From an uncultured Saprospiraceae bacterium (lineage in GTDB: Bacteria > Bacteroidota > Bacteroidia > Chitinophagales > Saprospiraceae): a stretch of DNA of 64,000 bases. The position numbers and the translations under genes are program-made. How positions within the stretch are numbered: the first letter of the stretch is position 1; each line of letters starts with the position of its first letter. Positions 1 through 64,000 of this stretch are shown one piece after another. The stretch spans positions 1 through 64,000 of the forward strand of contig CALLPN010000017.1 in assembly GCA_938015435.1 (NCBI GenBank). The letters run 5' to 3'. A model generated the notes under the pieces. It did no database searches. It had not been told where the DNA came from and saw nothing but the letters and a program-made list of their open reading frames with translations.

Positions 1-2967
1 GCTAGAATATCAGATTCCAAGATCAATGGACAATTGAGCATAGATGATGCAAATATTAAATTATCATACGACGGTATAATCTCCTTTATTGATGGACAAG
101 CGATTTATAATTTTGTAGCTGATTTTGATACCGTTAATTTACAAGCCTTAGGGTTCTATGACAAGGAAGTAAGTCTAAGTGGAAAGGTATTTTCTGATTT
201 TAAATTGCCATTGCGTCAAGGGTCAGACGGGTTTGTTGATGTTTATCAATTAAGGATATCTAATCCTGATGAAAGTTTTTTTGAGGATTCACTCCAATTG
301 ATGGCGGCTAAGCGATCAGACTCCACTTTTATAGATGTAAGAAGCAATTTTATGAGTTTTGATATTGATGGTCAGTATGGAGTCCGAGATTTACCTAGCG
401 CTTTTATGTCGTTTGCCAAGCATCATATGTTTCGCGATACAGTAGAGGAAGCGACTAATCTATTAAGTCAATCTGCAAGGATTAAAGGGCAACTGAAGAC
501 ACTATTGCCAATAGATGTGCTTATGGTAGATAAGTTAGTGCAAGCACGTAATATAAGTTTGGATATGGATTTCAATTTTGTAAATCATGTCGCAAGAGGT
601 AGTATGGTTGCCGATAGTTTATACTACGATCGCTATTTTTCGGAGCGAATGACATTGGACCTTAGTTCAGATTTAGATTTATTATCTATTGATGTACTAG
701 GAAAAAATAATCTTGCTAGTGGAATAGACGTGCCGATATTCATGTTGGAGAATGAAGTTCGTAATCGTAAATTATATTCTAAAATTTTAGCTAAAGATAA
801 TGATGCTTTACCGAAATTAAAATTTAGTACTAAGCTAGAAAGTGTGGATAATGCCTTACAGCTTTCTTTTAAGGATAGTCTTGTACTCAATAGGAAAGAT
901 TGGCTAATAAATAAAGATAATCTTATTACACTTTCTGATGGTAAGATTAATATCAACGAACTCTCATTGACAGACCAGGATGAATATTTGAAAATTTATA
1001 GTACCGATAATTTAGGGAATAATTTGGCCGTCGACTTTAATAATTTTAATATTGGACAATTCACAAGCTTGTTAACTAGTGCACCTTCTAAGTTGAGTGG
1101 TAATATAGATGGAAAAATAGAGATAAGAGATATTACCCACGATATGTATTACCTAATCAATGCAGTGGTAGCTGATATCGTTTATGATTCTACTTCTGTG
1201 GGGGCGCTGACTATCAATGCTAAGGATAACCCCGCGACTAACATAGTTTCAGCGGATGTAAGACTCAAGGGCCCACAAAATGACCTCACTGGTAAGGGGA
1301 CATATAATACGGCTTCTACCGCAACGGATTTTCAGTTAAACATAGATAATTTCCAACTTAGATTACTAGATCCTTTTTTGTCTGAAATCATGAAGGATAG
1401 TAAAGGGGCACTTTCAGGCAGAGCTACACTCAAAGGGAATATAAATGAACCATTGATAGATGGATCGGCTACTCTGGATAAAGCGATAACTACTATTGTA
1501 GTAAATAATGCAAGGTACGCAATCGATAAGCATACGTTTAAGTTTAATAATGATGCGATAGATATTGGAGTATTAGATTTATATGATGCCAATAATAACG
1601 CAGCTACAGTTTCAGGTAAGATCTATCACAATTTTCTTGATGATCTAAGACTTGATCTATTAGTTGATACGGATAAGTTTGTTTTCCTCAATACCACAAA
1701 AGATGATAATCCCATTTTTTATGGGAAGCTTGTACTAGATGCGAGTGGAAGTATAATAGGTCCTATCTCATTGCTTGATGTTAATCTCAAAGCACGAACT
1801 CTAACGAATACTTTGGTAACGCTTTCGCCATTATCAGGAAGTGAGTTTGCGATTGAAGAAGGATTCATTACTTATGGTAAACCTGATGAGTTTGAAGATC
1901 AGACTTCTGAGTATTTACTAAAGTTGGCTAGAGCGTTTCCATTTAAGGTCAACTTACTTCTGGATGCTACCGATGAAGCTACGATTAATTTTGTTTTAGA
2001 TCCGATTACAGGTGATCGCATTGAAGCAAAAGGAAAAGGAGACTTGAGGATAAAACTTAATCCTGATGGTCAACAAGAGATATATGGAACTTATACCGTC
2101 GACGATGGATCATATAAATTTTCCTATGGTGATTTTGTATCTAAAAAATTTACAATCAAGCCTGGAGGAAGTATCAAATTTAATGGAGATCCTCTAGGAG
2201 CAACGCTAGACATAGATGCCATATACAATGTATATACTACCACTTACGAACTAATAAGTAATGAAGTATCCATTGACGAAAGTGAGATTGCTACTGCTCA
2301 AAAAAGGACTAATGTTGAGGTGTATCTCAGCTTAGATGGTAGTCTAAGTGCGCCCAAAATTAAACTAGATATACAAGTGCCTGACCTAGAGGGAAGTTCA
2401 CTCGTATCATCTGTAAATCAAAAACTTAATGAATTGCGTAATGATCCTAATGAGTTAAATAGTCAAGTGTTTGGATTGTTGATATTTAACGGGTTTATTT
2501 CATCGAATAGTGCTTCTACAGGATTTGGTAGCATAGGTAATAATATTGCGTTGAGTAGTGTAAGTAACCTGATTAGTAGTCAACTCAATAAGTTTGCAGA
2601 TAAGGTGATAAAAGGGGTAGACGTCAATGTTAATGTTAACTCATATGAATCGAATTATGCCAATGGTGGTGATGGAGGTAATGTAACAGAGATAGGATTA
2701 GAGGTAAGTAAGAAGTTATTTAATGATCGACTTAAGATTACTGCAGGCGGTAATTTGGATTTGTCTGAGAATAGTGGAGCGGAATCTTACTCGTCGTTTA
2801 TAGGTGATTTTGTATTAGAATATAAGCTCACGGATAATGGAAATTATAGAGTCCGAGTTTTTTCTAAAAGCAATTTTGATCGTATTGCTAATGAAAACAC
2901 TAATAAGAATGGAGTGAGTTTATTTTTCAATAAATCATTTGACTCTAAGACAGATACTAAGAAATAA
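1..2967 (+). CDS. tamB: TamB-like translocation/assembly module protein (DUF490), 5'-truncated by window edge
   Basis: Frame is open from base 1 (the track start at 34 is an internal TTG). Long beta-repeat protein with C-terminal DUF490-like region (GDLRIKLNPDGQQEIYGTYTVDDGSYKFSYGDFVSKKFTIKPGGSIKFNGDP); adjacent Omp85 protein. Confidence 0.88.
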   Translation, partial: ARISDSKINGQLSIDDANIKLSYDGIISFIDGQAIYNFVADFDTVNLQALGFYDKEVSLSGKVFSDFKLPLRQGSDGFVDVYQLRISNPDESFFEDSLQLMAAKRSDSTFIDVRSNFMSFDIDGQYGVRDLPSAFMSFAKHHMFRDTVEEATNLLSQSARIKGQLKTLLPIDVLMVDKLVQARNISLDMDFNFVNHVARGSMVADSLYYDRYFSERMTLDLSSDLDLLSIDVLGKNNLASGIDVPIFMLENEVRNRKLYSKILAKDNDALPKLKFSTKLESVDNALQLSFKDSLVLNRKDWLINKDNLITLSDGKININELSLTDQDEYLKIYSTDNLGNNLAVDFNNFNIGQFTSLLTSAPSKLSGNIDGKIEIRDITHDMYYLINAVVADIVYDSTSVGALTINAKDNPATNIVSADVRLKGPQNDLTGKGTYNTASTATDFQLNIDNFQLRLLDPFLSEIMKDSKGALSGRATLKGNINEPLIDGSATLDKAITTIVVNNARYAIDKHTFKFNNDAIDIGVLDLYDANNNAATVSGKIYHNFLDDLRLDLLVDTDKFVFLNTTKDDNPIFYGKLVLDASGSIIGPISLLDVNLKARTLTNTLVTLSPLSGSEFAIEEGFITYGKPDEFEDQTSEYLLKLARAFPFKVNLLLDATDEATINFVLDPITGDRIEAKGKGDLRIKLNPDGQQEIYGTYTVDDGSYKFSYGDFVSKKFTIKPGGSIKFNGDPLGATLDIDAIYNVYTTTYELISNEVSIDESEIATAQKRTNVEVYLSLDGSLSAPKIKLDIQVPDLEGSSLVSSVNQKLNELRNDPNELNSQVFGLLIFNGFISSNSASTGFGSIGNNIALSSVSNLISSQLNKFADKVIKGVDVNVNVNSYESNYANGGDGGNVTEIGLEVSKKLFNDRLKITAGGNLDLSENSGAESYSSFIGDFVLEYKLTDNGNYRVRVFSKSNFDRIANENTNKNGVSLFFNKSFDSKTDTKK

Positions 2968-2968
2968 T

Positions 2969-5263
2969 ATGCTGAACTACTTTGTAAAATTTTTCTGTTT
3001 ATTGTCCATCTGTATGATGAGTCTCTCTAGTTGTAGTCTTACCAAAAGGATTGCAGATCAGGATCTTGTATATATGGGTGCCGAACTAGAAGTTTTGGAT
3101 AGAGAGAATGCATCTACAGTAGAGCAGTTTGACTTTACGATCAACAAAATACCTCAAAGTGGTACTAACACAGGACTAGGAAATATCTATACAGGATTAT
3201 ACAATATCTATGAATCCGCATCGGATAAGAAATTTAAAAATTGGGTTAAATACAAACTTGGGGAAGAACCGGTCATCTTCGAATCCACTATGCTTAATTC
3301 TACAGAAGCTAAGCTGAGCTATTATCTTAATGGAAAGGGATATTTCAATCATACCGTTGATTGCGATAGTACTAGGGATGGTCGTAAAGTGAGTATGCTT
3401 TGTAAAGTGTCTTTGAGTAGTAGATACACTATCGATAGTATCATTTTTCCTACAGATTCAACATATGCTGCTCTTGAGTTAGATGAACGATTAAAGCGTG
3501 CTATTATTAAAGAAGGTCGATATTACGATAGAGATCGCTTAGATTTTGAAAGAACAAGATTATCTACTATAGCCGGAAATATGGGCTTTGCTGAGTTTGG
3601 TGCAGATAATATATATTACTATGTAGATACAACCGGTGCTAATCATACAGTAGATATTTACACTCAGGTCATAACGCCTACTGACTCTACATCCCATACG
3701 AGATATACACTAAAGCAAATTAATATTTATCCTAACTACACACTAGATAGGGAGAATGTAGGGGGTTTGGAGCAGGAAGAAATAGGCAATGGAGTACTAA
3801 TACATGAGTTTGATCATTATTTAAATCACGATCTTCTCAAAAGATTAATACTACAGAAAACGGATACGTTTTATAATCGAAATCTAGAACAAAAGTCAGT
3901 CAATAGATTACTAGATTTGGGTTTATTTAGATTTATCAATGTAAATAACGAAGCATCAGGAACTGGGCAGAACGGAAGTATCATTCAGAATATATACCTC
4001 ACTCCAGAAAAGATGCAAAGTGTATCAGGAGAGTTAGAGGTCAATAACAGGTCAGGTAATTTCTTCGGATTAGGGGCCAGTACAAGTTATGGGCATAAAA
4101 ATATTTTTGGACATGCAGAGCAACTTAAGCTTTCTCTCGGTGGACAAGTCGAGGCACAATTTGGAGATGAGTTGAGTTTTATTAACAGTGCAGATGTCAA
4201 TGTGTCTGGAGAATTAAACTTTCCAAGGTTTATAGTCCCTTTTGTCAATATTCGTGAGAGTCGTAATTATATTCCTCGAACGATTATCAACTCTAGTTAT
4301 AGATTCCAAAGGAGAATACAATATTATACATTCCAATTAACCTCAGCTAAATACGGATATCGATGGAAAGAAACAGCTCGTAAGACTCATGAATTTTTTC
4401 CGCTTATTTTGGATCAGGTACGTGTTACTAATAAGACTACGGAATTTCAATTATTGTTAGATGATAATCCAAGGCTGGCTAGTTCATTCGAGAATGTATT
4501 TATAGCAGGGCTGCAATATAATTTTAGTTATTCAGATCAAGCTGGACGAGGGGATAGAAATTATGATTACTTCCGTGCCGAACTAGAGACAGGTGGTAAT
4601 CTGATAGGCTTGATTGCAGGTAGTGATTCAGATGACCCAATTCAATTTGCAAATACTACAATAGCCCAATTTACTAAGCTTACTTTAGATTATCGACACT
4701 ATTTTCCAGCTGGACAAACAGACTTTGCCACTAGAATAATTCTTGGCGGAGGATTAGCTTACGGTAATAGTAAAGAGCTTCCTTATGTAGAGCAATTCGT
4801 AGTGGGTGGCTCAAGTAGCTTAAGGGCTTTTAGATTGAGAGGGATTGGTCCAGGAAGTTTCGCTACTGATCTATCACTTATTGATGCCTTCCAACAACAG
4901 TTTGTAGACCAGACTGGAGATATGAAAATTGAAATCAACATAGAATGGAGGTTTCCTCTTTTTAGATATCTCAAAGGAGCATTATTTACAGACGCTGGAA
5001 ATATTTGGTTGATCAATAATGATGATATTCCTGAAGGAAACTTTGCAACTAATACATTTTATAAAGAAATCGGTATCGGAGTCGGATTAGGATTTAGGCT
5101 AGACTTCGATTTCTTTTTGATTAGGATGGATATGTCATTTCCTATACGATCACCTAAGTATCAAGAAGGTTTCGATTGGAGGTTTAGTGAATTTGATCTT
5201 AGTGACTCTAGCTGGCGTAACGATAATCTAAGGTATAATCTTGGTATAGGCTATCCTTTCTAA
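2969..5263 (+). CDS. tamL: Omp85/BamA-family outer membrane lipoprotein (TamL-like)
   Basis: ATG at 2969, one base after the tamB stop; lipoprotein signal (LSICMMSLSSCSLTKR); C-terminal surface-antigen barrel (FVVGGSSSLRAFRLRGIGPGSF; YNLGIGYPF end). Confidence 0.87.
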   Translation: MLNYFVKFFCLLSICMMSLSSCSLTKRIADQDLVYMGAELEVLDRENASTVEQFDFTINKIPQSGTNTGLGNIYTGLYNIYESASDKKFKNWVKYKLGEEPVIFESTMLNSTEAKLSYYLNGKGYFNHTVDCDSTRDGRKVSMLCKVSLSSRYTIDSIIFPTDSTYAALELDERLKRAIIKEGRYYDRDRLDFERTRLSTIAGNMGFAEFGADNIYYYVDTTGANHTVDIYTQVITPTDSTSHTRYTLKQINIYPNYTLDRENVGGLEQEEIGNGVLIHEFDHYLNHDLLKRLILQKTDTFYNRNLEQKSVNRLLDLGLFRFINVNNEASGTGQNGSIIQNIYLTPEKMQSVSGELEVNNRSGNFFGLGASTSYGHKNIFGHAEQLKLSLGGQVEAQFGDELSFINSADVNVSGELNFPRFIVPFVNIRESRNYIPRTIINSSYRFQRRIQYYTFQLTSAKYGYRWKETARKTHEFFPLILDQVRVTNKTTEFQLLLDDNPRLASSFENVFIAGLQYNFSYSDQAGRGDRNYDYFRAELETGGNLIGLIAGSDSDDPIQFANTTIAQFTKLTLDYRHYFPAGQTDFATRIILGGGLAYGNSKELPYVEQFVVGGSSSLRAFRLRGIGPGSFATDLSLIDAFQQQFVDQTGDMKIEINIEWRFPLFRYLKGALFTDAGNIWLINNDDIPEGNFATNTFYKEIGIGVGLGFRLDFDFFLIRMDMSFPIRSPKYQEGFDWRFSEFDLSDSSWRNDNLRYNLGIGYPF

Positions 5264-5346
5264 TGTCAAAGATTTTAGCAGATAATGTCAATGAAGTAAA
5301 ATTGAAATTTATAAAGAATTGGTGTGGATCTCTGAGCGTTATTTTC

Positions 5347-5676
5347 CTAACTCAATAAGCTACTAAGTACACCGCTCGTAATACTTACTACTGCCGCAAG
5401 TATGAGGGACCACCAAAAATTCTTGATCTTAAGTCCCGCTACAAACCAATCTGCTACTTGTATTAAAATCGCATTTAGTAACCATGTAAATATACTCAGT
5501 GAGAATATTCCAAGTGTCACTATTCGTAATACATTGCCTAGCGTATAGTCAAGTATTCCTACCACAATAGCCACCAGTATGCACTGGAAGAAATTCTGAA
5601 TTGTAACTCCTGAAAGTACCTTTGCTCCAATGAAAAATGCTGCTGCTGTAATTAGTATATTGATAATAGTATCCAT
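5347..5676 (-). CDS. Small 4-TM phage-holin-family-like membrane protein
   Basis: 109 aa, several hydrophobic segments; resembles the PF04020-type membrane family. Confidence 0.55.
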   Translation of the reverse strand: MDTIINILITAAAFFIGAKVLSGVTIQNFFQCILVAIVVGILDYTLGNVLRIVTLGIFSLSIFTWLLNAILIQVADWFVAGLKIKNFWWSLILAAVVSITSGVLSSLLS

Positions 5677-5979
5677 AATTAGTATTGGTTTTTAGTTGAT
5701 TGGAATGAAAATCACTCAATCCAGTAATGTAGTAAAGTGTATATACTTAGGCCATGAGTATTAAGCTAAATACTGCTTTACTAACAATTACATTTTACTT
5801 ATCGAACAATATATACTTAAATTAGGTAAGGTTTGTACTAGTGATGAAGTAAATAATTTTATCAATTAAAATTGACAATCACTAATAAATAGAAATATTG
5901 GTTGAAAAAGAGAGTTTATCTTTTTGATGGTCAACAAATTTACTATTTGATTTATTAACAAATTAAATGTCAAGAATAT

Positions 5980-6369
5980 ATGAATATTATAATAGAAGCA
6001 CCATTCGAAATTACTGCCGCTAAAGATGAATACTTGAAAAGTACATTGGCAGAATTAATTAATTATTTAGGTAGTATTACTCAGATAAATTTATTCTTTA
6101 AGATAGGTGAAGGAACTGGAGAACAAAGTGTGTTGGCGGAGATTCGTGTAAGGATTCCAGGTAAAGACATTTTTGTTGAGAATAGAGGAGTAAATGACAT
6201 TGTAGCTTTCGAAAAAGCCTTCGAAGCAGTGAAGCGACAGGTGAAAAAGAAGAATGATAAGAACAATGATCATCGATCTGATGTCAAGGAGTTGAATGAT
6301 TTAGTGAATGACAACGTCTCAGATTTCAAAATAATATCTCCACTCTTAGATCAACCTTTTAGTAAATAG
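5980..6369 (+). CDS. HPF/RaiA-like ribosome-associated protein
   Basis: Start MNIIIEAPFEITAAKDEYLKSTLAELINYLGSITQ.. and IFVENRGVNDIVAFEKAFEAVKRQVKKKNDK tail fit the sigma-54-modulation/HPF fold pattern. Confidence 0.6.
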   Translation: MNIIIEAPFEITAAKDEYLKSTLAELINYLGSITQINLFFKIGEGTGEQSVLAEIRVRIPGKDIFVENRGVNDIVAFEKAFEAVKRQVKKKNDKNNDHRSDVKELNDLVNDNVSDFKIISPLLDQPFSK

Positions 6370-6451
6370 AGGAAGGAAATAACAAAGCTCAAAGTATAAT
6401 TTTGATTCTGTCGAAGTGTACGTATAAACTAATTCTGCAAATAATTTTGAA

Positions 6452-6973
6452 ATGGAAAATTTAAATATTCTAGATAACAAAAAAGTAGAGAATGTAGGTA
6501 AATCGGCCTATGACCTTGTAGCAAGTTCTACAGCTAAGGCTTCTGCCATCGCGGCGGTTCCTATTCCTTTATTGGATATTGGCGGTGTTATTTTTGTTCA
6601 GATGGATATGGTTAAGAAGTTGGCAATGATGTATGATGTAGATCCAGACAATCAACAAAAATTGTTGTTAGTTACTTTTTTAACCTCGATAGGGGGCGCT
6701 TTAGTAAGTGAGGCAGTCAGTTCAATAACTACAGCTACACAGTTAGAGAAGATTCTAAGCGAATCTCTGATAAAAGCAAGTGTAGCGGGTTTGATTACCA
6801 CTATTACTGGTGAAGTATATCAATTGCATTTTGAAAAAGGTGGAAGTTTAAACGACATTAATCTTGACAACTATATACATTATGTACGGGAGCAAATACA
6901 ATCAGATAGAATATCAGCGGAAGTGCTGGGAGCTAAAGCAATCGATTCCGTACTCGGTAAATTTGGTATGTAA
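6452..6973 (+). CDS. DUF697-like (YcjF-type) membrane-associated protein
   Basis: AIPIPLLDIGGVIFVQMDMVKKLAMMYDVD pattern typical of DUF697. Confidence 0.6.
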   Translation: MENLNILDNKKVENVGKSAYDLVASSTAKASAIAAVPIPLLDIGGVIFVQMDMVKKLAMMYDVDPDNQQKLLLVTFLTSIGGALVSEAVSSITTATQLEKILSESLIKASVAGLITTITGEVYQLHFEKGGSLNDINLDNYIHYVREQIQSDRISAEVLGAKAIDSVLGKFGM

Positions 6974-7026
6974 AAGCACATCATAATTATGTATTATACG
7001 GTCATCAATCTGATGAAAAAATAGAC

Positions 7027-7068
7027 AAAAAAAGCCTGCCATTCTTAATTGAATAGCAGGCTTTTTTT
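7027..7068 (+). terminator. Rho-independent terminator
   Basis: AAAAAAAGCCTGC-CATTC...GAATAGCAGGCTTTTTTT inverted repeat with T-tract, downstream of 6973 stop. Confidence 0.85.
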
Positions 7069-7384
7069 GTCATTACTTTTATATCATAGTACTTAAGTTT
7101 TAAGTCCCTTTCGTTAGGGAGGAGATAGCTTATTCAATACAGCAGGGTATAGTTATAAAGAATGATATTAAGGCTATACTTTTTTTATGGAAGATGTGAA
7201 ATTAATTATCGGAGCGGAAGCAATAGATTTTATTCCGGTTTCAATGATCTGTTTTATATAGGAGATAGTATTTAGCCGCTAAATATACTTCTAAAACAGT
7301 CTTTTATTTAATCATTAATAATTAATAATTCAAATTTTACGTATGGCTTACATATTTCGATTAAATAGTAGTAATCGATATCTT

Positions 7385-8275
7385 TTAAGATTTCACTTTT
7401 TTTAGTTCAGGAGTATTTGTTTGAAGTGGTGCGTTTTGATAGTTCTTTATCTCAATGATATCCCCAGGAAGATTTACACCTGCTTTCTCAAGGGTATTGA
7501 GTGCTCTTTTCATAGCTTGTGATTGTATCTCTGCACCGCTATGTTTCTTGTCAAAAGTATCGACCCAATATTGAACATCGATATTGATAGTGCTGGGGCC
7601 TAGATTTTTGATCAATGTCTTAGCTAATTTATCTTCTTTTAAAACTCCAGGAACAGTATTTACAGCATCCAAAATTATTTTTCTAGCATTATCTATATCA
7701 GTACCATAATCAAGTCCAATGCTAAAGCTTCTTCTCAGAAATCCATCTATTGTATAGTTAAAAAGTGGATTTTTTATGATCTGCCCATTGGGTACATATA
7801 CATCTTTACCATCAAAGGTTTTAATGTGTGTATCTCTGAGACTCATTTCTGTGATGGTACCTTCTACACTTCCGGTCATTACAGTATCACCTATACGAAA
7901 TGGGCGATTGAAAGCCATAATAACTCCTGCTAAGAAATTTTCAGCAATATCTTTGAATGCAAATCCGATAACTACTGAAGAGACTGTAGCCGCACCAAGC
8001 ATACTACTAGCTATGCCTGATTGGCCTATGATATAAAGGAAGAGCAGGAGGCCAAAAATAATATTTATGATTCTAAAAATGCTATCTATAAATCCAATCA
8101 GAAGTTTGTCTTCAGCTTTGGTAAGCATAAATTTGACAGATCGCTTTCTTATATATCTTAACAATAATAGTAGCACAACCACTATAATTATAGCTAATGT
8201 TATTTTTGGGATGATAGCTATTATACTATCGTAGTAACTTGCGATTTGAGCTTCGAGATCATTGATAATTTCCAT
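7385..8275 (-). CDS. MscS-family mechanosensitive ion channel
   Basis: 296 aa; ..VVIGFAFKDIAENFLAGVIMAFNRPFRIGDTVMTGSVEGTITEMSLRDTHIKTFDGKDVYVPNGQIIKNPLFNYT. Confidence 0.9.
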   Translation of the reverse strand: MEIINDLEAQIASYYDSIIAIIPKITLAIIIVVVLLLLLRYIRKRSVKFMLTKAEDKLLIGFIDSIFRIINIIFGLLLFLYIIGQSGIASSMLGAATVSSVVIGFAFKDIAENFLAGVIMAFNRPFRIGDTVMTGSVEGTITEMSLRDTHIKTFDGKDVYVPNGQIIKNPLFNYTIDGFLRRSFSIGLDYGTDIDNARKIILDAVNTVPGVLKEDKLAKTLIKNLGPSTINIDVQYWVDTFDKKHSGAEIQSQAMKRALNTLEKAGVNLPGDIIEIKNYQNAPLQTNTPELKKVKS

Positions 8276-8368
8276 TATCTAGTTGTTTTATCGTGAAAAG
8301 TAAGTATGCAATAAAGCCTCATTCGGTACAGTTCCAAATGTCAAAAGCTTCTTTAATATATATAAAAC

Positions 8369-8893
8369 TTATTTTTTGTCTTTGAGAGACACACCGTCTA
8401 CTACGAATGAAATTCCATGTTGACCTTGTGTAGTTATCATTACCGCTTGGAAAATTGGCTTGGTGTTTTTGTTTGCGCCCCATGTGACTATAAAGTTGGC
8501 TCCAGATCCACCGCTAGCATCACTGCGATCAATAACATAATCTATAGACTGCATTGGTCTCAATAGGAGAGTTCGGTCTAGATAAGATCGTACCAGTTCG
8601 CCGTTAGTATTATAATAGTCGATAGAGCTGATATATGTCGTATCATTCAAACTAGTATTGCGAATACTTAAAGTAGCTGTAAGTAAGATGGAACTTAATT
8701 TAGACTCTGCATATATATCTGAGTAGATAGGTACATAGACCGTATCATGGTATATGAGTGAGATATCGTCTACATACGAAAGGTTAGCGTCTAAGATATC
8801 TTCTCCAGTTGTGTCGAGATTTGGATTTTTTTGGTTGCATGAACTAAGACCGTATATTAACACTATTGCTAATCCAAATATTGATTTTTTCAT
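8369..8893 (-). CDS. DUF3124-like lipoprotein
   Basis: Start moved to MKKSIFGLAIVLIYGLSSCNQK (lipobox); body resembles DUF3124 (VYVPIYSDIY...IRNTSLNDTTYISSIDYYNTNGELVRSYL). Confidence 0.65.
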   Translation of the reverse strand: MKKSIFGLAIVLIYGLSSCNQKNPNLDTTGEDILDANLSYVDDISLIYHDTVYVPIYSDIYAESKLSSILLTATLSIRNTSLNDTTYISSIDYYNTNGELVRSYLDRTLLLRPMQSIDYVIDRSDASGGSGANFIVTWGANKNTKPIFQAVMITTQGQHGISFVVDGVSLKDKK

Positions 8894-9097
8894 GTGTTTG
8901 TTGTTATACTTATGATTTGAAATAGTATTGAAGTGTACCGACACCTTATCGATCAGGTGAATATAAAAACATATTTAGGAATAAGGAACTCAATTGGCAA
9001 ATCCTATCGATGTATATTTTAGTTAACATGGAAACAGTCTTCATAAAGCTTTGTTCTCAACATTTTTAACTCTAATTGAGGTGGCCGCTTATATAAT

Positions 9098-9556
9098 TTA
9101 ATCAACTGTGGCTCTTAATTCTTCTTTAAGTGCGATGAGGTTACTAAGCTCTAATTGGATAGTTGCTTTTTGCTTTTCAAGATTTATCTTAAGGCTAGGA
9201 TGTAACTCTAGTTGAGCAATTACTTGATCGTATTCAGCAATGAGAGCAGTAGCATTTCTATGGATTTCAGTAACAATAGTACTAAATTCATCATTGCTGG
9301 TCGATATTTTAGGATTTATCAATGCTCTATGAAGACTGCTGAGGTAGCTTGTCCTGACTTCTGGATCTCCTCCCATCGCACTTATATGACCTTCCAATAG
9401 TTTGTGCATTTCATCTCTTTCTTCTGAGTATCGCAAACACCATTCTCTAAGAGCTTGATTGGATGTGCTTTTCGCAATTTCAAGATGTTGCTTTTCGGCA
9501 TCGTTTAATCGCATTACCAATTTTTGAAGTGCTGCTGTTATGGTATCGTTATTCAT
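9098..9556 (-). CDS. DUF2383/PA2169-type predicted ferritin-like four-helix protein
   Basis: Start MNNDTITAALQKLVMRLNDAEKQHLEIAKSTSNQALREWCLRYSEERDEMHKLL; matches family architecture. Confidence 0.65.
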   Translation of the reverse strand: MNNDTITAALQKLVMRLNDAEKQHLEIAKSTSNQALREWCLRYSEERDEMHKLLEGHISAMGGDPEVRTSYLSSLHRALINPKISTSNDEFSTIVTEIHRNATALIAEYDQVIAQLELHPSLKINLEKQKATIQLELSNLIALKEELRATVD

Positions 9557-9740
9557 ATTATATCTGATAAGTGAGAAAATAATTATTTCACTTAACGTAC
9601 TTACAAGCGCTTCAAAATGTTCGCAGCTCAAGAAAGCATTACTTATATCTTAGTTTTAGTTTCGCTTTTATATCAGTCTTATTTGATAAGATGATTGTAT
9701 TATTACTTGAAGCTCTAACTTAAATAGTGGTCAATTGAAC

Positions 9741-10262
9741 TCACTCCTCTTCACCATTGGGGTATACGTTTTGGATGAGACTCCAATTAGATTTAACTAA
9801 CGACCCCAATAAATCTATCAGATTGTCCATCGTAGCATAAAGCTCTTTGTTGTTGAGATATTCCTCTTCCTCCCTTTTCAATTCATATAACGTCTTATAT
9901 CCTTCGTAGACTTTAGTCATTTCATTGGTCTGTTGGACAAATGCATCTAGCTGTTGATTGATATATGTATCTATTGGCCCTTGATCGCTTTCAGACACAT
10001 GTAGAGATTCTGCAGGAGTTTCAGATAGCTTCGAGTCTAACATATCTTTTGGGCTAATATTGAAGTAATGACATGTAGCTATAAACTTCTCAACTTTTGG
10101 TTCTACTAATCCAGATTCGTAGCTGGCGATATTATTTCTAGACATATTGAGATAGGATGCTAGTTTACTTTGACTAAGTCCATGTATGCGTCTAAGAAAC
10201 CTAAGATTCAGTCCATAAAAAGTAGGTTTAGGAATATTTTTAGTCTTTTTGGTCTCATTCAT
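9741..10262 (-). CDS. XRE-family HTH transcriptional regulator
   Basis: LRFLRRIHGLSQSKLASYLNMSRNNIASYESGLVEPKVEKFIATCHYFNISPKDML = Cro/C1-type HTH. Confidence 0.85.
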   Translation of the reverse strand: MNETKKTKNIPKPTFYGLNLRFLRRIHGLSQSKLASYLNMSRNNIASYESGLVEPKVEKFIATCHYFNISPKDMLDSKLSETPAESLHVSESDQGPIDTYINQQLDAFVQQTNEMTKVYEGYKTLYELKREEEEYLNNKELYATMDNLIDLLGSLVKSNWSLIQNVYPNGEEE

Positions 10263-10549
10263 ATTGTCAACATTTAAATTTGAATCGATTTAAGAACTAG
10301 GGTTAAAAATGAGTTGTAAGTGCTTGGTTTTCAAGATGAGGCAATTTTTGAAATGCATAGCCTCAGCTTTGGATTGACAAAATGATGAAATATTGCGAAT
10401 TAACGACTTGCAAATGAACTAACAATATGTCTTTAAATCACTTCATTGTCTATTTACTTGACAAAAGAACCATAAAATACTTATTTTGTTAGTAAAATGA
10501 ACAATTGATTGACTTCTTGAGTATTAAAAGTGCTGAAAATATCAATATT

Positions 10550-11080
10550 ATGAGTAAAACACCAACAGTTCCTGGAGTATTAGCACAGAATGTGAAGTTC
10601 CTTAGAAAACTATACAAGTATAGTCAAGAAGATTTAGCCTCAAAGTTAAATATCAAAAGGTCCAACGTCGCGGCATACGAAAGTAAGAATGTTGAGCCAC
10701 GACTTAGGATTGTGCTTGAGATTGCCAAGGTGTTTGATATAAGTATTGACGCACTAGTATCGAAGCCTTTGGAGGAAGGTGACTTATATGATAGATTTAA
10801 TGCCGATGAGAACATAAAGCCTTTCCATAATGAGCTAGAGATAGACCAGAGCAGCGAGGAGGTTCATTTATTTATCCAAAAATCAATTAAGATTAGAAAG
10901 ATATTGGAAGGATTTAAAGCTTTTTATACTATGAAGAAAAGCAGCATCAAAGATCTTACGGATGAAAAAGAACGTGTGATTTTCGATATTGATAATTTCG
11001 TTAATCTAATGGAACACTTACTCACCTATAATGAAAATGTAATTAAGGCTATTAGTAACAAATCAGCCATTGAGTCCTAA
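10550..11080 (+). CDS. XRE-family HTH transcriptional regulator (paralogue of 9741..10262)
   Basis: Start MSKTPTVPGVLAQNVKFLRKLYKYSQEDLASKLNIKRSNVAAYESKNVEPRLRIVLEIAKVFDISIDAL. Confidence 0.85.
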   Translation: MSKTPTVPGVLAQNVKFLRKLYKYSQEDLASKLNIKRSNVAAYESKNVEPRLRIVLEIAKVFDISIDALVSKPLEEGDLYDRFNADENIKPFHNELEIDQSSEEVHLFIQKSIKIRKILEGFKAFYTMKKSSIKDLTDEKERVIFDIDNFVNLMEHLLTYNENVIKAISNKSAIES

Positions 11081-11110
11081 TTGTGAATTTATAGAACATT
11101 TAGTCTGTAT

Positions 11111-11145
11111 AAAAAAGCTTCAAGTCTCCAACTTGGAGCTTTTTT
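11111..11145 (+). terminator. Rho-independent terminator
   Basis: AAAAAAGCTTCAAGT-CTCC-AACTTGGAGCTTTTTT hairpin after 11080 stop. Confidence 0.8.
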
Positions 11146-11374
11146 ATGTCTATAATCTATCTATACAGTGTGTTGCTGTAAAGATATTGCGATTCTGTGT
11201 CTAATTTTAGATATTAATGTGAATTTAAAATATGCTTGTAATTCATTGAAAATTATACAGTTATGAATACTTAGTGTATTTTAAACTCAATTCAATTGCA
11301 TGTATTCGCACTTACTGTGAACAAAATGCACATTAATGTGGTTATAATAAACATACGAACCAAACATATACATC

Positions 11375-11887
11375 ATGACACAAATACAATTCGAATTTTA
11401 TTACAACGAAAATTATAGAGCTCTGATGAATTTTGCGAGAAAATTAACTAATGATAGCGTCAATGCTGAAGATTTAGTTCAAGAGACAGCAATCAAAGCA
11501 TATAGAGGCATGCATACTTTTAAAGTTGGAACAAGTTTTAAAAGTTGGGCTTTTACTATTCTTAAAAATACATTCATTACTAAGTATAACAGAAAAAAGA
11601 AGCAAGGAGTGGTTAACAAGCCCATTGAGGATTTCACTTTCGCTCTTGAGAATAAGCACTCATTGAGAAATGATGCCTTATCAAAATTGCGTATCAAGGA
11701 GATCAAAAGTTGCATTGATGAACTCAGCTATAAAAGTAGATTACCTTTCCTTATGTATGTGGAGGGCTACCAGTATAATGAAATTGCCGACACTCTCAAT
11801 ATACCTATGGGTACTGTCAAGAGTAGAATAAATTTTGCAAGAACTAAATTGAAAAGTCAATTGGTCAATCAAGGTTTTGCAGCTTAA
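11375..11887 (+). CDS. ECF-type RNA polymerase sigma factor
   Basis: Sigma region 2 (NFARKLTNDSVNAEDLVQETAIKAYRGMHTFKVGTSFKSWAFTILKN) and region 4 (YNEIADTLNIPMGTVKSRINFARTKLK). Confidence 0.92.
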   Translation: MTQIQFEFYYNENYRALMNFARKLTNDSVNAEDLVQETAIKAYRGMHTFKVGTSFKSWAFTILKNTFITKYNRKKKQGVVNKPIEDFTFALENKHSLRNDALSKLRIKEIKSCIDELSYKSRLPFLMYVEGYQYNEIADTLNIPMGTVKSRINFARTKLKSQLVNQGFAA

Positions 11888-11977
11888 AATTTATTTTTAA
11901 CCGAACAATTGGAGTGACAAAGAAGTATCATAGATGATACATAATTTTTATAACATACTAAACGACACTACATTAAT

Positions 11978-12370
11978 ATGAATAATCAGAAAAAAAGATC
12001 GAATACTATTTTATTACTCACAGGGGCTATAGTAGGCGCTGCGGCTACCTACTATTTGACTACACCCAAAGGCAAGGAATTAACAAAAAAGTTAGTTGAT
12101 AAGACTAAAGAGGCAGGAGAAACAATTGCAAGTACAGCAGCAGAGTTGAAAGAGCAGGCAACAGAAAAAATAGAGCATCTATCTGTCAGTATGAAAGCTA
12201 AAACTAATGATATCATTAATCAAAGTTCTGATCAGTATGATATCGTAAAAAATAAACTGACAAGTAAAGCTGAAGATGTGATGGGTGAAGCGCAGAATAG
12301 ATTAGATGATATAAGTATTGGGATGGACAAGGCCAAAAAAGCAATCAAGAACAGTTCGCTTCTCAATTAG
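11978..12370 (+). CDS. YtxH/DUF883-like stress protein
   Basis: LLTGAIVGAAATYYLTTPKGKELTKKLVDKTKEAGET + amphipathic helix tail. Confidence 0.78.
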   Translation: MNNQKKRSNTILLLTGAIVGAAATYYLTTPKGKELTKKLVDKTKEAGETIASTAAELKEQATEKIEHLSVSMKAKTNDIINQSSDQYDIVKNKLTSKAEDVMGEAQNRLDDISIGMDKAKKAIKNSSLLN

Positions 12371-12432
12371 TAAATTATGTACAAAAGAAGTTGGCTAAAA
12401 AGATGTCCAATTAGGATAAGTACCGAAGTATT

Positions 12433-12474
12433 AAATAGCTTTTGAAACCATAATTAGGTCAAAAGCTATTTTTA
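12433..12474 (+). terminator. Hairpin / probable terminator
   Basis: AAATAGCTTTTGA ... TCAAAAGCTATTTTTA: 13-bp arms, T-rich 3' side. Confidence 0.75.
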
Positions 12475-12498
12475 TATTACTAAATAAAATTGTACCAG

Positions 12499-12855
12499 AT
12501 GAATGATAACCTACTTCAAGATATAGGTGAAAACTATGAGTACGCAAAAACCATTGTAAAAAATACTATAGAGCTAAAAAAAATAGAAGCTGCCGAAGCG
12601 ATATCTGCAGTTCTGGGTAAGATTATTTTTGGAATATTTGCTTCCATTGTATTGTTGATAGTATTGATGGGTTTGACCGTGATCGCTATAATTTGGTTAT
12701 CCTCTGTATTAGGATCTGTAATCCAAGCAATCTCTATTTTTTGTGGATTGTTTTTATTGTTGTTGTTAGTAGTCTATTTTTTTCGTACTAAAATATTGTA
12801 TGAACCATCAATGTCATTTATCAATTCATTCTTCACCTTCGAAAATCCAGATTAA
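12499..12855 (+). CDS. Phage-holin superfamily III / YqjE-like (DUF1469) membrane protein
   Basis: Amphipathic N-terminus (YAKTIVKNTIELKKIEAAEAISAVLGKI) followed by two TM helices. Confidence 0.65.
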   Translation: MNDNLLQDIGENYEYAKTIVKNTIELKKIEAAEAISAVLGKIIFGIFASIVLLIVLMGLTVIAIIWLSSVLGSVIQAISIFCGLFLLLLLVVYFFRTKILYEPSMSFINSFFTFENPD

Positions 12856-12856
12856 C

Positions 12857-13138
12857 ATGAATGTCCAAGAAAGAAAAGTAAGGCTAGAAAATGAAATTGA
12901 ATTTTCTAAGCAAATGATACTCCGGAATGCCTGTGAGTTCAGACCAACAAGTTATCTAATCCCAAGTAAAGACAAGGTAACTAATATTGCTGCTGATCTG
13001 TTAGGAGGATCTATTGGGAATCTATCTAGTTATTTATCGGTATTAAGTTCACTAAGCGGTCGCGCAAATAACTCTGGATGGTTCGCTATGATTAGAAAGA
13101 TTATATTGTCTTACTTTAAATTGAGATCAACTAAATAG
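12857..13138 (+). CDS. Small hypothetical protein, YqjK-like position
   Basis: ATG one base after previous stop; N-term MNVQERKVRLENEIEFSKQMILRNACEF. Confidence 0.55.
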   Translation: MNVQERKVRLENEIEFSKQMILRNACEFRPTSYLIPSKDKVTNIAADLLGGSIGNLSSYLSVLSSLSGRANNSGWFAMIRKIILSYFKLRSTK

Positions 13139-13254
13139 ATTATAGTCTGGATTGTATTGTTTTTTTGATTTTTGGCGTGATATGTAAAGGACCTCAAATG
13201 GTTAATGCTGAAGATTAGATACCTTGCCTTCTATACTGATAAAACGAATTCACT

Positions 13255-14346
13255 ATGAGTCAGAATAATGAAATAAATGTATACCAACAACTAGCTTACT
13301 TAGTCATTATAGTGATAGGGGTGGGGTGGCTTTTAAATATTGGAAGTAGTATCATATTACCGTTAATTTTTGCCAGCCTATTTGCGATATTTTTGACTCC
13401 TCTAGATAAAAAAATATTGAAATTTGTAAAATATAAATGGGCGTCAATATTGTTGACGTTCGCATGCGTGATCTTACCTCTAGTCGTCGTAGGTAGTTTG
13501 TTTTCATTTCAGTTAATGAGGATATTTGATAGCCTTCCGTCTATAAGCAAGAGTATTAAAGAAGGAGGACGGACATTAGCACTTTGGCTAGATAAGAAGC
13601 TTCCTATGCTGGACATTCAGAGTGATAGTTTTCTGAAAGATAGCGTTGAGTCCGCGATAGAAGAACCTTTTAATATTTTGGGTTATGGGCTTACTTCTAC
13701 TACAGGCCTTTTGACTGGCGTGGCGCTAACTATTATATTTACCTATCTAATCATGTACTATCGCCGAAGTATCAAGAACTTTATTCTTTATCAATTTGAA
13801 AAAACTGATCGGAAGGATGTGCGATCTACAGTTAAAAAAATAAAAGGAACTGTCCAGGCTTATGTAGGTGGTGTAGGCATAGTTATAGTCATACTATCTT
13901 TTTTTAATACCATTGGTCTTTGGATGATTGGTATAGAGTATCCTCTTTTTTGGGGGACGTTAGCTGGAGTATTGTCTGTGATTCCATATGTAGGTACTTT
14001 ATTAGGAGGTCTTTTACCATTTTTATTTGCGATGGCAACTTCAGATCATAATTGGCAGCCGATAGCTATTGTCATCTACTATGGAGTGATTCAGCAAATT
14101 GAAGGTAATTTTATTACTCCCAAAATTGTTGGTGGTAGAGTTAATATTAACCCACTTGTAGCCATCATTGCTCTCTTGTTTTTCGGAATGCTTTGGGGTA
14201 TTGCTGGGGTAGTTTTGGCTTTACCAATTATCTCGATTATAAGGATCATTATGGCAGAGTTTGATAGTACTGAAGCCGTAGCAGAACTCATGGGTTCTGG
14301 TATTTCAGACCATCCTGAAGTATTCAAAGAAATTGCAGATTCATAA
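13255..14346 (+). CDS. AI-2E family transporter (PerM-like)
   Basis: 363 aa polytopic; GNFITPKIVGGRVNINPLVAIIALLFFGMLWGIAGVVLALPIISIIRII. Confidence 0.9.
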   Translation: MSQNNEINVYQQLAYLVIIVIGVGWLLNIGSSIILPLIFASLFAIFLTPLDKKILKFVKYKWASILLTFACVILPLVVVGSLFSFQLMRIFDSLPSISKSIKEGGRTLALWLDKKLPMLDIQSDSFLKDSVESAIEEPFNILGYGLTSTTGLLTGVALTIIFTYLIMYYRRSIKNFILYQFEKTDRKDVRSTVKKIKGTVQAYVGGVGIVIVILSFFNTIGLWMIGIEYPLFWGTLAGVLSVIPYVGTLLGGLLPFLFAMATSDHNWQPIAIVIYYGVIQQIEGNFITPKIVGGRVNINPLVAIIALLFFGMLWGIAGVVLALPIISIIRIIMAEFDSTEAVAELMGSGISDHPEVFKEIADS

Positions 14347-14657
14347 AAGCAATTGGCACTTTTTATTCTAATAATATTATTTGTTTTCTTGTCATTCCAC
14401 TATGGCACCTTGTGATTCTATTGCTAAGGTTTTCTCGGATTGTTGTGCTTTATGATTTCTAATTTAAAAATAGAGGAGAGTCGAACAAATAAGAAGGAAT
14501 CTGGTAAGATAAGAAACGATTATAGTAATCCTAGATTTATAAATGTTAGAAAAATGTGGCGGTTTAGTTATACTCATTTTTCAGTCAGATAATTTAATCA
14601 TTTAGAAGTCAAATAATTTAATAACCTTAGGGCTAGCAGTCCATAAAATAATATAAT

Positions 14658-15122
14658 ATGAATTACCTCGGATTTAGTGAAGCGAAAGTATTAGAAACAG
14701 TGGGACACCTTAATCAACTGTTGGCAAATTATCAAGTCTATTATCAGAATTTAAGAAATTATCACTGGAATGTTAATGGTAAGCATTTCTTTGATCTTCA
14801 TATTCAATTTGAAAATCTATATAATGAAGCTAAAGTTAGTATAGATGAAATTGCAGAGAGAATATTAACTCTAAGGATGAGCCCTATGTCTACGCTTACG
14901 GAATACCTTAAAAGTTCTCAAATAAAAGAAAAGAGTACTGCATCACCAAAAGAAATGGTGGAGTCAATATTGCAGAATCATAAAATTCTCATTGTTAATA
15001 TGAGAGAATTACTAAGTGTAGCAGCTGATTCTGATGATGAAGGAACGATAGATTTAGTAGCTGGATTTTTAGGTTCGATTGAGAAGAAGAGTTGGATGCT
15101 TGATGCATGGCTTCAAGAATAA
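14658..15122 (+). CDS. dps: Dps/ferritin-like DNA starvation protection protein
   Basis: LNQLLANYQVYYQNLRNYHWNVNGKHFFDLHIQFENLYNEAKVSIDEIAERILTL. Confidence 0.92.
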   Translation: MNYLGFSEAKVLETVGHLNQLLANYQVYYQNLRNYHWNVNGKHFFDLHIQFENLYNEAKVSIDEIAERILTLRMSPMSTLTEYLKSSQIKEKSTASPKEMVESILQNHKILIVNMRELLSVAADSDDEGTIDLVAGFLGSIEKKSWMLDAWLQE

Positions 15123-15178
15123 TCTGTGTCGAGGTAATAAAAATCAACTCTTTGTTTAATCTTAAAAAATATATAACA

Positions 15179-15646
15179 ATGTCAAACCTAGAAAAAAGTG
15201 AAATTATAAATCCAAAGAATATATCTACACAATACGGAATAACTGCAGGTCTACTGATGGCTTCGTTCTTATTCGCAATGCAAATCACTGGAAATGACTT
15301 TAGGCCATTTATAAAACTTCTAAAGTACTTATTATTAGGTGTGCCTATAGTATTGGCCCTAATTGCTTACAAGGAAACAGTAAAAGGAGATATTTTTATC
15401 AATGGGATATCTCTAGGAGCGAAATTAGCTTTTGTTGCTGGCCTTTCACTCGTGGTAATCAATTTCTTATTGTTTATGATTAATCCAGATATTGCTTTTA
15501 GTAAATATGGTTTAGAACCAGTAAATATGATGCAAAATTTAACGGTATCAGCGATTATACTTGCGGAAACATTTGTCTTTGGAAATTTAATAGCATTTGT
15601 AACTTTGCAGTATTTAAAAGGTAGTTATAATAAAGGCAAAGTATAA
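15179..15646 (+). CDS. DUF4199-like membrane protein
   Basis: Start MSNLEKSEIINPKNISTQYGITAGLLMAS; 4-TM Bacteroidota protein. Confidence 0.6.
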   Translation: MSNLEKSEIINPKNISTQYGITAGLLMASFLFAMQITGNDFRPFIKLLKYLLLGVPIVLALIAYKETVKGDIFINGISLGAKLAFVAGLSLVVINFLLFMINPDIAFSKYGLEPVNMMQNLTVSAIILAETFVFGNLIAFVTLQYLKGSYNKGKV

Positions 15647-15706
15647 CAAAATGAGTTAGTCTGGTACTACTGGTGAATCATTACCTGGTGTTAGGAAATA
15701 GACTAT

Positions 15707-15752
15707 AAAAAAAGCGTCCATCAAAATTTATTTTGATGGACGCTTTTTTTTT
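15707..15752. terminator. Bidirectional terminator between convergent genes
   Basis: AAAAAAAGCGTCCATCAAAAT-TT-ATTTTGATGGACGCTTTTTTTT; near-perfect hairpin with A/T tracts both sides. Confidence 0.9.
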
Positions 15753-15766
15753 CTAGAACTAAGTGA

Positions 15767-16135
15767 TTAGTTTTTCCTAGTAAATCTTTTTTTATTTCGA
15801 GGACTAGCTTTAAATGCTTCCTTTTGATCACTATTAAATATTTCTAATATTGCGGGTTCAAATTCTTTGGTGATTGCATTTAGATTTTGTGACATTTTAA
15901 GTTTGCTTTGATCACTCTGTCTTACTGCATTTATCTTTTCAGATTTAACTATTAACAGTTTTTTCAATTTCGTGGTTTGTTCAGCAGATAGCTCTTGAGA
16001 GCTATTTTGATTTGAGAGGTCTTTTTGGATCATTTTGAGCTCTTGTTCTACGAGTTGATTTACGAGTGTCGCTTTATCTTGTGCAGAAGTAGATAATCCA
16101 AATGCAGCGAATAGTAGAATAAATAGATATTTCAT
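15767..16135 (-). CDS. Small secreted hypothetical protein
   Basis: Signal peptide MKYLFILLFAAFGLSTSAQ; helical body. Confidence 0.5.
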   Translation of the reverse strand: MKYLFILLFAAFGLSTSAQDKATLVNQLVEQELKMIQKDLSNQNSSQELSAEQTTKLKKLLIVKSEKINAVRQSDQSKLKMSQNLNAITKEFEPAILEIFNSDQKEAFKASPRNKKRFTRKN

Positions 16136-16265
16136 GTTTGTATTCTTTTAATGGTATTATAATTACTGAATGGCTAATATAAGAGGATTTACACCATTTT
16201 AATCATGCCTTTACAGATTTAAGACTCTATTAAGGCTTGATTCGTCCACTAGGCTATCATATTAT

Positions 16266-17234
16266 TTACATAACGGCAGCTATGGTTCTTTCTAGTAATG
16301 CTTTAGTAGCCTTGATACCTGCAGTTTCTGATATGCCATCACCTTCCCATTCTACACCTATAAATCCTTCATAACCAGAGGCATGTACGATTTCCATCAT
16401 TTTAGTATAGTTGGTAGATAATTCATTGCCTTTTCTATCAAATGTATGAGATTTAGCGCTCACTGCCTTAGCGTAAGGCATGAGTTCTTTTATTCCCAGA
16501 TATCTGTCATACTCCTCTATACAAGGTGCTCCCCATCTTTCGCCTCCTTCTCTTGCTATACAGAAATTGCCGTAATCGGGTAAAGTGCCACAGTTATCCA
16601 TGTTGATATCCTTCATGATCTTAGTCAGCCATTTGCCATCAGAAGAGTATCCGCCATGATTCTCTACTATTATATTTTGTCCATGATCCGCGCCTATTAC
16701 GGCCAAAGCGGCTAGACTCTCGGTACATCTTTCTTGTTGCTCCTTTTTATTTCCTTCTCCCCATAGGTTAACTCGTACACTGTGGCAACCTAGTTTTTTA
16801 GCTGCTTTTACCCAAGGGATATGCTCTTCTATTGCAAAATTGCGATCCGCTTGCGATGCTGCACCTAGAGCTCCTGTTAGATCAGTCATTATCAGTAGTT
16901 GCTTGACTTGGGCCTTTTCTGCGGCATCATTCATCTTGTTCCAGTAAGTTGGGTCTGTCAGTCCAGCTGTAAGAAACTGAGAAACGTACTCTACACCAGT
17001 AAACCCTAGATTTCCAGCAAAGTCAGCAAACTCTAGATTGTCGAGCTTTCCCTCTTGCAACATTCTATGGCATGACCACTGTGCTAAGGACAACTTATAA
17101 CGTGTATTCAATTCAAGATTTCCATTTGAGAGATTTGAATCTTCATTGACAGCACCTATGGAAGTTGTTTGACATCCAACTAATGCTCCTAATGAAAGCA
17201 AACCTAATGATGTATTAAATTTTCTTCTTTCCAT
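16266..17234 (-). CDS. TIM-barrel sugar isomerase/epimerase (hydroxypyruvate isomerase family), Tat lipoprotein
   Basis: MERRKFNTSLGLLSLGALVGC (RR + lipobox); AP-endonuclease-2-type TIM barrel (VRVNLWGEG.., IVENHGGYSSD). Confidence 0.82.
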   Translation of the reverse strand: MERRKFNTSLGLLSLGALVGCQTTSIGAVNEDSNLSNGNLELNTRYKLSLAQWSCHRMLQEGKLDNLEFADFAGNLGFTGVEYVSQFLTAGLTDPTYWNKMNDAAEKAQVKQLLIMTDLTGALGAASQADRNFAIEEHIPWVKAAKKLGCHSVRVNLWGEGNKKEQQERCTESLAALAVIGADHGQNIIVENHGGYSSDGKWLTKIMKDINMDNCGTLPDYGNFCIAREGGERWGAPCIEEYDRYLGIKELMPYAKAVSAKSHTFDRKGNELSTNYTKMMEIVHASGYEGFIGVEWEGDGISETAGIKATKALLERTIAAVM

Positions 17235-17266
17235 TGTATTTTTTATTTCTCTTTAATCAATTGTTA

Positions 17267-17830
17267 TTACCAACTTCCACTATGTGAAGTATCCATAGGT
17301 GTACCAGCTACATAATCTGCACATCCTTGGTAAGGTCCAGGAACAGGATTGTAGTTAAGAACTTTTGTCTGTCCTAGTTCGGATGTAAAAAATGCAGATA
17401 CCGTCAGTTCGCGTACTGTTTTGAAAAGCGTCTCATCACCTTTTTCTTCAGACAAGTTACCGATAATTTGATCCTGTACTTCTGGCTTTAGTTCGTAGAA
17501 GTTTTCTCCTTGTTCTTTTTTAACAGATTCACCAAATAGAATTAGTCCACTCATGATTTTATCTTGATCTTCCTTTTCCCAAAATCTGGAAATAGTTTGA
17601 TCGATAAAAATATGCACTCCGGCAGCCATTGCGCCAGGTGTATCAGTTTGAGGAATTATTCTTTCTGCGAAATGCATCACATTATTCAACTGATCCATAC
17701 TGAAAAACTCAGGCACGTAATCTATTTTTGGTTCAGCCTTACACCCATTCATTATAGCGGTAGATGTACCTATAGCCATTGTATATCCTAGTAGTAGGCT
17801 TGCGTTTTTTATTGCGTCTCTTCTTTTCAT
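17267..17830 (-). CDS. Gluconate 2-dehydrogenase subunit 3-like protein, RR-type signal
   Basis: MKRRDAIKNASLLLGY..; ERIIPQTDTPGAMAAGVHIFIDQTISRF is the subunit-3 signature region. Confidence 0.82.
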   Translation of the reverse strand: MKRRDAIKNASLLLGYTMAIGTSTAIMNGCKAEPKIDYVPEFFSMDQLNNVMHFAERIIPQTDTPGAMAAGVHIFIDQTISRFWEKEDQDKIMSGLILFGESVKKEQGENFYELKPEVQDQIIGNLSEEKGDETLFKTVRELTVSAFFTSELGQTKVLNYNPVPGPYQGCADYVAGTPMDTSHSGSW

Positions 17831-17932
17831 TGTTTAGTCAATTATTCTGGAACGATTATGAAACTTGACCGAGGGCAATATAAGGAATGCTTCAACGGTC
17901 ATACTAGTTTTGTTTAGCTCTTCAGGGGAAAA

Positions 17933-19636
17933 TTAGAGGTTTCCTTTTTTCAATTCATCAGCAGCATATTTGGCTGCTCTTGCTGTAAGGGCCATATAAG
18001 TAAGAGAAGGGTTTTGACATCCAGAGGAAGTCATTGCCGCGCCATCTGTTACGAATACATTTTTGGCCGCATGCACTTGATTCCATTTGTTGAGTACTGA
18101 TGTCACTGGATCTCTACCCATACGGGCAGTTCCCATTTCGTGGATGCCGTTTCCTGGATTTCCAGCTCTATCATAAGTACTCACATTTTTAAATCCTGCA
18201 GTTTCCATCATCTCAACAGCAGCAGACTGCATTTCGATTCTCATCTTCATCTCATTATCTTTAAACTCCGCATCAAATACTACAGTAGACATACCATGCA
18301 TATCTTTAAGGTCTTCGTTGAGATAGAGTTTATTTTCGTGATAAGGTAGACATTCACCAAAGGCCATGATTCCCATACTCCATTGTCCAGGAGTAGTTAA
18401 TTCTTCTTTGAATTTCGATCCAAAGTTAGCTTCACCTATATTTCTACTCCATCCACGACGGCCACCTCCACCTTGGTATCCAAATCCTCTTAGATAGTCT
18501 TTACGCTTAGTAGCGGCATTAAGGTTTTGAAATCTTGGAATATAGATTCCATTAGGACGGCCTCCTATATGTGTTTTATTTTTAAAATCGTCAGTCTCTC
18601 CACTAGCTCCAGCTTTGAAGTGATGATCCATAAGATTATGACCAAGCTCTCCACTGTCGTTACCAAACCCATTAGGGAATCGCTCTGATTTACTGCGCAG
18701 CATGATGGATGTTGTTCCTACACAAGAGGCATTGAGGAATACTATTTTGGCAAAAAACTCATGCGTCTTACCCGTTTCAGCGTCTATGACTCTTACACCT
18801 GATGCTTTTTGCGTCTTAGGGTTGTATACCACTTCGGATACTATACTGTGAGTCCTCATAGTCATATTTCCTGTAGCTTCTGCAGCTGGCAATGTAGAAG
18901 AGTTACTGCTGAAGTAAGCACCAAATGGACACCCCCGCATACAGCGATTTCGCGATTGACAAGAACCTCGAGTTCCAATTGGTTCTGTTAGATTCGCGGT
19001 CCTTCCGATCAATAGGTTACGTTCAGGATAATTTCCCTCGATACCAGATTTTAATTTTTTTTCTACACAATTAAGCTCCATCGGTTTTTGAAATTTTCCA
19101 TCAGGCAAATGTGGTAAGCCCGCATTTTCTCCACTCACACCAATGAAGGTTTCAACCTTATCATACCAAGGAGATAGGTCCGCATATCTTATAGGCCAGT
19201 CTACAGCGATACCTTCTTTAGCATTGGCTGTAAAGTCAAGATCACTTAATCTATAACTTTGGCGACCCCACATTAGAGATCTTCCTCCTACATGATATCC
19301 TCTGATCCAATCAAAAGGTTTCTTTTCGGTATATGGATGTTCGGTATCTTTTGGCCACCAATGTTTAGTCGATTCGTGGATAGTGTATCCGGTTCTATTT
19401 TGCTTGGGATAGTCCTTCATTTCTTCAGGGGTGATTAGTCCTCCATTGGGCATCTCCCAAGGATCTAAATTCGCAGTAGGGTAGTCACCATGTTTTACCA
19501 TTCTTCCTCTCTCAAGCACTAGTACTTTGAGTCCCAGTTCAGTAAGTTCTTTGGCCGCCCATCCTCCACTAATTCCAGTTCCTACGACTATAGCGTCATA
19601 CGTGACTTCATCTTTCCCATTGGTATTGAAATACAT
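17933..19636 (-). CDS. GMC-family oxidoreductase
   Basis: YDAIVVGTGISGGWAAKELTELGLKVLVLERGR (FAD-binding), C-terminal NVFVTDGAAMTSSGCQNPSLTYMALTARAA. Confidence 0.92.
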   Translation of the reverse strand: MYFNTNGKDEVTYDAIVVGTGISGGWAAKELTELGLKVLVLERGRMVKHGDYPTANLDPWEMPNGGLITPEEMKDYPKQNRTGYTIHESTKHWWPKDTEHPYTEKKPFDWIRGYHVGGRSLMWGRQSYRLSDLDFTANAKEGIAVDWPIRYADLSPWYDKVETFIGVSGENAGLPHLPDGKFQKPMELNCVEKKLKSGIEGNYPERNLLIGRTANLTEPIGTRGSCQSRNRCMRGCPFGAYFSSNSSTLPAAEATGNMTMRTHSIVSEVVYNPKTQKASGVRVIDAETGKTHEFFAKIVFLNASCVGTTSIMLRSKSERFPNGFGNDSGELGHNLMDHHFKAGASGETDDFKNKTHIGGRPNGIYIPRFQNLNAATKRKDYLRGFGYQGGGGRRGWSRNIGEANFGSKFKEELTTPGQWSMGIMAFGECLPYHENKLYLNEDLKDMHGMSTVVFDAEFKDNEMKMRIEMQSAAVEMMETAGFKNVSTYDRAGNPGNGIHEMGTARMGRDPVTSVLNKWNQVHAAKNVFVTDGAAMTSSGCQNPSLTYMALTARAAKYAADELKKGNL

Positions 19637-19840
19637 GTTTCGTTTTTTCGAGGCTAGCAATTTATTTTCTGCAGAGTATTATGTTGTCTTTCTCAAATTA
19701 CTTACTCACGTGCCAATTAATATTTTGTCTGATTCAGTAAGTTTTACTCCGACAGTAATATAGGCAAACCTTACCTATTATTGAAAACGCTCAATAATAT
19801 GAATACAATACGAAATGTTATAATTGAAGATGTATGAAAA

Positions 19841-20719
19841 TTATACATCACAAATCATTACACCCTCTTTGAGAGAAGCAATAGGATCTTGTCTTGTAGG
19901 GATAAATTCTTGAGCCACAAATCCAGTATAACCAGTATCTACAATCGCTTTGATAATCGCCTTGTAATTGAGCTCTTGAGTCTCATTGATTTCATTACGT
20001 CCAGGCACTCCTCCAGTATGGTAGTGTGATATATATTGGTAGTTGTCTTTGATGGTTCGTATTACATCACCTTCCATGATTTGCATATGATAAATGTCAT
20101 AGAGTAGCGAGAAACTTTCAGAGCCAAGTTTTTCACAAAGCTCAACTCCCCACGAAGTATGATCGCACATATAATCAGCATGATCCACCTTGCTATTGAG
20201 TAATTCCATTACAAGTTTGACATTATATCTTTCAGCTAATTTGACAATTTTATCTAGTCCAGTGGCACAGTTTTCTAGTCCGGTGGAATCATCCAGACCA
20301 TTACGATTACCCGAAAAGCAAATGATTTGATTGATGCCTTTGTCTGCTGCTCTAGGTATCAGGTTTTCATATTCGCTGTATAACTGATCGTGATACTTTG
20401 GATTATTAAATCCATCAGGAATATGTAATTTACTTCCGTTGCTAATCGCACAAGTAAGCCCATATCTAGTAACCGTATCCCATTCTTTGGGATCAAGTAA
20501 TTCTATAGATTTTAATCCTAATTCTTGACCGCTTTCACATAGCTGCTCTAGAGGTATACCAGAGTAACACCATCTGCATGCAGAGTGATTCACTTTATGG
20601 TTGAGGGGATTGTTTTTTGCAAATAAATTTCTACCTACAATCTCTTTTTTAGTTCCACATCCTATAACAATTGCAGAGCCTGCTAACGCTGTTGCTTTTA
20701 AGAGATTACGCCTTTTCAT
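19841..20719 (-). CDS. TIM-barrel hydroxypyruvate isomerase-like protein, Tat lipoprotein
   Basis: MKRRNLLKATALAGSAIVIGCGTKKE; LVMELLNSKVDHADYMCDHTSWGVELCEKLGSESFSLLYDIYHMQIMEGD. Confidence 0.85.
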   Translation of the reverse strand: MKRRNLLKATALAGSAIVIGCGTKKEIVGRNLFAKNNPLNHKVNHSACRWCYSGIPLEQLCESGQELGLKSIELLDPKEWDTVTRYGLTCAISNGSKLHIPDGFNNPKYHDQLYSEYENLIPRAADKGINQIICFSGNRNGLDDSTGLENCATGLDKIVKLAERYNVKLVMELLNSKVDHADYMCDHTSWGVELCEKLGSESFSLLYDIYHMQIMEGDVIRTIKDNYQYISHYHTGGVPGRNEINETQELNYKAIIKAIVDTGYTGFVAQEFIPTRQDPIASLKEGVMICDV

Positions 20720-21770
20720 TCGCTAATAGTTTTGTGTAGTGATCCAGTTTTTTATTCATAACGGCAAACCAGATTGGAGGAAATAGCGCCATAAGCATAG
20801 ATGCGGGATAACCTAGAGGTAACTGCGGGCTATTGTCATGATGATCGAGGACTTGATATTTTTTATTGGCTAAGTAATGATGATCAGAATGACGTGTAAG
20901 TTCGTACAGCATTATGCGACCCAATTCGTGATTACTATTCCATGAGTGCCATGGCATTACTCGTTCATATCTACCGTTAGGTTTTATTTTACGCATAAGA
21001 CCGTAATGCTCTATGTAATTAATAGTCTCCAGTAATAGAAATGAAACGACGGCTATAGCTATTGCAGCGCCTAATGCCTTAAGCCCAAATATTAAAAGTA
21101 CAATCACTAAATAAGTGGTTTGCACTAAAGTGAAATGTACCATTTGGTTATTAATTATCTTCTCAATACTACTGTTGTTTTTGAGACGTTTTGCCTCTAG
21201 TAGCCATGCATCTACATAACACATAGAAGTAGATCTAATCCAAAACGAATAGAGATTTTCTCCTTTTCGACTGGTCGCAGGATCTTTGGGTGTAGCGACA
21301 TGCAAATGGTGACCTCGGTTATGTTCTATGTAGAAGTGCATATAAAGACAAGGCATGAGTAATGCTTGTGCGGCTATCTTATGTAATTTGGGTGATTTAT
21401 GTCCTAGCTCGTGTGCTACGTTTATACCACATGCACCTAGTACAATTCCTACGCTTAGATACAATCCAACCATTTCGACAATGGAGATGTAGCTATTCTG
21501 AACAGTGTAAAACAGATAGGTAGCCAAAGCAAGTATGATTGGCATATTGAGGAAAAGTAATACATCAAATATCCATTGCGAGGATTTTTTGATGGCAACT
21601 TCTTTATCGAAATTATCCTTTGAAATTGGCACTAACTGCTCAATGATAGGTAACATTAAAAACGCAACAATGAGAGTAGTATAAGACCAAAATCCTTGAT
21701 AATAAACTGATATAAAACCGCTCAAAGGAATAATATAAGCAAGTAGATATTTGAGTTCCGATATTTTCAT
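20706..21770 (-). CDS. AlkB-like alkane 1-monooxygenase / membrane di-iron hydroxylase
   Basis: Histidine boxes HELGHK, EHNRGHH, LTRHSDHH plus NYIEHYGL motif. Confidence 0.88.
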   Translation of the reverse strand: MKISELKYLLAYIIPLSGFISVYYQGFWSYTTLIVAFLMLPIIEQLVPISKDNFDKEVAIKKSSQWIFDVLLFLNMPIILALATYLFYTVQNSYISIVEMVGLYLSVGIVLGACGINVAHELGHKSPKLHKIAAQALLMPCLYMHFYIEHNRGHHLHVATPKDPATSRKGENLYSFWIRSTSMCYVDAWLLEAKRLKNNSSIEKIINNQMVHFTLVQTTYLVIVLLIFGLKALGAAIAIAVVSFLLLETINYIEHYGLMRKIKPNGRYERVMPWHSWNSNHELGRIMLYELTRHSDHHYLANKKYQVLDHHDNSPQLPLGYPASMLMALFPPIWFAVMNKKLDHYTKLLANEKA

Positions 21771-22036
21771 TAAAATTGAATTATACAGTTAGAATAATTA
21801 TTGTCGTATTAGTAAAGTAGAGCAAGCTGATTTATATCAAGGCAAAAAACATAGGCGTAACCTTAGTCACGACGAGGCTTTTTAACGAAGAGGTAAATTA
21901 ACTAGGTCGTATTTTATGTGGCATTAAGTGATCTATGCTGTATGAAATACCAATATATGTAATCATCAGTGATTTATATGCGTAATCTATACTCTAAGTT
22001 CAGAAAATGACTCTTGTAAGGTGTAATCCGATAATT

Positions 22037-22066
22037 CAAGTCGAGTTCGTATAACTCGATATCTTG
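22037..22066. repeat. Inverted repeat in intergenic region
   Basis: CAAG-TCGAGTT-CGTAT-AACTCGA-TAT-CTTG. Confidence 0.6.
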
Positions 22067-22212
22067 GAATGCGATATGTATTAAGATGAAAAAATAACTC
22101 TCCCGCTTTCAGAAGAGTCGTTTTGCAATTGTCCATTAATAAAATTATGAATTAGTCATTGTTAGTTACTTATTTTTCACTTCTACATATTTTTGTGTGC
22201 TATTATAAAGTG

Positions 22213-22442
22213 TTCTACTTCAATAGGTTAATGTGTTGAGAGTCATAGTTAGCTACGCAACATAGACATCTAGGAGGGCTGGTGACAAAACACGCGAAGC
22301 GATTGGGTTTGTCTAGGATTTTTGTCTCTTTTTTTCCAATGCAAAAAGAGAACCGTCGGTAGACACATAACGTATGAAAGTATTAATCAAATAATCAATA
22401 GGAAAACTTTTTCTGATGAGTAGGTATCTTTACAATTCAATA
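22213..22442 (+). repeat. Dispersed ~230-bp intergenic repeat, copy 1
   Basis: Near-identical to 56095..56325 (by-eye ~11 substitutions, two 1-nt indels). Confidence 0.95.
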
Positions 22443-22582
22443 ATGTCTTTACAGTTAAATTACATTATTTTATAATATGAATCAACGCAATCAATATTAA
22501 CACACTTTTAGATAGATGCTTATGTCATTAGCTTTCATGTAATGTTGGATTATTATATTGGATATCCTTATCATTGCAACTG

Positions 22583-24091
22583 ATGAATGATCATAACACA
22601 TATGCGATATCTGGAGGACATGCATATACAATAAAAGCAGCTAAGCAAATACTGAATAGCGGAGGTAATGCAATTGATGCCGCTATAGCAGCTTATTGGA
22701 TGTGTATGGTTGCGGAGCCCTTTATGGCTTCTGCAGGTGCTGGTGGATTTGCTATGATTAGGGAACCGGATGGTAATATGGTATCTATGGATTTCTTTTG
22801 TCAGACGCCCAAGTCAAAAATGAAACCGGAGCATTCTGATCTATTTCCCATTACAGTCGACTTTGGTACCACTACGGAAAAGTTCTATGTAGGTATGGCA
22901 TCTGTCGCTGTGCCTGGGGCAATAGCAGCACTTTGGGAGATGCATCGTAAGTGGGCGACCATACCGATGAGAGAACTGATCCAACCTGCAATCGAAGCCA
23001 CTAAAGAAGGAATCCCCTTAGAGGAGTTTCAAGCCTATGAATGTCAATTGTTAAAGTGCATCTACGAATTAGATCCAAGGGGAAAAGAAATATTCCTCAA
23101 GACTGATGGCCAACGAAAGCAATTTGGCGAGCGGATATCTATGGATCATTTTCCTGACTTCGCAGAAACAATGGCTATCGAAGGAGCAGATCTTTTTTAC
23201 AAAGGAGAGATCGCGAGTACAGTGGTGCAGCTCTGTAAGGAGAAAGGTGGAAACTTATCCATGAATGACCTTGAATCTTATCAACTAGGCATCACAAAAC
23301 CATTTTCCTTTTCTTGGAATGAAAAAATGGTACATAGTAACCCATTTCCAAGTGTAGGAGCTATGATCCAAGCGGCTATACTCAAAGGATTAGAAAACAA
23401 GAAAGATATCCGGCCAAGCAGCAAAGGACATTTTGACCTTATTAGTAGTATTTCACGTAAAGTGTTTGACATCAAAGATGATCTATCGCTTCTCACAAGA
23501 TACTTAAGTGAATTAGGGGTAAAGTCAAGCTTCCAAAATCATGGTTCACATAAGTGGGGTGGAACCTCTCACTTCAATATCGTAGACAAAAACGGTTTAG
23601 CGATTTCTCTAAGTACTTCGATAGGCGAGGGTAGCGGAACATTCATTCCGGGTACGGATATGCAGCTTAATAATATGCTTGGCGAACTAGCTCTTTTACC
23701 CAATGGGATTCATAGCTGGGATATCGATGTACGATTACAATCTATGATGTGTCCTACGATGGTCACGGACGACCAAAACAACTTACTAATGCAGATTGGC
23801 TCTGGCGGTGCAGGAAGAATCCCTTTTGCCATGGCTCAGACAATCTACAATCATTTTGAGCTAGGAATGAATCTTGAAGATTCAGTTTCTTTTCCAAGAG
23901 TCATCTACGACGGAAACTTGTATCAAATAGAGCAAGGCTATCAAGATATATCTAGTGAGATAGAACATAAGATATGGGATACTTCATCCTTGTATTTTGG
24001 AGGTACACATGCTGTAGTGCAGCAAGATCGAAGATATCAAGCAGTTGGTGATCCTCGTAGATATGGTAAAGCCTCCGTAAAGACCGATTAG
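22583..24091 (+). CDS. Gamma-glutamyltransferase family protein
   Basis: SGGNAIDAAIAAYWMCMVAEPFMASAGAGGF; catalytic-type region GGTSHFNIVDKNGLAISLSTSIGEGSG; ATG at 22583 preferred over track TTG at 22574. Confidence 0.88.
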   Translation: MNDHNTYAISGGHAYTIKAAKQILNSGGNAIDAAIAAYWMCMVAEPFMASAGAGGFAMIREPDGNMVSMDFFCQTPKSKMKPEHSDLFPITVDFGTTTEKFYVGMASVAVPGAIAALWEMHRKWATIPMRELIQPAIEATKEGIPLEEFQAYECQLLKCIYELDPRGKEIFLKTDGQRKQFGERISMDHFPDFAETMAIEGADLFYKGEIASTVVQLCKEKGGNLSMNDLESYQLGITKPFSFSWNEKMVHSNPFPSVGAMIQAAILKGLENKKDIRPSSKGHFDLISSISRKVFDIKDDLSLLTRYLSELGVKSSFQNHGSHKWGGTSHFNIVDKNGLAISLSTSIGEGSGTFIPGTDMQLNNMLGELALLPNGIHSWDIDVRLQSMMCPTMVTDDQNNLLMQIGSGGAGRIPFAMAQTIYNHFELGMNLEDSVSFPRVIYDGNLYQIEQGYQDISSEIEHKIWDTSSLYFGGTHAVVQQDRRYQAVGDPRRYGKASVKTD

Positions 24092-24106
24092 ACCGCACTT
24101 GTTACC

Positions 24107-24135
24107 TTGAATGTCAGGTCAATCCATTACTTTTG
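24107..24135 (+). promoter_or_regulatory. Bacteroidota-type promoter upstream of nhaB
   Basis: TTG-N18-TACTTTTG, matches TTTG/TTG ... TAnnTTTG consensus. Confidence 0.6.
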
Positions 24136-24216
24136 CATCGATTTTTAAAGTGATAGCCGTTTAATAATTCAGATCGGCTTTCTCATCATTAACAAAACGC
24201 GTAATCGCTCTTCAAT

Positions 24217-25713
24217 ATGTTTGATGCTTTTTTAGGTAATAGCCCAAGGTGGTACAAGTTGACAATGATTGGTTTTCTTTTGTTCAACATCGTCTCTTAT
24301 TTCGTTTTAGGTCCTGCCATTACAGCTTGGCTTTTCATTGGTGAATTTATATTCACACTAGCTATGGCACTAAAATGTTACCCTCTTCAGTCAGGAGGTA
24401 TATTAGCTATAGAAGCTTTGTTTCTTGGACTTACGACACCTAAGCATGCATACCAAGAGGTTGTGGCTAATTTAGAAGTGATCCTGCTGTTAGTATTCAT
24501 GGTAGCAGGTATCTACTTCATGAAGCCTTTACTGATGTATATATTCAGCAAAGTATTTACAAAAGTTAAATCGAAAACGGCTTTATCATTATTATTTGTT
24601 TTCCTTTCCGCGGTATTATCAGCATTCTTAGATGCGCTTACAGTGACAGCAGTATTGATATCTGTGACAGTTGGATTTTACGGTGTTTATCATAAAATAC
24701 AGTCAGGATCATCTGATCTAGATAATAGTGGAACGTTGGATCGTAAGCAATTGGGTGGAGATACATTAAGACAATTTCAAGGTTTTCTCCGTAGTCTTAT
24801 TATGCATGGTGTTGTAGGTACGGCCTTAGGTGGAGTATGTACAATAGTAGGAGAACCACAAAATTTATTGATTGGTGAGAAGATGGGTTGGGATTTTATC
24901 GAATTCTTTTTCAGAATGGCGCCAGTAACGATGCCAGTGTTTGCTGCGGGTATGTTGACTACTATATTATTAGAAAAAACAAAGTCATTTGGATATGGCG
25001 ATCAGCTGCCAGAAGAAGCAAGAAACATCATCGAAGCATATACTGAAGAAGCAGATACTAAAAGGACAAAAAGACAGAAATACGAATTATTAGTACAAGG
25101 TGTGGCCGCAATTCTGTTGATTGCAGGATTGGCATTACATATAGCACCTGTTGGATTTATTGGTCTTGGGCTGATTATTTTCCAGACAGCATTCATGGGT
25201 ATCACAGACGAACATTCATTAGGAAAGTCGTTCGAAGAAGCATTGCCCTTTACAGGATTAATAGTGGTGTTTTTCGTAATCGTAGCCATGATTCACGACC
25301 AGCACTTATTTGCGCCTATTATTGAGTATGCATTTTCATTGGCTCCAGCAGACCAACCGAAGTTTTTCTACTTGGCATCTGGTGTACTTTCTATGATCAG
25401 TGATAATGTATTCGTAGCCACTGTATTTATCGGAGAGATCGCAGGATCATTTGGAGAAACAGTAGTGGCAGGTTCAGCATCGTTTGATCCAGCACAAAGA
25501 GAATTATATGAAAGCTTAGCAGTAGCAGTAAATACGGGAACTAACCTACCAAGTGTTGCCACTCCAAATGGACAAGCAGCTTTCCTATTTTTATTGACAT
25601 CAGCAATCGCTCCATTGATCCATCTCAGTTATATGAAGATGGTGAAGATGGCAATACCTTATACTATCGTATTAGGTGTATTAGGATTCATTGGTATCGT
25701 ATACTTTCTCTAG
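24217..25713 (+). CDS. nhaB: Na+/H+ antiporter NhaB
   Basis: NSPRWYKLTMIGFLLFN; FLDALTVTAVLISVTVGFYGVYHK; GFLRSLIMHGVVGTALGGVCTIVGEPQNLLIGEKMGWDF. Confidence 0.92.
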   Translation: MFDAFLGNSPRWYKLTMIGFLLFNIVSYFVLGPAITAWLFIGEFIFTLAMALKCYPLQSGGILAIEALFLGLTTPKHAYQEVVANLEVILLLVFMVAGIYFMKPLLMYIFSKVFTKVKSKTALSLLFVFLSAVLSAFLDALTVTAVLISVTVGFYGVYHKIQSGSSDLDNSGTLDRKQLGGDTLRQFQGFLRSLIMHGVVGTALGGVCTIVGEPQNLLIGEKMGWDFIEFFFRMAPVTMPVFAAGMLTTILLEKTKSFGYGDQLPEEARNIIEAYTEEADTKRTKRQKYELLVQGVAAILLIAGLALHIAPVGFIGLGLIIFQTAFMGITDEHSLGKSFEEALPFTGLIVVFFVIVAMIHDQHLFAPIIEYAFSLAPADQPKFFYLASGVLSMISDNVFVATVFIGEIAGSFGETVVAGSASFDPAQRELYESLAVAVNTGTNLPSVATPNGQAAFLFLLTSAIAPLIHLSYMKMVKMAIPYTIVLGVLGFIGIVYFL

Positions 25714-25783
25714 TGATTACTAGTCGCTATTAAACTATTGATAGTATTCAGTAGTTAAATTATCACGACTTAGAAATATAATA

Positions 25784-26788
25784 ATGGCAAAAATAGCTAA
25801 CGTAGATCTTGGTGATTTTCCACTCTTACTAGCTCCAATGGAGGATGTAAGTGACCCACCATTCAGAGCATTGTGCAAAGAGCAAGGCTGTGATATGATG
25901 TATACTGAATTTATCAGTGTAGAAGGCCTGATTCGTGATGCTAATAAGAGTATAGCCAAGTTGGATATATACGACGAAGAGCGTCCGATTGGCATTCAGA
26001 TATTTGGTGCAGAGATCGATTCTATGCGTAGAGCAGCAGAGATCGTTGAAGAAGCTAAACCAGAAGTGCTAGATATCAATTTTGGTTGTCCAGTAAAGAA
26101 AGTCGTTTGTAAGATGGCTGGAGCAGGAATCCTCCAAGATATCGATCGTATGGTAAATCTTACCAAAGAAATAGTAGATGCAACCAACCTTCCTGTTACC
26201 GTAAAAACAAGACTGGGTTGGGATGACAACACGATACGTATAGAAGAAGTCGCTGAAAGACTGCAAGATGTAGGAATCAAGGCTTTATCAATACACGGAC
26301 GTACTCGTAAGCAGATGTACAAGGGCGAAGCGGATTGGACTCGCATCGGTAATATCAAGGACAACCCACGTATTCATATTCCTATCTTTGGGAATGGAGA
26401 CATTAATAGTCCACAAAAAGCAGTAGAATATAAGAATAAATACGGTGTTGATGGCATCATGATCGGCAGAGCTAGTATTGGTTACCCATGGATATTCCGC
26501 GAGATCAAGCATTATATCGCTACCGGTGAAATAATGGATTCACCTAGCGTTGCTGAGCGTGTAGATGCTGCAAGACGTCACCTCAATCATAGTATAGAAT
26601 GGAAAGGCGTACGAATAGGCATCAATGAGATGAAAAGGCATTATACCAACTATTTCCGTGGATTTAGAGACATCAAAACCTTTAGAACTAGATTGGTGAT
26701 GGAAAGCGATCCGGCTAACATTCACGGTATCCTAGATGAGATTATGGAAGTATACGATGATAGACCAGAAATGGTGATGTCTCGCTAA
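25784..26788 (+). CDS. dusB: tRNA-dihydrouridine synthase (DusB)
   Basis: LLLAPMEDVSDPPFRALCKEQGCDMMYTEFIS; DINFGCPVKKVVCKMAGAGIL; PVTVKTRLGWD; VDGIMIGRASIGYPWIF. Confidence 0.94.
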   Translation: MAKIANVDLGDFPLLLAPMEDVSDPPFRALCKEQGCDMMYTEFISVEGLIRDANKSIAKLDIYDEERPIGIQIFGAEIDSMRRAAEIVEEAKPEVLDINFGCPVKKVVCKMAGAGILQDIDRMVNLTKEIVDATNLPVTVKTRLGWDDNTIRIEEVAERLQDVGIKALSIHGRTRKQMYKGEADWTRIGNIKDNPRIHIPIFGNGDINSPQKAVEYKNKYGVDGIMIGRASIGYPWIFREIKHYIATGEIMDSPSVAERVDAARRHLNHSIEWKGVRIGINEMKRHYTNYFRGFRDIKTFRTRLVMESDPANIHGILDEIMEVYDDRPEMVMSR

Positions 26789-26817
26789 TCCAATTTTACT
26801 TTATAAGATAGTACCCA

Positions 26818-26854
26818 GCTTTCGTTGAAGGGCTCCCGCCCTAGCAACTAAAGC
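26818..26854. repeat. REP-like hairpin, copy A
   Basis: GCTTTCGTTG-AAGGGCTCCCGCCCTAG-CAACTAAAGC. Confidence 0.8.
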
Positions 26855-26904
26855 GATCATCCTAGCAACAATGCGATCATCCTCGCAACTAAAGCGATCA
26901 TCCA
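26843..26904 (+). repeat. Tandem repeat, 3 x ~21 bp
   Basis: AGCAACTAAAGCGATCATCCT / AGCAACAATGCGATCATCCT / CGCAACTAAAGCGATCATCCA. Confidence 0.9.
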
Positions 26905-26915
26905 TTTTAGCAGCA

Positions 26916-26951
26916 CCTTTCATCGTAGGACAGAAGCCCTTCGATGAAAGG
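26916..26951. repeat. Inverted repeat
   Basis: CCTTTCATCG ... CGATGAAAGG, perfect 10-bp arms. Confidence 0.85.
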
Positions 26952-26991
26952 CTAGACGTTTAAATTGAGATAAAGCTTTTTGCTAAACCCA

Positions 26992-27029
26992 GCTTTCGTT
27001 GAAGGGGCTCCCGCCCTCACAACAAAAGC
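26992..27029. repeat. REP-like hairpin, copy B
   Basis: GCTTTCGTTG-AAGGGGCTCCCGCCCTCA-CAACAAAAGC. Confidence 0.8.
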
Positions 27030-27109
27030 CGACATAAAAACATCCTCAGCTTGTACACCTCTCTACATAATTGTATTATTACAATACTAACCACCCAAAT
27101 AGAGAAGAG

Positions 27110-28594
27110 ATGTCGATCCACAAAGAGAATAACAATAATGCACAAAACGAGAACATCGTAGAGAACAGTGAGCTAAGTTTGGTAGAAGCCCTGATCCCTG
27201 TGATATTGTTGATGTTATTACTTGCTTATAACATTTTCTATAAAGGTGGAGAATGGCTCGGAGGATATTCTAATCAATATATCCTTTTGATAGGTGGTTT
27301 CTTTGCAGCTCTAATGGGGCTTTATAATAAAACTTCGTTAAGCGTAATGGGGGCAGAGATATACGAAAATCTCAAAAGTGTCTTCATACCAATCATGATA
27401 TTATTTCTAGTGGGAGCTCTAGCTGGTACATGGCTTGTGAGTGGTATTATACCATCTATGGTGTATTACGGCTTGCAAGTGCTGAGCCCAAGTATATTCT
27501 TGCCAGCATCGGTAATCATTGCAGCGATTATATCCATCGCTACAGGTTCATCATGGACTACTTCAGCTACAGTAGGTATCGCATTGATTGGTATTGGTAC
27601 TGCTTTAGGGATACCTGTCGGAATGATCGCAGGTGCGGTGATCTCAGGCGCTTACTTTGGTGATAAGATGTCACCATTAAGTGATACGACTAACTTGGCT
27701 CCAGCGATGGCTGGTACAGATCTATTTACGCATATCAAGTATATGGCGTATACTACTGTACCTACGATCTCTATTGCTCTAGTGGTATTTGCGATTCTAA
27801 GTTTTACTATAGATACTACAGGTAGTGCTGATATTGGAGGGTTACTTACGACTATGGATGCGACCTTTAATATTACACCATGGTTATTCTTAGTGCCTTT
27901 AATGGTGGTCGTGATGATCGTATTGAAGACCAAGCCTCTGATCGCTTTGGGAGTAGGAGTTGTAATGGCTTCAATATTTGCATTGATCTTCCAACAAGAT
28001 ATATTAGCAGGCATTGCAGATTCGAATTTTTCTGCACTCGTTCAAGCAATATTTACGGATACAGCTATAGTAACAGATAATGAAACATTAAATGATCTCT
28101 TTACAGCTGGAGGAATGAATGGAATGCTTTGGACGATATACCTGATCATATGCGCCATGATATTTGGCGGTATCATGGATGGCATTGGTGCATTATCACG
28201 TATCACGAAATCATTACTTTCGGTAGCGACTTCGATGTTTGGATTATTCGCTAGTACAGTTGCGAGTTGTATCGGTCTCAATATCGTAGCCAGTGATCAG
28301 TATCTTGCTTTGGTGATTCCAGGTAAGATGTTCAAGCAAGCATACGAAGACAGAGGGCTAGCGCCAGAAAACCTAAGTAGAACACTCGAAGATTCCGGTA
28401 CAGTTACATCAGTGTTGATTCCATGGAATACCTGTGGGGCATACCAAGCAGGCGTCTTAGGAGTTGGAGTAGGAGAATACTTCTTTTATGCCATATTCAA
28501 CTGGCTAAGTCCTATCATGACGTTGATCTTTGCTGCGTTTAAATTTAAAATACGAACTATAACAACTTCGAAATCGCAAGCTAAGGTGGCATAG
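27110..28594 (+). CDS. Na+/H+ antiporter NhaC family
   Basis: Start MSIHKENNNNAQ; TGSSWTTSATVGIALIGIGTALGIPVGMIAGAVISGAYFGDKMSPLSDTTNLAPAMAGTDLFTHIKYM. Confidence 0.92.
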   Translation: MSIHKENNNNAQNENIVENSELSLVEALIPVILLMLLLAYNIFYKGGEWLGGYSNQYILLIGGFFAALMGLYNKTSLSVMGAEIYENLKSVFIPIMILFLVGALAGTWLVSGIIPSMVYYGLQVLSPSIFLPASVIIAAIISIATGSSWTTSATVGIALIGIGTALGIPVGMIAGAVISGAYFGDKMSPLSDTTNLAPAMAGTDLFTHIKYMAYTTVPTISIALVVFAILSFTIDTTGSADIGGLLTTMDATFNITPWLFLVPLMVVVMIVLKTKPLIALGVGVVMASIFALIFQQDILAGIADSNFSALVQAIFTDTAIVTDNETLNDLFTAGGMNGMLWTIYLIICAMIFGGIMDGIGALSRITKSLLSVATSMFGLFASTVASCIGLNIVASDQYLALVIPGKMFKQAYEDRGLAPENLSRTLEDSGTVTSVLIPWNTCGAYQAGVLGVGVGEYFFYAIFNWLSPIMTLIFAAFKFKIRTITTSKSQAKVA

Positions 28595-28688
28595 TAAATT
28601 GAATTTAACGGATTGATGTTTGGATAAGATGCTTGGATTTCATTAATGATGAACAAGTATGATTTACTGAGAAACTATTTTTTGCAAA

Positions 28689-28728
28689 TTATCCATTATC
28701 CATTATCCATTATCCATTATCCATTATC
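28689..28728 (+). repeat. Heptanucleotide microsatellite (TTATCCA)5 + partial
   Basis: Direct reading: five perfect TTATCCA units followed by TTATC. Confidence 0.95.
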
Positions 28729-28775
28729 ATCATCCATTAACAATCTATTAATAGCGAATACCATTAACCAATAGG

Positions 28776-28783
28776 TATATTTG
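28776..28783 (+). promoter_or_regulatory. TAnnTTTG promoter -7 element upstream of CCA-adding enzyme
   Basis: TATATTTG 31 nt before ATG at 28815; no clear -33 box. Confidence 0.45.
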
Positions 28784-28814
28784 CCTCTCAAAATCCATTA
28801 AGACTAACTAGACT

Positions 28815-30227
28815 GTGCTATTTAATATAAAACCATTCGAGCGTAAGATATTTGAACTTCTCAAATTATCAAGTGAAGAACTTGGGTATCCGACCTATGT
28901 AGTGGGTGGTTACGTAAGAGATAGACTGTTGGCTAGAGAAAGCAAAGACATGGATATCGTATGCGTAGGTAGTGGTATCGAATTGGCTCAAAATCTTGCT
29001 TCTAAACTACGTCCTATTCCTAGACTCGTTGTTTACAGTAGATATGGTACTGCAATGCTTCGGCATAAAGATCTTGAAGTAGAGTTCGTCGGCGCGAGAA
29101 AGGAATCATACAGACAAGACAGTCGTAAGCCGAGCGTCGAGAATGGTAGCTTAGAAGATGATCAAAATAGAAGAGACTTTACAATCAATGCTTTGGCAGT
29201 AAGTCTCAATGAGGATAACTACGGAGAGATCATCGATCCATTCAATGGATTGCGTCACCTCGAAGAGAAGCGAATCGTTACGCCACTAGAGCCAGGAAAA
29301 ACCTTTAGCGACGATCCGTTGAGAATGATGAGGGCGATCAGATTTGCAACTCAGTTAGATTTCAACATTGATCCAGTAACCTTTGAGGCGATCAAAGAAT
29401 ACAAAAATAGAATACATATCATATCTAAAGAGCGTATCACTACAGAGTTCAATAAGATCATGATGTCTAGGAAACCTTCTGTTGGCCTCAATCTACTTTA
29501 CGAAAGTGGATTGTTAGAAATAATATTTCCGGAAATGACAGCACTTCATGGAGTGGAGATCAAAGATGGAAAAGGACATAAAGATAATTTTTACCACACC
29601 CTAGAAGTGATAGATAATATCTGTCCCAATACAGATAATCTATGGTTGAGATGGGCGGCTTTGATGCATGATATCGCAAAGCCACCTACAAAGAGATTTC
29701 ACAAAGAACACGGCTGGACATTCCATGGCCATGAAGCATTGGGGGCTATTATGGTCCCTAAGATCTTTAAGAGACTTAGACTTCCTACGGATCATAAGAT
29801 GAAGTATGTACAGAAGTTGGTACGTCTTCACTTGAGACCGATAGCTTTGACAAAGGACGAGATTTCTGATTCCGCAGTACGTAGATTACTCTTCGATGCA
29901 GGAGAAGATATAGATGACCTTATGACGCTTTGTAATGCCGATATCACTTCAAAGAACATGAAGAAGGTAGCTCGATTTAAGCAAAATTTTATGCGCGTAA
30001 AAGTGCTGATGGCTGAGCTAGAAGAGAAGGATAAGGTTCGTAACTGGCAACCACCCGTTTCTGGCGAAGAGATCATGGAGACATTCAATATTCCTCCATC
30101 CAGAGAAGTAGGTCAAATTAAAACGGCAATCAGAGAAGCAATCCTTGATGGAGATATCGCTAATGATAAAGAAGAAGCGATGGCATTTATGATTAAAGTA
30201 GGAGAGGGACTTGGACTCAAAGCATAA
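28815..30227 (+). CDS. cca: CCA tRNA nucleotidyltransferase with HD domain
   Basis: YVVGGYVRDRLLARESKDMDIVCVGSG; RRDFTINALAVSL; LRWAALMHDIAKPPTKRF. Confidence 0.92.
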   Translation: MLFNIKPFERKIFELLKLSSEELGYPTYVVGGYVRDRLLARESKDMDIVCVGSGIELAQNLASKLRPIPRLVVYSRYGTAMLRHKDLEVEFVGARKESYRQDSRKPSVENGSLEDDQNRRDFTINALAVSLNEDNYGEIIDPFNGLRHLEEKRIVTPLEPGKTFSDDPLRMMRAIRFATQLDFNIDPVTFEAIKEYKNRIHIISKERITTEFNKIMMSRKPSVGLNLLYESGLLEIIFPEMTALHGVEIKDGKGHKDNFYHTLEVIDNICPNTDNLWLRWAALMHDIAKPPTKRFHKEHGWTFHGHEALGAIMVPKIFKRLRLPTDHKMKYVQKLVRLHLRPIALTKDEISDSAVRRLLFDAGEDIDDLMTLCNADITSKNMKKVARFKQNFMRVKVLMAELEEKDKVRNWQPPVSGEEIMETFNIPPSREVGQIKTAIREAILDGDIANDKEEAMAFMIKVGEGLGLKA

Positions 30228-30243
30228 ATAAAGGCTAAACAGA

Positions 30244-31071
30244 TCAATCAATTTTTAAAAACTGCTTAGAAACAACACTTTCTTTACTAATATGAGAAAT
30301 CACGTAACTGCCATTGGCAAGTTTACTTACATCAACAGATGGTGAATATATTCCCTCATATATCTGATTACCTAACATATTAGTAATTCGTATTTTATCT
30401 TCTGGATTAATTTTTCCGATATCAATATTCAGAGTATTACTCACAGGATTGGGTGCAATACTTAAATTGTTTTCAAGGTTGTTTTCCTTTGTATTTAGAA
30501 TAATATCAAAACCAACTTCTTCAATCAAAAATACCGAATAAGAAGAGCTTTCTGGTGACTCCGGAATGGTACGACCTACTGCTTCAAATAAAAGCGTTAA
30601 TTTCTCATATGTATTTTGCCATTGAGAAGGAATGTTTATATGTTTAATTGAAAAACTATCTTCTACAACAAAAGTGGTGTCACTAAATAAAACATCGGTA
30701 TCTCCAAGAATACTCACTCGACAACTACCACCTTGATACAAACTATCACACTTAGACATATACCAAATCTGTTCTAAGCCAGCACTGTTTGACTCTTGAA
30801 ATAAAAATCCTTTTTCCAAAGTAGAGGTTGTGTTGAGATTGCTTTCTATTTTAGCAATGTATCCATTATTAATATTCGAAGTCACTTTTGTTACTGGAGT
30901 AGTAGCGAAACCATTTTCTTGGGTACCATTATTGGTAAACCAGTAACTTGGAATTTCATATTCTTCGCCCGCATCAGTTCCCATTTCCCAATCCGAAAAT
31001 TGAGTGTTATAAAATTGTGCCATTGATAATTGGCCAATTAGTATTGCAAAAATAGTGAGAAATGTTTTCAT
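30244..31071 (-). CDS. Secreted protein with T9SS type A sorting domain
   Basis: Signal peptide; C-term LSIAPNPVSNTLNIDIGKINPEDKIRITNMLGNQIYEG..NGSYVISHISKESVVSKQFLKID. Confidence 0.82.
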   Translation of the reverse strand: MKTFLTIFAILIGQLSMAQFYNTQFSDWEMGTDAGEEYEIPSYWFTNNGTQENGFATTPVTKVTSNINNGYIAKIESNLNTTSTLEKGFLFQESNSAGLEQIWYMSKCDSLYQGGSCRVSILGDTDVLFSDTTFVVEDSFSIKHINIPSQWQNTYEKLTLLFEAVGRTIPESPESSSYSVFLIEEVGFDIILNTKENNLENNLSIAPNPVSNTLNIDIGKINPEDKIRITNMLGNQIYEGIYSPSVDVSKLANGSYVISHISKESVVSKQFLKID

Positions 31072-31175
31072 AATATTCTAGTTTCAAGTAAAAATATGAA
31101 ACAATCTTCCTTGTAGAAAATTAAATAGGCAATTTAAAATTATTTAGTGTTTCATCCGACAAACAAAAGAAACAC

Positions 31176-31706
31176 TTACTGTATCTCAAAACTTCCAATA
31201 ATCTTCTTTCCTACTTCGCGATACTGAGCATAATTATCTAGTTGAGAACTGAAAGTAAGTATGTAAGCCGTCTTATCTATAATCCAAAATCTCTGCTCAA
31301 ATCTTAACATATTTTCTGCTTGCCTTCCAGCATAGACTAATGAATGATACTCTGGCCCATCATCGGTAACCCTTTTGCTAGACATGATTTTACCTTCTTT
31401 GATCATTGACTTTACTTGTCCGATACTGAGTTCTACATATTGATCTAGAGTCATATTATAAGCGGATAGATCTTGAGTCAACAGATTCACATTTTCTTTA
31501 AATTTATCATCAACACTCTTTAATCTACTGAATAGAAAAAACTGTGATCCCATTCTTTTACTATCATCAAGATCCCAATCTCCGGGGTAAGTAATACTAT
31601 AAGAATCACTTGAAAATGACTTCCATTCAGATTGACCAAAGGTTACCATTGGCAACATTCCAAAAAATATAACGCAGATTCTTATTACTACCTTCAATTT
31701 CGACAT
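31176..31706 (-). CDS. Secreted PsbP/DcrB-like hypothetical protein
   Basis: Signal peptide; SEWKSFSSDSYSITYPGDWDLDD..; KTAYILTFSSQLDNYAQYREVGKKIIGSFEI. Confidence 0.5.
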   Translation of the reverse strand: MSKLKVVIRICVIFFGMLPMVTFGQSEWKSFSSDSYSITYPGDWDLDDSKRMGSQFFLFSRLKSVDDKFKENVNLLTQDLSAYNMTLDQYVELSIGQVKSMIKEGKIMSSKRVTDDGPEYHSLVYAGRQAENMLRFEQRFWIIDKTAYILTFSSQLDNYAQYREVGKKIIGSFEIQ

Positions 31707-31810
31707 AGACGCAAGATAGACTATTACGACCTATTAGAATCAGTATTAACTTAAGATTAAACTTTCTAGACCACCTCTTTTTTTCGTTCCTTTGGATTAC
31801 AAATTTTAAA

Positions 31811-33799
31811 ATGTCTCACATCAAATCTATAACCATTGGAATATTAGCTCACGTTGACGCGGGTAAGACTTCGCTTACAGAGTGCTTGCTGTATACCGCT
31901 GGCGCTACTTCAGATAGAGGTAGTGTGGATCAAGGGTCAGCGATCACTGACGGTCTAGCTATGGAAAAAAGTCGCGGTATATCTATAAAGGCAGCAACCG
32001 TAGATTTTCAATGGAATGATACGCAGATCAATATCGTAGATACTCCAGGCCACGTAGACTTCGCAGCGGAGGTAGATAGAGCATTGTCAGTAATAGATGT
32101 TGTAGTCTTGGTCATATCTGCAGCAGAAGGCATACAAGCACATACGCTGAGCCTTTGGGAGAGTTTAAAGGAACGAGAATTGCCAGTTATACTATTTGTC
32201 AATAAAGTAGATAGGGCAGGAGTAGATCCAGAGCGTGTGTTCTTGGATATCCAGAAAGACCTAGGTGCAAGATTATTTGCTTTGAACTATGCGAATATCT
32301 CTGATCCAAATCATCCTGAAGTATTAGATTTTAATGTGAGTCAATCCTATTTGTCAGAGACGATAATTGATACATCCTTAGAAAATATCGCCGAATTAGA
32401 TGAGTCGTTCATGGAGGAATATCTGGAAGGAAGGCTTCGTGATATGGCCGCCATCAATTCATTGGCAACTGAGCTAATGCTTACTTCACAATTGATTCCA
32501 ATTATATTTGGGAGTGCCAAGTTAGGATTGGGGATACAGCTATTGTTAAGTACTCTTACGACGTTGCAGGCATCCAACTTGGTTCATGTTGATGAAGTAT
32601 CAGCTAAAGTATTTAAGGTCGAATATGATGCAAAAGTAGGTCGATTAGCTCATGTAAGACTCTATGGTGGTCAAATCAATAATAAGGATGTAATATGGTC
32701 TCAATATCTACAAAAAGATATCAAGATCAATCAAATCTTACAACGTAAACTTGGGAAATTACAGTCAGTTGGAAAGCTAGTAGCAGGCGAAATCGGTGTG
32801 ATGACAACCTCAGATATGATATTGGCAGGAGACACTTTAGGAACAGTAAAATACAAACATGATTACAGTCCGATAGGAGAGTCAGTACTGAGTGTGCAAG
32901 CTGTCGCAGATCAAGAAAAAGATTATCAAAGTCTAGGAGAAGCTTTGGAGATATTAAATAATGAAGACCCTCAGTTAGACTTTCGATGGTACAAAGAAGA
33001 CCGAGAATATCAGTTGCGCATATTGGGTCCGATCCAAACTGAAGTGCTGAAAGATAGTTTGCTTAATCGGTTTGGAATTGAAGCCAGTTTCCTTAAGCCA
33101 AAAGTGATATACAAAGAAACGCCAAAATCTAAAGCGGAAGGCTTTGTTAAGTACTGGATGCCTAAGCCTTGTTGGGCTATAATGACATTCTTAATCGAGC
33201 CTGGATCGATCGGTAGTGGAGTAACATTTGATAGTAAAGTGAGGACATCAGAAATCAGTGTCAAATATCAAAATGAAGTAAAGCGAGCTATTCCTTGGTC
33301 CTTAAGACAAGGGATCAAAGGATGGGAAGTGACTGATTTAAAAATTACCTTGGTCGAAGGCTCAGAACACAATGTTCATTCTAATCCTGGAGACTTTTTG
33401 TTAGCGACACCTATGGGAGTGATGAGAGGATTGGAAAATGCAGACACTGATTTATTGCAGCCTATGTATGCCTTTCAAGTCAAAGCTAAACAAGAACTAT
33501 TAGGAGCAATAGTAAGTGATATGAATCAGATGGGTGCGCAGATAGATTCTCCTGTTTTTGATGACGATTTATTTACGCTGACTGGTAGAGTATCGGTAGC
33601 ATTAGCTATGGATTATAGTATTAAGTTTAATGCAACTACATCCGGTAAGGGAAGATTAAAATTAACTTTGGATGGATATGAAAAGACTGAAACAGCTGAA
33701 GAGAAAATTAGAGAATTTAAAGGAGTATCGCCATTAGATGAATCCCAATGGATATTACACAATAGAGGCGCTTTTAAAGCTGATGATCGTAAGAGATAG
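31811..33799 (+). CDS. TetM-like/EF-G-like translational GTPase (ribosomal protection protein family)
   Basis: ITIGILAHVDAGKTSLTECLLYTAGATSDRGSVDQGSAITDGLAMEKSRGISIKAATVDF; DTPGHVDF; NKVDRAG. Confidence 0.88.
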   Translation: MSHIKSITIGILAHVDAGKTSLTECLLYTAGATSDRGSVDQGSAITDGLAMEKSRGISIKAATVDFQWNDTQINIVDTPGHVDFAAEVDRALSVIDVVVLVISAAEGIQAHTLSLWESLKERELPVILFVNKVDRAGVDPERVFLDIQKDLGARLFALNYANISDPNHPEVLDFNVSQSYLSETIIDTSLENIAELDESFMEEYLEGRLRDMAAINSLATELMLTSQLIPIIFGSAKLGLGIQLLLSTLTTLQASNLVHVDEVSAKVFKVEYDAKVGRLAHVRLYGGQINNKDVIWSQYLQKDIKINQILQRKLGKLQSVGKLVAGEIGVMTTSDMILAGDTLGTVKYKHDYSPIGESVLSVQAVADQEKDYQSLGEALEILNNEDPQLDFRWYKEDREYQLRILGPIQTEVLKDSLLNRFGIEASFLKPKVIYKETPKSKAEGFVKYWMPKPCWAIMTFLIEPGSIGSGVTFDSKVRTSEISVKYQNEVKRAIPWSLRQGIKGWEVTDLKITLVEGSEHNVHSNPGDFLLATPMGVMRGLENADTDLLQPMYAFQVKAKQELLGAIVSDMNQMGAQIDSPVFDDDLFTLTGRVSVALAMDYSIKFNATTSGKGRLKLTLDGYEKTETAEEKIREFKGVSPLDESQWILHNRGAFKADDRKR

Positions 33800-33826
33800 T
33801 AAAGTATAAAATAAATATAGACGGAA

Positions 33827-34378
33827 CTCCTTTGCGATCTTCGTGTCTTTGTGGTTCTATTTAGGTATAGTAAACAAAAAATAATATTGAATCTTAAAGT
33901 CTAACCTAAGTTAATCCAATTTTTAATAGCAGAAAACTCCTTTGCGATCTTCGTGTCTTTGTGGTTGTATTTAAGTATAGGAGACAAAAAATAATATTGA
34001 ATCTTAAAGTATAACTTAAGTTAATACAGCTTTTAACAGCAGAAATTTTCTTTGCGATCTTCGTGTCTTTGTGGTTCTATTTAAGTATAGTAGACAAAAA
34101 ATAATATTGAACCTTAAAGTCTAACCTAAGTTAATACAACTTTTAACAGCAGAAAGCTCCTTTGCGATCTTCGTGTCTTTGTGGTTCTATTTAAGTATAG
34201 TAAACAAAAAATAATATTGAATCTTTAAAGTCTAACCTAAGTTAATACAACTTTTAACAGCAGAATACTCCTTAGCGATCTTCGTGTCTTTGTGGTTCTA
34301 TTTAAGTATAGTAGACAAAAAATAATATTGAATCTTAAAGTCTAACTTAAGTTAATCCAATTTTTAATAGCAGAAAAT
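33827..34378 (+). repeat. Minisatellite, 5 x ~110 bp
   Basis: TTTGCGATCTTCGTGTCTTTGTGGTT anchors at 33831, 33941, 34051, 34161, 34272 (last copy TTAGCGATC; one-base insertion in unit 4). Confidence 0.97.
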
Positions 34379-34413
34379 TACTTGCTGAAATATGAAATAG
34401 TAACAAAAGATCT

Positions 34414-35466
34414 TTACTCAAAAACTCTAATATAATCCACAATCAAATACTGTGAAAAGAAGGTGGTACCATCAGGACTACCTGGCCAATTGCCACCCAC
34501 GGCTAAGTTGATCAAGAAATGGAAATCACCTTGAATTTCATTGAGAAGAGGAGGAGTGATATCTATGATATGAAACTGTACATCATCCAGATACCAGATG
34601 ATGTTTTGAGAATTCCAGACAATAGAAAATACATGAAACTCATCATTAAATATGCCCGTGTTTAAAGTAGTAGATCCTCCGTAATAAGCAGGAAAGCCAT
34701 TGTCATACCAATGAGTAGTACCATGTATAGTATTTTCTTGGCCGCTACCGCCTATCATTTCCATGATATCTATTTCACCGCATTGAGGCCATCCTACGCT
34801 GCTGATATTGTCACCAAGCATCCATAGTGCTGGCCATATACCTTGACCGACAGGAAGATTAGCTCTGATGTCGACACGACCATAGTTCATGCTAAATTTA
34901 TTATGCGTATTGATTCTTGCGGAGGTATAGTTACTAGATCCTTGAACTTCTTCTTTAGCCTCTATGACTAGACAGCCATTATGGAGGATTACATTTTTTT
35001 CTTTATAATGTTGGAGTTCATTATTACCCCAACCACATAGATCAGGACATCCATCACCAATCTGATAGTTCCATTTCGTTCCATCCAATACCTCACCATT
35101 AAATTCATCGGACCAAACAGCAGTCAATCCAGGATATGTAGTCGGTGTAGAGTATCCTGTTGTAGGTATGGTTAAATTGGTTTCATCTTCAAACATCAAG
35201 GCACGCCATCTTCCATCGTTTGATAAATATGCGTAAAATTTATTGTCGTCCGTATTGAATACCATTAATCCATTAGCAGGAGTAGGAATTGCATCCATAT
35301 CAGATTGTGTCATCCTCGGCATCAAGAACCCCTTGTCATTACTTTGTACATCCAGCATTGCAGAAGGGTCTGCTGTAGAGCTATTAGGATTAATACCTAC
35401 TTGTGCATTAGATGCGAAGCAGAATGTCATTAAAAGGATAATGGAGATAATTGTATTGATACTCAT
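34414..35466 (-). CDS. Glycoside hydrolase family 16 (beta-glucanase-like) with N-terminal surface-protein-like domain
   Basis: GEIDIMEMIGG catalytic motif; DEFNGEVLDGTKWNYQIGDG; N-term PSAMLDVQSNDKGFLMPRMTQSDMDAIPTPANGLMVFNTDDNKFYAYL. Confidence 0.92.
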   Translation of the reverse strand: MSINTIISIILLMTFCFASNAQVGINPNSSTADPSAMLDVQSNDKGFLMPRMTQSDMDAIPTPANGLMVFNTDDNKFYAYLSNDGRWRALMFEDETNLTIPTTGYSTPTTYPGLTAVWSDEFNGEVLDGTKWNYQIGDGCPDLCGWGNNELQHYKEKNVILHNGCLVIEAKEEVQGSSNYTSARINTHNKFSMNYGRVDIRANLPVGQGIWPALWMLGDNISSVGWPQCGEIDIMEMIGGSGQENTIHGTTHWYDNGFPAYYGGSTTLNTGIFNDEFHVFSIVWNSQNIIWYLDDVQFHIIDITPPLLNEIQGDFHFLINLAVGGNWPGSPDGTTFFSQYLIVDYIRVFE

Positions 35467-35957
35467 TTAGTAGAAGTAAAAAGGTTAAGACGAAACCAAA
35501 GATAACCTGTATTTAATCAAAAATGTAAATTTGATTCTATTTTTGGTGTTTTAAGAATTTAAGAAGGTATTAATAGTTGGAACAGTCGTTTAAAACTTAT
35601 CGATCTATTTAATTTTCGCATTGGGATTCAATAATTTCAATCAAGAAATTAGACTCAAAGTGGTAACTTGCCTTTTCATATAATTGACAATTGTTGTGAG
35701 TATCGTAATCCAAGCGAAAAAAATGGGATCTATTGTATTATCCTTTTGAGCTATCAAAGTTATTCTCAGGTATTGTCTTCTGAGCGAGCAAAGCGAGTCG
35801 AAGAATGCCCAATAGCAATCACCATTTCGACCGTAGTGGAGAAATGTTTGTCAATCGCTGACAATTGATCCCTTCTTCAATATAATTTGAACAAGAATTT
35901 GATAGAAAACCTGATAGGTTATTTTACTTATCTCAAAGTACACGGATAACTATAGTG

Positions 35958-35974
35958 AGTAATATAATATTACT
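35958..35974. repeat. Palindrome upstream of esterase gene
   Basis: AGTAATATAATATTACT. Confidence 0.5.
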
Positions 35975-36021
35975 ATCTTAGACTAATATAATTTAATGTT
36001 TCCACCACCCCAAGCACAATT

Positions 36022-36909
36022 ATGAAAAAGATATTTATAGGCTCATCATTAATTGGATTATTGATCTTCGGATTTTTTTTCGGAAGGGGAAAATACTATC
36101 AGCATCAAGAAGAACAAAGACGTTCGGCTTACTATGAAAATCTAGTAGATACTTCTTCGCCAACTGTACATGTCATTAGAGATTCTATTCGTATTGGATA
36201 TCAAAATGAAACGCGTACTATTCATACCTATGTACCACCAAACTATAATAATGATACGCTTACTCGATATCCAGTGATATACATGATGGATGGCGAATCC
36301 TCATTTAATGATCTTGAAAACATGGGCCCAGAATGGGAGATAGACGAAGTGATCAATGCGGCATCAGAAAGTGGAGAATTAACTGCAATAGTCATAGGCA
36401 TCAACCAATCTGATAAAAGCAGAGATACCGAGTATACTCCCTTTGTCAACGAGGATAATCCTAATGCACATGGAGATAAATTTTCGGAATGGGTGACTAC
36501 AGATCTAAAGCAATGGGTCGATACTAATTATAGAACTAAACCTGATCCATCATCTACTACCATCGGAGGGATATCAAGAAGCGGTATGATGGCTTATTAT
36601 ATGGTAATGGCTCATCCAGATGTATTTGGTAATGCTATGATACAGTCACCATCCATGTGGGTAGATCATGATAGATTGATGGAGATGTCTTTGACTCCAG
36701 AAGAAGTAAAGGATAAGAAGATTTACTTAAGTGTAGGCGAGTATGAAGGACGTGGAATGATTAATCCAACAGTAGAAATCTATGAAAAATTTAAAGCTCA
36801 GGGATTAGATGAAGATCATGTAAAGTACGATATGATTATGGGAGAAAGTCACTGGCACATTACATGGCGTAAATCCTTTGCATTGGGTTATCCTTGGTTG
36901 ATGCAGTAG
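36022..36909 (+). CDS. Alpha/beta-hydrolase-fold putative esterase
   Basis: YPVIYMMDGESSF; GGISRSGMMAYYMVMAHPDVFGNAMIQSPSMW. Confidence 0.83.
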   Translation: MKKIFIGSSLIGLLIFGFFFGRGKYYQHQEEQRRSAYYENLVDTSSPTVHVIRDSIRIGYQNETRTIHTYVPPNYNNDTLTRYPVIYMMDGESSFNDLENMGPEWEIDEVINAASESGELTAIVIGINQSDKSRDTEYTPFVNEDNPNAHGDKFSEWVTTDLKQWVDTNYRTKPDPSSTTIGGISRSGMMAYYMVMAHPDVFGNAMIQSPSMWVDHDRLMEMSLTPEEVKDKKIYLSVGEYEGRGMINPTVEIYEKFKAQGLDEDHVKYDMIMGESHWHITWRKSFALGYPWLMQ

Positions 36910-36952
36910 GATTTTCGATTTACATTGATGCATTTAATTAAACGATAAAACA

Positions 36953-37276
36953 ATGAGTGAAGAACTTTATAGCAAAATAGCAGATGAATTCGCTGTCAAA
37001 CATGGATCAGTATCAGGCCAAATGTTTGGTAAGCCTTGCTTAAAGGTTAACAAAAAAACGTACGCTGCGTTTTATCAAAACGAAATGGTGTTTAAGTTGG
37101 GTCAGCAAGAAGTTAACTTATTGAAGGAGAAGTACATCGGCTCTGTCAACTGGGATCCATCAGGTAAAAGCAGAGCTATGAAAGATTGGCTTCAAGTGCC
37201 ATGTGAGTATAAAGAAGATTGGATTGAATTTGCGAAGAAAGCGTTGGAGTTTGTAGAGAAAAATAGTAAGGATTAA
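36953..37276 (+). CDS. TfoX N-terminal-like small protein
   Basis: GQMFGKPCLKVNKKTYAAFYQNEMVFKLG. Confidence 0.5.
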   Translation: MSEELYSKIADEFAVKHGSVSGQMFGKPCLKVNKKTYAAFYQNEMVFKLGQQEVNLLKEKYIGSVNWDPSGKSRAMKDWLQVPCEYKEDWIEFAKKALEFVEKNSKD

Positions 37277-37609
37277 TAGACAGTAACTATTTAGATGAAT
37301 GTAATATCATTGAAGGATTGATTCCTTTTCCATCAAATGTAAGGCTCTAAATTTTATTATGGATTAATGGTTACGTCGACATAGTGAATGACGGCCCCGC
37401 TTATTTTACGTACCTTAGAGTCTTATTGACTTTCTACCTTAACTGTCATCCTTGAAGCAATTAGATTTAGTATTTATAAATCGCCTGTTTTTGAGTAAGT
37501 AAGAGCTTTTCTCAGTGTAATGCCTGATTACAAGTAAGTAACTTTTAGTGTTCTTAATCTAACGCCTTGCTCATTTCATTAATCTGCATTTCGTTTCCAT
37601 TTTAAACTG

Positions 37610-38677
37610 ATGAGTTCAGAAATATCCGCTAATAAGCCGGCTCCCATAATTGCAGAAAAGAACATTAATAAATTTAATCGCACGTCTGGTCTAAGAGAAA
37701 CCATAGAAACTCTTGAAAATGGAGACTATATTTTGATTTCTGGTTTTTACAGTGATGCCCTATTATTACTCAGAGAATTACATCATTACCTGAAAGATGA
37801 ACTGCCCAATAATTCTTTCCAAGAACAAAGAGAGTATCGCACTGAATATCGAAGACTTTCTAATCTCGTTCTGTTAGAAATTAAAAATCAAAAACTAGTA
37901 GTCAGGAAATCACCGGATATTGGTTGGTTAGAAAAATTCTATTCAGATAATGATCACTTTTTTTTGACGATGCCTCAAGTTCAAGGACTGAATAGTGCGT
38001 GGCAATGGTATAAAAATGGAATTTCAGTTCCAGTGCTTCGTAATAAACTACATACTTACTATGGAGTCTATTTTCCAACTCGTTTTGATCACTTAACACT
38101 CTTCGATAATTGGTTGAAAAGATATCAAGGGCCCAAAAAATCAGCGATAGATGTTGGAATAGGAAGTGGAGTGCTTTCATTACAAATGTGTAAGCATGGT
38201 TTTCAGAAAGTCTATGGAACTGATACTAATCCTAATGCCATCATAGGACTTACCGAGTTTATGGCGGATACCAAATTGTCTAGAAAGATAGAATTGGATT
38301 ATGCTAACCTCTTTGGTAAATGGGAAAAGCAAACTGAATTAATCGTATTTAACCCTCCTTGGTTACCTACATCAAAAGAATTGGATCGGTTAGACGAAGC
38401 CATTTATTATAACGAAAATCTATTTCCTGAGTTTTTTGCTGAAGCTCATAAACGATTGTTGCAAGATGGTAAGCTATTGATCATATTTTCTAACCTCGCG
38501 CAGATCACCAATGTTACGAATGAGCATCCTGTTGAGAATGAACTAGCAGAAGGAGGAAGATTTCAATTAGAGAACTGCTTTAAGAAAAAAGTAAAAGCGG
38601 CTTCCCATAGAACAAATCGTGATCAACATTGGAGATCCGAAGAGGAAGTAGAACTCTGGGTACTCGTAAAATTATAA
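37610..38677 (+). CDS. Class I SAM-dependent methyltransferase
   Basis: AIDVGIGSGVLSLQMCKHGFQKVYGTDTNPNAI; catalytic-type NPPW. Confidence 0.82.
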   Translation: MSSEISANKPAPIIAEKNINKFNRTSGLRETIETLENGDYILISGFYSDALLLLRELHHYLKDELPNNSFQEQREYRTEYRRLSNLVLLEIKNQKLVVRKSPDIGWLEKFYSDNDHFFLTMPQVQGLNSAWQWYKNGISVPVLRNKLHTYYGVYFPTRFDHLTLFDNWLKRYQGPKKSAIDVGIGSGVLSLQMCKHGFQKVYGTDTNPNAIIGLTEFMADTKLSRKIELDYANLFGKWEKQTELIVFNPPWLPTSKELDRLDEAIYYNENLFPEFFAEAHKRLLQDGKLLIIFSNLAQITNVTNEHPVENELAEGGRFQLENCFKKKVKAASHRTNRDQHWRSEEEVELWVLVKL

Positions 38678-38769
38678 TGGGAATATAAAATCAAGTGCCA
38701 TTAAAACAAAAAAGGGAATTAAATCTTTTGACTCAATTCCCTCTAATATTCATTTAAGAAAAATCCTTC

Positions 38770-39213
38770 TTACGGATTCATTCTCATATATTTTTTCCAA
38801 GTCGCTTTAAATTGCTTAGCCATTGCCTTTGCAGTTTTTGGTCCATACTTGATGATGTCATTAGTGGACTCCAGTGGTGGAGCGGTACATGCGATACATT
38901 CTTTACCTGCATTGTATATTACAGTCTCTGTAAGGAAACCATTGAAATCATTGTCAGGTAATAATAAGAAGTTAGTAAACATTTCCTCGTCAGTCAGCTT
39001 ATACATCTTTTGGTAAAGCTTCAAGTTTTTCTCTACTTCCTTAGTTGCAGGTACTATGTATCTGTATTTCTTTTTAGCGCCTAGGTTGACACTTACTAGT
39101 TCTGAGAAATCTTTATTTTCTGTATCATAGTGAAGGGTAGGACTGATTACCCATACGGTATCTGCTTTGTTCTCAAGTTTGATGAGTTGCTTAAGTGTCA
39201 TTGTATTTTTCAT
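38770..39213 (-). CDS. Hypothetical protein (effector/PLD-associated-like segment)
   Basis: 147 aa; KADTVWVISPTLHYDTENKDFSELVSVNLGAKKKYRYIVPATKEVEKNLKLYQKMY. Confidence 0.55.
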   Translation of the reverse strand: MKNTMTLKQLIKLENKADTVWVISPTLHYDTENKDFSELVSVNLGAKKKYRYIVPATKEVEKNLKLYQKMYKLTDEEMFTNFLLLPDNDFNGFLTETVIYNAGKECIACTAPPLESTNDIIKYGPKTAKAMAKQFKATWKKYMRMNP

Positions 39214-39271
39214 TTATTGTCAGAAAATAATTTATAGTTTACCCGTAAAGGTAATTAGCTTTTATCAATTT

Positions 39272-40471
39272 TTACGATAAGAATGAAATCAATACACCAG
39301 CAGCCACTGCAGAACCAATTACACCTGAGATATTACTAGACATAGCATATTGTAATAAGTGGTTCTTACTATCATACTTTAGTGCTATATCATTAGCAAC
39401 TCTACTCGCCATAGGAACTGCACTAAGTCCAGTAGCTCCGATGAGTGGATTGATCTTTTTCTTAGAAAAGAGATTATGCACTTTCACTGCCATGATACCA
39501 CCAAAGATAGATATAGCAAATGCTATAAATCCACCGAGTATGATGAGTAAGGTAGTCTTATCTAAGAATGTAGCTGCGGTCATAGTAGCACCTACAGTAA
39601 GGCCTAAAAATATAGTAGCGGCATTCATGATAGTGTCTGATGCGGCTACCATTAGACGGTTAGTATCGGATCCTATTTCCTTAATTAGATTACCAAATAA
39701 AAGCATACCCACTAATGGTACCGATGAAGGCACAAGTATAGATACTATGGCACAGAGTACAATTGGAAATATAATCTTGGTCCGATTAATATCTTTAATT
39801 TTAATCTTGCTGGGATAGAGTTTATCCTGCTCTTTCATATTAATCTTAAGTTCCTTTTCTGTTACTGTAAACTTCACAACCAAAGGAATGATCACAGGTA
39901 CCAAAGCCATATACGAGTATGCTGCAATTGCTATCGGCCCCAAAAGATGAGGCGCTAATTTTATCGCAGTATATATTGCTGTTGGTCCATCAGCACCACC
40001 GATGATTCCCAAGGCAGCAGCTTCTTTGAGAGAAAACCCTAAAGCTACAGCAGAGATTAATACAGTAAATATTCCGATCTGAGCTGCCGCTCCAAAAAAC
40101 GCCAACTTAAGATTACGTAACATAGGTCCAAAATCAGTCATCGCACCTACTCCCATAAAGATTAGAGGTGGAAGGAGGCCCGTCTTGATTAGCATATAGT
40201 ACAGCATATTCATAATGCCGTATTCCTTAGCGATTTCGATGATAGTCATGTGTTCGATGATATCGGTCGATGGAGTCACAGCCATATTTCCTCCAGGGAA
40301 GTTGGCTAGTAATACTCCAAATGCAATGGGAACAAGCAATAATGGCTCAAATCTCTTACCTATACCTAAGTATAATAGAAAGAGTGCTAAAGCCAACATG
40401 ACGAGCGTCATTGGATCGTCTCCGATCGCACCGAAAGCTGTCATTTCATATAGTTTATTAAGTACCTCCAT
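39272..40471 (-). CDS. oadB: Na+-translocating decarboxylase beta subunit
   Basis: GVGAMTDFGPMLRNLKLAFFGAAAQIGIF; AAALGIIGGADGPTAIYTAIKLAPHLLGPIAIAAYSYMALVP. Confidence 0.95.
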   Translation of the reverse strand: MEVLNKLYEMTAFGAIGDDPMTLVMLALALFLLYLGIGKRFEPLLLVPIAFGVLLANFPGGNMAVTPSTDIIEHMTIIEIAKEYGIMNMLYYMLIKTGLLPPLIFMGVGAMTDFGPMLRNLKLAFFGAAAQIGIFTVLISAVALGFSLKEAAALGIIGGADGPTAIYTAIKLAPHLLGPIAIAAYSYMALVPVIIPLVVKFTVTEKELKINMKEQDKLYPSKIKIKDINRTKIIFPIVLCAIVSILVPSSVPLVGMLLFGNLIKEIGSDTNRLMVAASDTIMNAATIFLGLTVGATMTAATFLDKTTLLIILGGFIAFAISIFGGIMAVKVHNLFSKKKINPLIGATGLSAVPMASRVANDIALKYDSKNHLLQYAMSSNISGVIGSAVAAGVLISFLS

Positions 40472-40498
40472 AGGGTCGTTTTACTAAGATACTTTTGA

Positions 40499-42400
40499 TT
40501 ATACGATTCTGATTAATTGATCATCTTCTTCGATCTCGTCTCCGTGATTGACCATGATCTCTGCTACCGTACCGCTGTCATCCGATGTAATCGCATTGAT
40601 TACTTTCATCGCTTCTACATAGGCTACAGTTTCTCCTTTTTGGATTTGATCACCGACTTTGATCCCCTTTTCAGAAGTCTCTTTAGTCAAGTAAAACTTA
40701 CCTTCCAATGGAGCCAATACAAATTTAGAATTGGCATCGCTTACGGATGCAGAAGCGGTTACTGGTGAAGATGGTTCTACTACCGTATTTACAGCAGTAT
40801 TATCTTGTCCAGGATAGCTTATCTTGACATGATACTTCTGACCATTTACTTCTAAGTCCAGCGCCTTCGGTGCAGTATTGGCAGGAGCCATAGCAGCAGC
40901 TACAGGTACCACACTCGCAGCTGCAGGAGCGTTTAATTTACTTTTACGAGAGGCTAAATCTGCTTTGAATTTGATTTTTGCTTCTCCAGATTTGAAATCT
41001 TTATACTGCTGCGGATGCATCGCGTATTCGAGTAGCTCTTCATCATCCTTACCGGTTTCCCAGCCGTTTTCTTTCATATGCTCTCTGTAATGATCCAGTT
41101 GGTCTGGATAGAGATCTTGAGGGTTTCCAGTAAAGAATTCTCTTTTCTGGTCTGCAGCCATCTTTAATATTTCTGGAGCTAATTCTCCTGGAAGACTACC
41201 AGACTTACCGAGGATCATTCCCCAAGTATTTTCATCTAGCATCGACCATCTTTCTTTTCCTTTGGTCATTTGTATCACATTCATCAGTGCTGCATTTTTT
41301 ACATACTGAGAAAATGGAGTTACTAATGGAGGATAACCTAGCATCGGCCAGATATGCTTCACTTCGTTAAATAACTTAAGTAGAAGTTCGTCTTCTGTAG
41401 TATTAGGTTTGCCACGTTTTGTGAGCCATTTGTTGAGGCTCGCCACGTTTTTCTCTAGATCGGCCATAAGACTACCCATCATACCACCCGGTAATCCTGG
41501 TCCTATGAGTAGAGAGTTCATACGTCTATTGGTCGGATTGATATAAGCACCAAGGAAGTCATCCATAAATGCCTGTGACAATCTACGTACTTCCATATAA
41601 GCATCCATATTGATGTCTGCGACCTGGAACCCTGCATCTCTTAACATCTCGTGTATAGTCAATAGATCTGCATGACCAGTTCCCCAACTAAGTGGCTCCA
41701 TACCTACATCGATATAGTCAGCACCATTACGTGCAGCTTCAAGTGATGAGGCTACCGAAAATCCTGGTGTTGAGTGTCCATGGTATTGTATTACGATATC
41801 TGGATGACGTTCTCTGATTCCTTTGATGATCTTACCCACAGAAGCAGGACGACCGATTCCAGCCATATCCTTGATACAGATCTCTTCTGCACCACGCTCG
41901 ATATATTGATCAGCAAGATTGATATAGTAATCTACTGTATGTACAGGAGAGTAAGTAAGACTCAAAGCACCTTGAGCGATCATGCCTCCTTCTTTAGCAA
42001 ATCTGAAACTTGGTTCTAGATTCTGAGGATTGTTGAGACCATCAAATGTTCTAGAGATATCAGTTCCCTGAAGCTTCTTCACCTTGAACATTAATTTCCG
42101 TACATCCAAAGGTACAGGACTCATACGTATACCGTTTAGTCCACGCTCTAGCATCTGAGTTTGTATCCCCGCATCATTGAAGGGTTGTGTCCATTTTCTA
42201 ACAGCGATATTCGGATTTTCTCCAAAAAGGAGATTTACTTGTTCAAAACCACCACCATTAGTTTCTACTCTATGGAAGCAACCCATATCGATAATTGGTT
42301 GCGCTACACTACAAAGCTGATCTACAGTGGGTACATATTTACCCGCAGATTGCCACATATCTCTATATACCAGTGCGAGTTTTATTTCTTTTCTCATCAT
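40499..42400 (-). CDS. oadA: Oxaloacetate/pyruvate carboxyltransferase alpha subunit with C-terminal biotinyl domain
   Basis: ICIKDMAGIGRPASVGKIIKGIRERHPDIVIQYHGHSTPGFSVASSLEAARNGADYIDVGM; biotinylation motif VEAMKVINAI. Confidence 0.94.
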   Translation of the reverse strand: MMRKEIKLALVYRDMWQSAGKYVPTVDQLCSVAQPIIDMGCFHRVETNGGGFEQVNLLFGENPNIAVRKWTQPFNDAGIQTQMLERGLNGIRMSPVPLDVRKLMFKVKKLQGTDISRTFDGLNNPQNLEPSFRFAKEGGMIAQGALSLTYSPVHTVDYYINLADQYIERGAEEICIKDMAGIGRPASVGKIIKGIRERHPDIVIQYHGHSTPGFSVASSLEAARNGADYIDVGMEPLSWGTGHADLLTIHEMLRDAGFQVADINMDAYMEVRRLSQAFMDDFLGAYINPTNRRMNSLLIGPGLPGGMMGSLMADLEKNVASLNKWLTKRGKPNTTEDELLLKLFNEVKHIWPMLGYPPLVTPFSQYVKNAALMNVIQMTKGKERWSMLDENTWGMILGKSGSLPGELAPEILKMAADQKREFFTGNPQDLYPDQLDHYREHMKENGWETGKDDEELLEYAMHPQQYKDFKSGEAKIKFKADLASRKSKLNAPAAASVVPVAAAMAPANTAPKALDLEVNGQKYHVKISYPGQDNTAVNTVVEPSSPVTASASVSDANSKFVLAPLEGKFYLTKETSEKGIKVGDQIQKGETVAYVEAMKVINAITSDDSGTVAEIMVNHGDEIEEDDQLIRIV

Positions 42401-42439
42401 AATCTTACTACTTATTATATCTCTTAGCCTTTGATAGGC

Positions 42440-42715
42440 TTAATGTTCTATTTTCTTAATGCTTTCTACTTTGCCATGCCCACCGGTAACAGTCTCTACT
42501 ACCGCAGCTATTGCGGCGATCACTTCAGGGGCCGTACCGCTTGCACTTCGACTCGCTCTTTTTAGCTTTTTGACTGGCTCAGGTGCGTATTTGTTAACTA
42601 TCCGGACTAGTATACTGCCAGATATGACTACCAAGGCAAGTATTAGAAAGACGGTTATCATACCGACGCCTAACAAGACTAATGCGTCACCGATATCACT
42701 GGAATTTGGATCCAT
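42440..42715 (-). CDS. oadG: OadG-type gamma subunit
   Basis: Small protein: single TM (ALVLLGVGMITVFLILALVVISGSILV), C-term EVIAAIAAVVETVTGGHGKVESIKKIEH; position upstream of oadA. Confidence 0.85.
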   Translation of the reverse strand: MDPNSSDIGDALVLLGVGMITVFLILALVVISGSILVRIVNKYAPEPVKKLKRASRSASGTAPEVIAAIAAVVETVTGGHGKVESIKKIEH

Positions 42716-42854
42716 AGGGATTAATATTCTTTAGATTTTCAAAAATCAACTAAAAGTAAAAATAATATCGGTAAGAATGTGTCGTAAATACACTAAGCAT
42801 AGCACCTTACTTCATTTTTTGCTAAATAAACTTATCATTACCCTTTGCGTTAAA

Positions 42855-42862
42855 TATCTTTG
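42855..42862 (+). promoter_or_regulatory. TAnnTTTG promoter -7 element
   Basis: TATCTTTG 49 nt upstream of the aspartate kinase ATG; overlaps the track's TTG start, arguing against that start. Confidence 0.5.
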
Positions 42863-42910
42863 TCTTCTGAAGTGTTTATATCGCTTCATAGAAAACCCAA
42901 TAGCAATACA

Positions 42911-44185
42911 ATGAATAACGCTCAAGTGCAAGTATGGAAGTTTGGAGGTGCATCGATAGGTACTCCTGATCTGGTAGAGAATGTAAGCGGAATCGTAAAA
43001 GACTATCTCAAGTCGAAAGCAGTAATCGTGACTTCGGCAAAAGGTAAGACGACTAATGCTTTGGAGACGCTCGTAAAGGCTTACATGGCAGAGAGTGAAG
43101 ATGCCTACAAGATACTAGAAGAGATCAAGCAGGATCATTTTCAATATGCACAAGCACTTTGTGGTGAAGGGCATTCTATATTGAATGAACTTAATGACTT
43201 GTTTGTAGAGATCGAATGGATTCTTGAAGATCCAGTGATAGATCCATACGATTATGTGTACGATCAGATCGTATCGATAGGAGAGTTAGCTTCTACCAAG
43301 GTGGTCTGTCAGTACTTAGTCGAGCAAGGGATCAAAGCCAAGTGGTTAGACATAAGAGATATTATACTTACGGATAACAGGCATAGAGAAGCAAGAGTGG
43401 ATTGGGAAAGCACACAGAAGCGTTCTAAAAAAATCATAACATTATTAGAGTCTCATGATGTCATAGTTACCCAAGGGTATATAGCGAGTAGTAGTGAAAA
43501 CTTTACAACTACTTTAGGTAGAGAAGGATCAGATTATACAGCAGCTATATTAAGCTATTGTTTGGATGCTGAGAGTATGCACATATGGAAAGACGTTCCA
43601 GGTATCTTGACTGGCGACCCACGTCTATTTGATGATGCGACCAAGATAGATCAACTATCGTATAAGGAAGCGGTGGAGATGACTTATTACGGTGCGAAAG
43701 TAATTCATGAGAAGACGATCAAGCCGATTCAAAATAAGAACATTCCATTATACGTGAGGCCTTTTCATACGCCAGAGAAAGATGGCACATTAATCTCTGC
43801 AGAAGAACCAGAAGGATATCCTCCAGTAATCGTAGTCAATGCGGATCAAATGCTTTTGCATATCAGTACCAATGACTTTTCATTTGTAGGGGAGCATCAC
43901 TTGGGAGATTTATTTACACTCTTTGCTAAGCATCGCATACGAGTCAATATGATGCGTAATACGGCCATCAGTTTTACTGTATGTACAAATAATAAACCAG
44001 ATAGAATTGCCGCCTTTGCCGCAGAACTAGGAGATCGATACACCTTGAAGAAAGACGATGATCTAAAGTTGATTACAGTAAGACATTATACCGAAGAGGT
44101 TTTGGATACGTTAACGAAAGATAAGTTGGTTCTTTTTCAAGAAAGACTTAAGAACACAGTGCACCTGGTGCTAAAAAATCAGTAA
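42911..44185 (+). CDS. Aspartate kinase
   Basis: VQVWKFGGASIGTPDLVENV; GREGSDYTAAILSYCLDAESMHIWKDVPGILTGDPRLF; ACT-like C-term. Confidence 0.92.
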   Translation: MNNAQVQVWKFGGASIGTPDLVENVSGIVKDYLKSKAVIVTSAKGKTTNALETLVKAYMAESEDAYKILEEIKQDHFQYAQALCGEGHSILNELNDLFVEIEWILEDPVIDPYDYVYDQIVSIGELASTKVVCQYLVEQGIKAKWLDIRDIILTDNRHREARVDWESTQKRSKKIITLLESHDVIVTQGYIASSSENFTTTLGREGSDYTAAILSYCLDAESMHIWKDVPGILTGDPRLFDDATKIDQLSYKEAVEMTYYGAKVIHEKTIKPIQNKNIPLYVRPFHTPEKDGTLISAEEPEGYPPVIVVNADQMLLHISTNDFSFVGEHHLGDLFTLFAKHRIRVNMMRNTAISFTVCTNNKPDRIAAFAAELGDRYTLKKDDDLKLITVRHYTEEVLDTLTKDKLVLFQERLKNTVHLVLKNQ

Positions 44186-44220
44186 CGCAGTGATCGGTAA
44201 GCGCGATAGCGATTGATGAG

Positions 44221-44306
44221 CACAAGTACTTCGAATAATAATCACAAGTACTTCGAATAGTAATCACAAGTGTTTAGAATATAATCACAAGTGTATCAAT
44301 TAATAG
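44221..44306 (+). repeat. Tandem repeat, 4 x 21-22 bp
   Basis: CACAAGTACTTCGAATAATAAT / CACAAGTACTTCGAATAGTAAT / CACAAGTGTTTAGAATATAAT / CACAAGTGTATCAATTAATAG. Confidence 0.92.
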
Positions 44307-44409
44307 GACAGTGTTTTCCGAAAAAGGGCACTATGCATTCTTCAGCTGATCAATCTCTTCTCTGTCGAGCGCACTGATCATAAGGAGGTTAAACAATTAA
44401 ACTCATACG

Positions 44410-45084
44410 TTACTTCCAAAATTCCCACCACTTCTTCTTCGGAGTGGTACCCACTGCTTTTGCTTTATAAGCTTTAGACTTCTCTTGTTTTTTCTCTTGC
44501 AATATTGGGGTAGGAGTAATAGTTGGGTTTACATTTTTTTTCTGGGAATTCGTATTTGATTGTTCATGAGATGGGGTAGTATTATTTTTTGGCCTATAGA
44601 TTCCAGCTCTACATACAATGCACTTTGCACCAAAGTCAATTTCATGCCAATTCTGTTCCATGATTTTGTCTATCAAGGCGAAAGTTAAGCCGTCAGCAGT
44701 TGGATTATCTGCTTCTATTGGAAGTGGGCTACCTTCGCTCATGGTTCGGCCATCTTCACTTTCCATTATTTCTCGATATTCGTTATCTGCGATATTACTA
44801 TAGCTGATGTAAAATGCCATTGCAGTAGCAGAGTAAGCATACGACATAGATTCATGGTTTTGAGACAAACCTCGATCTATAGCCATATCATGACCATAAA
44901 ATATCATGGTCCCTTTGTCCCCAAAGTAGATATGGTATAATCCATCTTCTTTCCAATTGGAAGCTGCTTCTTCGAAATTAGACTCTCGTATTACTTCTAA
45001 TCCAATATGAAGATCATCTTCAAGTTTACTTATATCATGATCAAAATTATTATTGATGACCATCCCAGCTATATTAAATCCCAT
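44410..45084 (-). CDS. Hypothetical protein with low-complexity linker and KKKWWEFWK tail
   Basis: 224 aa ORF; no family recognised. Confidence 0.6.
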   Translation of the reverse strand: MGFNIAGMVINNNFDHDISKLEDDLHIGLEVIRESNFEEAASNWKEDGLYHIYFGDKGTMIFYGHDMAIDRGLSQNHESMSYAYSATAMAFYISYSNIADNEYREIMESEDGRTMSEGSPLPIEADNPTADGLTFALIDKIMEQNWHEIDFGAKCIVCRAGIYRPKNNTTPSHEQSNTNSQKKNVNPTITPTPILQEKKQEKSKAYKAKAVGTTPKKKWWEFWK

Positions 45085-45116
45085 CGTTCTATTTTATTGA
45101 ATTAGAAAGGCACCCA

Positions 45117-45956
45117 TTACATCTTCACAAAAGAGAAAGGAATCGCCATATCATCACCAGAAATTTCAGCATCTAATCTACCTTCAGAAGCTTTATATTT
45201 GATGAGCTTAGGAAATTCGTTTTCCTTACTTTCAAATACAAACGAAGTAGCATCCATGTCTTTCATGGTAAACATCGTTTCAGCGGGCTCGCCAGGAAGC
45301 TGAACTCCTAGCATCCAATTATCAGGATATTTAGAGATTGTCATCAGTTCCTGCGATAATGTATCTTCACCATTAAGGGTATAGCTACGACCAATGTATT
45401 TAGACTCACTTTCTTTTTTCCATGATTCGAATGTCTGATTACCTTCTTCGTCATCAGTTCTCTTCCAGCTACCTAATAAGTAGTCAAAATCAGATAAAGT
45501 AGATTTTTGAATCTTAGTAGACTCAAAAAATGCAGCCATTTCGCTATATTCTTCATCGCTCATACGACCATGCATTAGTTTGTAATCTAGTGTAGGCATC
45601 CAATGCTTTGTACACATATCAACACATTCGTCCAGTTTGTGGGCTCTCTTCTTTTCTGTGTACTCACCCCAAAGAGAAAAGTTTAAATGCCTGCGACCGT
45701 TGTCAATATGGCTTTTGATCCTCCATGAAAAGGGCGCTATATTAGTATACCAAGGATAACGTGATTCATGACTGTGACAATCGTAGCACATCGTCTTGAG
45801 ATTAGCAGCGATTTCTGCTGGAGGATTAGTTAGCTCGATTAGATCTTTTTCAAGTTCTACTGGCGGATTAGTTTTGTCGATAGGAAAAAACTGTATCACT
45901 ATGAAAGCAAGTAGGAGAGTGAGCAGTATGTTTTTTTTGGTGATATATTTGTTCAT
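45117..45956 (-). CDS. Haem-binding-domain protein (CxxCH) fused to lipocalin-like C-terminal domain
   Basis: [44 protein letters not shown] = haem_bd; C-term [30 protein letters not shown]. Confidence 0.8.
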
Positions 45957-46186
45957 CGCTTGTGTTTCTTTAAATATTGAACGTATAAATCCTCTACCTT
46001 ATCTCTAGCCCATTGAGTCTTCCTGAGGAATTTCAAACTAGATTTTATAGTAGGGTTACTCTTAAAGCAATTGATATTAACCTTGTCGCTGAGACTATCC
46101 CATCCGTAGAAATCTACTAAGTCGTCCAATATAGTGGCCAACTTGATCCCATGAAGAGGGTTGTTGGGTTGTGAATGATCTGCCAT
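45953..46186 (-). CDS. VF530-family (DUF2132) DNA-binding-like protein
   Basis: [62 protein letters not shown]. Confidence 0.82.
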
Positions 46187-46812
46187 GATGTAAATATCTT
46201 ATTTTATTGACAGATATCATGCTTTCTAAGTAGGTATCGCAACATAGATATTTCATATTAAAAGTAAGTTTAATATGTTGTAAGGAAAGGTCATAATTTG
46301 TAGAATTCATATTCTGGAAATGTTAATTGCCAATCACCTAATGTTCAGTTATTTTCGTATGTTAGCAATCGACCCCAAAAAACCAGATAAAATTTTGAAG
46401 ATTTAGTATGAGCTTCGAAATCATTTTATTAGAAAAAAATGTAATATCTGGTGTTCGATAATTTAGGTTATTTCGAACTTTTTAATGGTTTACATCTTGT
46501 TCTTTACTTTCAGTTTTTGGAAGGAAAGGGTCGATTATAATTGATTTTAGTTAAGCTGAATTTTCATGATCAAATTTGATTTTGGAGTCTTCCATGATTT
46601 CTCGTTACCTATATTGTATTTGAGGTATTGATGAATAGCGATTTGGAAGAAACTGAATTCATTTTTGAGCATCAGATGATATAGTTATTCTTGTTTCTGT
46701 AACAATATTCGTTGCTGAGACTTTAAACTATTAGTCTGGCTCAATCTATTACATAGACATATGAATCTAATTAGATAAACATCCTTTGTACAAAATAATA
46801 AAAACGAGAATC

Positions 46813-47808
46813 ATGAAAAATATTTTACTCTTATTATTTACAGTTTTAAGCACGGTAGGCTATAGCCAATCTGGCTCTTTTGTATTAGGTATTCCAGGTC
46901 CTTGTGGAGGTTGTGTTTCCTCTTGCGTCACCGCGGGTGTATGTTCTCCTGTAGCTAATGGAAATTGTATGCCACCTCAAACTGTAATGGAAGACGTATT
47001 AGTTCCGGCTAATAGTTACCTTGAATTAACAATAACAACGGTAGCTTGTAGTTCCAGTACTGATGGATTAGATGGAGGTGATGACCTATTTGTGGATGGT
47101 GTAAAAATAGTAGATGGTTCTGGTAATACTCGAGCAGACTTTAATGGATGTTTTTCATCAAGTTCAGCTCCACGTATAGTGCCTATTCAACTTACAGCTA
47201 ATAGAAGGGATGAAACAGTTCTTGTCGAATGGGAGGTGTTCCCTGGTACTGGAACTGGTTGTGTGGCTTTGCCGATTGAACTTATTGATTTTACTGCAGT
47301 CGAAAGCTCAAAGGGCATCCAACTAGATTGGTCTACTGCAACTGAACAAAATAACTCTCATTTCGAAATAGAGTTCAGTACAAGCGGAGGAGGTTTTAAA
47401 AGTATTGGTGAAGTGAAGGGATTTGAAAATTCTTCAGAGGTAAAGGAATATGTTTTTGTTCATGATAGCTATGAAGGAGGTTCTAATTATTATCGTTTAC
47501 GTCAAGTCGATTTGGATGGAAGATTTAGCTACTCTCCAATTGTTGTTGTTCAATCTAGAGGAAATAATCCATTGAATATTAGACCTTCATTAGTAAAGGA
47601 TTACATCCACCTTACATTCGAATCAACAATCCAATCTGATGTGGTAGTTCAAATAGTAGGTGTTACTGGACAGCAATATAAAAGGACTGTAATTGCAGCG
47701 AATGATTTAGAAGCAGATATCGAAGTAAGTGATTTGTATCCTGGAATTTATATCATACGATATAATGTAAATGGTATCGTGAATTCTCAAAGATTTGTAA
47801 AATTATAA
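46813..47808 (+). CDS. Secreted Cys-rich protein with T9SS sorting domain
   Basis: Start MKNILLLLFTVLSTVGYSQ; LPIELIDFTAVESSKGIQLDWSTATEQNNSHFEIE linker; C-term GIYIIRYNVNGIVNSQRFVKL. Confidence 0.85.
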   Translation: MKNILLLLFTVLSTVGYSQSGSFVLGIPGPCGGCVSSCVTAGVCSPVANGNCMPPQTVMEDVLVPANSYLELTITTVACSSSTDGLDGGDDLFVDGVKIVDGSGNTRADFNGCFSSSSAPRIVPIQLTANRRDETVLVEWEVFPGTGTGCVALPIELIDFTAVESSKGIQLDWSTATEQNNSHFEIEFSTSGGGFKSIGEVKGFENSSEVKEYVFVHDSYEGGSNYYRLRQVDLDGRFSYSPIVVVQSRGNNPLNIRPSLVKDYIHLTFESTIQSDVVVQIVGVTGQQYKRTVIAANDLEADIEVSDLYPGIYIIRYNVNGIVNSQRFVKL

Positions 47809-47867
47809 GCAGAAAATCTAGATTTTTGAATTTGATAGTTATCTATATGCTTTAATGTAAGGATTGA

Positions 47868-49109
47868 TTATTGACGTGATTTTAGGTCAATTAATGTTTT
47901 CAAGATCTCTCCATTATTTTGTAATGATAGTGATTTTGCTAGCAGAGGAATAGCTTCTTTTTCTTGATCATGATTGATGAGATAGTTGGCTTTTAAATTC
48001 AAAGCAGACGGAATCTTTGGACGTATCTTGATATTATAGTCAAACATATCAATAGCTAGATCACTTCGTCCAAAATGTGTTAGACCGTAAGCCCAAGATT
48101 GTATATAGCTTTGCATAGGTTTGACTTCATACCCAACTTCATCACTAATATTGTCGTAGTGCTTTTTAAGTCGATCTATTAGATCAATTCTGTTTTTGAA
48201 TGATGGATGGAAATAATCTATGATCTCGTTAAATTTATAGCACGAATAAAAATATTTTAATCCTTCATATGTACCAATGTATGGTACCGAAAAGTGCGTT
48301 TCATCTGGATAGGATTTAGCGGCAAATTGAATGTTCCAATTCTCATTTTCAGCGAATTCTAAAAATTTAAGGTTACTCTGCTCCAATTGAAGAAATTCAG
48401 ATGTATCTCCTTTTATTTGAGAAGGATCGAGAAATGTAGGTAAGGTATAAGCTTTAGCTATAAATAGTTTTTCTTGACTAAGATCAGCGGTTCTGAGTGT
48501 ATCAAGTATCTGGTTAAAATACGACTCGTTGTCAAAATCCAATGCAGGATCTAAAGCTAAGTAGTTAGTGAAAAAACCTCGTTCGGTCAATAACGCTTGG
48601 AACACAATAAGGCCGCCCAAAGAGTGGCCGATAATTGACCTGTGTGTATTGGTAGGATATAGACTGTCAATGTAAGTAGATACTTCCGAAGTGATGAATT
48701 CCAAGAAAAAGGGGCCACCTCCAGTTAACTCAAATTGTGTAGAATCACTTCCCATTATCCCTTTGTAAGGAGTGAAATCATAGTTTCTGTTTGGATTTGG
48801 AATTCCCACGACTATTGTTCTTGGTATGATGTCATTGCCCATAGGAGCAGAACTTATGTAGTCTATTGCAGATACGGTATTCATAAATTGACTGTCGCCA
48901 TCGAGTACAAATAGTACAGGGTAGCTTTCAGGTTTTTCATCTAATCCCCAAAAACCTTGTGGCACATGGATCAGTACCTCACGATCTTCATTAAGAACCT
49001 TGGAGTGAATAATATGTTTTTCTCCGATTGAGTAAGGGCTTATTTCTGCCTCTTGACTGAGTAAGTTGAAGGAGGTAACCACCAGTAATAAAAGTGTTGT
49101 TATTTTCAT
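47868..49109 (-). CDS. Alpha/beta-hydrolase-fold esterase with TPR-like C-terminus
   Basis: YPVLFVLDGDSQFMNTVSAIDYISS; IIGHSLGGLIVFQALL; C-term ALNLKANYLINHDQEKEAIPLLAKSL. Confidence 0.82.
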   Translation of the reverse strand: MKITTLLLLVVTSFNLLSQEAEISPYSIGEKHIIHSKVLNEDREVLIHVPQGFWGLDEKPESYPVLFVLDGDSQFMNTVSAIDYISSAPMGNDIIPRTIVVGIPNPNRNYDFTPYKGIMGSDSTQFELTGGGPFFLEFITSEVSTYIDSLYPTNTHRSIIGHSLGGLIVFQALLTERGFFTNYLALDPALDFDNESYFNQILDTLRTADLSQEKLFIAKAYTLPTFLDPSQIKGDTSEFLQLEQSNLKFLEFAENENWNIQFAAKSYPDETHFSVPYIGTYEGLKYFYSCYKFNEIIDYFHPSFKNRIDLIDRLKKHYDNISDEVGYEVKPMQSYIQSWAYGLTHFGRSDLAIDMFDYNIKIRPKIPSALNLKANYLINHDQEKEAIPLLAKSLSLQNNGEILKTLIDLKSRQ

Positions 49110-49168
49110 CTTATTTATAAATGATTTTCTTCCAAAAGGTAACGTTTTATCTTTTGTCGGAATAAGTT

Positions 49169-49630
49169 TTATTGAGAGATAGGATGTTTAGAGAGACTAG
49201 AATTGTAATACCTAGGATCATGAGAAACTTCTTTTCCAATCCAACTAGGCAAATTGACTTTTGTGTTTTCAGATTCTAATTCAATTTCCGCAATTATCAA
49301 TCCTTTATTCTCTCCTTCAAATTCATCCACTTCCCAAATTTGTGAACCTTGATTTACAATATGTCTAGTTTTTTTAATGAATGGTTTTTCGCAGAGTTCA
49401 ATTAATTCTTTCGCATCATCGTATGGTATATCATATTCAAACTCTAATCGACTTATGCCTTCGTTTTTTCCTTTAATAGTTAAAATACCTTTATCGTCTA
49501 GGATTCTTATTCTAACGGTTCTGTTAGGATCGGAATTGAGATATCCTTGTTGGATTATATATGATTTTTCTACTAAAGGTTTCCAATCATCATTTTTAAG
49601 TAAGTACTTTCTTTCTATTTCTTTATCCAT
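49169..49630 (-). CDS. CYTH-domain protein
   Basis: MDKEIERKYLLKND (ExExK motif); RTVRIRILDDKGILTIKGK; RLEFEYDIP. Confidence 0.9.
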   Translation of the reverse strand: MDKEIERKYLLKNDDWKPLVEKSYIIQQGYLNSDPNRTVRIRILDDKGILTIKGKNEGISRLEFEYDIPYDDAKELIELCEKPFIKKTRHIVNQGSQIWEVDEFEGENKGLIIAEIELESENTKVNLPSWIGKEVSHDPRYYNSSLSKHPISQ

Positions 49631-49734
49631 TGAGGTATCGTTTGAGTTCACAAAATATATTGATATGATATCGTTAAATCTAGATGATAATTTTTCAATA
49701 AAATTTAAGTTACGGCATTATGAATTTCGACGTA

Positions 49735-49765
49735 TAAAAAAGCCTTGTACCATTGGTACAAGGCT
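49735..49765 (-). terminator. Rho-independent terminator for thiolase gene
   Basis: AGCCTTGTACC-ATT-GGTACAAGGCT; minus-strand U-tract (TTTTTT). Confidence 0.85.
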
Positions 49766-49795
49766 GATATATTATTTGTGATTCCATTGCAGGAA

Positions 49796-50974
49796 TTATA
49801 CTTTCTCTAGTACAATAGCACTTGCACCACCACCTCCATTACATAGAGTAGCGCATCCATATTTTCCATCTTTTTGCTGGAGTACATGTGCTAGTGTAGT
49901 TGTGATACGTGCACCACTGGCTCCTAGTGGATGTCCTAGTGATACAGCACCACCATTTACATTGACGATATCTTCAGATACGTTAAGCTCTTTGTTAAAT
50001 GCCATAGTAACTACAGAGAACGCTTCGTTTACTTCGTAGTAGTCCATATCAGATTGTTCTAATCCTGCACGCTTGATAGCTAATGGTGCGGCAAGAGTAG
50101 GTGCAGTAGTAAACCATTGTGGCTCATGCGCTGCATCTGCAAAGGAGACGATCCTAGCGATAGGCTTAAGACCATGCTTTGCTATTGCTTCTTCACTAGC
50201 AATTACTAGAGCTGATGCTCCATCATTGATTGTAGAAGAGTTGGCTGCAGTTGCAGTTCCCTCTTTAGTAAATGCTGCGCGTAATCCTGGTATTTTTTCA
50301 AATTTTACTTTTTTGAATTCTTCGTCTTCAGATACGATTACAGGCTCGCCTCTACGCTGAGGTATACTGACGGGTACGATCTCATCTTTGAATAATCCTG
50401 CTGCAGTTGCTGCGGCTGATCTCTCGTATGATTGGATTGCAAATCTATCTTGATCTTCTCTGCTGATACCAAATTTCTCAGCAGTAGCATCTGCGCTTAC
50501 ACCCATTGCTACGTTATCATAAGCATCTACCAGACCATCTTTTTGTAGTCCATCGATAAATTTTCCTTCACCGAATTTGTATCCCCATCTTGCTTTATCA
50601 AGATAGAATGGAATATTAGACATACTCTCCATACCTCCAGCTATGATAAGATCTCCATATCCAAGCATAATTTGTTGAGCAGCAAACATGATGGACTTCA
50701 TTCCTGATGCACATACTTTATTGACTGTAGTGCAGGGTACTGTATTCGGTATACCCGCTCCTAAGGCGGCTTGCCTTGCAGGCGCTTGACCGACATTAGC
50801 TTGACAGACATTACCCATATACACTTCATCTATATGCTCTGCTGATACACCTGCTTTATCCAATGCTCCTTTGATTGCAGCTGTTCCTAATTGTGTCGCT
50901 GATAATGATGATAATGCGCCTCCAAAGCTTCCTAGTGGAGTACGAACGGCTGATGCGATATATACTTTTTTCAT
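49796..50974 (-). CDS. Acetyl-CoA C-acetyltransferase (thiolase)
   Basis: NKVCASGMKSIMFAAQQI; VNGGAVSLGHPLGASGARI; CNGGGGASAIVLEKV. Confidence 0.95.
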   Translation of the reverse strand: MKKVYIASAVRTPLGSFGGALSSLSATQLGTAAIKGALDKAGVSAEHIDEVYMGNVCQANVGQAPARQAALGAGIPNTVPCTTVNKVCASGMKSIMFAAQQIMLGYGDLIIAGGMESMSNIPFYLDKARWGYKFGEGKFIDGLQKDGLVDAYDNVAMGVSADATAEKFGISREDQDRFAIQSYERSAAATAAGLFKDEIVPVSIPQRRGEPVIVSEDEEFKKVKFEKIPGLRAAFTKEGTATAANSSTINDGASALVIASEEAIAKHGLKPIARIVSFADAAHEPQWFTTAPTLAAPLAIKRAGLEQSDMDYYEVNEAFSVVTMAFNKELNVSEDIVNVNGGAVSLGHPLGASGARITTTLAHVLQQKDGKYGCATLCNGGGGASAIVLEKV

Positions 50975-51393
50975 ATAATAATTTTGATTGTGAGTAAGTG
51001 AAGTACAAATGTACGGATTATAGAAGTGTACGAGAATGCGATTTTGAGATTTTGCGAATTCTTTACGACAGAAGGTTTATATATTCTTAGTCTAGCGGTC
51101 ATTGTTCATAGCCACTTTGGCTCGGTTTGGCGTATAGATCACAAGGTAGGTCTTTGACCTACATAATCAAGTCAAGAGTCACTTGTACTCGAAGCGCAGC
51201 GACTCTCGATGCTCATTATCCCCAAGCGTAGCGGCTCTATTTTAAAACTTGGTACATATATTGCTTTTCTTTAATATGAAAGCTCAAAGTCTCACTATTC
51301 TTAGCTCTGAGCCAGTTTTAAGCGTTTGTTAACTATCTCAAGTCTGAGATTTACGTCTATAATAGTATAAGAACTAACTAAAAGTACAATTCT

Positions 51394-52518
51394 ATGAAAT
51401 ACACTAAACTATATATCCTATTAGCTGGGTTGTTATTCAGCATGGGCACTTACGCCCAAAACGTAGAAGAAGAAGTAGCTTTTCTATATATGAAAGCTAA
51501 ATATCTATATGATACTGATAGGCACGAAGATGCTGTAAATGCATTTAACAAGGTAATAAAGAAAGACGCTACTCATGAAGATGCATTGGTGCTAAGAGGT
51601 GCTTCTAAATTTGGATTAGCAGCTTACCAGGGCGCTATGAAAGATTTTAATAGATCTATTGAAGAGCGAGGAGTAACAAAGGATGTAGTAGGGTGGTTGG
51701 CGCTCACGCATTATAAGATGAATAATATGGATCTGGCGGCGAATACTTTAGAAACAGCACTTTTAGTAGATCCCAAGAACCGAACTTTATGGAATCTACA
51801 AGGTGATATCGCTTTAGATAATGATGAAAAAATGAAAGCTTGTGAAAGCTGGGAAATGGCTGCATCGATGGGTGATACCAAAGCAGAGAGAAAGCTAGAT
51901 AAAAATTGTGGTGGTTCAAAGCCAAAGAAAAAAAAGGATACAAAGGTGGAATCTGGAAAAGGAAAATTTAATCAAGGTGACCCTAATCAAAATACAAAGA
52001 ATAATGAAGTCTTAGAAGATGATGAAGTAATATCTTTAGGAGATAAAGAGGAAGATGTTATTTCTGATGATAATAAAGAAGAATCTGAGGACTTTCCACC
52101 GACAAGGAAGGAAGAGGAAGTAGAAGAAGAGGAAGAAGAAGTATTAAGTCTCGGTGATAAAGAGGAAGAAGAAGAGGTGGTAGAGGAAAAGCCTGATCGT
52201 GATCCGAATGAAAAAGCAATCATAGAGATTGATGAAGATCTTAGCCTAGAGATCTATGGCGAAGGCTTAGGGAGTCGAAAAATACTAGATCAGCCTAATA
52301 TTTTGATTTTGGCTGAAGAAGATGGTATAGTCGCTGTGAATATATGCGTTGGGCGCACAGGAAGTGTAAAATCTGCAGAATATAATGATGCTCTCAGTAC
52401 GATCAAAAAGCAAAGTTTGATTTCACTGGCTATTAGAAAGGCAAAAGAGTTTTGGTTTGCTAAAGACAGAAAGAAAGAAGCTTGTGGAATAATCTTGTAT
52501 AAGATCAAAGGGAGCTAA
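51394..52518 (+). CDS. TPR-repeat secreted/periplasmic protein with acidic low-complexity segment
   Basis: Signal peptide; TPR pattern RHEDAVNAFNKVIKKDATHEDALVLRGASKFGLAAYQGAMKDFNRSI; EEEEEEVLSLGDKEEEEE. Confidence 0.8.
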   Translation: MKYTKLYILLAGLLFSMGTYAQNVEEEVAFLYMKAKYLYDTDRHEDAVNAFNKVIKKDATHEDALVLRGASKFGLAAYQGAMKDFNRSIEERGVTKDVVGWLALTHYKMNNMDLAANTLETALLVDPKNRTLWNLQGDIALDNDEKMKACESWEMAASMGDTKAERKLDKNCGGSKPKKKKDTKVESGKGKFNQGDPNQNTKNNEVLEDDEVISLGDKEEDVISDDNKEESEDFPPTRKEEEVEEEEEEVLSLGDKEEEEEVVEEKPDRDPNEKAIIEIDEDLSLEIYGEGLGSRKILDQPNILILAEEDGIVAVNICVGRTGSVKSAEYNDALSTIKKQSLISLAIRKAKEFWFAKDRKKEACGIILYKIKGS

Positions 52519-52574
52519 GTTGAAGTGATCAATAATATACTATCGTTCATCTTGAAATTGGATGAGATAATTCA

Positions 52575-52618
52575 AAATCCCCTAATGCTAAAGGCCGTTA
52601 GGGGATTTCTGTTTTTTT
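52575..52618 (+). terminator. Rho-independent terminator
   Basis: AAATCCCCTAA...TTAGGGGATTTCTGTTTTTTT. Confidence 0.85.
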
Positions 52619-52771
52619 GATACGGGATTATCTTAGCCTATCTGGAAAGATACTCTATACACTTGGAGCGTGATTTTAATTGAATTTACCTTGAGAACTA
52701 TATATACCGAGTAATCCATTATATATTTTCCTATATTACCTACTTAATGTAAAATCAACAATAAGTATTTT

Positions 52772-54424
52772 ATGATAGAAATAATCTCATTTATCGCATT
52801 TACCGCAATTGTTGCCATATTTGCTTATATGTCAACAAGAGGCATGGACGAAGATAGCTCAGACGGTTACTTCTTAGGAGGAAGAAGTCTAGGAGCAATC
52901 ACAATCGCGGGTTCGTTATTATTAACTAACCTCTCTACGGAGCAGATCGTTGGGTTGAATGGTGCCGCATATAATCATGGAATACTAGTAATGGCATGGG
53001 AGACTTTTGCCGCTGTAGCTATGATAGTCACAGCTATATGGCTTTTGCCACGATATCTCAAGGGTGGTATTGCGACAGTACCGACATTCTTAGCAAGGAG
53101 ATTTGATACGATGACCAAGACATTAGTTTCTGCGTTATTCTTATCAGGATATGTTGTGGTTCTACTTCCGATAGTTCTATATTCTGGAGCCTTAGCCTTT
53201 ATTACGATGTTTGACCTTGAGGTTTTACTCGGAATGGATAAGACTGCTTGCCTTTGGGTTTGTGTATGGGTGATCGGTTTGATTGGATCTATATATGCAA
53301 TATTCGGTGGTTTGAAAGCCGTAGCAGTTTCAGATTTAGTCAATGCCGTAGGTCTTATGATAGGTGGTCTTTTGATCCCTATATTTGGTTTGATGGCCAT
53401 AGGTGATGGCAGTATGATGGATGGACTTACTATAATAACTGAAGCTAACCCAGAAAGATTTAATGCTATAGGTAGTCCTTCATCGGAAATTCCTTTTTCT
53501 ACAATATTCACGGGTATGATGTTAGTACAACTATTCTACTGGGGTACTAATCAAGCGATTATTCAAAGAGCATTAGGCGCGAGTAGTCTCCAAGAAGGTC
53601 AGAAAGGATTGGTCTTTGCTAGCTTTGTAAAGATATTAGGGCCACTAATTGTAGTGCTTCCGGGTATGATAGCATATCACATGTTTCAAGGAGAATTGAC
53701 AAATGGAGATGAAGCGTATCCAGCATTAGTAAAAGAAGTATTGCCGGCTCCACTATTGGGATTCTTCGCAGCGGTTATATTTGGGGCTATTATGAGTTCA
53801 TTTAATAGTGCGCTTAATAGTTCAGTAACTCTGTTTGGTTTAGATATCTATAAAGAACATTTTAATAAGGATGCCTCTGACAAACAAGTTGTAAAAGCAG
53901 GTAAGACGTTTGGAATCGGACTAGCGATATTAGCCATGTTTATCGCACCTTTTATTGCTAATGCTCCAGAAGGTTTATTTGGATGGCTGCAGAAAATAAA
54001 TGGTTGTTATTCAATTCCAATCTTGACGATAATCGTAGTAGGATTTGCGACTAAATACGTGCCGGCGATTGCTGCCAAGATAGCATTGTTATCAGGTGTG
54101 GTACTTTATTCTATAAGTACTTTTGCTATTCAACCTTTGTTGGAAAGTAATGCCGTTGATGCAATAAAGGCAACAGGAGTTACTGATGAATTAGCAATTA
54201 AAGCTGCTGAAGCTGGAGCTTACCCTCATTTCTTACATGTGATGGCAATCTTATTTGTATTGAATGTGATCATCATGTTATTGATTGGTAAATTTAATCC
54301 AAGAGCAGAAGCTTTCGAGCAAAAGTATACAGAAGACGTAGATATTACTCCATGGAGATTAGTGAAGCCTATCGGTGCAGTGATCTGTTTGATCGTAGTA
54401 GTAGTCTATATGTACTTTTCATAG
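52772..54424 (+). CDS. Sodium:solute symporter (SSS/SLC5 family)
   Basis: YFLGGRSLGAITIAGSLLLTNLSTEQIVGLNGAAYNHGI; FYWGTNQAIIQRALGASSLQEGQKG. Confidence 0.9.
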   Translation: MIEIISFIAFTAIVAIFAYMSTRGMDEDSSDGYFLGGRSLGAITIAGSLLLTNLSTEQIVGLNGAAYNHGILVMAWETFAAVAMIVTAIWLLPRYLKGGIATVPTFLARRFDTMTKTLVSALFLSGYVVVLLPIVLYSGALAFITMFDLEVLLGMDKTACLWVCVWVIGLIGSIYAIFGGLKAVAVSDLVNAVGLMIGGLLIPIFGLMAIGDGSMMDGLTIITEANPERFNAIGSPSSEIPFSTIFTGMMLVQLFYWGTNQAIIQRALGASSLQEGQKGLVFASFVKILGPLIVVLPGMIAYHMFQGELTNGDEAYPALVKEVLPAPLLGFFAAVIFGAIMSSFNSALNSSVTLFGLDIYKEHFNKDASDKQVVKAGKTFGIGLAILAMFIAPFIANAPEGLFGWLQKINGCYSIPILTIIVVGFATKYVPAIAAKIALLSGVVLYSISTFAIQPLLESNAVDAIKATGVTDELAIKAAEAGAYPHFLHVMAILFVLNVIIMLLIGKFNPRAEAFEQKYTEDVDITPWRLVKPIGAVICLIVVVVYMYFS

Positions 54425-54588
54425 ATAAGATGCTGTATATGGTCAATGGTGAGTAAAAAAAGTTACGTAATATCAGATCAATAAACTTAACGATAAAGCT
54501 TAATTTAAATATTTAAGATATTCGGACCTACTGCATTTATTTGTAGTAGGTCTTTTTTGTATTTTCACATTACATCAACATTGGAATC

Positions 54589-56046
54589 ATGATCTCACAA
54601 ATAGTTAGTCTTAGCTGGAAGTCATTTAAACGTAGTCCAGCATTTGCACAAAATCTAGGGACTACCATAATCATGGGCCTCTTTGGTTTATATTTTGGGA
54701 TTATATTTATTGCTGTTGGTGCGGGAATTCCATTTGCCTTTGATGAAACTGATCAACAAGCAGCAGGTCCAACAATAGTAGGTGGCTATTATTTATATGG
54801 TTTACTTTATCTTCTGTTTATTCGTATTATTTTCCAAAATTTTAGCTTTCCACTCTTTAGACAATATGCACTTCAACGAATCAAGAAGAGTTCGATTTAT
54901 CATTTTGTCTTATTTAGATCTTTATGGAATTGGATGAACCTTATTCCTTTGCTTGCAATAGTGGCATATTTGATTTCTGCGGCCTACAAAGAAGGATATA
55001 ATGTCAATGTGCTATCTACATCATTAGCAATGATAGGCGTACTCTATCTTAGTAATTATATGGCATTTCTCTTAGATAAGTATTTGTCGTTTAACAAGAT
55101 TATGGCAGGAGGTATCTTAGCTATATTGTTGGGAATCACATTCTTAGATGTCAAAGGTTATATAGCTTTGATGCCAATATTTCAAGGAGTCTACGATTTT
55201 TTAGTTACGTCTATTATTTATGCTTTTATTCCTTGGGTCTTGGTCGGGATAGCTTATTATTTTTCTTTTCTGTTTTTAACAAATAGTGCTTATTTCGAAG
55301 ATCAAGGAGTAGTATCAGATGCTAGTTTGCTAGGTGTAAGAAAAGGATTGTTTTCAAGGTTTGGAAAAGTAGGTAGTCTGATGGAATTGGAAATGAAATT
55401 AATCATGCGAAACAAACGATCGAGAACACAAATGTTGATACTACTAATGTGTTTGGTCTATCCACTTTTACTTAGTAGTGATTCATTACCTATGCTCCTG
55501 TTTATAGCCATATTTACAACTGGAGGATTTGCACTTACTTATGGGCAATTATTGCTTTCATGGAATAGCGATCATTTCGATTTACTGTTGACTAGGATGG
55601 GGTCAATCAGGGATATATTTAAAGCGAAATACTATTTGCAAGTGATGTCTATCTTGTTGAATACTTGCTTGATGGTATGGTATGGTTTTTACAAAGTGGA
55701 GTACTTCTATCTTATACCTATAGCTGCATTATTTAATCTTGGAGTAGTTACGTTTATGTATATGTTTTTGGCAAGTTATAATTCTAAAAAAATAGATGCC
55801 AATAAAGGTGCCGCTATGAATTATGAAGGGATGTCCATAGCATTGTTTCTTATTATGATCCCAATCTTTATTATTCCTGCGGTGTTGATACTTCTCGGAA
55901 TATATTTTGATATGGAAATGTTCGGATTGTTGGCAATAGGAGTAGTGGGTCTATTAGGGCTTATTTTCCATAATCAACTCATCGATGCTTGTGTAAATTT
56001 GTTTAAGAAAAATAGATATAAGATCGGAGCGGCATTTAGAAAATAG
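54589..56046 (+). CDS. DUF5687-like ABC permease
   Basis: 485 aa polytopic; SLSWKSFKRSPAFAQNLGTTIIMGLFGLYFG; adjacent ATPase. Confidence 0.78.
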   Translation: MISQIVSLSWKSFKRSPAFAQNLGTTIIMGLFGLYFGIIFIAVGAGIPFAFDETDQQAAGPTIVGGYYLYGLLYLLFIRIIFQNFSFPLFRQYALQRIKKSSIYHFVLFRSLWNWMNLIPLLAIVAYLISAAYKEGYNVNVLSTSLAMIGVLYLSNYMAFLLDKYLSFNKIMAGGILAILLGITFLDVKGYIALMPIFQGVYDFLVTSIIYAFIPWVLVGIAYYFSFLFLTNSAYFEDQGVVSDASLLGVRKGLFSRFGKVGSLMELEMKLIMRNKRSRTQMLILLMCLVYPLLLSSDSLPMLLFIAIFTTGGFALTYGQLLLSWNSDHFDLLLTRMGSIRDIFKAKYYLQVMSILLNTCLMVWYGFYKVEYFYLIPIAALFNLGVVTFMYMFLASYNSKKIDANKGAAMNYEGMSIALFLIMIPIFIIPAVLILLGIYFDMEMFGLLAIGVVGLLGLIFHNQLIDACVNLFKKNRYKIGAAFRK

Positions 56047-56094
56047 CTGAGATTTACACTTTATAATAGTACACAACTTTACAGTTCAACAGTT

Positions 56095-56325
56095 TTCTAC
56101 TTCAATAGATTAATGTGTTGAGAGTCATAATTTGTTACGCAACATAGACATCTAGAAGGGCTGGTGACAAAACACGTGGAGCGATTGGGTTTGTCTAGGA
56201 TTTTTGTCTCTTTTTTTTCCAATGCAAAAAGAGAATCGTCGGTAGACACATAACGTATGAAAGTATTAATAAAATAATCAATAGGAAAACTTTTTTCTGA
56301 TGAGTACATATCTTTACAATTCAAT
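56095..56325 (+). repeat. Dispersed ~230-bp intergenic repeat, copy 2
   Basis: Near-identical to 22213..22442, same orientation. Confidence 0.95.
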
Positions 56326-56351
56326 TATTATAAATTAGAAAGAATTAAAAA

Positions 56352-57044
56352 ATGCTAATAGAGTTTCAAAATATATCAAAGAGCTACGGACAAAATACTG
56401 TGCTTGACATAGAGTCACTATCTATTTCATCGGGTGAATGTATTGGTCTTGTGGGTAATAATGGTGCGGGTAAAACCACAGCATTCAGTTTGCTTTTAGA
56501 TCTAATCAAAGCATCCAAAGGGCAAGTGCGCTCTAAAGAAAAAGATGTGAGTGCTGATGAAAGCTGGAAGGCTTATACTGGCGCATTTATTGATGAAACA
56601 TTTTTAATTGATTTTCTAACACCAGAGGAATACTTTCTATTTATAGCAGGATTGCATAATTGGTCGGATGGAGATATGAGTTCATTTCTACTTCAGTTCG
56701 ACGAGTTTTTCAATGATGAAATATTAGGTAAAAAGAAATACATCAGAGACCTATCAAAAGGGAATCAAAAGAAAGTGGGTATCATAGGTGCATTGATCGG
56801 TAATCCAGAAATTGTTATTCTTGATGAGCCATTTGCAAGCCTCGATCCGACATCTCAGAATAGATTGAAAAATCTTATAAAATCAAGGATTGAGCAACAC
56901 ACTTTTTTGATATCAAGCCACGATCTTAATCATGTAGCAGATGTAAGTAGCCGCATCCTAGTATTGGAAAAAGGAAAAGTGATCATGGATGAAATTAAGA
57001 CGGAAGAAACAGTAGCGAAGATGACCGCGTATTTTGAAGTGTAA
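56352..57044 (+). CDS. ABC transporter ATP-binding protein
   Basis: GLVGNNGAGKTTAFSLLLDLI; LSKGNQKKVGIIGALIGNPEIVILDEPFASLDP. Confidence 0.93.
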   Translation: MLIEFQNISKSYGQNTVLDIESLSISSGECIGLVGNNGAGKTTAFSLLLDLIKASKGQVRSKEKDVSADESWKAYTGAFIDETFLIDFLTPEEYFLFIAGLHNWSDGDMSSFLLQFDEFFNDEILGKKKYIRDLSKGNQKKVGIIGALIGNPEIVILDEPFASLDPTSQNRLKNLIKSRIEQHTFLISSHDLNHVADVSSRILVLEKGKVIMDEIKTEETVAKMTAYFEV

Positions 57045-57046
57045 TG

Positions 57047-57685
57047 CTAAAAAAGTAAACTCCCTATTCTTACCATCGTAGCACCTTCTTCAATAGCAAT
57101 TTTATAATCGCCGGACATACCCATGCTCAGTTCAACGAATTGATCATCCAACGCAAAGTAAGTCGACTTACAATAATTAAAGACTGATTTCAATTCAACA
57201 AATTCTGATCTGACTTGGTCCTGGTCATCTACAAAACTAGCCATACCCATCAAACCTTTGATTTGGACAGGAGAAGGAGAGGAGAGATGTTTGTTTATAA
57301 TTGTATCTAAAGCATCTTTATCAAGACCATATTTAGCTTCTTCTTGACCGATTTTGTATTGTAGTAAGATGGATACAGGCTTGCTGATTTTGATCGCTTC
57401 TTTCACGATAGTGTCGTATAATTTTACAGAGTCTACCGAATGAATCATACTCACTATGGGTAATACGATTTTCACTTTTTTACTCTGAAGATGACCTATC
57501 ATATGCCACTCTACATCAGCAGGAAAGTATTCGGTTTTACGTTCAAGTTCACTTACTCGATTTTCACCGAAGATACGTTGACCTTGATCGTATAAGGCCA
57601 TTACCTGTTCATCCGGACGAGTCTTAGAGACAGCGACGAGAGTTACATCTTGATCCGTGAGCGATTTTGATAATTGTGTGTACAT
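57047..57685 (-). CDS. YggS-family PLP-binding protein
   Basis: VTLVAVSKTRPDEQVMALYDQGQRIFGENRVSELERK; WHMIGHLQSKKVK; LSMGMSGDYKIAIEEGATMVRIGSLLF. Confidence 0.95.
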   Translation of the reverse strand: MYTQLSKSLTDQDVTLVAVSKTRPDEQVMALYDQGQRIFGENRVSELERKTEYFPADVEWHMIGHLQSKKVKIVLPIVSMIHSVDSVKLYDTIVKEAIKISKPVSILLQYKIGQEEAKYGLDKDALDTIINKHLSSPSPVQIKGLMGMASFVDDQDQVRSEFVELKSVFNYCKSTYFALDDQFVELSMGMSGDYKIAIEEGATMVRIGSLLF

Positions 57686-57697
57686 GTAATTACAAAC

Positions 57698-58333
57698 CTA
57701 GAAAAGACCGTAAAGTTCTTTATCGACCTTATCTATTATGAAGCCTAAATCCTCTTTTCTATTTTTGAAGTCAAGATCATCTACATTGATTATTAACAAT
57801 TTACCTTCTGTATAGCCTTTGATCCATTCCTCATAACGCTCATTTAGGCGTTTAAGATAGTCTAGACTCATGTTGCCTTCGTAGTCACGACCACGTGTGT
57901 GAATATGATTTACGAGAGTAGGAATATTAGATCTGAGATAGATCAATAGATCAGGAGCCTCTACCTGCGAAGACATAGTTTTGAATAGATCGAAGTAGTT
58001 GGCAAAATCTCGCTCACTCATGAGACCCATATCATGAAGGTTAGGAGCGAATATGTAAGCATCTTCATATATCGTTCTATCCTGAATGACTGTAGCATCG
58101 CCTTGACGAATACCCAATATTTGTTGATATCTGCTATTTAGGAAATAGATCTGTAAGTTGAATGACCAACGATGCATATCGTTATAGAAGTCACTCAAAT
58201 AAGGATTAGTACTTGTATCTTCATATAGCACATCCCAGTTGTAGTGGTTTGAAAGTAATTCGGATAGGGTAGTCTTACCCGCACCTATATTACCTGCGAC
58301 GGCTATGTGCTTGATTTTTTTAGGTTCTGTCAT
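57698..58333 (-). CDS. Deoxynucleoside kinase
   Basis: Start MTEPKKIKHIAVAGNIGAGKTTLSELLSNHY; IQDRTIYEDAYIFAPNL. Confidence 0.92.
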   Translation of the reverse strand: MTEPKKIKHIAVAGNIGAGKTTLSELLSNHYNWDVLYEDTSTNPYLSDFYNDMHRWSFNLQIYFLNSRYQQILGIRQGDATVIQDRTIYEDAYIFAPNLHDMGLMSERDFANYFDLFKTMSSQVEAPDLLIYLRSNIPTLVNHIHTRGRDYEGNMSLDYLKRLNERYEEWIKGYTEGKLLIINVDDLDFKNRKEDLGFIIDKVDKELYGLF

Positions 58334-58671
58334 GATATATTCGCCTGGGGCTAAAAATAAAAGTTGGGTATGGTAGATTGGGTGCGTAATATTACGAATA
58401 CCAACAGTGCTTTGAAAATTAAGATCAATGATTTTGCTCAAATGTTGATAAATACTAGAGATTAATGGGGTTGAAAGTAGTTATCCACGCTGAGGTGGAC
58501 TTTGGAAGCTAATTTTTCGCCGATTCGACCCAATATAATTACCTCTTGTCTATATTATTGAGTCATTGATAGTCGTTAAAGTACCTTACAGTTATAAGTA
58601 GCACATCATTTAAAGATGTATTAGCATCTTATTAAGAAAAGATCCAAACCTAAAACCATATATTAGCCATC

Positions 58672-59409
58672 ATGGAAAAAATGATATCTGTAGAAGACCT
58701 GAAGAAGACCTATGTAATGGGAACCGAACAGGTGCATGCCCTCAAAAATATTTCAGTTGATATTCATAGAAATGAATATGTAGCACTAATGGGTCCTTCA
58801 GGATCTGGTAAGTCTACTTTGATGAATCTCTTAGGGTGCCTAGATACGCCGACAAGTGGTACTTATATGTTGAATGGTATCAATGTGTCGCAGATGACCG
58901 ACAGCGAATTAGCGACGGTACGTAATAGAGAGATAGGTTTTGTATTTCAGACATTCAATTTACTTCCGCGACTATCGGCACTAGATAATGTGGCACTTCC
59001 TTTGGTATACTCAGGTATGAGTAGATCTGACAGAGAAGAAAGAGCGTCGCACGTATTAGATATAGTAGGGTTAGGTGATCGGATGACACATAAGCCAAAC
59101 GAACTTTCTGGTGGACAACGTCAAAGAGTTGCCATTGCCAGAGCTTTAGTCAATAATCCAGCAATCATCTTAGCAGATGAGCCAACAGGAAATTTAGATA
59201 CCAAGACGTCCATTGAGATTATGGAGATATTCGAATCTATTCAAGATAATGGAAATACTGTGATTCTTGTGACTCACGAGCCTGATATCGCAGAACACGC
59301 TCATCGTATTATAAGACTAAGAGATGGACTAGTAGAGACAGATATCAAAAATACGAATATCATCAAGGCCTCTGATCCCACCCACAGATATAATGTTGCG
59401 GAAGGTTAA
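58672..59409 (+). CDS. ABC transporter ATP-binding protein (MacB/LolD-like)
   Basis: [63 protein letters not shown]. Confidence 0.93.
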
Positions 59410-59435
59410 GCGTATTTTTTTAAAAAAAAATACGC
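59410..59435 (+). repeat. Inverted repeat immediately after stop codon
   Basis: GCGTATTTTTTT-AA-AAAAAAATACGC. Confidence 0.75.
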
Positions 59436-59619
59436 GAATAGCGAAGTCAGGCAGTGTTTTGTAAAAGCACGTTGACTTTGCCAGGATAAATCAAAAAAAT
59501 AAAATTGAGTCCAAAGCAATGGCTTTTCGTAGAAAAACCTGCGTTGTTGGAGTGTAATGTGGCTTACAAAGTAAATACATGGGCTCTAATAGATTCAAAG
59601 TGGAACAATAGAATTATAG

Positions 59620-59664
59620 AAAAATCGATCATATTAGCACTCATGTGCCATATGATCGATTTTT
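59620..59664. terminator. Strong hairpin / terminator
   Basis: AAAAATCGATCATAT-TAGCACTCATGTGCC-ATATGATCGATTTTT, with inner GCAC/GTGC pairing. Confidence 0.85.
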
Positions 59665-59746
59665 ATTTAATTGATAATCAAATCAGCATTCCCACAACTG
59701 AATTCGCCGCTATTTGTTTTCTTTGTCTGTCAAAGCGATCTATACT

Positions 59747-60295
59747 ATGAAAATATATACTAAGACTGGAGATAAAGGCACAACTGGACTATTTGGTGGT
59801 GCTAGAGTATCCAAAGACGATATACGTATCGAGGCATACGGAACACTGGATGAACTCAATTCATTCATCGGAACGTTGCTCTCAAGTATGGATATCAAAG
59901 GTCAAAACGAAATATTGACTGAAGTCCAGAATAGACTTTTTACTATTGGTTCTAATCTCGCATCTGATCCAAGTAAAGATATGATTACACCAGATTTGGC
60001 AGAGGTGGATATTAAGATATTAGAAGATGCGATGGATAATATGAATGAAAATTTAGCACCTCTTAGAGCTTTTATTCTTCCTGGTGGATCAGTAGCTGTC
60101 GGTCTAGCTCATCAGTGTCGTACGATTTGCCGAAGAGCAGAAAGAAGGGTAGTTACGCTTAGTAATGTATCTACGGTAGATGGTCATATTGGAAGGTATC
60201 TCAACAGATTGTCTGATTACCTGTTTGTCTTGGGGCGTAAGATTGCTATGGAACAAGGGGTCACAGAAGTTAACTGGGTGCCAAGAAAGAAATAG
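59747..60295 (+). CDS. Cob(I)yrinic acid a,c-diamide adenosyltransferase (PduO type)
   Basis: MKIYTKTGDKGTTGLFGGARVSKDDIRIEAYGTLDELNSFIG; CRTICRRAERRVV. Confidence 0.93.
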   Translation: MKIYTKTGDKGTTGLFGGARVSKDDIRIEAYGTLDELNSFIGTLLSSMDIKGQNEILTEVQNRLFTIGSNLASDPSKDMITPDLAEVDIKILEDAMDNMNENLAPLRAFILPGGSVAVGLAHQCRTICRRAERRVVTLSNVSTVDGHIGRYLNRLSDYLFVLGRKIAMEQGVTEVNWVPRKK

Positions 60296-60323
60296 TAGCT
60301 TTTGTGAAGGCTCATTGCAATAT

Positions 60324-60355
60324 TTTCCTTTAAGGACTGGAGTCCTTAAAGGAAA
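60324..60355. repeat. Perfect 15-bp-arm palindrome
   Basis: TTTCCTTTAAGGACT-GG-AGTCCTTAAAGGAAA. Confidence 0.95.
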
Positions 60356-60381
60356 GGCCTCTTCATCGATAAGAAATAATA

Positions 60382-60418
60382 GCTTTCGATTAAGTGCTCC
60401 CGCCCTCTGAACTAAAGC
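60382..60418. repeat. REP-like hairpin, copy C
   Basis: GCTTTCGATTAAGTGCTCCCGCCCTCTGAACTAAAGC; shares GCTCCCGCCCT core with copies A and B. Confidence 0.75.
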
Positions 60419-60452
60419 TAAAATCTAAAAGGGCTGCCTTTCTAACTTAAGT

Positions 60453-61037
60453 CTAAGCCAACTGAGCCTTAGTATCGTAAGAATAGTAATGCACTAATTC
60501 ATATCCTCCAAAAAGTATAGCTGTGAAGGCTAAATTACTTATAACAGAAGTCTTCAGGAATGGGAGTGCTGCTGTAAAGCAAGCTGCTAATCCAGCGCTA
60601 TTCATAGGATAAATGGTACCGCTCATCCACGTACCGAAGTTAGATACAATGAAGAATATCAGTGAAGCGCTCAATGCTGTAATCGCTAGTGTCGCAGGAT
60701 TCCATTTTTTGAGAACTTTGGCACCTAAAAGGATCATGAAGAATGCCGATATATATACAGTAGGCATATAGTCAGCATACCAAACGATACCCTCCACATC
60801 AGGGTAAAACATACGACTCACCGTGTTATTGATTAATAGATCAGAAAAGAACCATGCGATAAGTGGCGTGATAGCCGCTAGTGCCTTCCATCCAAGATAT
60901 GCTCCAGAGAATAAAGCAATACTCTCCATAGCTGTAAAGTTGGGCATATGAGGGATCAACCTACTGATTACTGCAGCAGCGGCTGTAGCGATAATAAATC
61001 CTATTGCAAGCGTACTTCCTTTCTTTTCTGTTTTCAT
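60453..61037 (-). CDS. DUF6580-like membrane protein
   Basis: Start MKTEKKGSTLAIGFIIATAAAAVISRLIPHMPNFTAMESIALFSGAYLG. Confidence 0.72.
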   Translation of the reverse strand: MKTEKKGSTLAIGFIIATAAAAVISRLIPHMPNFTAMESIALFSGAYLGWKALAAITPLIAWFFSDLLINNTVSRMFYPDVEGIVWYADYMPTVYISAFFMILLGAKVLKKWNPATLAITALSASLIFFIVSNFGTWMSGTIYPMNSAGLAACFTAALPFLKTSVISNLAFTAILFGGYELVHYYSYDTKAQLA

Positions 61038-61201
61038 CTGTGGTATCTTTATATTCCCCAAAGATATGGAATAGATACTAATATGACAGGGAATAATGTA
61101 GAAATGAAGAGAGAGACTTCGTCTCATTGATTATCGTATGGCTTAGGACGTATGTTTTCTTTCTATTGTATCTCATTCAGCTTCAGCATCTATCGGCTTA
61201 G

Positions 61202-61209
61202 TATATTTG
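61202..61209 (+). promoter_or_regulatory. TAnnTTTG promoter -7 element
   Basis: TATATTTG, 32 nt before ATG at 61241; no clear -33 box. Confidence 0.4.
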
Positions 61210-61240
61210 ATTCTTACTCTTGATCTTGTACCTTTAGGCT

Positions 61241-62173
61241 ATGTATTTTAAGCAAGCTAAAGAAGGGTTTAACGAGTGGTGGATGTATCTAGCAACCATA
61301 TTTCTTCTTGTCTTCGGTTATGGAGTAGGACAGTTGCCGTTAGTTTGGGCTCAGACTAATGCGATAGAGAGCAATGCTGATATAGGTACCGCGGAGGTAG
61401 AGCGATTCACCGAGACGATGGATTTCGGTATTCTTCATATTGACAATAACCTGGGCTTACTACTCATGTTTACGATTTTCATTGGTGCTACGATCTTCTT
61501 TTTATTGGGAGTTAAGTTTATTCATAGAAAAAGCCTCAAAGGCTTGATTACTCATAGATCTCGAATCAACTGGCCCAAAGTATTTTTTGGTCTGATAGTA
61601 TGGCTATTCTTTATGTCATTTTTTGAAATTATACTTTATTTTATAAGTCCAGAGACCTACTACTTTAATGCGGACTGGGGAAAAGTGTTGATTCTCTTAG
61701 CGATTTGTCTCACCGTACTGCCTATACAGACGACTCTCGAAGAACTCTTATTTAGGTCTTATCTAATGAAAGGTATTGGACTCTATGCTAAGTCTAAATG
61801 GATACCGCTCATTATCACGTCGTTATTATTTGGTCTAGTGCATGGTTCTAATCCAGAAGTAGCTAAATATGGTATAGTACCGATGCAACTTTATTATATA
61901 TCTGCTGGTCTTCTATTAGGGATTATGACAATTATGGATGATGGCCTTGAGTTAGCTATAGGTGTGCATGCGGCAACCAATATATACGGAGCATTGTTTG
62001 TATGTTATGATGGGAGTGTATTGCAGACAGATAGTATATGGCATGTTACGGATATCAATGCATGGACGATGGCCGGAGTATTTATATTATCAGGGATTAT
62101 ATTTTTGATGATTTCCAAGAAGATGTTCGATTGGGGATCATGGAGTAAATTGACAGAGAAAATTGAATTATAA
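61241..62173 (+). CDS. CPBP-family (CAAX-like) intramembrane protease
   Basis: TTLEELLFRSYLMKGI; LLFGLVHGSNPE; LAIGVHAATNIYGALF. Confidence 0.9.
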   Translation: MYFKQAKEGFNEWWMYLATIFLLVFGYGVGQLPLVWAQTNAIESNADIGTAEVERFTETMDFGILHIDNNLGLLLMFTIFIGATIFFLLGVKFIHRKSLKGLITHRSRINWPKVFFGLIVWLFFMSFFEIILYFISPETYYFNADWGKVLILLAICLTVLPIQTTLEELLFRSYLMKGIGLYAKSKWIPLIITSLLFGLVHGSNPEVAKYGIVPMQLYYISAGLLLGIMTIMDDGLELAIGVHAATNIYGALFVCYDGSVLQTDSIWHVTDINAWTMAGVFILSGIIFLMISKKMFDWGSWSKLTEKIEL

Positions 62174-62191
62174 ATAGATAAATTTCAAATT

Positions 62192-62743
62192 ATGAATAAT
62201 AAGAAGATTGTAAAGAAGCTCAAGAAGTATAAAGAAGAAGGTAAATTCTTTAGTCTTCTATCTAAGTATGATGATAACTATACCTCAGCTGTAGTATTAG
62301 ATGTGAATGATGATTTCGTCGTTTTACAAGAGTTTTTCGAATTTAAGAATATTACAAAATCAATTCTTCCTATATCGACGATTGAGTCTCTTAGAAGAAA
62401 TGAAAACGACAAGTATCACCAATCGATATTACAAGGAGAAGGACTACTGAAGAAGAAGAAAAAGAAGTACCCAGTAGATATTAGCTCTTGGAAATCAGTA
62501 TCAAAATCATTAAAGGCTTCAAAACTTTCTGTGATTATAGATTGCGAAAGAGTCAAGGATGATTATTTCGGAATAGGGCAGGTAAAGCTAGTGAATAAAG
62601 ACTCGTTAGAAATCAGATATTTTGACGCCCAAGGAGTATTGGATGAGACCAACACAAGATTTCCATTTGATATCATTACTAAACTAAGTTTTGATAGTCA
62701 ATATGCCAATATATTTTCAAAGTATACAAGGAAGATTAAGTAA
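62192..62743 (+). CDS. Hypothetical protein
   Basis: 183-aa ORF 18 nt downstream of the protease gene; no family recognised. Confidence 0.6.
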   Translation: MNNKKIVKKLKKYKEEGKFFSLLSKYDDNYTSAVVLDVNDDFVVLQEFFEFKNITKSILPISTIESLRRNENDKYHQSILQGEGLLKKKKKKYPVDISSWKSVSKSLKASKLSVIIDCERVKDDYFGIGQVKLVNKDSLEIRYFDAQGVLDETNTRFPFDIITKLSFDSQYANIFSKYTRKIK

Positions 62744-62783
62744 GGGAGCTCATCTTTGCAAAGTTTTAAAATTAAAATTGAAT

Positions 62784-64000
62784 ATGAAATTATTATTACA
62801 AACGCTTTTTATAGCAATCCTAACATTACCAATCAGTACCATAGCTAATGCTCAAGCAGATCGCTGGCAACAATCCATTAAGTACAAGATGGATATTGAT
62901 ATGGATGTAAAGAAAAATCAATACAAAGGCAAGCAGTACATTCAATATGTCAACAACTCTCCGGATGCGTTAAACAAAGTTTTTTACCATATGTACTTCA
63001 ATGCTTTTCAGCCTAATAGTATGATGGATGTAAGATCACGAAACATAGCGGATCCAGATCGTAGAGTTGGCGATAGAATCTCATTACTCAAAGATGACGA
63101 GATCGGTTACATCAAAGTAAATTCACTCAAGCACCAAGGTGAAAAAGTGAAATACGAAATGGTAGGTACGATATTAGAAGTGACTCTAAATACACCAATA
63201 GCGCCAGGAAGCAGTACTTTATTTGAGATGGATTTTGATGCTCAAATCCCTTTGCAAGTGAGAAGGTCTGGACGTGATAGTGCTGAAGGTGTAAGGTTCT
63301 CCATGTCGCAATGGTATCCTAAGATGGCGAACTATGATTATCAAGGATGGCATGCTAATCCATACGTAGGAAGAGAGTTTTATGGGATATGGGGAGATTA
63401 TGCAGTAACGATTCATATCGATAAGGATTATGTAGTAGGTGCAACTGGTCAACTTCAAAATATGGACGAGATTGGATACGGATATGGCAAAGGAAAATCA
63501 AAAGCGAAGAAGGGAAAAATTACGTATAAATTCTTAGCTCAAAATGTTCATGATTTTGCTTGGGGTGCAGATCCTGATTACACACATGAGACTTTTCAGG
63601 TAGAGGATGGACCATTACTTCACTTCTTATATCAGCCAGGCGAAAAGACGACAGAAAATTGGCAAAACCTTCCTAAAGCGATGGCCGCAGCTTACAAGTG
63701 GATGAGCGCTAGATATGGCGAGTACCCTTATGCTAATTACTATTTTGTACAAGGTGGTGATGGTGGTATGGAATACCCACAACTTACATTGATCACAGGA
63801 GAGAGAAGTTATGGAAGTCTAGTTGGTGTATCTATACACGAATGGATGCACAGTTGGTATCAGATGATATTAGCAACTAATGAAGCGCTATATCCATGGA
63901 TGGACGAAGGGTTTACATCTTTCGGTAGTACAGAGACTATGGACTACCTCAAGAAGGAAGGATTCGTACCAGGAGAGATCGCTGACAATCCTTTTTTAGG
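62784..64000 (+). CDS. M1-family metallopeptidase, 3'-truncated by window edge
   Basis: ATG at 62784, signal peptide MKLLLQTLFIAILTLPISTIANAQ; zinc-site-like HEWMHSWYQ..NEALYPWMDEGFTSF; open to base 64000; absent from ORF track. Confidence 0.9.
   Translation, partial: MKLLLQTLFIAILTLPISTIANAQADRWQQSIKYKMDIDMDVKKNQYKGKQYIQYVNNSPDALNKVFYHMYFNAFQPNSMMDVRSRNIADPDRRVGDRISLLKDDEIGYIKVNSLKHQGEKVKYEMVGTILEVTLNTPIAPGSSTLFEMDFDAQIPLQVRRSGRDSAEGVRFSMSQWYPKMANYDYQGWHANPYVGREFYGIWGDYAVTIHIDKDYVVGATGQLQNMDEIGYGYGKGKSKAKKGKITYKFLAQNVHDFAWGADPDYTHETFQVEDGPLLHFLYQPGEKTTENWQNLPKAMAAAYKWMSARYGEYPYANYYFVQGGDGGMEYPQLTLITGERSYGSLVGVSIHEWMHSWYQMILATNEALYPWMDEGFTSFGSTETMDYLKKEGFVPGEIADNPFL

Follow-up and report, generated by a model that had tools for sequence, protein, structure and literature searches.

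Repeats dispersed in bacterial genomes are generally regarded as DNA palindromes. A major-groove U.A-U triple within an H-type pseudoknot is found in SAM-II, preQ1-II and telomerase RNA, and ENE and ENE-like RNA stability elements, which have an internal U-rich loop and an A-rich tail, form a U.A-U triple helix in transcripts and have been reported in transposable-element RNAs. The SAM-V riboswitch is also a triple-helix H-type pseudoknot (PMC6061858). REPs consist of one short hairpin each (20-40 bp) and fall into GTAG/CGTC families (PMC3733652), and Bacteroidetes-enriched subclass 2.6 TnpA_REP genes are reported to be flanked by atypical structures (PMC6006769).

The stretch of Saprospiraceae DNA analysed here (64,000 nt; the window) contains two copies of a 230-bp repeat that shares features with each of these systems. 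As in the REP/BIME/REPIN elements and RAYT genes of REPtrons (PMC6006769, PMC3733652), the copies are short, palindromic, dispersed and intergenic, and sometimes form inverted pairs; unlike REPtrons, the repeat has a core that is a predicted multi-stem pseudoknot of ~100 nt, whose phylum-wide conservation lies in structure and not in a 20-40 bp palindrome, and no Y1 transposase gene lies beside the tested copies. As in bacterial MITEs, the repeat is non-coding, non-autonomous, dispersed in multiple copies and inserted relative to empty orthologous sites, with imperfect arms like terminal inverted repeats (TIRs) in a subset of copies; in contrast to MITEs, its internal fold is conserved while the TIRs differ between families, and neither a clear target-site duplication nor a transposase was identified. 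The core has the same predicted S1-L1-S2 topology as the SAM-V (PMC6061858), SAM-II, preQ1-II and telomerase pseudoknots, with a U-rich L1 parallel to the S2 A-tract, but it is repeated and mobile, carries additional 5' (P1) and 3' (P3) hairpins, and lacks both a ligand-type gene association and an Rfam match. A U.A-U triple helix is predicted as in an ENE, although here it would lie in the H-type pseudoknot of a bacterial repeat. The family thus described is a real, unlisted, Bacteroidota-wide set of mobile structured repeats, of MITE/REP type in dispersal and with a triple-helix pseudoknot as its predicted fold.

Copies, empty sites and distribution

Global alignment of copy 1 (22213-22442, forward strand) with copy 2 (56095-56325, forward strand) spanned both sequences entirely at 94% identity, the differences being 11 substitutions, a single-T insertion at each of two T-runs and an end gap, and a similarity search returned E = 1e-97; the end-to-end match with about 11 substitutions and two T-run indels reported in a sequence-only reading was thereby reproduced. 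Identity ended abruptly at both edges of the 230-bp repeat. Copy 1 occupies the spacer between ggt, which encodes a gamma-glutamyltranspeptidase, and a divergent gene for a fatty-acid desaturase, and copy 2 that between DUF5687 and ABC ATPase genes that are both co-directional with it, intergenic positions that agree with the shared orientation and non-coding location proposed in the same reading.

Neither a match to the second covariance model (R2) nor any such sequence was present at the orthologous ggt upstream regions of the sister species G003 (L222) and G002 (L223). The DUF5687-ABC spacer measured 305 bp in the window versus ~46 bp in G002 (L220), where the orthologous spacer is without the element; copy 2 has added ~260 bp to an ABC-transporter operon as an insertion. 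A third copy in the same genome (L003/L228; G000:C19, ~19589-19681, minus strand) comprised only the 3' part, repeat positions 137-229, and was situated directly after a stop codon and upstream of a DEAD-box helicase gene; the element was absent from the orthologous regions of three sister genomes, and this copy is a 5'-truncated insertion. The orthologous sites of both window copies and of the third copy were empty, so all three are insertions in this lineage. Flanking copy 2 on its 5' side, an imperfect direct repeat of 22 nt (56068-56089, forward strand) resembles the repeat's own 3' end (56303-56324; 86% identical, spacing 235) and may be a target-site duplication or the remnant of an earlier copy; a direct repeat of this kind was found at copy 2 only, and the sister species are too diverged to fix the exact target. 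The sequence CTATTATAAAGTG, inverted beside both copies, was discarded as a candidate: those two are its only exact sites, and near-matches were no more frequent than chance.

Sequence inspection and coordinates pointed to a candidate imperfect inverted repeat around the core of copy 1, with ACTTCAATAGGTTAATGTGT as its 5' arm (22217-22236) and ACACATAACGTATGAAAGT as its 3' arm (22363-22381), both given on the forward strand. Imperfect inverted repeats of 25-53 bp surrounded some relatives' cores, scoring above threshold at 8% of copies versus 0.4% of mismatched flanks; TIR-like arms were detectable in a minority of copies, and their sequences differed between genomes. A 385-bp unit of G054 aligned in at least 12 loci with different outer flanks. 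The conserved core within different TIR sequences in different genomes, the units of G054 and G065 with their own boundaries, and the position of genus copies after co-directional genes would be expected if the repeat were an ordinary MITE moved by a TIR-recognising transposase, its pseudoknot being a passenger (e.g., a 3' UTR or terminator element) that various MITEs had picked up repeatedly. We regard this as unlikely, since a TIR was undetectable in most copies, no cognate transposase was identified, and the phylum-wide retention of core order and of the P1 apical sequence without flanks is easier to explain if the core itself is selected. A MITE-like, mobile element as such, which the sequence-only reading had listed among its candidates, is supported by the empty orthologous sites, the dispersed copies, the truncated copy and the TIR-bounded units in some relatives.

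BLAST returned five matches in the own genome (G000) and 14 more in three sister genomes, nearly all of them limited to the ~100-nt core (22267-22368), and the named relatives are uncultured Saprospiraceae metagenome-assembled genomes (MAGs); more than two copies therefore exist. With so many dispersed copies in the own genome and relatives, an origin of just two copies by one segmental duplication is excluded. The first covariance model (R1), built from BLAST-found, MAFFT-aligned sequences, detected 8-14 core copies in each genus genome (E<=0.1) and the core in 36 of 150 family genomes (E<=0.01), some with ~20 copies, while R2, built from 44 sequences, detected it in 12 of 396 genomes of a phylum sample (E<=0.001, strict filters), other families and classes included. 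The exact 38-base pseudoknot pattern of one subtype occurred in 8 of the 396 phylum genomes and a reversed control pattern in none. The family is unlisted: Rfam 15 gave no match in the window, none for copy 1 at E<=5 and none at the core in 18 relative loci, and no description of it was found in the literature searched. A search of a plasmid collection gave no match. The exact subtype pattern was also seen in four viral-collection contigs from IMG/VR (L224-L227), twice in one of them; these matches are possibly host DNA in mis-called or prophage contigs. In some relatives the core occurred in tandem or alternating arrays, and at L122 (G455, 873-1940) a 312-bp tandem array of at least three units carried one core per unit, unlike simple REP arrays.

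A covarying core with a predicted triple helix

The core is ~100 nt long and is predicted to form a hairpin (P1), an H-type pseudoknot (stems S1 and S2 and U-rich loop L1) and a mini-hairpin (P3). Models R1 and R2 located it at 22267-22368 in copy 1 (112.5 bits), and a covariance-model match placed it at 56149-56251 in copy 2 (107.2 bits); these and the following coordinates refer to the forward strand. Covariation in the BLAST-found, MAFFT-aligned sequences defined P1 at 22284-22313 in copy 1 (outer stem GACAAA/TTTGTC; apical CGC-GAA-GCG) and at 56166-56195 in copy 2. Of the GACAAAA and TTTTGTC arms proposed from sequence, the first was retained, with comparative evidence pairing GACAAA (22284-22289) with TTTGTC (22308-22313) and not with the later TTTTGTC; the other proposed hairpin, CTCTTTTT/AAAAAGAG, was confirmed and shows covariation among relatives. 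The S1 5' strand, GGA (22316-22318), pairs with UCC (22335-22337) in the S2 hairpin loop, an assignment based on S1 covariation outside the search model. L1 (UUUUUG, 22319-22324) is the predicted third strand in the S2 major groove, as judged from the register of its U-run with the S2 A-run, and the S2 hairpin (UCUCUUUUU / AAAAAGAGA, 22325-22351) has covarying outer pairs and a near-invariant inner U-A tract. For copy 2, S1 covariation, L1 register and alignment with copy 1 placed the S1/L1/S2 pseudoknot at 56198-56234. Covariation likewise defined P3, which reads GUC-GGUA-GAC in copy 1 (22355-22364) and CGC-GGUA-GCG in sister copies, and which alignment to copy 1 placed at 56238-56247 in copy 2. 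The GGTAG string of the core belongs to the P3 loop and 3' side rather than to an unpaired foot, and the core is not a single 20-40 bp hairpin with the GTAG/CGTC foot of a REP. Two other structural candidates were rejected, namely a closing stem P0 (GGGCUGG with ACCCGC), whose pairing was inconsistent, and a hammerhead reading of CUGAUGAG (22414-22421), in place of which the third copy has CTTGATGAG.

In an alignment of 11 BLAST-found, MAFFT-aligned sequences, 93% of cells at paired positions were paired versus ~47% with slid partners, and the observed covariation was reached by 0 of 500 shuffles. Among 44 sequences, 20 of 22 pairs in the nested helices P1, S2 and P3 had changed on both sides; because the 44-sequence alignment was fitted to the covariance model whereas the 11-sequence alignment was model-free, the latter provides the cleaner test. 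A weak excess of G.U over A.C at paired positions (41:22 and 81:57) may be model bias. The energy from minimum free energy (MFE) folding was no better than that of shuffled sequence (z -0.2), and the case for structure is made on comparative evidence, not folding energy. S1 was noticed by reading model matches; its pairing is absent from both search models, and its rows were anchored by a regular expression. The linker 5' of S2 (CTTGAT, CTTGGC, CTTGAC, CTAGGA, CTAGCA and others) was complementary to the S2 loop (ATCAAG, GCCAAG, GTCAAG, TCCAATG, TGCAATG and others), and both variable pairs of S1 were formed in 66 of 101 rows as compared with a mean of 24 and a maximum of 39 in 2000 shuffles. 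Together with S2, this pairing between S2 loop and linker makes an H-type pseudoknot.

The L1 and S2 tracts were in exact register in 41 of 43 distinct rows, the first non-U of L1 facing the first non-A on the S2 purine strand; the rows had been preselected for S1 pairing and not for tract lengths. This in-register fraction of 95% compared with a permutation maximum of 63%, and the lengths of the L1 U-run and the S2 A-run were correlated at r = 0.97 versus a permutation maximum of 0.54 (20000 permutations). The inner U-A pairs of S2 were near-invariant and the outer pairs varied freely across the 44 sequences, and in the L118 subtype UUUUCUUUG in L1 stands opposite the purine strand CAAAGAAAG such that a C faces a G, flanked by U/A. 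From the register, the facing C and G of L118 and the invariant inner S2, U.A-U (and C+.G-C) triples are predicted, with L1 as the U.A-U major-groove third strand on S2. Covarying S1 and S2 combined with an L1 in register with the S2 purine tract are the sequence features expected of a triple-helix pseudoknot. The same register could arise without a triple helix if L1 and the 5' strand of S2 competed for the A-tract in alternative hairpins, and the inner S2 5' strand is indeed nearly copied by L1, many tracts being mirror-symmetric; this explanation appears very unlikely, because the register, counted from the outer end of the A-tract, does not shift when the inner base changes between C, G and A, and covariation of both the outer S2 pairs and S1 favours a pseudoknot over competing hairpins. 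The conserved feature would then be a fold in three dimensions, as predicted by covariation and by a length register not easily explained without a triple helix. A single-stranded DNA fold (T.A-T) would explain the covariation equally well.

Several genus copies (L033 at 1501-1603, L044 and L016) have kept S1, L1, S2 and P3 and have either lost P1 or exchanged it for unrelated longer hairpins, so that the pseudoknot looks like a module in its own right. The P1 and S2 loops of L012 and L019/L048 contain long insertions that themselves carry imperfect inverted repeats (of the ATTTAGTTGAG / CTCAACTAAAT type); these insertions are nested elements.

Gene context and mobilisation

Of 156 distinct copies, 144 lay outside ORFs of at least 100 codons. 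The upstream gene was co-directional in the genus by 22:6 (p = 0.004), a bias absent from other genera (41:35), and the downstream gene showed no orientation preference in the genus (15:14). The upstream bias fits a transcribed 3'-UTR or spacer element in the genus but is not general. Near the 3' end of the repeat, TATCTTTAC (22425-22433 in copy 1, 56309-56317 in copy 2, forward strand) resembles the Bacteroidota -7 box (TAnnTTTG) and is conserved in the third copy; all three G000 copies with this 3' module terminate in TATCTTTACAA and are followed by a co-directional gene, a location that had been pointed out for the two window copies. Such an arrangement would suit a cis-regulatory leader or portable promoter through which TATCTTTAC and a regulatory RNA were given to downstream genes. 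We consider this most improbable, as the neighbouring genes share no function, downstream genes in the genus are as often reversed, and the phylum-wide core family lacks the 3' module. The cis-regulatory RNA suggested in the sequence-only reading is supported as a structured RNA, with strong covariation that includes a pseudoknot not seen there; in the riboswitch sense it is unsupported because neighbouring genes differ from copy to copy, those in the window are unrelated, and there is no consistent site upstream of one gene class of the kind seen for SAM-II, SAM-V or preQ1-II riboswitches.

Movement of REP/BIME elements by a RAYT (Y1, IS200/IS605-like) transposase, with the fold as a single-stranded DNA substrate and RNA playing no part, would account for intergenic, multi-copy, hairpin-forming repeats with inverted neighbouring pairs (G065, G047 and L118), and the own genome carries Y1_Tnp (PF01797) genes; the atypical structures flanking subclass 2.6 TnpA_REP genes in Bacteroidetes (PMC6006769) may point the same way. 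However, none of 39 Y1_Tnp loci in 11 element-bearing genomes (9 in the genus and 30 in element-rich relatives) adjoined a core, G003 has ~8 core copies and no Y1_Tnp match in an incomplete assembly, and a ~100-nt multi-stem pseudoknot differs from single hairpins of 20-40 bp (PMC3733652). The association with RAYT/Y1 genes was accordingly rejected, and we judge movement of this kind to be rather unlikely. No transposase, reverse transcriptase or recombinase was found consistently near copies.

We consider it probable, on balance, that the family is a non-autonomous mobile (MITE- or REP-like) repeat with a Bacteroidota-wide structured core, copied in trans, whose fold most likely acts as RNA. 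An enzyme provided in trans would insert new copies of the 230-bp repeat in intergenic DNA, and the fold, which we infer to be transcribed and to form in RNA, would be the feature recognised by the mobilising machinery and/or would make insertions in transcribed spacers tolerable, for example by shielding the mRNA upstream against 3' exonucleases. The function we consider most likely combines recognition by the mobilising machinery with tolerance or stabilisation of host transcripts, and the evidence suggests a jumping repeat that spread, and was retained, in the form of a structured RNA. A bolder version, which we hold to be unlikely, would make these phylum-wide SINE-like RNA elements: the triple-helix pseudoknot would be transcribed, and a trans-acting enzyme, reverse-transcribing or other, would recognise its RNA and copy it to new intergenic sites, leaving 5'-truncated copies such as L003, while the fold in place would stabilise or insulate the transcripts of the host. 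Should the fold be confirmed, Bacteroidota would possess a natural triple-helix pseudoknot of wide occurrence, one that gives rise to lineage-specific insertions within operons, as copy 2 illustrates, and that lends itself to testing whether mobile repeats are retained for their RNA structure.

At L143 (G095:C104, contig end), ~175 bp separate a core from a downstream tyrosine recombinase (PF00589/PF13495) gene, which is cut off by the contig end, and at L156 two consecutive nucleotide-sugar dehydratase/epimerase-like genes stand between same-orientation core copies. Same-orientation pairs and the recombinase beside one copy had raised the idea of an integron-like cassette, which was rejected: the genes between paired copies are normal operon genes, and no other copy has a recombinase next to it. 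A Group I intron (Rfam RF00028, 82 bits) was observed ~400 bp from a core copy in L050 (G095, 1639-1829). Elsewhere in the window, the 13-mer CTATTAAAAATTG occurs at 33917-33929 and 34358-34370, 441 bp apart in an ORF-poor spacer (33800-34413), a possible local duplication.
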